DNA of 42,731 bases, taken from contig CALVCQ010000018.1 in the NCBI GenBank assembly GCA_944326115.1, positions 1 to 42,731 on the forward strand, read 5' to 3'. Position numbers and translations under genes: made by a program. The notes below the pieces were generated by a model, which was not told the origin of the DNA, did no database searches, and worked only from the letters and a program-made list of their open reading frames with translations. This DNA comes from Candidatus Gastranaerophilales bacterium (GTDB lineage Bacteria > Cyanobacteriota > Vampirovibrionia > Gastranaerophilales > Gastranaerophilaceae). Positions 1-42,731 of this stretch are shown here, in pieces (position 1 is the first letter of the stretch; every line of letters begins with the position of its first letter).

Positions 1-33
1 AAAAAATCAAGATATATTTGAAACACAGCCCTA

Positions 34-58
34 TTGGTTCAAAAAAATCAAATTCCGA
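34..58. repeat. Inverted, interrupted copy of tRNA-Phe T-arm
   Basis: On the + strand TTGGTTC (34-40) and ATTCCGA (52-58) match the T-arm of the tRNA-Phe gene (172-247) in the opposite orientation, separated by an A-rich insert. It lies downstream of the tRNA as transcribed. It fits the pattern seen at the other tRNA genes here, where inverted arm copies lie beside the gene. The match is short and interrupted, so confidence is limited. Confidence 0.4.
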
Positions 59-76
59 CAATGTCTGTTCAATGGC

Positions 77-93
77 AGTGACTAAATGTCACT
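77..93. repeat. Dispersed hairpin, GAC-TAAAT-GTC core (copy 1)
   Basis: Perfect 6-bp arms AGTGAC/GTCACT enclose a TAAAT loop. The same core occurs at 735-757, 5457-5487, 6250-6270 and 6362-6382 with different arm extensions. It is followed by a GA-rich stretch and by a partial tRNA-Phe copy at about 109-125. Confidence 0.75.
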
Positions 94-108
94 TTTGAGG
101 AGAGGGGA

Positions 109-130
109 GAACCAAGGACACTGGGAGTTT
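109..130 (-). repeat. Partial 3'-side copy of tRNA-Phe
   Basis: GAACCAAGGACAC (109-121), then GGGA and a T run, repeats the segment inside the tRNA-Phe gene starting at 192 in the same orientation. It lies beyond the tRNA terminator, so it is a displaced fragment rather than part of a functional tRNA. Confidence 0.6.
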
Positions 131-133
131 TTG

Positions 134-168
134 TAAAAAAAACTCTCAAATAAATTGAGAGCTTTTTT
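134..168 (-). terminator. Rho-independent terminator of tRNA-Phe (bidirectional)
   Basis: Seven-bp stem CTCTCAA/TTGAGAG (143-149 with 155-161) with a 5-nt loop. A runs lie on the left and T runs on the right, so it can work on both strands. On the minus strand it immediately follows the tRNA-Phe 3' end. Confidence 0.8.
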
Positions 169-171
169 AAG

Positions 172-247
172 TGGTGCCACGTCTCGGAATCGAACCAAGG
201 ACACAGGGATTTTCAGTCCCTTGCTCTACCAACTGAGCTAACGTGGC
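172..247 (-). tRNA. tRNA-Phe (GAA)
   Basis: On the minus strand the cloverleaf is complete: acceptor GCCACGT pairs with ACGTGGC, D-arm GCTC/GAGC, anticodon arm AGGGA-CTGAAAA-TCCCT with anticodon GAA, T-arm CTTGG-TTCGATT-CCGAG, discriminator A and an encoded CCA (172-174). Length is 76 nt. A terminator follows at 134-168. The region upstream of the gene holds tandem partial copies of its first 13 nt. Confidence 0.97.
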
Positions 248-430
248 ATTAATATTCAATTGTCTGTGGAGTTGGTAGAGCAAGCTCTACTAATTTAACT
301 CTGTTTCGTTTCACTCCACAAGGGGAGCTAACGTGGCATTAATATTCAATTGTCTGTGGAGTTGGTAGAGCAAGCTCTACTAATTTAACTCTGTTTCGTT
401 TCACTCCACAAGGGGAGCTAACGTGGCATT
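235..430 (-). repeat. 90-bp tandem repeat carrying the tRNA-Phe 5' end
   Basis: The segment GAGCTAACGTGGC, which is the first 13 nt of tRNA-Phe read on the minus strand, starts at 235, 325 and 415, a period of exactly 90. The first two units (241-330 and 331-420) look identical; after 420 the sequence diverges. Each unit contains terminal inverted repeats TGTGGAGT/ACTCCACA (265-272 with 313-320, and 355-362 with 403-410). Inside these, AGTTGGTAGAGC (270-281, 360-371) is antisense to the tRNA D-arm (223-234). Confidence 0.9.
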
Positions 431-532
431 AATATTCACTTGTCTATGAATCGGTAGTATCAACTCCGTTGCGTATCTCTATCAGAGAGACACCATCTTG
501 CAAAGTTATTAATCTAATTACCTTGCTTATTA

Positions 533-560
533 AGCATATCAAATAAAATTCTTTAGTCAA
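533..560 (-). promoter_or_regulatory. Probable promoter of tRNA-Phe
   Basis: On the minus strand TTGACT (555-560) and TATGCT (533-538) are separated by 16 bp, a good sigma-70-type match. It lies outside the 90-bp repeats, so the primary transcript would carry about 280 nt of leader including both partial tRNA copies. Assignment is by consensus only. Confidence 0.5.
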
Positions 561-734
561 TATTTTTTTGTATGGATTTATATAGCAAATTCAACAGATA
601 CTATAAAAAGTCTGTTATTATATAAAAAACAATATGTCATCCGGAAGGAATAAGCAACCTGAGTATCAATTATATTTGATTTTTTGCATGAGATATAAGC
701 TCTGCTTTGAGTTATCCAGAGACTCTGCCGAATA

Positions 735-757
735 AAAAGTAACTAAATGTTGCTTTT
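735..757. repeat. Dispersed hairpin, GAC-TAAAT-GTC family (copy 2, diverged)
   Basis: Nine-bp arms around the conserved TAAAT loop (744-748), with GTAAC opposite GTTGC. One pair is T-G, and the stem is otherwise maintained despite changes from the other copies. It lies upstream of the membrane protein gene. Confidence 0.65.
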
Positions 758-872
758 ATGAGAGGAACTGATTCAAAGCAAAATTCAGCATTGATAATAT
801 TGAAAAATCACACATCTGTTGTAGTTGTCTCTTTATTTTATAAATATTATAATAAACTCAAAGGTAGAGTTA

Positions 873-1571
873 ATGGCGTCAATAGTTGATTCAATAAGAT
901 CTGTATATCAGGATAACTATTCCCTGCTTAAGATGGGAGTATTTAGTTATTTTATATATTTGCTTTGCAGTGTAATAGTAAAAGCAGATTCTTTTAATAT
1001 TTTAAATCTTTTTGTTGGATTGATATTGTTTTATTTATATCTGGGGTTTATATGTATCATAATTAATAATCGTATTCATCAAAGAATACAATCTTTGCCG
1101 ACTTTTAATATGGCAAAGTTTTTTTCAGTAGCGTCAAAAGCCTTTCTGATTTCTATACCATATTTAATAGTTGGATATTTTGTTGTTAATTTTGTTGTAA
1201 GTTTATTTAACTTTGAGGGAATTCCACAGTTAGTGGCAATATGGCTTATCAGGTTTTTTATATTTTCAATCCTTGTTACATCTCTTATAAGTTTTGCAAA
1301 CAAATATAATGTAAAAGATGGATTGGATGTTGCTTCAATTATGACAGGACTTGCAGATGTTCTTGTCTTTACACTGCTAAGTTTAATACTTGTTGTTCTT
1401 TATTCAATTTTTATAGTTTTGCCGACACTATACTTTTTATACACTTTTTTTGATTTCGGACCGCTCTTTAAATATATGTCGGTCTTTTTTGTAACATTAA
1501 ATCTTGCTTTTCTTTCCGATTTCTGGGGACAGATGCATTTCGATTTAGAAAGCAAAAATAACTATTACTAA
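873..1571 (+). CDS. Hypothetical multi-pass membrane protein
   Basis: A protein of about 232 aa made mostly of hydrophobic stretches. There are roughly five or six membrane spans: near the N-terminus around [13 protein letters not shown], then [18 protein letters not shown], a span after [14 protein letters not shown], another around [11 protein letters not shown], and a final pair in the C-terminal third. I do not recognise the family. The frame is open from a TTG at 825, but the ATG at 873 is preferred because AAGGTAGAG lies just upstream and the residues before it are atypical. The stop overlaps the convergent uvrB stop by three bases (1568-1571), leaving no room for a terminator between them. 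Confidence 0.75.
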
Positions 1572-3562
1572 GTACTTTGTTTTGCCATTTCTCTTAATTT
1601 TTTCAATTGATCTCTTATCTCTGCAGCTCTTTCAAAATCAAGTACTTTGGCAGCAGAATGCATATCCTTCTCGAGTTTTTGAATAAGTTTGGGTATATCT
1701 TTGACACTGAGATTCATCTCAACCATTTCTTCAGCGACAATATCTTCTAAGTTTCTGTAACTTGAAACGAGTTGAAGAAGATTGTTTTCAACAGGCTTTT
1801 TAATTGTTTTTGGAATGATATTATGCTCTTTATTGTATGCCATTTGAATCTGGCGTCTTCTGTTTGTCTCTGATATGGCAGAATCCATGCTGTCAGTAAT
1901 TTTATCAGCGTACATAATTACTCTGCCTGTAGCATTTCTCGCAGCACGACCAATAGTCTGGATTAAACTGGTTTCAGAACGCAAAAAGCCTTCTTTATCC
2001 GCATCCATGATAGCCACAAGAGAAACTTCCGGTATATCAAGCCCCTCTCTTAAAAGATTAACGCCGACAAGTACATCAAAAGCACCTAAACGTAAATCTC
2101 TAAGTATTTCTACACGTTCAAGCGATTGTATTTCACTGTGAAGATATCTGATTTTTACCCCCATCTGGTTCATATATTCCGTCAAATCCTCTGCCATTCT
2201 TTTTGTCAGAGTTGTAATAAGAACCCTTTCATTCTTATCCGTAATTTTTTGAATTTCAGAAATTAAATCATCAACCTGATTTTCGGTCGGTCTTACTGAT
2301 ATTTCGGGATCAACGAGTCCTGTAGGACGAATAATTTGTTCTACAATTTGATCGGAAATACTTCTTTCAAATTCTGCAGGAGTAGCGGAGATAAATATCT
2401 TTTGATGAACTCTTGACCAGAATTCTTTATCCGTTAGAGGTCTGTTGTCTTTTGCACAGGGAAGTCTGAATCCGTAGTCAATTAAAACATCTTTTCTTGC
2501 GGCATCCCCTCTGCACATGCCTTTTAACTGTGGTATTGTAACGTGTGACTCATCTATAACAAGAAGGAAATCTCCTTTAAAATAATCAATTAGAGTTTTT
2601 GGCGGGGTTCCGGGAGCACGTCTTTCAATAATTCTGGAATAATTTTCAATTCCTGAACAATACCCCATTTCTTTTATCATTTCAATATCGTATTTTACAC
2701 GCTGCTCAAGACGCTGTGCTTCGATAAGTTTGTTCTGCGCATACAGTTGTCCAAGCCTTACTTTTAATTCTTCTCTTATAAGCCTTATTGTTTCTTCTTT
2801 GTCATCTTCATCTGAAAGATAATGTACTGCAGGGAAAAGTACAACTTCCTCCGGCGTTTCCAGAATTTCGCCTGTAACATTATCAATTCTTGTTATTTTT
2901 TCGATTTCATCACCGAAAAAGCTTACTCTTGTAATTATTTTTTCATAAGAGGGCATAACCTCAACAAAGTCGCCTCTGGCTCTGAAATTTGCTCTGTCAA
3001 GCTCTAAATCATTTCTTGTATACTGCGCAGCAACCAGATGATGCAGGAGGTCGTCTCTTTCCATTTGCTGCCCGACTTTCAGTCTAACAGAACCCTTGTA
3101 GTAGCTTTCCGGAGAACCTAAACCATAGATACAGCTTACAGAAGCTATTACAATTACATCATTTCTTGTATAGAGGCTTCTTGTGGTGTTATGGCGCAGT
3201 CTGTCAATTTCATCGTTTATTGTTGCAGATTTTTCAATAAAAGTATCTGTTCTCGGTATGTATGCTTCCGGCTGGTAATAATCATAATAACTTATAAAAT
3301 ATTCAACCGCATTGTCGGGAAATAATTCTTTAAATTCATTATAGAGCTGTGCTGCAAGAGTTTTGTTGTGAGCAATTACGAGTGTAGGCTTTTGAATCCT
3401 TTCTATAACATTTGCAATCGTAAATGTTTTGCCTGAACCAGTAATACCAAGCAAAGTCTGTGCATCACAACCGGCTTTTAATCCGTCTACGAGTGCTTCA
3501 ATTGCTTTTGGCTGGTCTCCTGCAGGTTTATGAGGTGAAACAATTTTGAATTTTCTTTCCAT
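1568..3562 (-). CDS. uvrB: UvrABC excinuclease subunit UvrB
   Basis: DNA damage-recognition helicase-like subunit of nucleotide excision repair. UvrA loads it at lesions and it then recruits UvrC. At 664 aa it has the usual length. Visible features are Walker A GITGSGKT (39-46), the beta-hairpin [12 protein letters not shown] (92-103) that clamps DNA, the DEAD-like DESH motif around residue 337, the conserved C-terminal helicase motifs ([20 protein letters not shown]) and a C-terminal UVR domain that contacts UvrC. Start is ATG at 3562. It is divergent from the TPR gene at 3685. A TTGTCA with an AT-rich -10-like stretch lies upstream on the minus strand, and I see no clear LexA box. Confidence 0.98.
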
Positions 3563-3623
3563 AATAATATATTAACACTAACTAAAAAATGACAATATTA
3601 ACCTTGAAAATACCAGACTGTTA

Positions 3624-3652
3624 TTGTTTTGATTTTGTATCTTTTGTATAAT
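3624..3652 (+). promoter_or_regulatory. Sigma-70-type promoter for the TPR gene
   Basis: TTGTTT (3624-3629), 17 bp, then perfect TATAAT (3647-3652). The predicted start near 3659 gives a short leader before the ATG at 3685. Consensus-based call. Confidence 0.6.
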
Positions 3653-3684
3653 CAAAAATACATAGAGACTTAAAGGAATAAATA

Positions 3685-5100
3685 ATGTCGAATAATACAG
3701 TTGCAGGTGTATTGGTTAAGGCACAACAATTTGAAGATGAAGATAAATTTGAGCAGGCTTATGAGTGCTATAAATATGCACATGAGCTTGATAAAAATGA
3801 TACGGAGGTTTTACAAAGACTTGCAGTTTGTGCTCAGATGCTTCAGCACAATGACGATGCAATCGGATTCTGGAAATTATTTATGACATTAAAACCGGAA
3901 GATCCGATTTCTTATAATCAGCTTCTTGATTTGTATTTTCATGACTATAAGTATGAATATTATATGACAAGAGCAAAACTAAAAACCCTTGAAAACAGAC
4001 TTGCACAGGCAACTGACGATTACAAAAAGGCAATAAGCAATACAACGGAAGAAACAGAAATTATTTCTGCCAGATATTTGCTGGCACAAACGTATCAAAT
4101 TTTAAACAAACCTCTGCAGGCTATTGATGAATATTTAAAAATTTTGGACTATGATCACAATGAAAATGTATATCTGTCATTAGCCGGATTGTATTATTCG
4201 GAAGATAAACAGGCAGCGCTGGATATGCTGCAAAGAGCAATTAAAGAGTATCCTGACAGCGCAGCGGTTAAAGAATTTTTATGCAAAGTATATCTTGCTC
4301 TTGGTGATTATGAAAACGCAGAAAAATATGCGGTAAGCATATTTAATAAAATTAAGGCTATGCTTATGCAGGAAAAGAACGAAGCTGCATTTGAAGAGCT
4401 GCAAAAGCTTAGTGAAAAAGATAAACAGGATATCAGCTACAGTGCATTGATGGCTGAATATTATTACAACATCGACGATAATGAAAATGCTCTTAAATGG
4501 ATAGATTCATTTGAAAAGATGAATCCTGATAATCCTTTACCTTACCAGATGCGTGCACTTGTATATGAGAAACAAAATGATGAGTATAATTCTCATTTTA
4601 ACTGGGGTAAGTATTATATTAAGAAAAACAATTATGAGCTTGCTCTTGATGAATACTTAAATGCATATAATACAAATTCACAAAATGTTGAAGTTATAAA
4701 AGAGTTGATTAATTTGTATTCATCAATGAACGACAATTTTGCGTGTGCTGAATTCTGCGAAAAACTGGTTAATATTGAAAAAGATGATGTTGCAACCTTA
4801 AAGCGACTCGTAAAATTCTATGAAGAACAAGGATATGAAGATAAGGTTATAGAATATCTTTATGCACTGGCTGAGATTAATCCCAAAGATTATGAAACAT
4901 TGCTTCGTCTGGCAAAACATGCAGAAAGTTCAAGACGAATAGACGACGCAGTCGAATATTATCAAAGATATTTGAAATATGCGCCAAATTCTGATGAAAA
5001 AGAAGCGATAAGAAAAAGAGCAGATATGCTGTCAACAGGTGAAATGATTGAAGAGCAAGGACTTCTGGATAAAATTCTGGGATTCTTCTCAAAAAAATAA
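3685..5100 (+). CDS. Tetratricopeptide repeat protein
   Basis: A 471-aa, highly acidic helical protein with no signal peptide. TPR-like helix pairs run nearly from end to end. Examples are residues 15-50 (DEDKFEQAYECYKYAHELDKND), the middle repeats around LLAQTYQILNKPLQAIDEYLKIL and YELALDEYLNAYNTNSQN, and a last unit ending near KYAPNSDEKEAIRKRAD. The short C-terminal tail is FFSKK. This fold usually makes a protein-binding scaffold; the partner is unknown. The ATG has AAAGGAATA upstream and a strong promoter at 3624-3652. It is the sole gene before the tRNA-Val promoter, and I see no stem-loop terminator right after it. Confidence 0.9.
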   Translation: MSNNTVAGVLVKAQQFEDEDKFEQAYECYKYAHELDKNDTEVLQRLAVCAQMLQHNDDAIGFWKLFMTLKPEDPISYNQLLDLYFHDYKYEYYMTRAKLKTLENRLAQATDDYKKAISNTTEETEIISARYLLAQTYQILNKPLQAIDEYLKILDYDHNENVYLSLAGLYYSEDKQAALDMLQRAIKEYPDSAAVKEFLCKVYLALGDYENAEKYAVSIFNKIKAMLMQEKNEAAFEELQKLSEKDKQDISYSALMAEYYYNIDDNENALKWIDSFEKMNPDNPLPYQMRALVYEKQNDEYNSHFNWGKYYIKKNNYELALDEYLNAYNTNSQNVEVIKELINLYSSMNDNFACAEFCEKLVNIEKDDVATLKRLVKFYEEQGYEDKVIEYLYALAEINPKDYETLLRLAKHAESSRRIDDAVEYYQRYLKYAPNSDEKEAIRKRADMLSTGEMIEEQGLLDKILGFFSKK

Positions 5101-5108
5101 TAAAAATA

Positions 5109-5136
5109 TTGACAGAGTATATTTATTTAGTAATAT
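5109..5136 (+). promoter_or_regulatory. Promoter of tRNA-Val
   Basis: Perfect TTGACA (5109-5114), 16 bp, then TAATAT (5131-5136). It lies about 170 bp upstream of the mature tRNA and upstream of the partial tRNA copy at 5217-5234, so that copy is expected to be transcribed within the leader. Confidence 0.7.
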
Positions 5137-5173
5137 AGTTATACACTCTTGGAACCAACGGTCATAAGAGTCA

Positions 5174-5325
5174 AAAGCTTCCCAAGGAAGCGCAGTGAAA
5201 ACTAAATATATGGTGCGGGCGTTTAGCTCAGTTGCCCAGTGAGGTTTACCTCACGAATACAGATAAAGCTTCCCAAGGAAGCGCAGTGAAAACAGAATAT
5301 ACGGTGCGGGCGTTTAGCTCAGTTG
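5174..5325 (+). repeat. 91-bp direct repeat carrying the tRNA-Val 5' end
   Basis: Two similar segments, 5174-5234 and 5265-5325. Each starts with a GCTTCC-CA-AGGAAGC hairpin followed by GCGCAGTGAAAAC and ends in the first 18 nt of tRNA-Val (GGGCGTTTAGCTCAGTTG). The first copy leaves the tRNA sequence after position 18 and enters a GTGAGG/CCTCAC hairpin (5239-5254). The second continues into the real tRNA. GGAAGCGC in each unit is antisense to GCGCTTCC of the tRNA. Confidence 0.88.
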
Positions 5326-5383
5326 GTAGAGCGCTTCCCTTACAAGGAAGATGTCGGGAGTTCGAGCCTCTCAACGCCCACCA
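5308..5383 (+). tRNA. tRNA-Val (TAC)
   Basis: Acceptor GGGCGTT pairs with AACGCCC. D-arm GCTC/GAGC, anticodon arm CTTCC-CTTACAA-GGAAG with anticodon TAC, a TTCGAGC T-loop, discriminator A and encoded CCA. The 76-nt gene is followed by a strong terminator (5391-5418). A second copy of its last 16 bases occurs at 5498-5513. Confidence 0.97.
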
Positions 5384-5390
5384 TTATAGA

Positions 5391-5418
5391 AAGACTACAT
5401 GATGTAGTCTTTTTTTTG
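5391..5418 (+). terminator. Terminator of tRNA-Val
   Basis: AAGACTACAT/ATGTAGTCTT stem followed by eight or more T residues, seven bases after the encoded CCA. Confidence 0.9.
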
Positions 5419-5441
5419 TTGAGAGGCATCTCTCTCCCGAC
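5418..5441 (+). repeat. Antisense copy of the tRNA-Val T-arm
   Basis: GTTGAGAGGC at one end and CTCCCGAC at the other are perfect complements of tRNA-Val positions 5366-5375 and 5353-5360, with five to six changed bases between. It is an inverted, slightly degenerate copy of the T-arm and 3' acceptor strand placed just after the terminator. Confidence 0.75.
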
Positions 5442-5456
5442 GGAGTTCTCTTCTCA

Positions 5457-5487
5457 TTTTAAAACTGACATTTAGTCAGTTTTAAAA
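5457..5487. repeat. Dispersed hairpin, GAC-ATTTA-GTC core (copy 3)
   Basis: Perfect 13-bp arms TTTTAAAACTGAC/GTCAGTTTTAAAA around ATTTA. Same core as the copies at 77, 735, 6250 and 6362. Confidence 0.85.
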
Positions 5488-5497
5488 CAAGAGCTCT

Positions 5498-5513
5498 TCT
5501 CAACGCCCACCAT
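5498..5513 (+). repeat. Second copy of the tRNA-Val 3' end
   Basis: TCTCAACGCCCACCAT is identical to 5369-5384, including the CCA, and is again followed by a terminator (5517-5543). The spacing between the copies is 129 bp. Confidence 0.9.
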
Positions 5514-5516
5514 TTC

Positions 5517-5543
5517 TAAAAAGAGCCGAAAAGGCTCTTTTTT
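5517..5543 (+). terminator. Second terminator after tRNA-Val repeats
   Basis: AAAAAGAGCC-GAAAA-GGCTCTTTTTT, a textbook stem-loop with T tract. A near-identical stem (AGAGCC/GGCTCT) ends the tRNA-Met transcript at 6075-6104. Confidence 0.85.
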
Positions 5544-5610
5544 AGTTGCATTTCGCTTGTGGTCTACGTTTGCAGATTTCGAGTATTTTGAAAGAATTTT
5601 TTAAAAATCG

Positions 5611-5838
5611 CTAAAACTCTTTTGTATTGTCAGTTTTAGAGGTTCGAGCCTCTTTAGATGTTTTTTCTTTGGCTCTAATTGCTTTAGCAAGAGCCTTTCC
5701 GGCATATTCCGGAATTTTTACTCCTTTGATTTTTGCTAAACTCTCAAAAAATTGTTGATAAAGAATTGCGGTTTCTTCTTCTGTATATTCTTTATCGTCA
5801 AATGTGATTATTACATTTACATCTTTTCTGATTTTCAT
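5611..5838 (-). CDS. Hypothetical small protein, 75 aa
   Basis: ATG at 5838 with a strong AGGAGG ribosome site six bases upstream. The first about 55 residues (MKIRKDVNVIITFDD...) are mixed alpha/beta and look like a real folded domain; the family is not recognised. The last about 20 residues are Lys/Thr/Ser-rich. They are encoded partly by a palindrome (5639-5652) that matches a tRNA T-arm, so the 3' end may be a later extension. No partner gene lies next to it, so there is no sign of a toxin-antitoxin pair. Confidence 0.7.
   Translation of the reverse strand: MKIRKDVNVIITFDDKEYTEEETAILYQQFFESLAKIKGVKIPEYAGKALAKAIRAKEKTSKEARTSKTDNTKEF
5639..5652. repeat. tRNA T-arm-like palindrome inside the 75-aa ORF
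   Basis: GAGG-TTCGAG-CCTC. TTCGAGCCTC is identical to part of the tRNA-Val T-arm (5361-5370). It probably belongs to the same family of displaced tRNA fragments. Confidence 0.5.
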
Positions 5839-5877
5839 AATACCTCCTTTTAAACTTGTATGTTAACATCAAGCGTG

Positions 5878-5964
5878 CTGTCATCCCGAATTTATTTCGG
5901 GATCTTATCAACTAGAAGTTTAACTCCAAGTTGGTAAGATGCTGAAACAAGTTCAGCATGACAG
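5878..5964. repeat. Palindromic interspersed element, 87 bp
   Basis: Terminal inverted repeats CTGTCAT (5878-5884) and ATGACAG (5958-5964). Internal hairpins are CCCGAA-TTTAT-TTCGGG (5885-5901) and ATGCTGAA-ACAAG-TTCAGCAT (5939-5959). Elements with these end motifs (TGTCATCCCGAA... and ...TTCAGCATGACA) are familiar as non-coding interspersed palindromes in several bacterial groups. Short ORFs across it are not credible genes. Confidence 0.75.
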
Positions 5965-6074
5965 AATATGTTAAAAAACTCGAACCACTGGAACCACGGA
6001 TGATTAAAGGCTTTAGCCTGTTTTTTAAAATTTTTGGTTTTATTCTTTTTTTTTGTCGCAAACAGCGTAAACAT

Positions 6075-6104
6075 ACAATAAAAGAGCCTTTTCGGCTCTC
6101 TTTT
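6075..6104 (-). terminator. Terminator of tRNA-Met
   Basis: AGAGCC/GGCTCT stem (6083-6088 with 6094-6099). On the minus strand it is followed by TTTTATTG, eight bases after the tRNA-Met 3' end. Confidence 0.75.
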
Positions 6105-6111
6105 AGAAAAC

Positions 6112-6183
<72 letters not shown>

Positions 6184-6249
6184 GTGGCGATTTACTATTT
6201 AATTGTTGCCCGACCTGCTTGCGGTAGCTGCGCTACCTACCTCTCCTTC

Positions 6250-6270
6250 GAAGTGACATTTAGTCACTTC
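6250..6270. repeat. Dispersed hairpin, GAC-ATTTA-GTC core (copy 4)
   Basis: Eight-bp arms GAAGTGAC/GTCACTTC around ATTTA, flanked by CTCTCCTTC and TCTCTCGGCAGAG. Copy inside the first tRNA-Met repeat unit. Confidence 0.85.
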
Positions 6271-6361
6271 TCTCTCGGCAGAGTGCCACAGGCCCGTGGC
6301 GATTTACTATTTAATTGTTGCCCGACCTGCTTGCGGTAGCTGCGCTACCTACCTCTCCTTC

Positions 6362-6382
6362 GAAGTGACATTTAGTCACTTC
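6362..6382. repeat. Dispersed hairpin, GAC-ATTTA-GTC core (copy 5)
   Basis: Same as 6250-6270, displaced by 112 bp in the second tRNA-Met repeat unit. Confidence 0.85.
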
Positions 6383-6412
6383 TCTCTCGGCAGAGTGCCA
6401 CAGGCCCGTGGC

Positions 6413-6528
6413 TTTAATAAAAATGATATTATCAGCTAGCTCACTGTATATTATCATTTGATTTGTGTTACAACAGTTTGTAACTACAAATATAAAGTAT
6501 CATTAACATACAGCATGGTCAAGTATAA
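6413..6528. other. tRNA-Met upstream region
   Basis: AT-rich. On the minus strand two TGATAATAT stretches (near 6425 and 6450) could be -10 boxes of the tRNA-Met promoter, but no good -35 is spaced for either. A perfect 7-bp inverted repeat GTTACAA/TTGTAAC (6467-6484) lies just beyond. It could be an operator or a weak stem-loop after the gene at 6529. Confidence 0.35.
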
Positions 6529-7341
6529 TTATTCAACAGACTTCTGTTCCGGCAGCAATTCATTTAAACCTTTTAAAAATTCATAATTTGCACTGCAAGC
6601 AATATCTCTGGTCTTTGCTTCTTTTAAATATCGTATTAAAACAGAAGTAAATAAAACCGGAACAATTAACATCCCCAGAGTCTTTCTAAAATGCAGTAAA
6701 TCAGGTTTCTGTGCCAGATAATTTTCTAACGGACGTATTATTTTTTTGTTTAGTGTCGAATTATTTAAAAATGTTTTTACAGGTTGCTTAACACTATTAT
6801 TAAATCTTTCTGTAAATTTAGGAAATTTTTTAGGGAATTTATTTCTTATAACTTCACCTAATTTCAATACCCCAGAAAACGCGGCAAACAATGCTGTAAA
6901 GTCAACTAAAGAAGAGAAAAATGGATTATTTTTATCAGCTTTATCTAAAAATTCAGATTGTGAATTAACAGATTTTTTTATTTGTGACATAACAGAGCCT
7001 GCGGCAAATACACCCGTCCAAATAAATGCTGTCTTCATGCTGTTTTTTAATTTCGATGACAGATTTCCGTTTTTTAACAGAATACTTGATGCAATATCTA
7101 CTGCCGGAATAGCAAAAACCATTGTTTTGAGCACATTTTTTGATATTTTTGAAAATCTGTTATCGGGCTCAATGGAAGAAATAAACTTCAATTCATCATC
7201 AGAAAGTTTATTAAATTTGTTTTGCTGCGATATGTCAGACTCAAAATTATTTTTTCCTAAAGAACCATCGCCAAAATTTATAAAGCGATTATTATAGTTG
7301 TTAAATAAATAAGAATTGTTATTTATTTTTAAAACAGCCAT
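6529..7341 (-). CDS. Hypothetical protein with hydrophobic segments, 270 aa
   Basis: Not recognised. The N-terminal 40 residues are Asn-rich (YLFNNYNNRF). They are followed by helical hydrophobic segments at about 72-92 (MVFAIPAVDIASSILL), 105-122 (AFIWTGVFAAGSVM), 143-165 (LVDFTALFAAFSGVLKLGEVI) and 230-250 (MLIVPVLFTSVLIRYL). Basic residues lie between them, so membrane association or a buried helical core is possible. The C-terminus is charged. ATG at 7341 with AGGA nine bases upstream. It is divergent from mtaB across about 80 bp. Confidence 0.75.
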   Translation of the reverse strand: MAVLKINNNSYLFNNYNNRFINFGDGSLGKNNFESDISQQNKFNKLSDDELKFISSIEPDNRFSKISKNVLKTMVFAIPAVDIASSILLKNGNLSSKLKNSMKTAFIWTGVFAAGSVMSQIKKSVNSQSEFLDKADKNNPFFSSLVDFTALFAAFSGVLKLGEVIRNKFPKKFPKFTERFNNSVKQPVKTFLNNSTLNKKIIRPLENYLAQKPDLLHFRKTLGMLIVPVLFTSVLIRYLKEAKTRDIACSANYEFLKGLNELLPEQKSVE

Positions 7342-7383
7342 GCCAAAATTCCTACTATAAAATTATACTACACAAATATTATT

Positions 7384-7412
7384 TTGTTTACAACTCTGAT
7401 TTATGATAATAA
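7384..7412 (+). promoter_or_regulatory. Possible mtaB operon promoter
   Basis: TTGTTT (7384-7389), 17 bp, TAATAA (7407-7412). The expected start would be at or just before the ATG at 7420, which has no ribosome-binding site, so the mRNA could be leaderless. Consensus match only. Confidence 0.35.
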
Positions 7413-7419
7413 ATATTAT

Positions 7420-8709
7420 ATGAAAAAATATGTCCTTAAAACACACGGATGTAAAGCAAATCAGCTTGAATCCGCAGTTATAAAAGAGAAACTTGACAAT
7501 GCTGGCTATTCTCAAACTGACAGAATATCTGACGCAGATATCTTTATCTTAAATTCATGTTCTGTTACCGGTAATTCTGATATAGAAGCATTAAGAACAC
7601 TGCGAAACGCAAAAAACAAAAACAAAAATTTACTTACCGTTTTTACAGGATGCTCTGCACAACTCCACGCAGACAAACTAAAAGACTTATCATACATAGA
7701 CGTATTTCTCGGCAATGATGATAAGTTTTCAATAGTTAAATTTTTAGAAAACAAACAAAGCGCAGTAAATGATATTTTCAAAATAGATAAATTTAACAAT
7801 CAACTTATACACACTTACAACAAAACAAGAGGATATCTTAAAATACAAGACGGTTGCAATAACTACTGCAGTTATTGCACTATACCTCTGGCGAGAGGCA
7901 ATAGCAGAAGCAACACAATAAGTAACATAGTTGAACAAATAAATATATATATTGAATCAGGAATTAAAGAAATAGTTTTAACAGGGATTCACATCGGACA
8001 GTGGGGACCTGATATAGATAAAACATTGAGTTTGTATAACCTGCTTGAAGAAATAGAAAAGACAGATATACAAAGATACAGGCTGGGATCGTTAAACACA
8101 CTTGAAGTTGATGAAAAATTATTAAAATTCCTTTCTAAATCAGATAAATTTTGCCCGCACTTTCACTTATCATTGCAATCACTGACAGATAAAACCCTGC
8201 GTGCAATGAACAGACACTACACAGCACGGCAATGCCTGGATTTAATGGAAAAAATTCAAAATAATTTTGATTTACCTTTTATCGGAAGTGATATAATTGT
8301 CGGTTTTCCGGGAGAGACCGATGTTGATTTTAAAACAACCGTTGAAAATGTAAACAAATCATTTTTAACAAATATCCATGTTTTTCCTTACTCAATAAGA
8401 GAAAACACAAAAGCTGCATCAATGCCGGACAAAGTTGATGAATCGACTAAACAAAAAAGAGCTGATATACTTCATAGAATTGCCGGAAAGAAATATGACA
8501 AATTTGTGGAACAAAATATCGAAAAAAATAACGAAATACTTATTGAAAAACGACCGGATAAAAAGACAGGTCTGCTAAAAGGTGTAACAAAAAATTATCT
8601 GACTGTATACATTGATTCTTACGACGAAACGCTTTTAAATACTATCCAAAAAGTTAAAATTCTTAACACTAAGGAAGATAAAATATTTTGTAATATAATC
8701 GAAGAATGA
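7420..8709 (+). CDS. mtaB: tRNA threonylcarbamoyladenosine methylthiotransferase MtaB
   Basis: Radical-SAM enzyme that adds a methylthio group to t6A37 of ANN-decoding tRNAs. The N-terminal MTTase domain has its cluster cysteines in THGCKANQLES, NSCSVTGN and FTGCSAQ. The radical-SAM triad is C146, C150 and C153 (CNNYCSYC), followed by SDIIVGFPGET. The C-terminal TRAM-like region is short. Length is 429 aa from the ATG at 7420. An upstream in-frame TTG at 7384 is rejected because it lies in a likely -35 box and family members start MKKY-like just before the first cysteine motif. Its stop overlaps the next start (ATGA, 8706-8709), so the two are translationally coupled. Confidence 0.95.
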   Translation: MKKYVLKTHGCKANQLESAVIKEKLDNAGYSQTDRISDADIFILNSCSVTGNSDIEALRTLRNAKNKNKNLLTVFTGCSAQLHADKLKDLSYIDVFLGNDDKFSIVKFLENKQSAVNDIFKIDKFNNQLIHTYNKTRGYLKIQDGCNNYCSYCTIPLARGNSRSNTISNIVEQINIYIESGIKEIVLTGIHIGQWGPDIDKTLSLYNLLEEIEKTDIQRYRLGSLNTLEVDEKLLKFLSKSDKFCPHFHLSLQSLTDKTLRAMNRHYTARQCLDLMEKIQNNFDLPFIGSDIIVGFPGETDVDFKTTVENVNKSFLTNIHVFPYSIRENTKAASMPDKVDESTKQKRADILHRIAGKKYDKFVEQNIEKNNEILIEKRPDKKTGLLKGVTKNYLTVYIDSYDETLLNTIQKVKILNTKEDKIFCNIIEE

Positions 8710-9539
8710 GATTAAAAGTCCTTGTAATACAAAATAATGCTATTTTGAACAACAAAAATGCGACTCTGGAAAATATATCAAAACTGCTGGAACAGTACGA
8801 AAACAAAAATTTTGATATTATAGTTTTTCCTGAAGTGTTTTCAGTAGGATGGAATTGCAAAAACTTTATAAAAGAATCTGAGACGTTGGAAAATAGTGAA
8901 ACAATAGATTTTTTAAAAAACATTGCACTTGAATTTAAATCGGTTGTTTTCGGCGGATCATTTATACAAAAAATGCAAAACGGTACATTTCGAAATACCT
9001 GTCCGATAATATCAAAGCAAGGCAAATTAATTACAACTTACGATAAAATGCATTTATTTTCACATAAAGGTTCAGAAGAAAACAAATATATAACATTCGG
9101 AGACACACTAAAAATTATAGACATCGGTTCTGCAAAAATAGGTATTTCTATTTGCTATGATATAAGATTTCCTGAATTGTACAGAACATACTCAAAAGCA
9201 GGTGCTGAAATTTTAATAAATTGCGCAGCGTGGTCGGATAAAAAACCTGAACACTGGCAAATAATGCATAAATCAAGAGCTATAGAAAACCAGTGTTTTA
9301 TGATAACTGCTGACCAAACAGGAAAAATTACAGAAGACGAGTACAATTTAGGACATTCTATGGTAATAAATCCCTGGGGAGAAACAATAGCCGAATTACA
9401 CAAAGAAGAAGACTGCATCAGCTGCGAAATTGACACAAATGAAGTTAAACAATTACGCAAAAATTTTCCGCTTTTAAAAGACCGACGGGACAGCAATTTA
9501 AATGTATTTAAACTTGAGGAGATAAAAATATATGAATAA
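8706..9539 (+). CDS. Carbon-nitrogen hydrolase (nitrilase superfamily, omega-amidase-like)
   Basis: A 277-aa protein with the Glu-Lys-Cys catalytic triad of the nitrilase superfamily: E43 (FPEVFSVGWN), K114 (YDKMHLFS) and C150 (ISICYDIRFPELYR). The spacing and the PEVF/DIRFPE motifs are closest to YafV/Nit2-type omega-amidases, which hydrolyse 2-oxoglutaramate-like side-chain amides. Exact substrate cannot be fixed from sequence. Start ATG overlaps the mtaB stop by four bases, and its 3' end overlaps the following start by eight. It is therefore the middle gene of a tight three-gene operon; the functional link among the three is not obvious. Confidence 0.9.
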   Translation: MRLKVLVIQNNAILNNKNATLENISKLLEQYENKNFDIIVFPEVFSVGWNCKNFIKESETLENSETIDFLKNIALEFKSVVFGGSFIQKMQNGTFRNTCPIISKQGKLITTYDKMHLFSHKGSEENKYITFGDTLKIIDIGSAKIGISICYDIRFPELYRTYSKAGAEILINCAAWSDKKPEHWQIMHKSRAIENQCFMITADQTGKITEDEYNLGHSMVINPWGETIAELHKEEDCISCEIDTNEVKQLRKNFPLLKDRRDSNLNVFKLEEIKIYE

Positions 9540-10881
9540 GCTCTTAAAAACTTTTATAGTTGTACTTGCATTATTATTTGCAACAAACTATACAAATGCG
9601 GCAAGTCTGGACACTTTGATTAAAAAATCAGATTTGAATGAAACAGCGACAATAGCGATTTCAGTAAAAGATGCAAAATCCGGAAGAACAATATATCAAT
9701 ACAATGAACATAAACTAATGAACCCTGCATCAGTTTTAAAAATATTTACAATGAAAACCGCCTATGATGAACTGGGCAAAGATTATTCCTTCCAAACAAC
9801 GGTTTATGCCGACAAAAACAATAATCTCTACATAAAACTCGGCGCTGACCCCACATTATCAAGCTCCAGTCTTAAAACATTAATGGCTAATGTAAAAGAA
9901 AATTATAAAAAACCCGTAAAAGACATAGTAGTTGACCCATCTATAATTGATAACAAACAATGGGGTATCGGATGGATGTGGGATGATGACACAAATGCTT
10001 TACTTCCCAAATACTCACCTTTTTCAGTGAATGAAAATAAAATAGATATATCAATTGAGCCCGGCAAAAACGGGAGAATGCCGGAAATTAAAAACAGAAG
10101 CCCGTATTCAATGACTATCGTAAACACTATTAAAAACGGAAACTCAAACAAGATTGAATTATACAGAATGCCCTGGCTTTCCGGAGATATGACATATATT
10201 TCAGGCACAATTAAAACCTCTGCAAAATTAAAACTACCGGTAGACTCACCGCAGAGGCATTTCACTAATGTATTAGGGAGCATACTTGCTTCCTCAGGAA
10301 TTAAATATACAGGCACGATAAAGATAGCACCTGTTCCTCAAAAGCTGACAAAAATATCCTCGATATCAAGTGCCCCTATTGATGCAATACTGGCAGATAC
10401 TCTAAAGAGCAGTAACAACTTTTATTCAGAGATGATATTTAAAACAGCAGCGGCGAATTACACCAAAAAGCAGGGAACAACAGAAGATGCGGTTAAAATG
10501 TTTAATGAATACTATTCGGATATAAAATCCGATAAACCTGTCATAGTTGATGCGTGCGGAATTTCAAGAAATGATTTGATTTCTGCAGACTGGATAACCT
10601 CAGCATTAAACAAAATATACAACAGTAATAATGCTGAAGAATTTATACAACTTCTGGCAAAACCTGTTGAAGGCACTCTATCTGACAGACTGCTTAATAT
10701 AAGCCTCAAACTAAGAGCAAAAACAGGAACAGCAAGCGGTATCAGCACAATTGCAGGATATATAGATACAAAATCTAATAAAAAATACAGTTTTGCAATA
10801 CTTATTCAAAATCACACAAAATCAACCATAGATATTAAAAAATTTGAAGACGGTATAATCAATGAAATTTATAAAATGTAA
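9532..10881 (+). CDS. dacB: PBP4-type D-alanyl-D-alanine carboxypeptidase/endopeptidase
   Basis: Class C low-molecular-mass penicillin-binding protein that trims or cleaves peptidoglycan cross-links in the periplasm. The signal peptide is residues 1-24 (hydrophobic core IVVLALLFA, ending TNAAS). Active-site motifs are S67-V-L-K70 (SxxK), S294-N-N296 (SxN) and K397-T-G-T (KTG). The 449-aa length fits the peptidase S13 family with its inserted domain between SxxK and SxN. The start overlaps the preceding gene by eight bases. Its ribosome site (GAGGAGATAA) lies in the end of that gene. No obvious terminator follows. Confidence 0.93.
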   Translation: MNKLLKTFIVVLALLFATNYTNAASLDTLIKKSDLNETATIAISVKDAKSGRTIYQYNEHKLMNPASVLKIFTMKTAYDELGKDYSFQTTVYADKNNNLYIKLGADPTLSSSSLKTLMANVKENYKKPVKDIVVDPSIIDNKQWGIGWMWDDDTNALLPKYSPFSVNENKIDISIEPGKNGRMPEIKNRSPYSMTIVNTIKNGNSNKIELYRMPWLSGDMTYISGTIKTSAKLKLPVDSPQRHFTNVLGSILASSGIKYTGTIKIAPVPQKLTKISSISSAPIDAILADTLKSSNNFYSEMIFKTAAANYTKKQGTTEDAVKMFNEYYSDIKSDKPVIVDACGISRNDLISADWITSALNKIYNSNNAEEFIQLLAKPVEGTLSDRLLNISLKLRAKTGTASGISTIAGYIDTKSNKKYSFAILIQNHTKSTIDIKKFEDGIINEIYKM

Positions 10882-10986
10882 TTACTTTAAATGCATTAGT
10901 TTATTTTATAATAAATAATATATAATAATAGTAAGATTTGACTTTATAAAAAAAATAATTAAAAATAAACAAAAGGATATAGAGGT

Positions 10987-11733
10987 ATGATGTTTAAAAA
11001 ATTTATTATCGGATTAGCAATATTTTCTTTTATGAGTACAAATTTTGCTCTCGCACAGCAGAATCAAGATTATCAGATAAAAAATCTTATAAATAAATAT
11101 AAAGGTCAAAATTATCTGGGTTGTATTGATACGTCTAATAAAATTATTGAACAAAATCCATCTAATATATTTGCTTACTATTATAAAGGTTTAGCATATA
11201 TTCAGCTTGGAAAAAAAGAAGAAGCAACACAGGCTCTTGAGCAAGTTATAAATTTAAACAGCAATGCCACACTTGTTGAATATGCAACAAAAGCAACAGC
11301 ATGCATAAATAATCCTGACGACTGTTCCAAGTACGGAAAAGAAGCAGATGCACTGGATGCATTTATCAAATCAGGTAAATTTTATGACAACTCTGTACAG
11401 GCTGAAGTCAATAAAAAGAAACTCGACAGAATAAGACAAAATATAAATGATGAACTGAATAACAACAAAAAAGGCGAAATGCCAACAAATGATGAAATTG
11501 CAAATGCAGTCAAAACACTTGCAAAACTTGGAATAAATCCACTGTCGGGCATGAACAATTACGCAAATCCCCAAATGATGGAACTGGGTATGCTTCTGGG
11601 AAATAACAACAATTACTATAATAACAATTCTATGAACATGCTTCCGATGCTGTTGATGAATCAAAATAACAATCAACAAATGTCTCCGGAACTTATTCAG
11701 ACAATGATGATGTCACAAATGCCCGCATTATAA
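10987..11733 (+). CDS. Exported TPR protein with Asn/Met/Gln-rich tail
   Basis: A 248-aa protein with a signal peptide (FIIGLAIFSFMSTNFALAQQ, cleavage probably after ALA) followed by two TPR-like units (residues about 45-100: NPSNIFAYYYKGLAYIQLG...). A charged helical stretch comes next, then a low-complexity C-terminal part of about 60 residues rich in Asn, Met and Gln (runs such as NNNNYYNNN). The role is unknown; periplasmic or outer-envelope scaffolding is likely. Two adjacent ATG codons open the frame, with GGATATAGAGG upstream. It lies 32 bp before fliW, possibly in the same transcript. Confidence 0.85.
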   Translation: MMFKKFIIGLAIFSFMSTNFALAQQNQDYQIKNLINKYKGQNYLGCIDTSNKIIEQNPSNIFAYYYKGLAYIQLGKKEEATQALEQVINLNSNATLVEYATKATACINNPDDCSKYGKEADALDAFIKSGKFYDNSVQAEVNKKKLDRIRQNINDELNNNKKGEMPTNDEIANAVKTLAKLGINPLSGMNNYANPQMMELGMLLGNNNNYYNNNSMNMLPMLLMNQNNNQQMSPELIQTMMMSQMPAL

Positions 11734-11765
11734 ATAATAAATAATAATATGACTTGGTGGAGAAT

Positions 11766-12206
11766 ATGAACATAAAAACAGATAAATTCGGTGAAATTGA
11801 AATTGATGAAAATTTAATATTCGATTTTGTGGAACCGATTATTGGTTATGACAATTTAAGGAAATATGTACTGGTTGAACATTCGGAAAATTCGGCTTTT
11901 AAATGGCTTCAATCTGTAGAGGAGCCGTCTCTTGCTTTTCCTGTATCATCTCCGGCATTTTTTGACATAGATTACCAATTTGAAATACCGACAGATAAAG
12001 CTGAAAAGATAAATTTAACAACAGTTGAATCATTAATATCACTTAATATTGTTACAATACCGGCACAAAATCCGAGAAAAGCTACGATTAATTTGCTGGC
12101 ACCTATTATAATAAATGCAGCAAACAAACAGGGTATGCAGATTATATTATCAAATTCGAATTATCCTGTTAGATGTCCTTTATTTAAAGACGAAACTGCA
12201 GAATAA
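11766..12206 (+). CDS. fliW: Flagellar assembly factor FliW
   Basis: A 146-aa beta-barrel protein that binds CsrA and relieves its repression of flagellin translation, and is itself sequestered by free flagellin. Family marks seen: an N-terminal KTDKFGEIEIDE, then the FxEPIIGY-like segment, FKWLQSVEEPSLAFPVSSP and a C-terminal NPRKATINLLAPIIIN. The frame is open from a TTG at 11754, but the ATG at 11766 is chosen because TGGTGGAG sits immediately upstream. It is followed 31 bp later by csrA, the standard partner arrangement in several phyla. Confidence 0.95.
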   Translation: MNIKTDKFGEIEIDENLIFDFVEPIIGYDNLRKYVLVEHSENSAFKWLQSVEEPSLAFPVSSPAFFDIDYQFEIPTDKAEKINLTTVESLISLNIVTIPAQNPRKATINLLAPIIINAANKQGMQIILSNSNYPVRCPLFKDETAE

Positions 12207-12219
12207 ACACTTTTATATT

Positions 12220-12237
12220 CAGGGATAGGAGAAAATA
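12220..12237 (+). promoter_or_regulatory. csrA leader with two GGA triplets over the ribosome site
   Basis: The leader reads CAGGGATAGGAGAAAATA directly before the csrA ATG. It contains two GGA motifs, one inside the Shine-Dalgarno sequence. CsrA binds GGA triplets that overlap ribosome sites, so autoregulation is plausible. The motifs are short and can occur by chance. Confidence 0.35.
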
Positions 12238-12525
12238 ATGTTAGTACTTGCCAGAAAAGTAGGCGAAAAGATAATTTTAAACGATAACATAGAAATTATA
12301 GTGCTTGATTCCAACCAGAATACAGTTAGAATAGGAGTAAATGCACCTAAAAATGTTTCTGTATACAGAGAAGAGTTGTATAAAGAAATAAAAAATGCAA
12401 ATATAATCAGCAATAACGTATCCACAAATTCCATGTGCCAATTACATGAACTTATAAAAGAGAGAAAAAATACATTTACAAGTTCAAATTATGACGAACT
12501 GACAAATAAGCTTCACCATGAATAA
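12238..12525 (+). CDS. csrA: Carbon storage regulator CsrA
   Basis: Dimeric mRNA-binding translational regulator. The N-terminus MLVLARKVGEKIIL and the later VRIGVNAPKNVSVYREELY are diagnostic; R6 and the R in VYRE are the RNA-contact arginines of the family. At 95 aa it is longer than the common 60-75 aa. The extra C-terminal part of about 35 residues (NNVSTNSMCQLHELIKERK...) is probably helical. C-terminal extensions are known in CsrA proteins that are controlled by FliW. The ribosome site is AGGAG. It lies downstream of fliW. Confidence 0.97.
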   Translation: MLVLARKVGEKIILNDNIEIIVLDSNQNTVRIGVNAPKNVSVYREELYKEIKNANIISNNVSTNSMCQLHELIKERKNTFTSSNYDELTNKLHHE

Positions 12526-12629
12526 TTTTTACAGTTGAAATAGCTGCAGAATCAATAATAATTAACAGCTAAATTAACATTCAAAATAAATCTTCGGATA
12601 TTTATGCAAAATTTATTCGGACTATTTAT

Positions 12630-13310
12630 ATGGACAGAAAAGAACTTCTTAAAGAATTTTATGTAAAAAAAAATTATGTGAATTTAAAAAATATATTACA
12701 AACAACATCTTTTGATTCCGAAAAAGAAATTCTGGCCAGAATCTACCTTGAAGAGAAAAATTACGATAAAGCAGCTCAATTATACAAAAGTCTGGATATG
12801 ATTTATGAATATGGCAGATGTGAATTGCTCAAAGGTAATTTTGATTATGCAAAAGACCTGTGGAACAGTATAAAAATTGATTCTCCTCCTGTATTATGGG
12901 GAAAATCATTGCTCGAATTTATAAATCTATATGTAATTCATATTCCCACTTTTTTTCAGATAAGAGCTTTTCTTGAGGTTGACTTTGATGCACTGCTTAA
13001 TGCAAAAATGATTAATTATTGCGAAAACATTGCAAATGGGGCGCATTTATTTGCACAAAATAATCAGGAAAGTTATAAATTTATCGGAAGAGTTTTTGTT
13101 AACAACGGATACTATGACTTAGCCGAATTGTTTCTCAACAGAGCAAAGGATGTATGCTATGTTGACCCAGAAGTGCATTTTTTGCTGGCAAAATGTTATC
13201 TAAATTCTAAAGATTATGATAATGCCAGAAAATCATTACAAATAAGCCTTGAAAAAGGCTATGGTTACTATCCGGCAAAAAAACTGCTTGAAAACATAAA
13301 ATTAAGTTGA
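12630..13310 (+). CDS. TPR-like repeat protein, 226 aa
   Basis: Soluble helical protein with TPR/Sel1-like helix pairs at residues about 32-70 (ILARIYLEEKNYDKAAQLYKSL) and 160-215 (NNGYYDLAELFLNRA, then VHFLLAKCYLNSKDYDNARKSL). The middle is less regular. No signal peptide. There is no good ribosome site before the ATG at 12630, and an upstream ATG at 12604 is out of frame, so the start is less certain than for the neighbours. It lies about 100 bp after csrA and could be part of the same transcript. Confidence 0.75.
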   Translation: MDRKELLKEFYVKKNYVNLKNILQTTSFDSEKEILARIYLEEKNYDKAAQLYKSLDMIYEYGRCELLKGNFDYAKDLWNSIKIDSPPVLWGKSLLEFINLYVIHIPTFFQIRAFLEVDFDALLNAKMINYCENIANGAHLFAQNNQESYKFIGRVFVNNGYYDLAELFLNRAKDVCYVDPEVHFLLAKCYLNSKDYDNARKSLQISLEKGYGYYPAKKLLENIKLS

Positions 13311-13336
13311 AAGAATACTATGTTATGAGGTAAAAT
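13307..13336 (+). promoter_or_regulatory. Possible clpC promoter
   Basis: TTGAAA (13307-13312), 18 bp, TAAAAT (13331-13336), overlapping the stop codon of the preceding gene. The expected start is about 60 bp before clpC. Moderate consensus match. No CtsR-type direct repeat was recognised. Confidence 0.35.
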
Positions 13337-13404
13337 AAAGACATAAAAGTAGAGGAAAGTTTACAAGAACTGCTTTTTTAACATATACGGACAGGAGTTA
13401 ATAA

Positions 13405-15888
13405 ATGTTTGAACGTTTTACAGAAAAAGCGATAAAAGTAATCATGCTCGCACAAGAAGAAGCGAGAAGATTAGGACATAACTTTGTAGGTACGGAACAA
13501 GTTCTTCTGGGGCTCATAGGTGAAGGAACCGGTGTTGCATCAAAAACACTCAAATCAATGGGTATTACACTCAAAGACGCAAGAGCTGAAGTAGAAAAAA
13601 TTATAGGAAGAGGTTCCGGTTTTGTAGCCGTCGAAATTCCTTTTACACCGAGAGCAAAAAGAGTTCTCGAATTATCCTGGGACGAGGCAAGACAACTGGG
13701 ACACAATTATATAGGAACAGAACATCTTCTTCTTGGCTTAATTCGTGAAGGAGAAGGCGTAGCCGCAAGAGTTCTTGAAAATCTTGGGGTGGATTTGAAT
13801 AAACTCAGAAGCAATGTAATAAAAATGCTTGGAGAATCAAAACCTGCAGCACAGACAGCCACAGCAGGCACAGTTTCCGGAGGAAAGACAAAAACTCCTT
13901 CTCTGGATGAATTCGGTACTGATTTGACACTGGCTGCACAGGAACAGAGGCTGGATCCTGTTGTAGGCAGAGAAAAAGAAATTGAACGTGTTATTCAAAT
14001 TCTTGCAAGAAGAACCAAAAATAATCCTGTACTTATAGGAGAACCTGGTGTAGGTAAAACAGCTGTTGCGGAAGGTCTGGCTATAAGAATTGTAAATTCA
14101 GATGTACCTGACATATTAGAAGGCAAAAAAATTATACAGCTCGATATGGGACTGCTTGTCGCCGGAACAAAATACAGAGGCGAATTTGAAGAACGTCTCA
14201 AAAAGATTATGGATGAAATCAGACAGGCAGGCAACGTAATTCTTGTAATCGATGAGATGCACACTCTTATCGGTGCAGGTGCAGCAGAAGGCGCAATTGA
14301 TGCTGCTAACATATTAAAACCTGCATTATCCAGAGGTGAAATTCAGGTTATAGGTGCAACAACACTGGACGAATACAGAAAATATGTTGAAAAAGATGCA
14401 GCACTCGAAAGGAGATTCCAGCCTGTAATTATTGAAGAGCCATCAATTGATGAATCAATTGAAATTATCAGAGGGTTGAAATCAAAATACGAGGAACACC
14501 ACAGACTGAAAATTTCAGATGAAGCTATAATTGCGGCTGTTTCATTATCTGACAAATATATTACAGACAGATTTCTTCCTGACAAAGCAATTGATATTAT
14601 TGATGAAGCAAGCTCAAAAGTTAGGTTAAATGTAAGCTCATTACCTCCGGAAGGAAAAGAGCTTGAAAAAGAGCTTAAGAACATAATCAAACAAAAAGAA
14701 GACGCTATACGAAATCAGGAATTTGAGCATGCATCTAATTTGAGAGATAAAGAAGCTGATTTAAAAGAAAAAATCAGAGAAATGTCCCAGCAATGGAAAG
14801 AAGAACACGATGCAAACAAACCCGTTGTAACAGCTGAACATGTCGCAGAAGTTGTCAGCATAATGACAGGTATACCAACAACAAAAATAACAGAAAAAGA
14901 ATCAGAAAGACTCTTGAAACTGGAAGATACTCTACATCAAAGAGTTATCGGACAAGATCAGGCTGTAGTATCGCTTTCTAAGGCTATCAGACGGGCAAGA
15001 GTAGGGTTGAAATCTCCTAACAGACCTATCGGCAGCTTTATTTTTGCCGGTCCTACAGGTGTTGGTAAAACAGAACTTGCTAAAGCATTAGCAGAAGCCG
15101 TATTCGGTTCGGAAGACAACATGATAAGGGTTGATATGTCAGAGTTCATGGAGAAACATTCAACAGCAAAACTTATCGGCTCTCCTCCCGGGTATGTAGG
15201 TTACGATGACGGGGGACATCTGACTGAAACAATCAGAAAGAAACCTTATTCTGTTATTCTTTTTGATGAAATCGAAAAAGCACACCCTGATGTATTCAAT
15301 ATTATGCTACAGATACTTGATGACGGACGTCTTACTGATGCCAAAGGCAGACACGTAAACTTTAAAAACACTATTATCATTATGACAAGCAACGTGGGCG
15401 CCAGCATGATTACAACATCGTCAAAACTCGGTTTTTCAGTCGCTGATGATGAATCAAAAGACAAATATGAACACCTCAAAGATACTGTTATGGAAGAAAT
15501 GAAAAAAGCTTTCAGACCGGAATTTCTTAACAGAATCGACGATATTATAGTATTCTCACATCTTAGCAAACCTGAAATCAGAGAAATTGTCGACCTTATG
15601 TTTAAAGACCTTGTTAAACGTATACAATCTCATGATTTCACTATTGAAGTTTCCGATGAGGTTAAAGATTACCTAGCTGATGAAGGATATTCTGAAGCAT
15701 ACGGCGCAAGACCGCTTCGAAGAGTTATTCAAAAGAAAATCGAAGATACGCTGGCAGAAGAAATACTTAATGGAAAATATAAAGCAGGAGATGTTATATC
15801 TGCAAAACTGGAAGATAAAAAGATTGTCTTTGAAAAAGTAGGTCACAATGATGCAGCGGAAGAAAAAGAAGAATCAATAAACAATTGA
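13405..15888 (+). CDS. clpC: ATP-dependent unfoldase ClpC
   Basis: HSP100 AAA+ chaperone that feeds proteins to ClpP (encoded at 22839-23450 on the other strand). Domains in order: a Clp N-domain made of two repeats (1-145, [20 protein letters not shown] and the second around [11 protein letters not shown]); AAA1 with Walker A GEPGVGKT starting near 212; a middle domain with a UVR-like helix at about 430-465, typical of ClpC and absent from ClpA; AAA2 with GPTGVGKT near 549; and a C-terminal D2-small domain. The 827-aa length is normal. ATG preceded by ACAGGAG. It ends at a strong bidirectional terminator. Confidence 0.97.
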
Positions 15889-15910
15889 TTGAATAACTTA
15901 AAGCAAAATA

Positions 15911-15938
15911 AAAAAGCCTGACTGTGTCAGGCTTTTTT
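15911..15938. terminator. Bidirectional terminator between clpC and the XRE gene
   Basis: GCCTGAC-TGT-GTCAGGC stem flanked by AAAAA and TTTTTT. It serves clpC on the + strand and the convergent regulator, whose stop codon lies at its edge, on the minus strand. Confidence 0.9.
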
Positions 15939-16272
15939 ATTTATTATTGTATATTTCATCCGCAAAAGCTATTGCTTTTGTATAAATTTTTATCGTAGCA
16001 TCATCTGTGCATAATATCTTTTTTATTAAATTATTCTGAGCAGGTGTTATTGTGCTGCTTGAACTAATCCCAAAATCAGAAAAGGAAAGTTCCAACACCT
16101 CAGCAATCTTAAAAAAGTTGTCTAAAGACGGATAATTTTTACCTGTTTCAATTTTGCTTAAATGTTTTTCACTTATACCTATTTTTTCTGCAAGTTCGGA
16201 CTGCGTAAGACCTAATTTCTTTCTCCTGTATTTAATTTTGTCTGCAATAAAAGTTTTGTCAAAATATAACAC
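15937..16272 (-). CDS. XRE-family transcriptional regulator
   Basis: A 111-aa protein. Residues about 10-66 form a Cro/CI-type helix-turn-helix (RRKKLGLTQSELAEKIGIS with the recognition helix EKHLSKIETG). The C-terminal about 45 residues are helical and may dimerise. It starts at GTG 16272; there is no Met inside, and AAAGG lies 10 bases upstream. No adjacent partner such as a toxin is seen. The target is unknown; self-regulation from the AT-rich 16273-16420 region is possible. Confidence 0.85.
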   Translation of the reverse strand: MLYFDKTFIADKIKYRRKKLGLTQSELAEKIGISEKHLSKIETGKNYPSLDNFFKIAEVLELSFSDFGISSSSTITPAQNNLIKKILCTDDATIKIYTKAIAFADEIYNNK

Positions 16273-16420
16273 AAAATAATACCTTTCATTATAAATAAAT
16301 AAACTATATATAAATAGCTAAGAACAAGAAGTGTAACGAATAATTAACAAAGGTAATACATGTAACTACTTAATAGTAAAATATAGTTATATTTAACGAA
16401 TTTGGAAATTATAATCATAT

Positions 16421-17191
16421 ATGCTGAAAATATTAGGTAATCGAATAATAATAAATATTTTTGGAATAAAAATATTTACAAGATTTAAATCAAAGAAAAG
16501 TAAATACAAACCTAATACATTTATTGCTCTCGGAACAAACTGCTATGTCAGAACAAAATTGACCCAATACGGAATAAAAGCATTAAAAAAATACGGAGAA
16601 TTGAGTTATCCATTTGATTTATGCGTAACACCCATTGAATCAATAGCAGGAATTATTGAAAAAGATTTTTCAGATTACTTAGAAGATATACAACAAACAA
16701 AAAATAAAGATTTCAACTGGGAAAATACAAAATACAATATACAATACCAGCACGACAAAAATCTTTCAATAAAAGATTTTTTGAAACGTTATAAAAAGAG
16801 AATTAAAAATTTTAAACAATTATATAAACAAGAAAATATCTGCTACATCACAACTGTCAAGAACCCTTATGACGTTAAAGATATAAACAGAATTTATAAT
16901 GCACTAAGACATAAACATGGAATAAACACAAAATTTAAATATTTTGTCTGCAATTTTATTTCACAAAACGAAAAAAAATTTATTAATAAACAAAAATTAA
17001 ATGAAGAAATACTCTACACGGAAATAATTTGCAGTGAAAGTTACTGGAAAGACTGGTTCTATAAAAAACATGATTGTGAGCCTGAAAATTTAAAAATAAC
17101 AGAGCAATTTATAAAATTTATAGAAGAAAATAATTATGACAGTTTTAAAGCCATTAAAAGCCCGGCAGGCAAGTCTAAAACCTGTGACTGA
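16421..17191 (+). CDS. DUF1796 putative papain-like cysteine peptidase
   Basis: A 256-aa protein. From residue 34 it shows the DUF1796 signature: FIALGTNCYVRTKLTQYG followed by ELSYPFDLCVTP. The Cys in GTNC and conserved downstream His/Asp are proposed to form a papain-like site; that function is a family prediction, not shown. The first about 33 residues (LGNRIIINIFGIKIFTRFK) form a basic-hydrophobic lead-in resembling the starts of some glycan-related enzymes. DUF1796 proteins are often found with glycosyltransferase genes, but none is present here. The last about 20 codons overlap the convergent methyltransferase by 58 bp, so the C-terminus may be an extension read from antisense sequence. 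Confidence 0.75.
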   Translation: MLKILGNRIIINIFGIKIFTRFKSKKSKYKPNTFIALGTNCYVRTKLTQYGIKALKKYGELSYPFDLCVTPIESIAGIIEKDFSDYLEDIQQTKNKDFNWENTKYNIQYQHDKNLSIKDFLKRYKKRIKNFKQLYKQENICYITTVKNPYDVKDINRIYNALRHKHGINTKFKYFVCNFISQNEKKFINKQKLNEEILYTEIICSESYWKDWFYKKHDCEPENLKITEQFIKFIEENNYDSFKAIKSPAGKSKTCD

Positions 17192-17691
17192 TACCTTTTA
17201 TCATTTTTAATAGCCTCAAGGAAGTCTGCAACCTTAGCGGCATGAGAAATTACATTATCAGCGAGTATAATTGCACCGAGCGGTAATTTATCATTTAATA
17301 AATCAAAATATTGAATGTATTCTGATTTGTTAGCATCAATAAACACCATATCCGGCACAAAATCTAAATTTGCAAGAATCTCTAACGCTCTGCCCTGCTT
17401 GAACGTAACAAAATCTGACAGGCCGCATTTTTTAATATTCTCTTTAGCTATGCACTGTCTTTTTTCATAAAACTCGATTGTTGTAAGATGACCGAATCTG
17501 CCGGCATCTTTTAGTGCATCAGCAATCCATAGAGTAGAATAACCGTTTGATGTACCAATTTCCAGCACATTTTTTACACCGGAAATTTTTATTAGCATAC
17601 TTATAAATTCAGCTGTCTGATGTGATATATTCCAAAAATCGTGCTGTGTTTTTTCTAATTCGTCAGATAATTCTTTAATGACAGCGTCCAT
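17134..17691 (-). CDS. SAM-dependent O-methyltransferase (family 3)
   Basis: A 185-aa class I methyltransferase of the COG4122/catechol-O-methyltransferase-like family. Motif I is VLEIGTSNGYSTLW (about 41-54), the acidic SAM-ribose residue is in TTIEFYEK, and the metal/catalytic region is DMVFIDANKSEY with GAIILADNV. These enzymes methylate catechol-type or similar hydroxyls with a divalent metal; the substrate is unknown here. ATG 17691 shares one base with the stop of the upstream propeller gene (TAATG), so translation is coupled. It is the last gene of the grpE-dnaJ cluster. Confidence 0.9.
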   Translation of the reverse strand: MDAVIKELSDELEKTQHDFWNISHQTAEFISMLIKISGVKNVLEIGTSNGYSTLWIADALKDAGRFGHLTTIEFYEKRQCIAKENIKKCGLSDFVTFKQGRALEILANLDFVPDMVFIDANKSEYIQYFDLLNDKLPLGAIILADNVISHAAKVADFLEAIKNDKRYQSQVLDLPAGLLMALKLS

Positions 17692-19139
17692 TACTTAAGC
17701 CTTTTATTCAACAGTTTTAAATCATTTATATAAACAGATGTTTCGACTGTCTGCAAAACAGAATTTTTTACATAGTCATACACATAATATTTTTTGTCTG
17801 AGACATTTGTTATTAAAATTAAATTAGAGTCAGGAACCATTACAAGCTTTTTAAAGAAGCCGGACTCAGGAAGCTTCAAAATTGTTTCACAAGAAAAATC
17901 ATTTAGATTAAATTTATTAATTACACCTGCAGCAGAGAGAATATAAAGATAATTATCAATATAGAGCATATCCACTGGTTTTTTGCCAATTTCTTGTTTA
18001 TAAATAATATCTTTTATTTCCTCATCAATAACCTGAAGTTCATTAAGTGTTCGTGACAACAGATAGACATTTTTTTCAGTAACAACAATTTTTGATACAT
18101 TAGAAGCATTATAAACGTAACTGTTTAAATATGTACCGTCCAAATTGAGAATATAAATATCATCAGTATTTTTATCAATGTATGCAATTTTTTTATCATC
18201 AGCAGATATAGCAATATTCTTAGGATAACCTTTTACTTTAATTTTTTCAGCCAAAGACATCGTTTTTAAATCAATAACAAATATCGCATGCTCGTTTACT
18301 GCAGCAACATAAGCTTTAGACAGTTTATTATCCAAAATTATCTCAGAAGGCTGATATCCAATATCAATTTTCTTCGCAAGAACTTCCTGCTTTACATCTG
18401 CAACGTCAATATAAGTCTTGCCGGCTGTTGCAATTAATATATAGTCATCATCACTTACAGGCTGTACGAATTTTGGAAGATTTTCCAGTGTTAGAGTAAA
18501 TTTTGGAACAGATGAATCAGCCGGTATAACATTCAAAAGTTTTGAATCAAGTGTTGTAACAAGAAGCGTTTTGCCTGTCATGTAAGGAACGGGAACAAAT
18601 TTTGTCTGTTTATCCGAAGAAACAGAACCGGAATTATTTTTAAATATTTCATTTACCGAAGAATTTGTCGTTGCTATTTTTAAATCACCCATCATAATTT
18701 TCATGTCTTCCGGAATAATCAATCCGGGCGGAACAAGCATATCCTGAGGAAAAAGTCCTGTCTTAACGACAAAAGGAATATTTTTAGAATCAGCAACAGT
18801 TATTTTTCCGCCTTTGTTTTTAATAACTTTTAATAAAGCAAAATTTGAATCAAACAGAATTACTTCAGGAAGCTGTGATAATTTTTTATTTGAAGGGTAT
18901 GTGCTCACAATCTTACCTGATGGATTCTTCTTTGGATTTGACGGCAAAACAGGCAAATAAACCGTTCCATCCGGCAGCGTTATAAGTCCGTCAAAACGTA
19001 CTGAAGATTGCGGCAAATCGTTTTTTAAAGTATTAAGCACGTAATCGGGCAATTTAGTTGCATAAGAAGTCGTTGCTGTTAAAAAGTAAAAAGTTGTAAA
19101 TATTATTAAAAATCTAAATAAATAAAAATTCTTTTTCAT
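17691..19139 (-). CDS. Exported beta-propeller (YVTN-like) protein
   Basis: A 482-aa secreted protein. The chosen ATG (19139) starts a clear signal peptide, KKNFYLFRFLIIFTTFYFL ending in TTSYA; the frame is open further upstream but that part overlaps the dnaJ end and is not signal-like. Repeated segments of about 40-45 residues such as KAYVAAVNEHAIFVIDLKT, KKIAYIDKNTDDIYILNLDG and YLYILSAAGVINKFNLND look like blades of a YVTN/NHL-type propeller, about seven in the C-terminal two thirds. No catalytic residues are evident; binding in the envelope is likely. It lies 10 bp after dnaJ. Confidence 0.8.
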   Translation of the reverse strand: MKKNFYLFRFLIIFTTFYFLTATTSYATKLPDYVLNTLKNDLPQSSVRFDGLITLPDGTVYLPVLPSNPKKNPSGKIVSTYPSNKKLSQLPEVILFDSNFALLKVIKNKGGKITVADSKNIPFVVKTGLFPQDMLVPPGLIIPEDMKIMMGDLKIATTNSSVNEIFKNNSGSVSSDKQTKFVPVPYMTGKTLLVTTLDSKLLNVIPADSSVPKFTLTLENLPKFVQPVSDDDYILIATAGKTYIDVADVKQEVLAKKIDIGYQPSEIILDNKLSKAYVAAVNEHAIFVIDLKTMSLAEKIKVKGYPKNIAISADDKKIAYIDKNTDDIYILNLDGTYLNSYVYNASNVSKIVVTEKNVYLLSRTLNELQVIDEEIKDIIYKQEIGKKPVDMLYIDNYLYILSAAGVINKFNLNDFSCETILKLPESGFFKKLVMVPDSNLILITNVSDKKYYVYDYVKNSVLQTVETSVYINDLKLLNKRLK

Positions 19140-19149
19140 ACAGACCTGT

Positions 19150-20274
19150 TTAATTGTGAATTGCATTTTTAAATTTATCAATAAATTTTTCATTCGGTTT
19201 TCTGTTTTCAGAAAGTTCAAAAAGTTTACGATACAATCTTTTTTCTTCTTCATTAATGGATTTAGGCGGTTTATACTTTATCATGACAACATGATCTCCT
19301 CTTTTTTCAGGATGTCCGAGATACGGAATACCCGCATTTTTTAAAACCAATGTTTTACCGTACTCAATACCAGCAGGAATAGATATTTCCTTTTCTCCGT
19401 GTATAGTATTAACAACAATTGTATCACCGAGAACTGCCTGAGGAACACTTATATATTTTTCAGAATAAACATTAAAGCCGTCTCTTCTGAACTCCTTGTG
19501 CGGTTTTACATACATAACAATATACAAATCACCGCTGGATCCTCCATTTTTACCTGCATCACCCTCTTTGGCTACACGAATTTTAGAATTATTATCAACA
19601 CCTGCAGGAATTTTTACTTTTATAGTTTTTTCTGTTTCTATACGACCCTCACCTTTGCATTTTTTACAGGGAGAACCTATTATTTGACCGGTTCCGCCGC
19701 ATTTTGGACATACCGTTACCTGTTGAATACTTCCAAGAATAGTACGTGTAATATGGGCAACTCTCCCCTTTCCGTTACATTCTGGACATACTGACGGCTT
19801 AGTTCCGGGTTCGGCTCCGGTGCCATAGCAATCTTTACACATTTCAAGATGATCTATTTTAATTTCTTTTTCGACTCCAAAAGCCGCCTCTTCAAAATCA
19901 AGTTCTATATCAAGCCGCAAATCATGACCACGCTGGGGAGCATTAGGATCAACAGCACCTGAAGAAAAGCCTCCCATACCGCCAAAGAATGATTCAAATA
20001 TGTCATTTATATTACCAAAACCAAAATCAAATGGTCCTTCTGTACTATATCCGGCATTTGAAAGTCCCTCTTCGCCATACCTGTCATACAGAGAACGTTT
20101 TTCTTCATTTGATAAGGTTTCATACGCTTTGCCAAGTTCTTTAAATTTTTCTTCCGCATCCGGCGTTTTGTTTACATCCGGATGCAATTCTCTGGCTTTT
20201 TTTCTGAAAGCGGATTTTATTTCAGCCTGTGTAGCATCTTTGCTTACACCTAATATCTCGTAATAATTGCTCAT
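19150..20274 (-). CDS. dnaJ: Chaperone DnaJ
   Basis: Type I Hsp40 co-chaperone that stimulates DnaK ATPase. J domain residues 2-68 with HPD (ELHPDVNK), then a G/F-rich linker (FGFGNINDIFESFFGGMGGF), then four CxxCxGxG zinc-finger repeats (CKDCYGTG, CPECNGKG, CPKCGGTG, CKKCKGEG) and the C-terminal substrate-binding domain. Length 374 aa from the ATG at 20274, which has GGGGGAT directly upstream. A GTG at 20283 overlapping the grpE stop is an alternative start adding three residues. dnaK is not in the window. Confidence 0.97.
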   Translation of the reverse strand: MSNYYEILGVSKDATQAEIKSAFRKKARELHPDVNKTPDAEEKFKELGKAYETLSNEEKRSLYDRYGEEGLSNAGYSTEGPFDFGFGNINDIFESFFGGMGGFSSGAVDPNAPQRGHDLRLDIELDFEEAAFGVEKEIKIDHLEMCKDCYGTGAEPGTKPSVCPECNGKGRVAHITRTILGSIQQVTVCPKCGGTGQIIGSPCKKCKGEGRIETEKTIKVKIPAGVDNNSKIRVAKEGDAGKNGGSSGDLYIVMYVKPHKEFRRDGFNVYSEKYISVPQAVLGDTIVVNTIHGEKEISIPAGIEYGKTLVLKNAGIPYLGHPEKRGDHVVMIKYKPPKSINEEEKRLYRKLFELSENRKPNEKFIDKFKNAIHN

Positions 20275-20282
20275 ATCCCCCA

Positions 20283-20885
20283 CTATTCACTGACCGCAAC
20301 ATTTACAAGTGCCGGTCTAAGTACCTTATCTCCAAGTTTATAACCTTTTTGCATTTCCGCTATTATTGTATTTTCCGGATAATCAGCGGTAGGTGTTTGC
20401 ATTACAGCCTCATGAAAATTAGGATCAAATTCTTTGCCGGCTGTATCTATAACCTCCAAACCCATTTTTGATAGAACATCATATATTTGTTTAAAAACAA
20501 GCTCATAGCTTTCCTTTACAGTATTAACATCTTCAACATTTTCAACTGACGCTTTTGCTCTGTCTATGTTATCCAGTGCTTCTATCATTTTCTTAAGAGT
20601 TTCTTCTGCTCCGTATTTGAGAAGAGACTCCCGCTCTTGAGCCTGTCTTTTTCTATAATTATCAAAATCTGCTGCAAGACGTATGTATTGATTGTTGATT
20701 TTATCAATTTCTTCTTTCAGTGAAGATATCGCATCAACACATTCTTCATCATCTTTAGCTGACTCTTGTGGATTTATATTGTCATTATTTAAATTATCAG
20801 CTGAAAACGGATTATTTTCTTTACAGACTTCACCGTTATCCTTTACTGTTTCACTATTTATATTTTTATTATCTTCTTTTCCCAT
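20283..20885 (-). CDS. grpE: Nucleotide exchange factor GrpE
   Basis: A 200-aa exchange factor for DnaK. The long acidic, Asn-rich N-terminus (to about residue 50) is followed by the dimeric coiled coil (EEIDKINNQYIRLAADFDNYRKR) and the C-terminal beta domain (GYKLGDKVLRPALVNVA). The ATG at 20885 is preferred over an upstream GTG at 20906: AGAGG lies at a suitable distance and the extra residues MVYRGII are unlike the family. It is the first gene of the grpE-dnaJ-propeller-methyltransferase cluster, behind a good promoter. No CIRCE inverted repeat is seen upstream, so HrcA control is not supported. Confidence 0.95.
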   Translation of the reverse strand: MGKEDNKNINSETVKDNGEVCKENNPFSADNLNNDNINPQESAKDDEECVDAISSLKEEIDKINNQYIRLAADFDNYRKRQAQERESLLKYGAEETLKKMIEALDNIDRAKASVENVEDVNTVKESYELVFKQIYDVLSKMGLEVIDTAGKEFDPNFHEAVMQTPTADYPENTIIAEMQKGYKLGDKVLRPALVNVAVSE

Positions 20886-20920
20886 GATAATGCCTCTGTA
20901 TACCAATCTGCAATATTATA

Positions 20921-20948
20921 ATTATAGTTTATGAAAGCTTAGACTCAA
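20921..20948 (-). promoter_or_regulatory. Promoter of the grpE-dnaJ cluster
   Basis: On the minus strand TTGAGT (20943-20948), 16 bp, perfect TATAAT (20921-20926). Predicted start about 30 bp before the grpE ATG. Confidence 0.65.
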
Positions 20949-21132
20949 GGAATTTTAATTATTTCTTAACTTTTATTTTTATAAAAGACGATTTTATAAT
21001 ATTTTTGTTTTTTTATGTTAAGAATTGTAATGAAAATATTCAAAATTGAATTTGAGAAAAACAATTTGTTTTTATATATATACGAGGTATGTATAAAGTA
21101 TTGAAGAAGTAATTCAAGAAAAGGAGTAAACT

Positions 21133-21297
21133 ATGAACGTATCAGCAATTGGAAACATTTTTGCACCTAAAGCAGAAACAGCAGGTACATTAGCACACAA
21201 ACCGGCAGAAACAGCAGGTATACTTGCATTTGGTAAACCGGAAACAGCAGGTTCTCTGGCTAATAATGCTGGCGGTTCATTTAGCGCAATGGCATAG
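21133..21297 (+). CDS. Small repeat peptide with ETAG-x-LA motifs, 54 aa
   Basis: ATG preceded by AAGGAG, stop TAG. The peptide begins MNVSAIGNIFAPK and contains three near-tandem repeats: K-AETAGTLAH, KPAETAGILAFG and KPETAGSLANN. It ends in a Gly/Ser/Ala tail (GGSFSAMA). There is no Cys, no signal peptide and no membrane segment. A strong ribosome site, the in-frame repeat structure and the absence of any overlapping gene on either strand argue that it is real. Function unknown. A structural or secreted small peptide is possible; a bacteriocin-like role cannot be claimed. The next small ORF lies 57 bp downstream. Confidence 0.65.
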   Translation: MNVSAIGNIFAPKAETAGTLAHKPAETAGILAFGKPETAGSLANNAGGSFSAMA

Positions 21298-21354
21298 GCA
21301 AAGTTTTCATCCATAGAGAAAATTATTAGGACTACTACACAACCGGGGTGGATA

Positions 21355-21498
21355 ATGAATGAAGTAAAACTTACCAACTATGCATTAATGGCAGTAATGT
21401 TATTGGCTATGGCAACATTTTGCGTGTCAATTAATGCATTAAATCAATCATCAAATCTATTGGAAAAACAAGTTACAACAGTAAATGCAGTTTATTAA
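21355..21498 (+). CDS. Small single-span membrane protein, 47 aa
   Basis: ATG with GGGGTGGATA upstream. Sequence: a short N-terminus NEVKLTNY, a hydrophobic helix ALMAVMLLAMATFCVSI (about 10-26), then a polar C-terminal helix (NALNQSSNLLEKQVTTVNAVY). It looks like a bitopic small membrane protein, in the same transcript as the ETAG peptide and followed by a terminator at 21531-21570. Not recognised. Confidence 0.6.
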   Translation: MNEVKLTNYALMAVMLLAMATFCVSINALNQSSNLLEKQVTTVNAVY

Positions 21499-21530
21499 AG
21501 AATAAGCAAAAGAAGTAAAGAGAATTGAAT

Positions 21531-21570
21531 AAAATGGCACTATATACAAATATAAGTGCCATTTTATTTT
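21531..21570. terminator. Terminator after the two small ORFs
   Basis: AAAATGGCACT/AGTGCCATTTT, a perfect 11-bp stem (21531-21541 with 21555-21565) with a 13-nt loop and ATTTTATTTT. It can serve both the small-ORF transcript (+) and the convergent zinc ribbon gene (-). Confidence 0.85.
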
Positions 21571-21597
21571 GTAAAATTTAATCTATAACAAGAAAAT

Positions 21598-21873
21598 TTA
21601 TTGCTGCGCTTCTTGCATCTGTTTGTAACATTCTTTACAATAAACTTCTTTACCTAGCACAGGTTTAAAAGGAACCTTAGTTTGTACACCGCACTTTGAA
21701 CAAACAACATCATACATTTTTTTTCTGTTATTTTGTCTGCGTTTTTTTCTACATTCCGGACAACGTTTTGGCTTATTTACCAATCCTTTTTCTGCGTAAA
21801 ATTCCTGCTCACCTGCTGTAAAAATAAATTCTGCCCCGCAGTCCTCACAGATGAGTTTTTCGTCTTGATACAT
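21598..21873 (-). CDS. Double zinc ribbon protein, 91 aa
   Basis: Eight cysteines in four CxxC pairs: C9/C12 with C38/C41 form a first ribbon of the type known as probable zinc-ribbon zf-trcl (LICEDCGAEF... RCPECRKKRR). C58/C61 with C79/C82 form the second, CxxC-type ribbon (VCSKCGVQTKVPFKP... YCKECY). A basic linker (KKRRQNNRKK) suggests nucleic-acid contact. Small proteins of this architecture are common in low-GC and cyanobacterium-related genomes; their role is not established. ATG 21873 with AAGGAGAC upstream. Confidence 0.85.
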   Translation of the reverse strand: MYQDEKLICEDCGAEFIFTAGEQEFYAEKGLVNKPKRCPECRKKRRQNNRKKMYDVVCSKCGVQTKVPFKPVLGKEVYCKECYKQMQEAQQ

Positions 21874-21966
21874 CTTTAGTCTCCTTGTTAAATTGGTAAA
21901 TAATTACCTGAATAATATTAATCATTATATTTTACTCTTTTTTTTTAAATTAATCAAGATAAGAAG

Positions 21967-21994
21967 AACCCTTTGATTATTGCATCAAAGGGTT
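21967..21994 (-). terminator. Stem-loop after the 181-aa gene, possible terminator
   Basis: Perfect 11-bp stem AACCCTTTGAT/ATCAAAGGGTT with a 6-nt loop. It lies about 45 bp past the stop of the gene at 22041. The following sequence is only moderately T-rich, so it may be a weak terminator or an mRNA 3'-end stabiliser. Confidence 0.5.
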
Positions 21995-22040
21995 ACAATC
22001 ATTTTCACACACTCGAGGAATTATATTACTTACTTATTAA

Positions 22041-22586
22041 TTATGCATATTTAGGAGCAGTTCTTTCAATATTCTTAGTTTCTTGCTCTTCAACCTGTTT
22101 AAGTTCGGCTTCTGCTGCTTTCAATTGTGTTTCTATCATCAATTTCTGATTTGTAATATCAGTTTCAAGACGTTTTACTTTTGCAGCTTCGGCTTTACCT
22201 GCTGCATCCAATGCCTGTTTGAAGAAGGCATTAAATATAAAGAATTGATTAGAATAGATAGAATTCGGATTAGAAGGATCAACAGCAGATGCATAATGTC
22301 CGCCAGAAGCAGCATTTAGATTCATAATGTTTGCATTATACATTTGAGTTGCTCTTGAAGCTTCAAACAGTGATTTAGGAACACTGTTGTTGAAGAAGTT
22401 CATATTAACTCCGAAAATGCTGGCCGGAGAGCTCAAAAACTCACTCGGTGTTATGATACCGTCAGCTACGTTACCTGAATAAACAGATAAATCTTGAAGC
22501 CTTTGCGATAACTGCATCAATCTATATTGAAGCTGGTTTATTCGCTGGGTCAATTGTAGCTTTCTCGCTGTGAAAATTGCGTACAC
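22041..22586 (-). CDS. Hypothetical coiled-coil protein, 181 aa
   Basis: Residues about 8-36 (KLQLTQRINQLQYRLMQLSQRL) and 130-172 (AAKVKRLETDITNQKLMIETQLKAAEAEL) are amphipathic helices. They bracket an Asn/Ser/Ala-rich middle that includes FEASRATQMYNANIMNLN, a segment reminiscent of rod-type flagellar or secretion filament subunits. There is no signal peptide. It starts at GTG 22586 with TAGGAG upstream. Unrecognised; an antiparallel coiled-coil hairpin is likely. The upstream 250 bp (22587-22838) is AT-rich and I see nothing definite in it. Confidence 0.75.
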   Translation of the reverse strand: MYAIFTARKLQLTQRINQLQYRLMQLSQRLQDLSVYSGNVADGIITPSEFLSSPASIFGVNMNFFNNSVPKSLFEASRATQMYNANIMNLNAASGGHYASAVDPSNPNSIYSNQFFIFNAFFKQALDAAGKAEAAKVKRLETDITNQKLMIETQLKAAEAELKQVEEQETKNIERTAPKYA

Positions 22587-22838
22587 TGTTCTAATCTCCT
22601 ACCATAACCAATTTTTCTAACCTTTACATATATATAAAAACATTTTCTTATAAGAAATTGCCTAAATTAATTAATAATTAATAAAAAAAGCAAAATTTCG
22701 CCCAAACACACGCCGCACAACAGTTTTAAGGGAAATTAGGACCAATTAATATTGACATAAAATATACAAATTAAGCCTGATTTATCAACACAATATATAA
22801 TAATTATACAAAAGAATTAATTTTAATATTAAGTAATG

Positions 22839-23450
22839 TTAAGAAACTCTTGTTATAACTTTGTCTATAAGACCGTATTCAACAGCTTCCTGTGCCGACA
22901 TATAATAATCACGTTCAGTGTCTTTTTTTATTTTTTCTAAAGGCTGAGAACAATTAGAAGCGAGTATTGAATTGAGCATGTTTTTCATTCTGAGTATTTC
23001 TTTTGCTTCAATCTCTATATCAGTAGCCTGACCTTTTGCGCCGCCAAGAGGTTGATGGATCATTATTCTCGAATTCGGCAGAGAAAGTCTCTTTCCTTTT
23101 GCACCGGAAGAAAGCAGAAACGATCCCATACTTGCTGCTTCACCCAGACAAATAGTACTTACGTCAGCTCTAATATGCTGCATTGTATCATATATAGCCA
23201 GACCTGAAGTTATTACACCGCCCGGACTGTTTATATACAACATAATATCTTTTTCCGGATTTTCTGAATCGAGAAGAAGAAGCTGTGCAATGACAACATT
23301 TGCAAGTTCATCATCTATCTCATCACCTAAAAAAATTATTCTTTCTCTCAAAAGTCTTGAAAATATATCAAAAGATTTTTCACCTCTGGAAGAAGACTCA
23401 ATTACCATAGGCACATAACTCAAAACTTTTTTTATATCAAAATCTGACAT
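22839..23450 (-). CDS. clpP: ATP-dependent Clp protease proteolytic subunit ClpP
   Basis: Serine peptidase of 203 aa that forms a double heptamer and degrades substrates unfolded by ClpC or ClpX. Catalytic triad S107 (GEAASMGSF), H132 ([11 protein letters not shown]) and D181 (TERDYYMS). The family signature INSPGG is at 74-79. ATG 23450 with AGGAGAAAC upstream. It stands alone, without clpX beside it. Confidence 0.98.
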
Positions 23451-23507
23451 AGTTTCTCCTTAACATAATTCACAATAAATTATACTTCACAAATGATATT
23501 TTACAAA

Positions 23508-24188
23508 CTACCATGGATATTTAGAATCAATCGACCAGTTCGTTGAATAAAGCAAACCACTGCAATACATAGGTATCAATGCAGTTTTATTACAGCCTAA
23601 TTTTTCATCAGATAATAAATTTTTATAATTAACGGACATATTAAAAGGCGTAAAAGAAGCAGCCTGCGAATTTCGAATAGTAAATATAAATAAATCTTTT
23701 CCGAACATATTTGGATTCTTTGCACCATTTATATCAACATATACAAGCGCACAAACTTTGTTATTTTGTTTACATGAGCTGATTGTTTCAAATGCAACAG
23801 ATATCCCGTTTTTTAATTTTAAAGACGGCAATTTATTTAAACTAACACTTGTGTCATCTCTTTTTAAGTTTTTATACTGAATATCAGGGAAACACGCACC
23901 TACAGTCTTAACGCAATTTTCTGAAACATGCAAATATTTTGCCAGATAGTTATTAATTAAATCAGCATTCTTGTACCCGGCATACCAATCCCAATCACCC
24001 GGTAAACCGTTAAAACTGATTGAATATTGTAAAGTCTGAGACATATCCGAATAAAAAAGCCTTAAACGCATCGCAGTATTTTTCTTTTCTTTTTGTTGAT
24101 AAAAAAGAAAGAAGACCGAAAAAACCGCTATAACCAATACGGTTAATGCACCAGCAATACGTATTTTATCCTTGAGTTCATTATCCAT
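23508..24188 (-). CDS. Pilin-like (type IV/T2SS pseudopilin-like) protein
   Basis: A 226-aa protein with one N-terminal membrane helix (about 11-31, AGALTVLVIAVFSVFFLFYQQ), then KNTAMRLRLFYSDMSQTLQYSI and a globular Cys-containing domain. The helix-amphipathic-domain layout and the segment VYVDINGAKNPNMFGKDLFIF resemble the pilin-like proteins common in Gastranaerophilales. The usual cleavage motif (GFTLIE-type) is absent, so it is not a standard prepilin and may stay as a membrane-anchored minor component. Five cysteines could form disulfides. It ends 57 bp upstream of the clpP start. Confidence 0.65.
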   Translation of the reverse strand: MDNELKDKIRIAGALTVLVIAVFSVFFLFYQQKEKKNTAMRLRLFYSDMSQTLQYSISFNGLPGDWDWYAGYKNADLINNYLAKYLHVSENCVKTVGACFPDIQYKNLKRDDTSVSLNKLPSLKLKNGISVAFETISSCKQNNKVCALVYVDINGAKNPNMFGKDLFIFTIRNSQAASFTPFNMSVNYKNLLSDEKLGCNKTALIPMYCSGLLYSTNWSIDSKYPW

Positions 24189-24302
24189 TAGTGTAATAAT
24201 ATCATATATTTATAAATATAGATACTAAAAAATATAAAAAATTGCATATAAAATATATTTATTTGATAATAAATAATATACAAAAAGGGGATAGATAAAG
24301 TC

Positions 24303-24635
24303 ATGAATATAGCTCAAATGATGAAACAAGCGCAGCAAATGCAAAAAAGGCTTCAAGATGCACAAACTGAACTTGCAAATACAGAATTCAGCGCAGATGC
24401 AGGCAACGGTGCTGTAAATGTTATTTGTGACGGACAGGGCAAATTTAAATCAATAAAACTGAGTGCTTCTGCACTAAACCCTGAAAATCCGGATTCAGTT
24501 GATGCAGACACAATAGAAATGCTTGAAGACTTGATTACAACAGCAATGAATCAAGCAACACAACAGGCAACAAATGCAATGCAAGCTAAAATGAAATCAT
24601 TAACTGGCGGTATAAACATACCCGGACTATTCTAA
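24303..24635 (+). CDS. ybaB: YbaB/EbfC family nucleoid-associated protein
   Basis: A 110-aa dimeric DNA-binding protein of the YbaB family: N-terminal MKQAQQMQKRLQDAQTELAN helix, central VICDGQGKFKSIKLS strands, and a C-terminal helix (TTAMNQATQQATNAMQAKM). The typical gene order ybaB-recR is kept, with the stop and the recR start sharing one base (TAATG). It probably acts in nucleoid organisation or alongside RecR in repair. Confidence 0.93.
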   Translation: MNIAQMMKQAQQMQKRLQDAQTELANTEFSADAGNGAVNVICDGQGKFKSIKLSASALNPENPDSVDADTIEMLEDLITTAMNQATQQATNAMQAKMKSLTGGINIPGLF

Positions 24636-25234
24636 TGCAATATACAAAACCATTAGCCAACTTAATAGACTACTTTCAACGGCTGCCTGGTATCGGACCG
24701 AAATCAGCACAGAGAATAGCATTTTATCTGCTGAAAATGCCTAAAAATGAAGTTGAAAAGTTTGCACAGGCAATGATTACAGCTAAAGAAACCATTCATT
24801 ATTGCGACATTTGTTTTAATATGTCAGCAAGTAATCCCTGCGAAATTTGTTCAGCGCAAAACAGAGATGACTCCACGATCTGTGTATGTGCAGAAACAAA
24901 AGATTTAGTAGCAATTGAAAATACAAATGAATACAAAGGTAAATATCATGTGCTTCAAGGGTTGATATCGCCTGTCGACGGTATAGGCGCCGAAGACATA
25001 CGTATAAAAGAATTGTTGACAAGAATAGCGCAAAATGACATAAGAGAAGTTATACTTGCACTCAATCCTTCAGTTGAAGGCGAAGCAACCAGTTTGTACT
25101 TAACAAAACTCTTAAAGCCTTTTAATATAAAAATTACACGTATAGCATTCGGGCTGCCAATAGGGTCAGATCTGGAATATGCAGACGAAATTACTCTGGC
25201 AAAAGCTATTGAATGCCGCAGAGAAATTAACTGA
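24635..25234 (+). CDS. recR: Recombination mediator RecR
   Basis: A 199-aa RecFOR-pathway protein that loads RecA at gaps. N-terminal helix-hairpin-helix (PGIGPKSAQRIAFYLL), then a four-cysteine zinc finger (CDICFNMSASNPCEIC) and a Toprim domain (CVCAETKDLVAIENT to VILALNPSVEGEATSLYL), ending in the Walker-like C-terminal segment (ARIAFGLPIGSDLEYAD-type). Length and motifs are standard. Only 43 bp separate its stop from the convergent fliD stop; no clear terminator lies between. Confidence 0.97.
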   Translation: MQYTKPLANLIDYFQRLPGIGPKSAQRIAFYLLKMPKNEVEKFAQAMITAKETIHYCDICFNMSASNPCEICSAQNRDDSTICVCAETKDLVAIENTNEYKGKYHVLQGLISPVDGIGAEDIRIKELLTRIAQNDIREVILALNPSVEGEATSLYLTKLLKPFNIKITRIAFGLPIGSDLEYADEITLAKAIECRREIN

Positions 25235-25277
25235 TATTTTTATATAATCGACAAACGCCGAGTACTTCTCATAAAAG

Positions 25278-27026
25278 CTATGAAGATGAACCCATATTAA
25301 CACCGATTGAAGCAAGCTGCTGCTGCATAGTTGTAAATTGAGCATTCATCTGCGCAATCATCTGGTCCATATAATTAAATTGATTTGTAAGCTTTTCCTG
25401 ATAAGAATAAACATACTCCTGTTTTCTGTCAATTTTATCAGTCATTCTGCTGATTTCTGCTGTCAGAGATTCATTTCTTGCAGAGAAATAGCCTGACGTA
25501 GTATCCGTTGCAGCTTTTAATTCATCCTGTAATTTTTGCATTAAACCATCTTTTGTTGTACCGGAAGAATTATCACCTGTCAGTAATGCTTTTACAGAAG
25601 CAGGATCCTTTTCATAGGCATCAAGAAACTTATCTTCATCGATTATAAGCTGTGTAGTATCGGCAGAAACATCCAGCCCGGGCGCACCTGTTGTAATACC
25701 TATATCCGCCAGAGACTTATATTTGCCGGAATTTTCAATAGGAGAAGTAACAAGCGTTCTTAAACTGTTTTTAATTCTTACAAGGTTATTTTCACCGGAA
25801 AGTATACCGCCGTTTTCTGCCGTTGAGTCAGAATCAGTGTACAAATTCGTATTAGTAACAATTTTATTAAAAGCCTCAACAAAAGTTTGCAAAGCTGTAA
25901 GCGGTTCTTCTGAATTGTAATCTCTTGATATTTCAACAGTAATAGGATCACCGTCAGTTGTTGTCAACAGATCCAAAGACAGACCTAAAACACCTGTAAC
26001 TTCGCTGGATACAGAATTTGTAGCAGACTCTTTTCTGTCGCCGTTTAAATAAAATACAGCATTTGTACCTGTTGTATTATAAGAAGTAAAGCCCATTAAT
26101 TCAGCAAAATTACGGCTGCCAGCAACACTTGAACCGTTCATTTCTATAGGATCACTGCTGCCATCAGTATTTTCGAGAACAAGTATACCGTTATCAACAG
26201 ATGCCGTAACGCCTGCAGCTGAAGAATTAACTGCATTTATAAACTCATCTACAGTCATATCGGTAGTCAGATTAATAGCAGCACCGTTTATATTTATATT
26301 TCCGTCTTGTTCAACACCGAGATCAGCAAGTGTGGTTGTCCCTGTATTCAACAAATCATTTTTCTTTGAATTTTGAGCGGAAGAGGTATTGTCAAGCCCC
26401 AATAATTCCGCAAAATTGTGAGTGCCGTCTACAAGATCAGTACCTGTTACTTCAACCGGCTTATTGCCTGCTTCACGATTTTCAAGTACCAAACGTCCAT
26501 TTTTAAGAGATGCTTTCACATTGGCAGAAGTAGAACTGTTAATCTGATACACAAGAGAATCAATTGTCATATCAGCGGTAACATTGATAGTGGCACCGTT
26601 TATCTGAAAATTTCCTGATGTAGTAACACCCAGATCAGAAAGCTTCTTTGATGAATCTTTTAACGCTTCATTATATTCGGAAGTTTTTGTTGAGTTTGTT
26701 GCAAGAGACTCAATTTCAAGCTCAATAGAAGCAGGTGTGGAAAACTGCGTAACAGTGGCGGTGACTACACTTGTATCAGAAGCAGAAACAGATACTTTTG
26801 AAAAAATATCAGAACCTGCACCGAGCAATGAATCTGTAAACTTCATTGTTGCGCTTTGAACGGCACTGTATTCCGACTTCAAACTGTTTAAAATATTTTG
26901 CTTGTCTTGCAGAGCTTCTTTCTGATCGGAAAGCGCATCAACTTTGTCCTGTTCAACCTTAACAAGAGCCGTAACCCATTCATTGATGGGTAATCCGGAA
27001 CCTACACCTGAAAAAGATATTGACAT
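25278..27026 (-). CDS. fliD: Flagellar hook-associated protein 2 (FliD, filament cap)
   Basis: A 582-aa cap protein that assists flagellin polymerisation at the filament tip. The N-terminal D0-type region starts FSGVGSGLPINEWVTALVKVEQ, a FliD_N hallmark. Two flagellin-IN-type modules sit at residues about 130-211 and 233-313, both built as LxDLGV...F-x-INGA...TxDxxxxxINSS...LVLEN...NFAEL(L/M)G. The C-terminal FliD_C domain contains a long coiled coil (SLTAEISRMTDKIDRKQEYV...) ending in QQLASIGVNMGSSS. ATG 27026 with TTGAGGTGA upstream. It lies 114 bp downstream of the giant FliD-like gene and may be co-transcribed. The two share the IN module, so one probably arose from the other. Confidence 0.93.
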   Translation of the reverse strand: MSISFSGVGSGLPINEWVTALVKVEQDKVDALSDQKEALQDKQNILNSLKSEYSAVQSATMKFTDSLLGAGSDIFSKVSVSASDTSVVTATVTQFSTPASIELEIESLATNSTKTSEYNEALKDSSKKLSDLGVTTSGNFQINGATINVTADMTIDSLVYQINSSTSANVKASLKNGRLVLENREAGNKPVEVTGTDLVDGTHNFAELLGLDNTSSAQNSKKNDLLNTGTTTLADLGVEQDGNININGAAINLTTDMTVDEFINAVNSSAAGVTASVDNGILVLENTDGSSDPIEMNGSSVAGSRNFAELMGFTSYNTTGTNAVFYLNGDRKESATNSVSSEVTGVLGLSLDLLTTTDGDPITVEISRDYNSEEPLTALQTFVEAFNKIVTNTNLYTDSDSTAENGGILSGENNLVRIKNSLRTLVTSPIENSGKYKSLADIGITTGAPGLDVSADTTQLIIDEDKFLDAYEKDPASVKALLTGDNSSGTTKDGLMQKLQDELKAATDTTSGYFSARNESLTAEISRMTDKIDRKQEYVYSYQEKLTNQFNYMDQMIAQMNAQFTTMQQQLASIGVNMGSSS

Positions 27027-27140
27027 ATTATTTCACCTCAAGTTTATATTATAAAATATTTATATGGAGGTAATCATACATTTAGCTTAAATTTCACATT
27101 AAAAACAGCTTATACACATGATAATACCCGTTTTTTAGAA

Positions 27141-28040
27141 TTATGAAACAATCGGTCTGAACGAAGCATTGTTCTGATTTAAGATAAGTCTTGTTATTGA
27201 AGAGCTGTACTGATTGTTCAATGCAAGAATAGCATCGTTAATAAGCTGGTATTGCTGTTCAAGCTGAAGCAGATATTCGTTGAGACCCTGCATACCGTTA
27301 TCACCGGCAGCTGTATTTTTTAATTCGTTCAAATCAAAAGTTGATTTAGTAATTTCACGCTTAAGCGCTTTTTGTTGAGCGTCCAGTGAACGTGGTGTAA
27401 CTTTAAAATAACCGCCTCTGTTATTTTCAAGAGCATAATGCAATGTATCCGACAATCTTGTAAATGAACCTGCAACAGAATAATCAAGCGGGCTGGAATC
27501 ATTGCCTATTAACAAATCAAATACTTTTTGCGGATCTTTGTAGAATGCTTCTACATAATCATACTGACCGTTTGTTTTAGACAGAGACATTTCAACCGTA
27601 CCCATGTTGGAATTTGAACCGCCTGTAATCTTAACAATAATACCTATGTCAGCAAGTTTTTGAGTAATTTTATTCATTGAACCGATATTGTTGGTCAAAG
27701 CTGATTTTATCTTGTTTATGAATGTATTAAACTCTGCATCATCGGACATAATCGGGTTAGCTGCAGCATTCATTGCATTATTAAATCTGTTAACAAAGCT
27801 TTGAAGTTTTTCAACACTGTCATTCAAGAGATTTCTGCCTATATCGATAGTAGTGCTGCCTGTTTGTTTTACCTCAATTGTAATTGAAGCATTTTCTGCA
27901 TCCGTAATGAGATTTCCGTCTTCATCAAGATAAATCAAGTTGTTACCATTGTATACATTATCATCGGTAATATCATTCAAATCCAGCGCCATATCGTACT
28001 CTTTACCGTTCAAGGTAAAGTGTGCATTATGACCGGAATT
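27141..28040 (-). other. FliD-like C-terminal domain of the giant protein
   Basis: The last about 300 residues run from HNAHFTLNGKEYDMALDLND through a helical region (LLNDSVEKLQSFVNRFNNAM) and KLADIGIIVKITGG to EAFYKDPQKVFDLLIG and the final coiled coil (LLQLEQQYQLINDAILALNNQY). This order (LADIGI, then KDPxxVxxLL, then a paired C-terminal coiled coil) is that of FliD_C and matches the same region of the adjacent fliD (SLADIGITTGA, YEKDPASVKALLTG). Confidence 0.8.
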
Positions 28041-31000
28041 AACAATACCCAAATCCGCAGAATTCTGATAATCGTTTGTCAGCTGTGCAATATCTGTAAA
28101 GTTTGTTGTACCTCTTTCAACTACAACATTAGCCGTAGAAGATGCTTCTTTAGAGCGGATAACAAGTTCACCGTTTTCATAAGAAGCACTGACAGCAATA
28201 TCTGCATACTTTGGATCAGCAAATACGGAATTAATTCTTGCTGCAAGATCATAAATAGTGTCGCTGGCTTTTACATTTATATCAACACCGTTAATCTTAA
28301 ATGTACCGTTTTTAACGCCTAATGAACCGAGCGTCATAGAATCCGAAACGAGTTTTTTACCGAGATCATGACTTGTCAAAATAGTGTGTGTAGCAGCATC
28401 ACCCTGTTCATATACACCGGATTCAAGAGTTCCGCCTGTTGTCAGACCGATTACATTTGTAAAATCAGAAGTACCTTTGAGAACTACAAAAGAACCCGGG
28501 GCGAGACCTTCGTCTCTTGTCAAAACAAACTTGCCGTTTTCTATTGAAGCAGTGACACCTGCATTCTGAGAATTTATATTATTGATAATAGTATTGATAT
28601 CATCAATAGAACTGCCGGTTTGATTAATATCGACCTTAATCAATCCGTTAGGATCCGCATTGCCGTTTGTGTCAACCAGCTGGATAAAGAAGTTTCCTGT
28701 AGTATAGCGGCCTTCGGCAGTTGAAACATTCTGGGTGCTTATCAGCTTAGAAGTACCGCCGAGGTTGAGTATACCTGCATTTTCAGCACCGCCGGTTGTA
28801 AGTCCTATATCGTGAGTAAATGAGCTTGAACCTTTAATGACTTCAATACCGCCTTTGCCCGAGTCAGCATCACGTTTTAAGACAAGTTTGTTGTTATCAT
28901 TCAAAAATGCTGTAATACCCGCATCAAGGTTGTTTATCTTGTTGATAATCGACTGAATAGTATCATTGGCGGTAACATCAATTTTATAGCTTGCTGCATT
29001 ATCGCCTGTGAGCTTGATTGTAAAGTCACCTGCACCAAAATGCTGATCACTTGCGGCAGATTTTGCTGCGGTAATTTCGGCATATTCGCCGTCGTCAAAT
29101 ACGGCATTAGAAGAACCGCCTGCAGTAAAGCCTACAATATTTGTAAAGTTGGAGGATCCTTTGACAATCTCAATAGCACCGTCGCCTGTATCTGCATCAC
29201 GGGAGATAGTAATAAGACCTGTAGAATTGTCATATCTTGCCGTAACACCTGCATCAAGTGTATTAATTTTATTTACAATTGAACTTACGGTATCATCGGC
29301 ATCAATAGTAATATTTATCGAAGCAGCATTTTCACCGGTAAGATTTATTGTAAAATCACCCTGCGTAAACGTATCATAATTGTTTACATAGTTTGTGGAA
29401 GTAATTGAAGAGTTGCTGCCCCGTATAACCGTTGCCGATTGAGACCCGCCGGAGCTGAAACCGACAACTGTCGTAAAGTTGCTTGTACCTTTGATTATTT
29501 CAAAATTACCTTCACCGCTGTCACCGTCACGGGTGATAGTTATTTTTCTTGTAGAATCATTGTATACTGCTGTCAAACCGTCAATTTGATTGATTTTATC
29601 TATAACCGATTGAACGGTATCTCCGGCAGAAACATCAATTGTGTGGTCATTGCCGTTGAACCTGATTATGAAATTACCTTCCGAGACAGATGTATCGGCA
29701 GATACCTGATTGCTTGAGGTAATAGAAGCGGTTACACCGTTAACAGTAGTAGGATCCTGCTGACCGCCGGAGGTAAATCCGAACACATTTGTAAAATCAG
29801 AAGAACCTTTAATTATGTTAATACCGCCTACACCTTTATCAACGTCTCTTGAGATAACTATTTTATTTCTTGCGCTGTCCCAGGAAGCAGTAACACCCAT
29901 ATTAGCAGCATTGATTTTGTCAATAATTACACCCACTGTATCACCGTCATCAATAGTGATTCTTACGGGATCAGAAGCGTTGTCGCCTGTGAGCTGTAGA
30001 TAGAAATCACCTGCCGAGACTTTTGTGTTGTAGGAAGTAACACCGGATGTAAGAGTGGCAACCGTACCTGTAACAACTGCTGCATTCTGATGACCGCCTG
30101 TAGTAAAGCCGAATTTGGAGGTAAAGTCAGATGTACCTTTTACAATTTCAATTTCGCCTTCACCTGCAGAAGCCTTTTTGGTCAAAACAATTCTGTTTTG
30201 CGAATCAAGAGTAGCAATAACATCCGTAAGCGCTGTTATCCTGTCAAGAATAGTTTCTATTCTGCTTGCAGACTTAATATCATCTTCTGTAATTGTAATT
30301 TCCGTACCGTCAATGTAGAAGGTGCCGGCTGTGAAATTACCGGCAAGTGCGACATTGTACAGAGAAGTTATCGTAGCAGTTACACCGTCTTCTTTAATAC
30401 CGGTTTCATAGCCGCCTGATGTAAATTTCAAAACGGAAGTAAAGTCAGATGTACCTTTTTGCACAATAAATCCGCCTTCACCGGAATCCGGATCTCTTTC
30501 GATAACCATCTTTCCGGAAGCATTGTCAATATAGGCATTCAGCCCTATACCCGCGTCTGAAATCATCTGCGCAACTTTTTGTGCACTATCGCCCTGAGAA
30601 ACGTTAAATGTGTGAGAAGAAACTACAGCACCGTTTTTATTTGTAATTTGTATAATAAAATCACCTGAGCTGAAATGAGCATTCAGAGCTGAATTTTGTG
30701 AAATCAAAACAGCAGAAGCACCTGCATCGGCAGCTACTATCTGCTCACCGCCGGCAGTAAAGCCTATTTTATTTGTAAAGTCAGAAGTACCTTTTGTAAC
30801 AAGCACACCGCCTGCTTCTTCCGAAGAATCACGTCTTATTGCGAGACGTCCCGTTGTTTCATCAATATAAGCAGTAACACCGAGACCGGAATTATTGATT
30901 TTTTCAATAATATTCTGAATAGAATCAGAAGAATTGATTTCTATTTCTGCAGTATCAGTAATATTTCCGTCAGAATCAGTGAGATGCACGTAGAAATTAC

Positions 31001-34000
31001 CGTCCGTGTACAACCCCTGCGCAGAAAGTGCCGTATTAGAGGACATATATACGGCAGAGCTTCCCTGAGCGGTGGAGTTTGCCTGACCTCCGCCGAATGT
31101 AAATCCTGCAATTTCAGAGAAATCGCTGGTACCGTCAGTTATAAATATTCTCTGGTCGTTTGCTTCGTTTGCGGTAATTACAACTTTGCCGTCCTTGATA
31201 GAAGCAGTAACACCGAGACCTGAGGCATTTATTTTGTCCATAACCGATTGGATTGTTTCATTATTGCCAACGGTTATTTTTTGTGATGAACCGTTGTAGT
31301 TTATGTAAAAATCACCGCTTGAGACATCATCATTTTTGGTTACGGGATTAGTACCTGTAAGGGTTGAATATTTTTCTTCATAGCCTGTTTCATGTACCGC
31401 ACCGTTAGAGACAGTGTTCGACTGTAAGCCGAGCAGTTTTCCGAGGTTGCCCGAAGTTACACTCATTGTTGCATCTTTTATAAAGAATCTGCCCTGCTCG
31501 TCTAAACCTGCAACAAATTTCGGAGGATCAATCTTTCCGTTAGCAACAAGCATACCTCCGCCGGGAAGGATGGTAGCTGAATCAGCCTTGGTGTTTATTG
31601 CATCTATAATATCACCCACAGTCATATCAGCCGTATAGTTTATTGTATGACCGCCGACAGTAAACGTACCGGAAGTAGACAAATCGTCAAATGTTGTATC
31701 CATAGTCAATCCCGCAACAGATCCTGTAGTCGTTGTGACACCGTCTGTAACAGATGTAGACGAGGTGCTGACCGTAAGGTCATAGAAATTGCTTGTACCT
31801 TCTTTTACAGTCACACCTCCTGCAGAAGAAGGATCAACAGCTTCGAATACAACATAATCATTATCGTTTATATAAGCTTTTACACCGGTATTGCCGGAAT
31901 TTTCGTTGATTTTAGCGATAGCATTCTGTATACTTCCTGACGAAAGTGTGACAGAAATTCCGTTTAAAAAGATTGTGCCGGCACTGACCTGTGAATATAC
32001 GGGTCTTGATGTTACATAGCCTTTGTTTGTAACATTTGTATTGTATGCTGAAGAAGAATAACCTTTGGTATTTAATATTCTGTCTGTATCAACTTCAGGC
32101 CAATTCCACATTTTTGTAATATCGGAGGTTTGATAGAAGGAATTGTATATTTTTCCATTGAATGTAGCTGCAATAATGCCAAATGCCGATGCAGAAGCAG
32201 ACGGATTCAAATCGGTAGTAATAAATGCGCTGTTTATATCCAGATTATCACCGGAAGCACCGACAACAGAACCCATAGCAGCATTGCCAGTAACACTGCC
32301 GCCGACCTGAACATTGGTTATCAATGCTGTGGAGGTACCGTCAGCCCAGCCGATAATCTGACCTGCACAACCGGCGTTCATCTGAACCTGTGCATTTGAA
32401 GACGAATTCCTGATAAGCGTAATCAGATCGTAGTCACCACCTGTACTGTTACCAGTGCCAATACTGGCAATAATACCTGCGGCATGACTGTCAGCACCTT
32501 CGACTGTAACGGAAGATTCTATTGTTACATTATTGATATCAAGACTTGAGTCGTGATTTCTATGCTGAATCCCAATCAATCCGCCTGCTTCATAACCGGA
32601 GATATTAGAATTTTTAACCGTGACATTAGATATTGTTGTATCACCGAATACCGTACCGATAAGCGCACCCACAACGGATTTACTGCCTACTGACAGGTCA
32701 AAATTGTCTATAGTAAGGTTCTTTATCACGGCGCCGTCGGTAGTCATTTCAAACAGACCGTTCTTTTGATTGTCAGCCGTAAGGTGTCTTGATAAGTTCT
32801 TTATTGTATACCCGTTACCGTCTAATGTACCCGAGAAACTTGAGATAGGAGTATAAGAAATAGTGCTGAGATCAATATCTCCCATCAGGATAAACTTGCC
32901 GTCTTTGTCAGCATTGATTTTTGACATAAATTCCGAAGCATTATGGATAACGGTGTAGCCCTGTTTTATTGCATCTGCTTCTGTTATAATCGCTGTTTTT
33001 CCTGAGCTTAATGCACCTTTTACACCGGTATAAGAATTTACAGCGGAAGAAGAAGTGGTCGCAGTGCCCTGTTCGCCCAGAGAACCGCCGTAGCCGGTTG
33101 CTTTGTAATATTTTGCATTGTCAAAAGAGACCTGAGCCTGTTCAGTATAGGTTCCTATATACTGGTTCTGATCTTCATCGGCAGTATTGCCGCCGCCTGA
33201 AACAGCACCGTCTCTGCTGGTCATTTTTACTGCCGCATAAGTATCTTTAAATATTATATTATAATTAGGATTGTTTTCAGAGAGCTGATCATTGGCTAAA
33301 TGACCTATAAAACCGCCGACAGTTGCCTTGGTTGTAGAGCCGAAAGTAATAGTACCGTTTGAAATAACATTTTCAAACAGGATATCGCTGGAGAAGTTTA
33401 CACCGATGACACCGCCGCCTGTCTTGTCTTCTTTATTCAATGTTACATTCGAAGTAACAGTTGAATTTTTAACGACAATATTGCCGCCTTTTCCTATTCT
33501 GCCGAACAAACCGCCGACAGTATCCCAGCCTTTTACATTTACGTTGGAACCGATATTTATTCCGTCAGCAACAAGGACCGAATTATTGCTTGCATAACCG
33601 ACAAGGGAACCGACACCTATCATGCCTGTGACAGTAGAATTTGCTATCGATATATTCTCAAAAGTAACAGAGCCTCTGGCAGTGTTAACCAGTATGCCTA
33701 CATAATTTCCGCCTGTAGAGCTATTGCCGTTTATATAACTTTCGTCATACTTCTGAATATTAGCACCTGAAATACCTAGGTTTCTTATAATAGTAGGTCC
33801 GGTTGTTGATGTGGAGCCTATCAACGCCTGTTTCAGGTTGGTTATTGCATACCCGTTACCGTCTATAATACCGTAAAATGAGGAAGCTGAGGATGTCAGA
33901 GACGAGGCATTGATATTGTTCATAAGCATGATTTTTTTGCAGCCGGAGGCACTAAGAGCGTTTTTAAGCTCTGTAACGGTAGATACGGCTGTATAGCCCA

Positions 34001-37000
34001 TGGCTTCTGCTTCAGCTTTAGTATATTTTGTGGAAGAGGTTGACACACCGCCCTCTACTTTTCCGCCGGATACGGAGGTAGTCGGTGCTGCTATTGTATA
34101 GCCTGCTGTGCCTGTTACTTTAACAAAGTCGCTTGTACCTTCCGTGATTGATATACTCTGGTTTCCGTAGCTTGTATTCTTAAACACAAGCTTGCCGTCT
34201 TCTACAGACGCAGTAACACCTGTTCTGGCTGACTGTTTGTTTATTTCGTTTATTGCGGTGCCGATATTTCCGCCCGAAAGAGTAACAGTCTGACCGTTGA
34301 TTTTTATTGTACCTGCAGAAACCTGTGTATATTTGTTTGTTGCAAATGTGCCTTTATCAAATTTTGAACTGATTTCTTCATTGCCGACAGACACGTACAG
34401 TTTGTTAGCGCCTATTTTACTCGAGCCTATTTTGTCCATGTTTACAAAGACAGAAATTTCATACTCTTTTGTACCGGCTGAACCGCCGATACCAAGACCC
34501 CAGCCGTCCAGTGAATCATCTATCGAGCCGACAGTGGAATCAATATTTGTTACTGCGTTTATGTTAAAGCTTCCGGAGGTCGGGACTGCGTTGCCCTGAT
34601 ATAAGAAATCAGCGTTTATGACTATGTCGGAAAGGTTGAGATCTAATGATGTATTTGAAACACGACCTATAATCCCGCCTGAATAGCCTGTTGATGAAGT
34701 AATGTTGATTGAACCGTCTATGAAAACATTCGAGATAACAGGATTAATAATGCCTCCAAATGAACCTGTCAATCCGCCGGACACAGTTTGTCCGGATATA
34801 TCCGCAGCAATATAAACATCATTAACAGATAAAATACCGTTAATACTTGCTGCCAAACCGCCGGCAGTATTACCACCGGAAGTAATTACTGTGTTTTCAT
34901 CAATACTTACATTAGATACTTTAAATGTATCTCCGCCTGCTACACCGACAAGTCCGCCTACATAAGAATTTCCCGTGCCTTTAATATTTGAATTTGAAAC
35001 CTGGACAGAATCAATATATATACCGTTATTTGCTTTGGCAACAAAAATACCTATATTGGCGTTAGAACCTGAAATATCAAAATTATCAACATTCAGATTT
35101 TTGATAGTAACATCTCCAAATGCAGTTTTGATAAGACCGCTTGAGCCGGAGAAATTTTTCAGGGTAAAGCCGTTGCCGTCTATCGTACCGCCATTAAAAG
35201 CGGAAATAGAGCTAAAGCCCGAGGACAAATCAATATCATTCATCAGCACAATTGTGGTGCCTGCTGTAGAGTTTGTCAGTGCTGTTTTTAGTTCCTGAGC
35301 CGTACTGACAGTCACATACCCCAGAGCTTCCGCCTCTTCTTTTGTCATAGGTCCTGATACATTATTTTTACCCGTGAGGGTAGTATAAGCACCCTCGTGC
35401 CCTATTTCAGAACCGCCGCCGATACTGCTGATTGTAGTCAGTCCGCTGATAGTACCAAAATTGCCGGACACCTCTTCGAGTTCAATATTATCCGGTGTCT
35501 GTGTATCTGTCATCAGAACAATTCTGTTATTTTCTATAAACGCTGATATTCCTATAGAAGAAGCATTGATTTTTGCCAGAACAGAATCTATTGTCTCACC
35601 CTGATTTACGGTAAAATTCTGGCTTGCACTGCCCAGATGCAGCGTGAAAGTACCTGCATCAAGTGTTTCATTGCCGGTTACGGAGGATATACCTTTCAGG
35701 ATATTATAAGTTGCTTTTGTTGAACTGTCGGCAAAATTTGTCGAAGTTGACTTTAACCCTGTCAGATCGAGAAGGTTTGTATCTGTTGCAGTGATAGTAA
35801 ATGTATGAGGAACTGGCATACTGGTACCATTTGTGAAATAAAACGGCTCCAGATCTTCGACAACAAGGCTTCCGTTTGTGTCGAGATAAGCTCTGAAAGT
35901 ACTGGTGTTGTTGATTTTATCAATTATGTCTCCTATAGTATCGGAAGAGGAGATTGTAACAGACTTTGATGTGCCGCTTATAGATTTCAGGGTAATACTG
36001 CCGCTTATCAGCCCTGACAATCTGGTATCAGTAGTCATTCCCGAATATGAGCTTATCTTTAACTCTGCACCGTATCCGCCGGTGATTAACCCCATGCCTT
36101 CGGCAAATTCGCTTTGGGGTATTTGAATTGGAGTGGTAATACCAATACCATCATACGAACTGATTTGAAATTTTTCATCGGAAGAAATCTGCAGCCTGCC
36201 GTCCACAATCTGCGCAGTTACACCGGCATTTGCCTCATTTATCTTGTTTACTACCTGCTGAATAGTATCGCCTGAGGTTAGTTTTACATCTGTGTCATTT
36301 ATCCGTATAGTTGTGCCTCGATTTAATAAATTTGACGGATGGGCTACACCTCCGGATGAAGATGACGGCATAGAAGGTCTTGCATCAATATATGTGTAAT
36401 ATTGTGCAGAATAGAACTCTATGTCATCAATCATGCTCTTAAAATCAGCACTGTACTGACCACCATGGGTATTTGAATACGAGTTGTCATAGTAGTAGGA
36501 ATTTAAGACATCAACTCCGCTGCTGGCAACAATTGCCCCCGGCGAAAAGCTGCCGCCCTGTGATTCCAATTTTGAAAAGCTGTAGGCATTAGAAACAACA
36601 ACTCCGCCTTTGGCTGCAGTGGAATTAGTAGACCTAAAGTGGGCGCCCAGAACACCGCCTGTATAGAAACCGCTGACAGTACCGCCCGTCAGGACGTTGT
36701 TGATAAAGGTGTTCACTGAAGAAGTGCCGGCCACGCCGCCTGCTGCATAAAGCCAGTCAGTGCTGATGAATGTATGTTTAACGTTAGCATAAGCCTCGAC
36801 ATCGTTGATGATTACAGTTGATGTGCAATCGGAACTATAAGAACTATACTGCGCAATACCGATAACACCGCCTGCGTTACTATATCCCTGAACTGTAACA
36901 TCCGATGCCACATAAATATTATCAATATTTAATGCTGCGGTATTGCTGATAAAGGTGCCTGCTATACCGCCGGCACTTCCTCCTGTTGATACAATCGACG

Positions 37001-40000
37001 AATTTCTCAAGAATACGTTTTCTATACTTGTATCGCCGTATACAGTAGAAACAAGTGCACCGACTGCGTCGCTGCTTGATATATCAAAATTATCCAGAGT
37101 AAGATTTCTGATTTCGGCGCCGCTGTCTGTTCTGATAAATAATCCTGAATTTGCTGAAAGATTCTTTATTGCATAACCGTTGCCGTCCAGAGTACCTGTG
37201 AATACTGATATGCCGGAGAATGATACACCGCTGAAATCAATATCATCAACCAGCATAAATTTGCCGGCTGGATTTGCACTAATTTTGGAGACAAATTCAG
37301 AAGCGCTGTGGATGACTGTATAACCTGCCGCTATTGCCTCTGATTCTGACAGTGCAATCTTGTATGCTGCCCAGTCTTCATCAAAAGCTTTGTAACTGCT
37401 GATAGTTGAAGAGCTGGCAGCAGAACCGCCTTCCGAGTAACCGTCGGATTTTGATGAGTCATAGAAAGAGTTTGTATAAGTAGCGTTAGAAGAAGCGTTT
37501 GCTATTCCGCCTATAAACTGATTTGTATAGGCAGTATTGTAATACCCTGCGATTATACCGCTTGAACTTTCTAACATATAATCAGTAGGTATATCAACGG
37601 ATGCGTAAGAATCTATAAATGTGTAAGCACCGCCTCCATAGCCGACAAATCCGCCCAGATATGTAGATCCTGATGTACTGCTTGATTCTATACTGCCGTC
37701 TGATTTTACGTTGTCAAATACAAAATTATGGGAAGATGTACCTAAAGACATAACATAGCCGAACAGCCCGCCAAGATAATTTGAACCGCTGATTGTTGCA
37801 GAAGATTCAACATTCTGTACAATAACGGAATACTTGCCGTTGTTCTGTGTATAACCGACCAGTGCGCCGACATTGTTAGTACCTTTGACTGTTACGTCAC
37901 TATCTATTTTTATGTTGTCAAAAGACAGTGCACCGCCTCCTGACGCAAAACCGACCAGAGCGCCGACATTGGCGGATGCTGAGTTGATTGTAGAATTTGA
38001 GACTTCTATGTTTTCAAAAGTAATTGAGCCTTGAGCCTCGCCGACAAGCAGTGCTGCATAACCGGAAGAATTGTTAATATTAAAGCCTTCGATTCTCAAG
38101 TTTTTGATTACAGCACCGTCACCTGTGGAATCAATTAAAGAGCCTGTATCACTGAAATTGCTGATTGTAAAGCCGTTGCCGTTTAAGACACCGGAATAAC
38201 CGCCTACAGAAAGACTTCTTCCGGAAAGGCTGATATTATTCATCAGAACAATATTCTGGTTACTGCGCAAAGCATTTTCCAGTTCGCTTGCCGTAGATAC
38301 AGCGGTATAGCCCATGTTTTCGGCTTCGGCTGCTGAAATTCTGTCCAGTGAAGTACCCGTAGTCGTATCGCCTCTTGAGCTGGTGTTGACAGCATCGACT
38401 GTATAGCCAGCAGTGCCTGTTACCTCTACAAAATTGCTTGTGCCTTCTGTTATAGAGAAAGCGTTGTCGCTCATAAATACGACTTTGTTGTCTTTTATCT
38501 GTGCGGTTACACCTGTTTGTCCGGATTTTGAGTTGATTTGTTCTAATACATTATCTATTGTACCGGCATTCAGTGTGACATTTACGCCGTTTATATTGAG
38601 CGTGCCCGCCGTAACCTGTGTAACAGTATTTCCATGTGCAGCTGCGTCTTCTTCTGTAACAACATCTTTTGAGCCGGTTACAGTGTGTTTTACACCTGAT
38701 TGTCCGAGTGCAGCACCGCCGCCAACAGACTGTATGGTAAGTCCTGTGACCGTACCGAAGTTTGATGTACCGCCTTCTACATAGATAGAATAGTCTGAGC
38801 CTGTTTTTTCGGCTCTGAGCATTACCTTATACTCGCCTGTTGCATCGTTTTTGATGAGTTCTGCGATTACACCTGTCTGAGAAGTATAGCTGTTTATCTT
38901 GTCTACAGCATCCTGCAGGGTGTCACCATCGGCAAATTCTATATTAACCCCGTTGATTTTAAACGAGCCTTCCGTTATTGCAGTATCAAGCGGCAGAAAC
39001 TCAGTACCGGCGAGGGTTGTAAACTGGCTTTCATCCGTACCGCCGGTCAGTATACCGGTATTTACAACGTCATTAGCCAGTCCGGCATAATACAGGAAGT
39101 CTGATGAGCCGGATTGTACTTTCAAACGGATATCAGCTCCGGTTGTGTCAGACGATATAACCAGTTTGCCGGAAGTATTTATCGAAGCTGTAACACCGAT
39201 TCCGGAAGAGTTGATTTTACTGATAATGTTGTTAATTGTATCGCCCGCATTTATTTCTATTTCCGCTGTTTGTTCGGAACCCGCATTGCCGGAAGTGATT
39301 GTAAACGTACCTTCCGTAAAGTCCGTTCCCGCTCTGTCAGAACCGGAAATTGTAGTTGTACCCGTAATAGAAGCGGAAGATCCCGGAGTGGACACACCTG
39401 CAGAAACAGTGGAGGTAAGCCCTACTTTTTCCGTAAAATCAGTATCGCCTGCAGTAACAGATATTGTAAATCCGGCTCCTGCATTGAGCTGCGAAAGCTG
39501 TATTTTGCCGTCATCGGTAAGCGAAGCGGATATACCGATTGAAGCGCCCTGCTGATTGATTTTATTGATAACGCTCTGCAGTGATTCGCCGGAAGATACG
39601 TTGATTGTAACGGACAAAAGGTTACTCGGGTCGGCAAAATAGCCGTCCTGCGCATTGTGTGTAACGTCATTTGTAGTAATTATAAAACTTCCGCCCGAGA
39701 ACGTCATACCCGTATTCAAGCCGGATACAGTACCGGTCAAAGTAGCGCTCTGTGCTTCGTTTGAAACACCTGCAGCAACATTGCCCGTTATACCGACATA
39801 CTGGGTAAAGTCTGTATCGCCTGCCTCAACCGATATAAAATAGTCGGGTCCCGAGTTATTCTGCTCTATTGTAAATTTGCCGCTGTCGTCAATATAAGCT
39901 TTTATATCCGCACCGGAGTCATTAATTTTGTCTAAAACATCTTGCAAAGTATCTGTTGCGGCGACATCGACAGTGATAGTCTGCCCCTGACCGACTTTGC

Positions 40001-42731
40001 CGGTTGTGATGGTAAAGCCGCCTGCTGTGAATCCGTTGTCCGAAGCTGAAACGGAAGCAGTACCGACCAGTTTTGCAGCTGTACCTTCTGTGGAAGTACC
40101 GACTGAAACTGATTTTGTAAGTCCTGCTTTTTCTGTAAAGTCAGTGCTTCCGGCTTCGATTTTTATGTCAAATCCTGCACCTGCATTTGTCTGTGAAATT
40201 TTTATTTTTCCGTCCTGTATAGACGCACTCAAGCCGATAGCTGCAAGCTGGCTGTTTATGGAATCCACCGCCTGCTGTGCGGTCAATCCGGCATTCAGAT
40301 TTACCGTTAAGGACTGCATTTCGGAGAGAGGATTGCCCTCGGCATCAGTTTTGTTTGTTATAACAACAAAGTCGCCTTCTGTATATCCGGTTATTCCGGA
40401 AAGGTCGTTTTTGCCCTGAACATAAGCAAATGTACCGTCGTTTGATACAGCGGAAGACACCTGTGTGGTGAGTCCGACTTTGTCGGTAAAATCTGTACTG
40501 CCAGCCTCGATTACTATATCAAAATCAAATCCGGCATTTGTCTGTTCAATTTTTATCTTGCCGGCGTTTGAGCCGTCTGCAATTATAGAAGCGCTCAAAC
40601 CTATTGAAGCCAGTTGAGCATTTATGGAAGCCAAAGACTGCTGGAGAGTTTTGCCGGCTTCTATCTGTACATTCACGGATATCATTTCCGATGAGGCATT
40701 GCCGTCAGCACCGAGTTTGTTTGTAGTAACTTTGAAGGAACCTTCGCTGAAAGTACCGTTATAAACCTTGCTGCCGACAACATAAGTAGAAGTAGCGCCG
40801 GAAGATGTTCCCACAGAAACCGTTCTTGTGAATCCGACTTCCTGTGTAAAGTTTGTATCGCCGGCTTCGACCTTTATGTCAAAACCTTCACCGGCATTGA
40901 CCTGCGATATCTGTAATCTTCCGTCGGAGGTAAGACTTGCTCTCAAGCCGAGATTGACGTCATTTCCGTTTTTATCTTTATAAGTTGCGGAATTAATCTT
41001 GTCTATTACATCCTGCAGACTCATGGAAGAATTTACGGCAATTGCCACGGAAGCCATTTGCGATGACGCTGTTTTGCCGTCGGCTGAAAGGATGTTTGTT
41101 GAAATTACAAAAGAACCGTTTGTATAGCCGGTGTTTGAAGTATTCAAACCGGTAACAGCACCTGTTAACGTGGAATTTGTACCGCTGCTGGATACACCGG
41201 ATGAAATAGACTGCGTAAAACCGACTACGGAAGTGAAGTTTGTATCGCCCGGTTCGACAGATATAGTATATTCGCTGCCGTAATAGTTGTGAACAAGCTG
41301 TAAACGCTGTGTTCCGTCAGAAACAGTTACCAGCTGCGCATGGATGGGAAGCCCGCAGTTGTTGATTTTTTCCATAACCGATTCCAGTGTTTCGCCCTCG
41401 GAAACATGGATTGTGACTGTTTGAGAATACAGACCGGTTGTGCCGTCGCCGCCTGTAACAGGATAAGTAATGCCGCCGGTGTTTCCCGTACCGCCTGCGC
41501 CTCCGGTACCGCCGGAGCCTGTTGTACCTCCTGTACCTCCTGTACCTCCGGTGCTGCCTGAATCACCTGTGCCGCCCGTACTGCCGGAATCTCCGGAACC
41601 GCCCGTACTGCCGGAATCTCCGGAACCGCCCGTACTGCCGGACGGGTTTGAAGAATAGAAATCTTTTTGTGCAACAAGTGCTTCAAATTCGGCTGTATTC
41701 AATCCTGTGTATTGAGCATCAGCACTTGTGTTTTTGTCGGAATTATAGACAAGATTGTCTACTGATATATTGATATAGTTCTCTCCCCAATTATTGGTGG
41801 GAGAACGGAAAACATCAAATTCAGCTGTGCCGCCCTCCGGATTGCCGGAAAAATCAGTATCGGCAGACACATATATGTCAGAGAAAAGCCCACTGCTGTC
41901 AAACGCTGAATCAACGTATAAACGACCAAATACACCGCCTGCAAAAATTTCTGCCGCTTCTGCAATTGTTAAAGACGGTGAGGTAAAAGAGGCGTTTATA
42001 AGCACATTATTAATTGTGCTATTGTTATAAATATTATGTGCATATCCGACAAGACCGCCGGCATAAACATATCCACCGGTAGACCCTCCAGAATGAGCAT
42101 CATAGCTTACTGCGATATTTGAATGAACTTCTATATTGGAAAAATTAAGCTCTGAGTTTTCTGTATAACCGACAATTGTACCGGCATAATGTGTTTTCTG
42201 ACCGCCAATATTTACATCATCGCCAAAGTAAATATTGTTGGCAGTGAGTGTACCTCCGGAATGTGCAAAGATTAAACCACAGCTATAGCCGTCACCATAT
42301 GATTCTAAAATATCACTACTCTTGTGGTAATGAATATCACTAGCTGTAACAGATATATTATCCAGTGTTAAATCACCGTAGGCATCAGTGACTAGAAGAC
42401 TGCCATAGGCTGAACTGTTTGCAATATTTAAATTACGGATTTCCGCACCATTACCGGTCTTGTCAAACAAAGTTGCTTCCGTAGTAATAGTGTAACCGTT
42501 TCCGTTCAATATTCCGGAAAAGCTGATACCATATATTACAGTACTACTATCGGATTTTAAGGCAATATCACCCATCAAAATAAACTTGCCGTCAGAGTCT
42601 GCTTTGATTTTTGAAACAAATTCTTCTGCATTGTGGATGACGGTATACCCCTGAGCAACAGCTTCTTCTTCCGTAAGACGTCCGACAATATCAGAAGCAG
42701 TGCAGGCTGTGCCTGTTACCTGCACAAAATT
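27141..42731 (-). CDS. Giant FliD-like modular surface protein (5' end beyond window)
   Basis: One open frame of at least 5196 codons, still open at the right edge. A GTG at 42725 is not the start: the preceding codons read NF and complete the repeat motif NFVQVTGTA. Modules from the visible N-side are: beta-helix cassette A; a Gly/Ser/Thr/Asp linker; nine IN modules; cassettes B and C; three IN modules; cassette D; one IN; cassettes E and F; about 12 IN modules; and a FliD-like C-terminus. IN modules carry (G)xFxI...DTIQxxIDKINxx..G(V/I)TA...(E/K)GTSDFTxxxGFT. Cassettes carry GYTVIHNAxEF, LNGNGYTI and GLUG-like GGLVGY. No signal peptide, membrane segment or LPxTG is seen in the visible part, which fits export through the flagellar apparatus, though the N-terminus is missing. 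It appears more G/C-rich than its neighbours. Confidence 0.88.
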   Translation of the reverse strand, partial: NFVQVTGTACTASDIVGRLTEEEAVAQGYTVIHNAEEFVSKIKADSDGKFILMGDIALKSDSSTVIYGISFSGILNGNGYTITTEATLFDKTGNGAEIRNLNIANSSAYGSLLVTDAYGDLTLDNISVTASDIHYHKSSDILESYGDGYSCGLIFAHSGGTLTANNIYFGDDVNIGGQKTHYAGTIVGYTENSELNFSNIEVHSNIAVSYDAHSGGSTGGYVYAGGLVGYAHNIYNNSTINNVLINASFTSPSLTIAEAAEIFAGGVFGRLYVDSAFDSSGLFSDIYVSADTDFSGNPEGGTAEFDVFRSPTNNWGENYINISVDNLVYNSDKNTSADAQYTGLNTAEFEALVAQKDFYSSNPSGSTGGSGDSGSTGGSGDSGSTGGTGDSGSTGGTGGTGGTTGSGGTGGAGGTGNTGGITYPVTGGDGTTGLYSQTVTIHVSEGETLESVMEKINNCGLPIHAQLVTVSDGTQRLQLVHNYYGSEYTISVEPGDTNFTSVVGFTQSISSGVSSSGTNSTLTGAVTGLNTSNTGYTNGSFVISTNILSADGKTASSQMASVAIAVNSSMSLQDVIDKINSATYKDKNGNDVNLGLRASLTSDGRLQISQVNAGEGFDIKVEAGDTNFTQEVGFTRTVSVGTSSGATSTYVVGSKVYNGTFSEGSFKVTTNKLGADGNASSEMISVNVQIEAGKTLQQSLASINAQLASIGLSASIIADGSNAGKIKIEQTNAGFDFDIVIEAGSTDFTDKVGLTTQVSSAVSNDGTFAYVQGKNDLSGITGYTEGDFVVITNKTDAEGNPLSEMQSLTVNLNAGLTAQQAVDSINSQLAAIGLSASIQDGKIKISQTNAGAGFDIKIEAGSTDFTEKAGLTKSVSVGTSTEGTAAKLVGTASVSASDNGFTAGGFTITTGKVGQGQTITVDVAATDTLQDVLDKINDSGADIKAYIDDSGKFTIEQNNSGPDYFISVEAGDTDFTQYVGITGNVAAGVSNEAQSATLTGTVSGLNTGMTFSGGSFIITTNDVTHNAQDGYFADPSNLLSVTINVSSGESLQSVINKINQQGASIGISASLTDDGKIQLSQLNAGAGFTISVTAGDTDFTEKVGLTSTVSAGVSTPGSSASITGTTTISGSDRAGTDFTEGTFTITSGNAGSEQTAEIEINAGDTINNIISKINSSGIGVTASINTSGKLVISSDTTGADIRLKVQSGSSDFLYYAGLANDVVNTGILTGGTDESQFTTLAGTEFLPLDTAITEGSFKINGVNIEFADGDTLQDAVDKINSYTSQTGVIAELIKNDATGEYKVMLRAEKTGSDYSIYVEGGTSNFGTVTGLTIQSVGGGAALGQSGVKHTVTGSKDVVTEEDAAAHGNTVTQVTAGTLNINGVNVTLNAGTIDNVLEQINSKSGQTGVTAQIKDNKVVFMSDNAFSITEGTSNFVEVTGTAGYTVDAVNTSSRGDTTTGTSLDRISAAEAENMGYTAVSTASELENALRSNQNIVLMNNISLSGRSLSVGGYSGVLNGNGFTISNFSDTGSLIDSTGDGAVIKNLRIEGFNINNSSGYAALLVGEAQGSITFENIEVSNSTINSASANVGALVGFASGGGALSFDNIKIDSDVTVKGTNNVGALVGYTQNNGKYSVIVQNVESSATISGSNYLGGLFGYVMSLGTSSHNFVFDNVKSDGSIESSSTSGSTYLGGFVGYGGGAYTFIDSYASVDIPTDYMLESSSGIIAGYYNTAYTNQFIGGIANASSNATYTNSFYDSSKSDGYSEGGSAASSSTISSYKAFDEDWAAYKIALSESEAIAAGYTVIHSASEFVSKISANPAGKFMLVDDIDFSGVSFSGISVFTGTLDGNGYAIKNLSANSGLFIRTDSGAEIRNLTLDNFDISSSDAVGALVSTVYGDTSIENVFLRNSSIVSTGGSAGGIAGTFISNTAALNIDNIYVASDVTVQGYSNAGGVIGIAQYSSYSSDCTSTVIINDVEAYANVKHTFISTDWLYAAGGVAGTSSVNTFINNVLTGGTVSGFYTGGVLGAHFRSTNSTAAKGGVVVSNAYSFSKLESQGGSFSPGAIVASSGVDVLNSYYYDNSYSNTHGGQYSADFKSMIDDIEFYSAQYYTYIDARPSMPSSSSGGVAHPSNLLNRGTTIRINDTDVKLTSGDTIQQVVNKINEANAGVTAQIVDGRLQISSDEKFQISSYDGIGITTPIQIPQSEFAEGMGLITGGYGAELKISSYSGMTTDTRLSGLISGSITLKSISGTSKSVTISSSDTIGDIIDKINNTSTFRAYLDTNGSLVVEDLEPFYFTNGTSMPVPHTFTITATDTNLLDLTGLKSTSTNFADSSTKATYNILKGISSVTGNETLDAGTFTLHLGSASQNFTVNQGETIDSVLAKINASSIGISAFIENNRIVLMTDTQTPDNIELEEVSGNFGTISGLTTISSIGGGSEIGHEGAYTTLTGKNNVSGPMTKEEAEALGYVTVSTAQELKTALTNSTAGTTIVLMNDIDLSSGFSSISAFNGGTIDGNGFTLKNFSGSSGLIKTAFGDVTIKNLNVDNFDISGSNANIGIFVAKANNGIYIDSVQVSNSNIKGTGNSYVGGLVGVAGGDTFKVSNVSIDENTVITSGGNTAGGLAASINGILSVNDVYIAADISGQTVSGGLTGSFGGIINPVISNVFIDGSINITSSTGYSGGIIGRVSNTSLDLNLSDIVINADFLYQGNAVPTSGSFNINAVTNIDSTVGSIDDSLDGWGLGIGGSAGTKEYEISVFVNMDKIGSSKIGANKLYVSVGNEEISSKFDKGTFATNKYTQVSAGTIKINGQTVTLSGGNIGTAINEINKQSARTGVTASVEDGKLVFKNTSYGNQSISITEGTSDFVKVTGTAGYTIAAPTTSVSGGKVEGGVSTSSTKYTKAEAEAMGYTAVSTVTELKNALSASGCKKIMLMNNINASSLTSSASSFYGIIDGNGYAITNLKQALIGSTSTTGPTIIRNLGISGANIQKYDESYINGNSSTGGNYVGILVNTARGSVTFENISIANSTVTGMIGVGSLVGYASNNSVLVADGINIGSNVNVKGWDTVGGLFGRIGKGGNIVVKNSTVTSNVTLNKEDKTGGGVIGVNFSSDILFENVISNGTITFGSTTKATVGGFIGHLANDQLSENNPNYNIIFKDTYAAVKMTSRDGAVSGGGNTADEDQNQYIGTYTEQAQVSFDNAKYYKATGYGGSLGEQGTATTSSSAVNSYTGVKGALSSGKTAIITEADAIKQGYTVIHNASEFMSKINADKDGKFILMGDIDLSTISYTPISSFSGTLDGNGYTIKNLSRHLTADNQKNGLFEMTTDGAVIKNLTIDNFDLSVGSKSVVGALIGTVFGDTTISNVTVKNSNISGYEAGGLIGIQHRNHDSSLDINNVTIESSVTVEGADSHAAGIIASIGTGNSTGGDYDLITLIRNSSSNAQVQMNAGCAGQIIGWADGTSTALITNVQVGGSVTGNAAMGSVVGASGDNLDINSAFITTDLNPSASASAFGIIAATFNGKIYNSFYQTSDITKMWNWPEVDTDRILNTKGYSSSAYNTNVTNKGYVTSRPVYSQVSAGTIFLNGISVTLSSGSIQNAIAKINENSGNTGVKAYINDNDYVVFEAVDPSSAGGVTVKEGTSNFYDLTVSTSSTSVTDGVTTTTGSVAGLTMDTTFDDLSTSGTFTVGGHTINYTADMTVGDIIDAINTKADSATILPGGGMLVANGKIDPPKFVAGLDEQGRFFIKDATMSVTSGNLGKLLGLQSNTVSNGAVHETGYEEKYSTLTGTNPVTKNDDVSSGDFYINYNGSSQKITVGNNETIQSVMDKINASGLGVTASIKDGKVVITANEANDQRIFITDGTSDFSEIAGFTFGGGQANSTAQGSSAVYMSSNTALSAQGLYTDGNFYVHLTDSDGNITDTAEIEINSSDSIQNIIEKINNSGLGVTAYIDETTGRLAIRRDSSEEAGGVLVTKGTSDFTNKIGFTAGGEQIVAADAGASAVLISQNSALNAHFSSGDFIIQITNKNGAVVSSHTFNVSQGDSAQKVAQMISDAGIGLNAYIDNASGKMVIERDPDSGEGGFIVQKGTSDFTSVLKFTSGGYETGIKEDGVTATITSLYNVALAGNFTAGTFYIDGTEITITEDDIKSASRIETILDRITALTDVIATLDSQNRIVLTKKASAGEGEIEIVKGTSDFTSKFGFTTGGHQNAAVVTGTVATLTSGVTSYNTKVSAGDFYLQLTGDNASDPVRITIDDGDTVGVIIDKINAANMGVTASWDSARNKIVISRDVDKGVGGINIIKGSSDFTNVFGFTSGGQQDPTTVNGVTASITSSNQVSADTSVSEGNFIIRFNGNDHTIDVSAGDTVQSVIDKINQIDGLTAVYNDSTRKITITRDGDSGEGNFEIIKGTSNFTTVVGFSSGGSQSATVIRGSNSSITSTNYVNNYDTFTQGDFTINLTGENAASINITIDADDTVSSIVNKINTLDAGVTARYDNSTGLITISRDADTGDGAIEIVKGSSNFTNIVGFTAGGSSNAVFDDGEYAEITAAKSAASDQHFGAGDFTIKLTGDNAASYKIDVTANDTIQSIINKINNLDAGITAFLNDNNKLVLKRDADSGKGGIEVIKGSSSFTHDIGLTTGGAENAGILNLGGTSKLISTQNVSTAEGRYTTGNFFIQLVDTNGNADPNGLIKVDINQTGSSIDDINTIINNINSQNAGVTASIENGKFVLTRDEGLAPGSFVVLKGTSDFTNVIGLTTGGTLESGVYEQGDAATHTILTSHDLGKKLVSDSMTLGSLGVKNGTFKINGVDINVKASDTIYDLAARINSVFADPKYADIAVSASYENGELVIRSKEASSTANVVVERGTTNFTDIAQLTNDYQNSADLGIVNSGHNAHFTLNGKEYDMALDLNDITDDNVYNGNNLIYLDEDGNLITDAENASITIEVKQTGSTTIDIGRNLLNDSVEKLQSFVNRFNNAMNAAANPIMSDDAEFNTFINKIKSALTNNIGSMNKITQKLADIGIIVKITGGSNSNMGTVEMSLSKTNGQYDYVEAFYKDPQKVFDLLIGNDSSPLDYSVAGSFTRLSDTLHYALENNRGGYFKVTPRSLDAQQKALKREITKSTFDLNELKNTAAGDNGMQGLNEYLLQLEQQYQLINDAILALNNQYSSSITRLILNQNNASFRPIVS
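28040..31990 (-). repeat. IN-module block 4 (about 12 modules)
   Basis: Modules of about 95-110 residues. Most have G-D/N-F-x-(I/V)-x-(L/F), DDTVxSIVNKIN, GVTAxxD, then RDxDSGxG and KGTSDFTxxxGFTxGG. The RDxDSGxG loop is specific to this block. DNA-level similarity between neighbours is visible in recurring stretches such as those encoding GTSDFT and DKIN. Module boundaries recur near 30420, 30110, 29780, 29460, 29125 and 28800. Confidence 0.85.
32000..33005 (-). repeat. Beta-helix cassette F
   Basis: Starts ITEADAIKQGYTVIHNASEF, then KFILMGDIDLS, SGTLDGNGYTIKNL, AVIKNLTIDNFDLS and GGLIGI/AAGIIAS segments. Short alternating strand and turn repeats of about 20-25 residues are typical of right-handed beta-helix or GLUG regions. 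Confidence 0.75.
33050..34030 (-). repeat. Beta-helix cassette E
   Basis: Starts TKAEAEAMGYTAVSTVTEL, then IMLMNNINASS, GIIDGNGYAITNL, RNLGISGANI, VGSLVGYASN, VGGLFGRIG and VGGFIGHLAN. It contains one Cys in SGCKK. Confidence 0.75.
34080..34345 (-). repeat. IN module between cassettes D and E
   Basis: Encodes TQVSAGTIKINGQTVTLSGG, INEINKQSARTGVTASVEDG and ITEGTSDFVKVTGTAGYTIA. The ending VTGTAGYT also precedes cassette B (about 38400) and, as VTGTA, cassette A (42731), so it marks the IN-to-cassette junction. Confidence 0.8.
34460..35350 (-). repeat. Beta-helix cassette D
   Basis: Starts MTKEEAEALGYVTVSTAQEL, then IVLMNDIDLSSG, GTIDGNGFTLKNF, VTIKNLNVDNFDIS, YVGGLVGVAGG and SGGIIGRVSN. Confidence 0.75.
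35350..36330 (-). repeat. IN-module block 2 (three modules)
   Basis: Three modules with VKLTSGDTIQQVVNKINEAN, VTISSSDTIGDIIDKINNTS and VNQGETIDSVLAKINASS. They are more diverged than blocks 1 and 4. The second contains a Pro-containing insertion (NGTSMPVPHTFTITATDTN). Confidence 0.8.
36370..37360 (-). repeat. Beta-helix cassette C
   Basis: Starts ALSESEAIAAGYTVIHSASEF, then KFMLVDDIDFSG, GTLDGNGYAIKNL, AEIRNLTLDNFDIS, AGGVIGIAQYS and TGGVLGAHF. The cassette is followed by a Ser/Pro stretch (PSMPSSSSGG). Confidence 0.75.
37370..38345 (-). repeat. Beta-helix cassette B
   Basis: Starts RISAAEAENMGYTAVSTASEL, then IVLMNNISLSG, GVLNGNGFTISNF, AVIKNLRIEGFNI, VGALVGFASG, VGALVGYTQN and YLGGLFGYV. 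GLUG-like G-(A/G)-L-V-G units are especially clear here. Confidence 0.78.
38392..41450 (-). repeat. IN-module block 1 (nine modules)
   Basis: Nine modules. The first seven share SGxFxITTN, SLQxVIDKIN or similar, SQxNAGxGFDIKVEAGDTDFT and VGLTxxVSxGxS. The last two are shorter and resemble the FliD IN motif (FKINGVNIEFADGDTLQ, LNINGVNVTLNAGTIDN). Spacing between modules is about 300-350 bp. Confidence 0.85.
41470..41650 (-). repeat. Gly/Ser/Thr/Asp linker, 27-bp imperfect tandem repeats
   Basis: Encodes about 60 residues of GSTGGSGDS / GSTGGTGDS / GTGGTGG units. At the DNA level the 27-bp unit (containing GCCGGAATCTCCGGAACC) recurs two to three times in direct tandem. It is a flexible linker between cassette A and the IN modules and the most G/C-rich stretch of the window. 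Confidence 0.85.
41650..42680 (-). repeat. Beta-helix cassette A
   Basis: Starts LTEEEAVAQGYTVIHNAEEF, then KFILMGDIALKS, GILNGNGYTITTE, AEIRNLNIANSS, YAGTIVGYTEN, YAGGLVGYAHN and FAGGVFGRL. It is preceded at the window edge by the end of another IN module. Confidence 0.78.

Follow-up and report, generated by a model that had tools for sequence, protein, structure and literature searches.

The DNA analysed here (the window; 42,731 nt, with all positions given in whole-window coordinates) is contig C18 of G000, a genome of 2.15 Mb in 92 contigs that is 96% complete, and contains an intact tRNA-Val(UAC) gene at 5308-5383, on the plus strand like all the parts of the locus that surround it. A promoter-like site found by the promoter scan and kept in relatives (TTGACA, 16 nt, TAATAT; 5109-5136) is followed by the leader of a first, upstream repeat copy, delimited by direct-repeat and hairpin scans (5174-5216, with the hairpin GCTTCC-CAA-GGAAGC(GC) at 5177-5191), and by a copy of tRNA-Val nucleotides 1-18 (5217-5234). 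A palindromic core then occupies the D-loop position (5235-5264, with the hairpin GTGAGG-TTTA-CCTCAC at 5239-5254), succeeded by a tRNA-derived hairpin composed of sense GCTTCC (tRNA nucleotides 26-31) and antisense GGAAGCGC (nucleotides 31-24; 5268-5284) and by an AT-rich leader (5285-5307) immediately before the tRNA gene. The 5'-end copy is part of a 61-nt direct repeat with 95% identity (5174-5234 and 5265-5325) that extends into the leader, so that the leader is duplicated too. Because the promoter-like site stands upstream of the Val 5' units, the transcribed leader is predicted to include them, as had been proposed in a preliminary description of the locus, which placed a repeat of the first 18 nt of the gene 91 bp upstream. 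The core of the Val 5' unit is conserved across 18 units from 13 species, and its stems are nearly invariant, too much so for a covariation check on these 18 units to be informative.

On the other side, the gene is followed by an intrinsic terminator identified by the terminator scan (5388-5414), an antisense T-arm complementary to tRNA nucleotides 46-68 with the loop altered to ATCTCT (GTTGAGAGGC..CTCCCGAC; 5418-5441), a short sense T-arm piece, GGAGTTC (nucleotides 50-56; 5442-5448), and a second palindromic core (5449-5497), in which a perfect 13-bp stem surrounds TGACATTTAGTCA (5457-5487). The 3' unit ends in a copy of tRNA-Val nucleotides 62-76 with CCA (5498-5512) plus TT (to 5514), beyond which a terminator-like hairpin, AAAGAGCC-GAAAA-GGCTCTTT with a T run, lies at about 5519-5543; the latter is absent from the terminator-scan list and was read by eye from the sequence as a GC hairpin with its T run. 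The antisense T-arm, the long hairpin and the two terminators had all been described correctly, with coordinates accurate to within a base or two, and the 3'-end copy does lie 129 bp downstream, although its length is 15 tRNA nucleotides, or 17 with TT, rather than 16. Just 3' of tRNA-Val, and convergent with it, is a 75-aa ORF without an assigned function (5611-5838, minus strand), whose 3' end contains a 12-nt T-loop copy, GTTCGAGCCTCT (5642-5653). Relatives of this ORF are found just 3' of tRNA-Ile and tRNA-Ser(GGA) in G000 and at tRNA-Val in G014, and it appears to be a tRNA-associated remnant in its own right.

Both remaining tRNA genes of the window, on the minus strand, are flanked likewise. 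tRNA-Phe (172-247) is preceded by two tandem 90-bp 5' units (248-427) with copies of nucleotides 1-13 at 325-337 and 415-427 and an antisense stretch of nucleotides 14-28 in each; it is followed by a partial 3' unit (79-121), comprising a sense copy of nucleotides 44-56 (109-121) and then the TGACATTTAGTCA hairpin. tRNA-Met(CAU) (6112-6183) has two tandem 112-bp 5' units (6184-6412) with 16-nt repeats, GCCACGGGCCTGTGGC, at 6285-6300 and 6397-6412, each unit holding the core ACTCTGCCG..TGACTAAATGTCA..GAGAGGTA. All four copies of the TGACATTTAGTCA hairpin core in the window adjoin a tRNA. A further palindromic module at 721-767, with a ACTCTGCCG..GAGAGG frame and a different hairpin (AAAAGTAACTAAATGTTGCTTTT), is intergenic and has no tRNA beside it, and another long palindromic repeat, CATCCCGAATTTATTTCGGGATCTT..TGCTGAAACAAGTTCAGCATGAC (5878-5966), gave only sub-threshold matches in Rfam, for example to WsnRNA46.

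Anatomy and extent of the repeat units

The units are usually 85-180 bp long, often tandem, and those at the 5' and 3' ends of tRNA genes are mirror images in the order of their parts, with some units devoid of one or more of the typical parts. Reading from the gene outwards, a 3' unit consists of the trailer or terminator, the antisense T-arm, a short sense T-arm piece, the palindromic core and the tRNA 3'-end copy, which starts at about nucleotide 58-64 and runs to the end of the tRNA. A 5' unit, read towards the gene, consists of the tRNA 5'-end copy (nucleotide 1 to about 11-20), the palindromic core, a hairpin formed by D/anticodon-arm sequence in sense and antisense orientation, and the AT-rich leader, after which comes the intact tRNA. 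The break point falls in the D-arm or D-loop for 5' cassettes and in the T-arm or T-loop for 3' cassettes; one intact tRNA is always left, with an end copy of mostly 11-20 nt forming a direct repeat on the far side of the cassette. The orientation of a core motif is also opposite at the two ends: CTCTGCC is present in 11 of 34 5' units and in 0 of 30 3' units, and its complement GGCAGAG in 0 of 34 and 4 of 30, respectively (Fisher p 0.0007, with the orthologues among the units not independent).

The arms are matched to the tRNA that they adjoin. In local alignments they fit it better than they fit other tRNAs, and the median energy of the unit-tRNA duplex was -30.7 with the own tRNA versus -24.1 with other tRNAs for 5' units, and -30.6 versus -24.6 for 3' units (p < 1e-6). 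The antisense T-arms of the 3' units at tRNA-Asn and tRNA-His of G015, at a tRNA-Tyr locus (L328) and at E. coli tyrT carry the same altered loop, (T/C)GAGAA for TTCGAA, which is thus common to both phyla.

The preliminary description called the arrangement unusual for one tRNA gene; unusual it is, but it is not peculiar to tRNA-Val, being found genus-wide at tRNA loci and reaching other genera of the family. Copies of a tRNA gene's own 5' end, own 3' end or either end flank, respectively, 12, 9 and 18 of 38 tRNA genes in G000, 11, 9 and 15 of 32 in G001, 9, 6 and 13 of 33 in G006, and 7, 6 and 10 of 30 in G015, so that about a third to a half of the tRNA loci bear such copies in these four genomes of the genus. 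With each tRNA matched against the flanks of other tRNAs as a control, 0.1 copies per end are expected in G000 (0.08-0.22 over the genomes), and the 12 and 9 of 38 observed there therefore exclude a chance origin. Beyond the genus, 5 of 43 tRNAs were affected in a sample, made up mostly of Thr, Tyr, Lys and Gly, from the family's other genera; G035, from another family, has own-end copies at the 5' end of 0, the 3' end of 2 and either end of 2 of its 32 tRNA genes, and a sample of 22 tRNAs from other families of the phylum had none. UvrB-anchored loci of other phyla yielded four tRNAs with flanks, insufficient as a control.

The palindromic core extends beyond tRNA genes. Of 41 exact copies of the TGACATTTAGTCA hairpin in G000 (0 for the reversed pattern), about 10 are located at tRNA units and roughly 31 in intergenic mosaics away from tRNAs. 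The non-tRNA copies as a rule lack flanking direct repeats, so that the element's target-site duplication does not by itself account for the copied tRNA ends. A second genomic place, on contig C7 of G000 around 2284-2420 (L018), contains tandem 3' units of tRNA-Phe type (nucleotides 39-56, core, nucleotides 63-76). Many contigs end in or near a tRNA gene, namely C3, C6, C7, C8, C10, C18, C19, C30, C33, C40 and C67 of G000, C15 of G002, and C18, C42, C60, C63 and C84 of G015; tandem tRNA-end units may break short-read assemblies, which would fit contig ends at tRNA genes.

Presence, absence and copy number among relatives

Comparison with related genomes or MAGs, where the units are known from sequence alone, a check that the preliminary description had proposed for the tRNA-Val locus, revealed whole units present or absent. 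At tRNA-Val, the 5' site is empty in eight relatives of the genus, whose promoter immediately precedes the tRNA, and others have one to three units. At the same locus, the sister species G006 and G015 differ by exactly one 93-bp upstream unit, absent in G006, with 295 of 300 flanking positions identical; at tRNA-Tyr, one 153-bp unit is likewise absent in G006, with 197 of 200 flanking positions identical. Because the units at tRNA-Val and tRNA-Tyr are conserved across the genus, occurring also in less closely related species, their gain in G015 is no more likely than their deletion from G006 through recombination of the direct repeats.

The sister species also differ downstream of two tRNA genes, where G015 has an extra unit of 139 bp at tRNA-Asn and of 132 bp at tRNA-His, both absent from G006 and undetected in G000. 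On this pattern of occurrence, only the Asn and His units look like recent gains. In this one species, they have a common 84-nt core with 91.7% identity, and the differences between their antisense arms follow the T-stem of each tRNA; the common core is the best sign in these sequences that units may move between tRNA genes. Tandem copy number ranges from 0 to 4 among relatives and differs even between G006 and G015, with 3 versus 1 units at tRNA-Lys(CUU), 2 versus 4 at tRNA-Thr(CGU) and 3 versus 0 at tRNA-Arg(ACG), the zero being read from 144 bp of G015 flank.

Origin of the units

We consider it probable that the units are short, non-coding and non-autonomous palindromic repeat cassettes that colonise Gastranaerophilales tRNA genes from both ends and leave the tRNA intact. 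The features that the sequences show are the own-end copies, the mirror order of parts, the tRNA-matched arms, the clean presence or absence of units, the variable tandem number and the core common to two tRNAs. The 5' units would be transcribed within the pre-tRNA leader and then removed by RNase P, and the 3' units, located behind a terminator, would be mostly silent. Such insertions may be tolerated because the tRNA-end direct repeats would permit precise loss and tandem expansion by recombination, and because an intact tRNA plus a leader or terminator would arrive with, or remain beside, each unit. The tRNA-specific antisense arms could stem from template-switch copying of the target tRNA or from selection against misfolding of the partial copy with the tRNA. 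As to the mover, a search of G000 (96% complete) for the Y1 transposase PF01797 and for a reverse transcriptase, the two families searched, found neither, and a requirement for either enzyme was consequently rejected; PF01797 is present in 15 of 40 relatives, with no clear pattern.

The arms that match the adjoining tRNA and the nearly invariant stems of the Val 5' units would also suit functional leader and trailer elements acting at the RNA level, with the antisense arm paired to the D/anticodon arm in 5' units and to the T-arm in 3' units, and the end copy paired to the acceptor strand opposite it, so that an alternative cloverleaf delays maturation, or with release of a small RNA, as claimed for RtT. 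Minimum-energy folds of unit plus tRNA indeed predict an extended alternative cloverleaf at tRNA-Val, tRNA-Lys and tRNA-Asn, in which the native strand gives way to the end copy and the native arm is masked by the antisense arm, and RtT RNA is described, in work cited in PMC4986893, as being set free from tyrT and as having a link to the stringent response. However, native and shuffled interiors behave alike in folding and the energy model favours long-range multiloop closure, the invariant stems yield no covariation, a terminator precedes the 3' units, and presence and copy number vary between sister species for essential tRNAs. The predicted cloverleaf may be a relic of the origin of the units or a regulatory switch; as the explanation of the units themselves, we regard regulation as unlikely. 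The geometry of restored tRNA and end copy displaced to the far boundary is, in turn, that left by integration into tRNA genes, and together with the terminator or leader carried by each unit, the tandem arrays and the fixed orientation relative to the tRNA end, it would be expected if a site-specific recombinase that targets tRNAs mobilised minimal cassettes in trans, with the end copies as att cores, crossover in the D- or T-loop and tandems as repeated integrations. Yet the search of G000 for Y1 transposase and reverse transcriptase linked no recombinase to the units, most of which, at 85-180 bp, are too short to encode one, and antisense arms tailored to each tRNA are not expected on a moved cassette; this scenario appears quite improbable.

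The tailored arms, the sense-antisense snap-back found at inner unit ends and the varying tandem number could be obtained by replication alone, if hairpin-driven template switching made partial, inverted and tandem copies in which the palindromes are passive inserts, but the core common to the Asn and His units and the fixed orientation of the core motif need a common donor, beyond local slippage, and we judge a purely replicative origin very unlikely. Least credible is the decay of a tandem tRNA gene array, although the tandem spacing near 91 bp does approximate a tRNA plus a short spacer. The preliminary description had named such an array in relatives as the observation that would overturn it; among 25 relatives, none carries intact tRNA-Val genes in tandem at its tRNA-Val(UAC) locus, empty sites run from the promoter straight to a single tRNA, and the units lack most of tRNA nucleotides 32-61 and hold common palindromic cores, foreign to the tRNA, in the D- or T-loop position, and for tRNA-Val this origin was rejected.

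Comparison with known systems

The UvrB of G000 shares 76% identity with the one on a contig labelled Candidatus Gastranaerophilales, which places the genome in this group of gut bacteria, the non-photosynthetic sister group of Cyanobacteria. Like the units, the small dispersed repeats (SDRs) of Nostoc are very small, structured, nested repeats of a cyanobacterial lineage, but they measure 21-27 nt and are not known to be tied to tRNA ends. A search for literature on tRNA-end repeats in this group or on SDRs found nothing useful, which, for a search confined to open-access sources, is weak evidence of absence.

REP/BIME elements are likewise short palindromes interspersed in intergenic mosaics, as are the 41 copies of the TGACATTTAGTCA hairpin in G000 (control, 0). 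In contrast to REP/BIME, which with RAYT needs a cognate Y1 transposase, none of which was found in G000, the units have conserved ends, CTCTC..CGGCAGAGT, and, where they lie at tRNAs, duplicate the tRNA end. Integrative elements of tRNA genes that use tyrosine integrases share with the units the intact, restored tRNA, the end copy as a direct repeat and the break in the T- or D-loop, but the units, mostly 85-180 bp, are too short for an integrase, have tRNA-tailored antisense arms, use both the 5' and the 3' ends of tRNAs and occupy many sites per genome.

The closest likeness is the downstream architecture of E. coli tyrT/tyrV, lysT and argV, so that the unusual character first ascribed to the arrangement does not extend to its 3' half, which has a precedent in the tyrT repeats and the lysT and argV spacers. 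In E. coli K-12, three copies of tyrV nucleotides 67-85 lie downstream of the gene at +160, +338 and +516 (178-bp spacing), in units that run from an antisense T-arm (GGGGAAGGAT) through sense AAGGTTCGA and a multi-hairpin core to the 3'-end copy; related units follow lysT, lysW, lysY, lysZ and argV/argZ, and one core is common to the Tyr, Lys and Arg units. The Rfam RtT model matches the E. coli Tyr and Lys units. RtT RNAs adjoin tRNA genes in Pasteurellaceae as well (PMC4986893), and rtT-like sequences also belong to interspersed BIME-type repeats (PMC2965389). The Gastranaerophilales 3' units have the same structure, located 3' of a tRNA and ending in a tRNA 3'-end copy, with an antisense T-arm and a hairpin core. 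Nevertheless, the covariance model RF00391 matched none of 40 genomes of the order at E <= 1 (the E. coli control was positive), placing the units outside the RtT family by its definition, and it also had no match in the window or in eight unit-bearing loci. The E. coli units are found in polycistronic tRNA operons, whereas those of Gastranaerophilales are at mostly single tRNA genes, about a third to a half of all, and none of 25 E. coli tRNA genes sampled has a 5' mirror unit.

We know of no precedent for the 5' mirror units. What is new appears to be these units and the genome-wide extent; the 3' half is related in its design to the repeats of E. coli tyrT. Those 178-bp repeats, which carry copies of the tRNA end, are an old and unexplained oddity, isolated in enterobacteria; the presence in another phylum of 3' units built in the same way, together with 5' mirror units and an extent of a third to a half of all tRNA genes, makes the origin of the repeats testable by comparing close relatives, for which empty sites, candidate recent gains and common cores are now available. 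If the cassettes do move, they would be among the smallest mobile elements known, and would spare an essential gene in an unusual way. It is conceivable, and we suggest it only tentatively, that non-coding mobile cassettes form a broadly distributed class which recognises the D- and T-arms universal to tRNA genes, copies its own arms from the tRNA at the insertion site and restores that tRNA each time. The tyrT repeats of E. coli, confined to 3' ends, would then be the first of the class to have been seen, and the 5' mirror units of Gastranaerophilales would be a second mode of one process.
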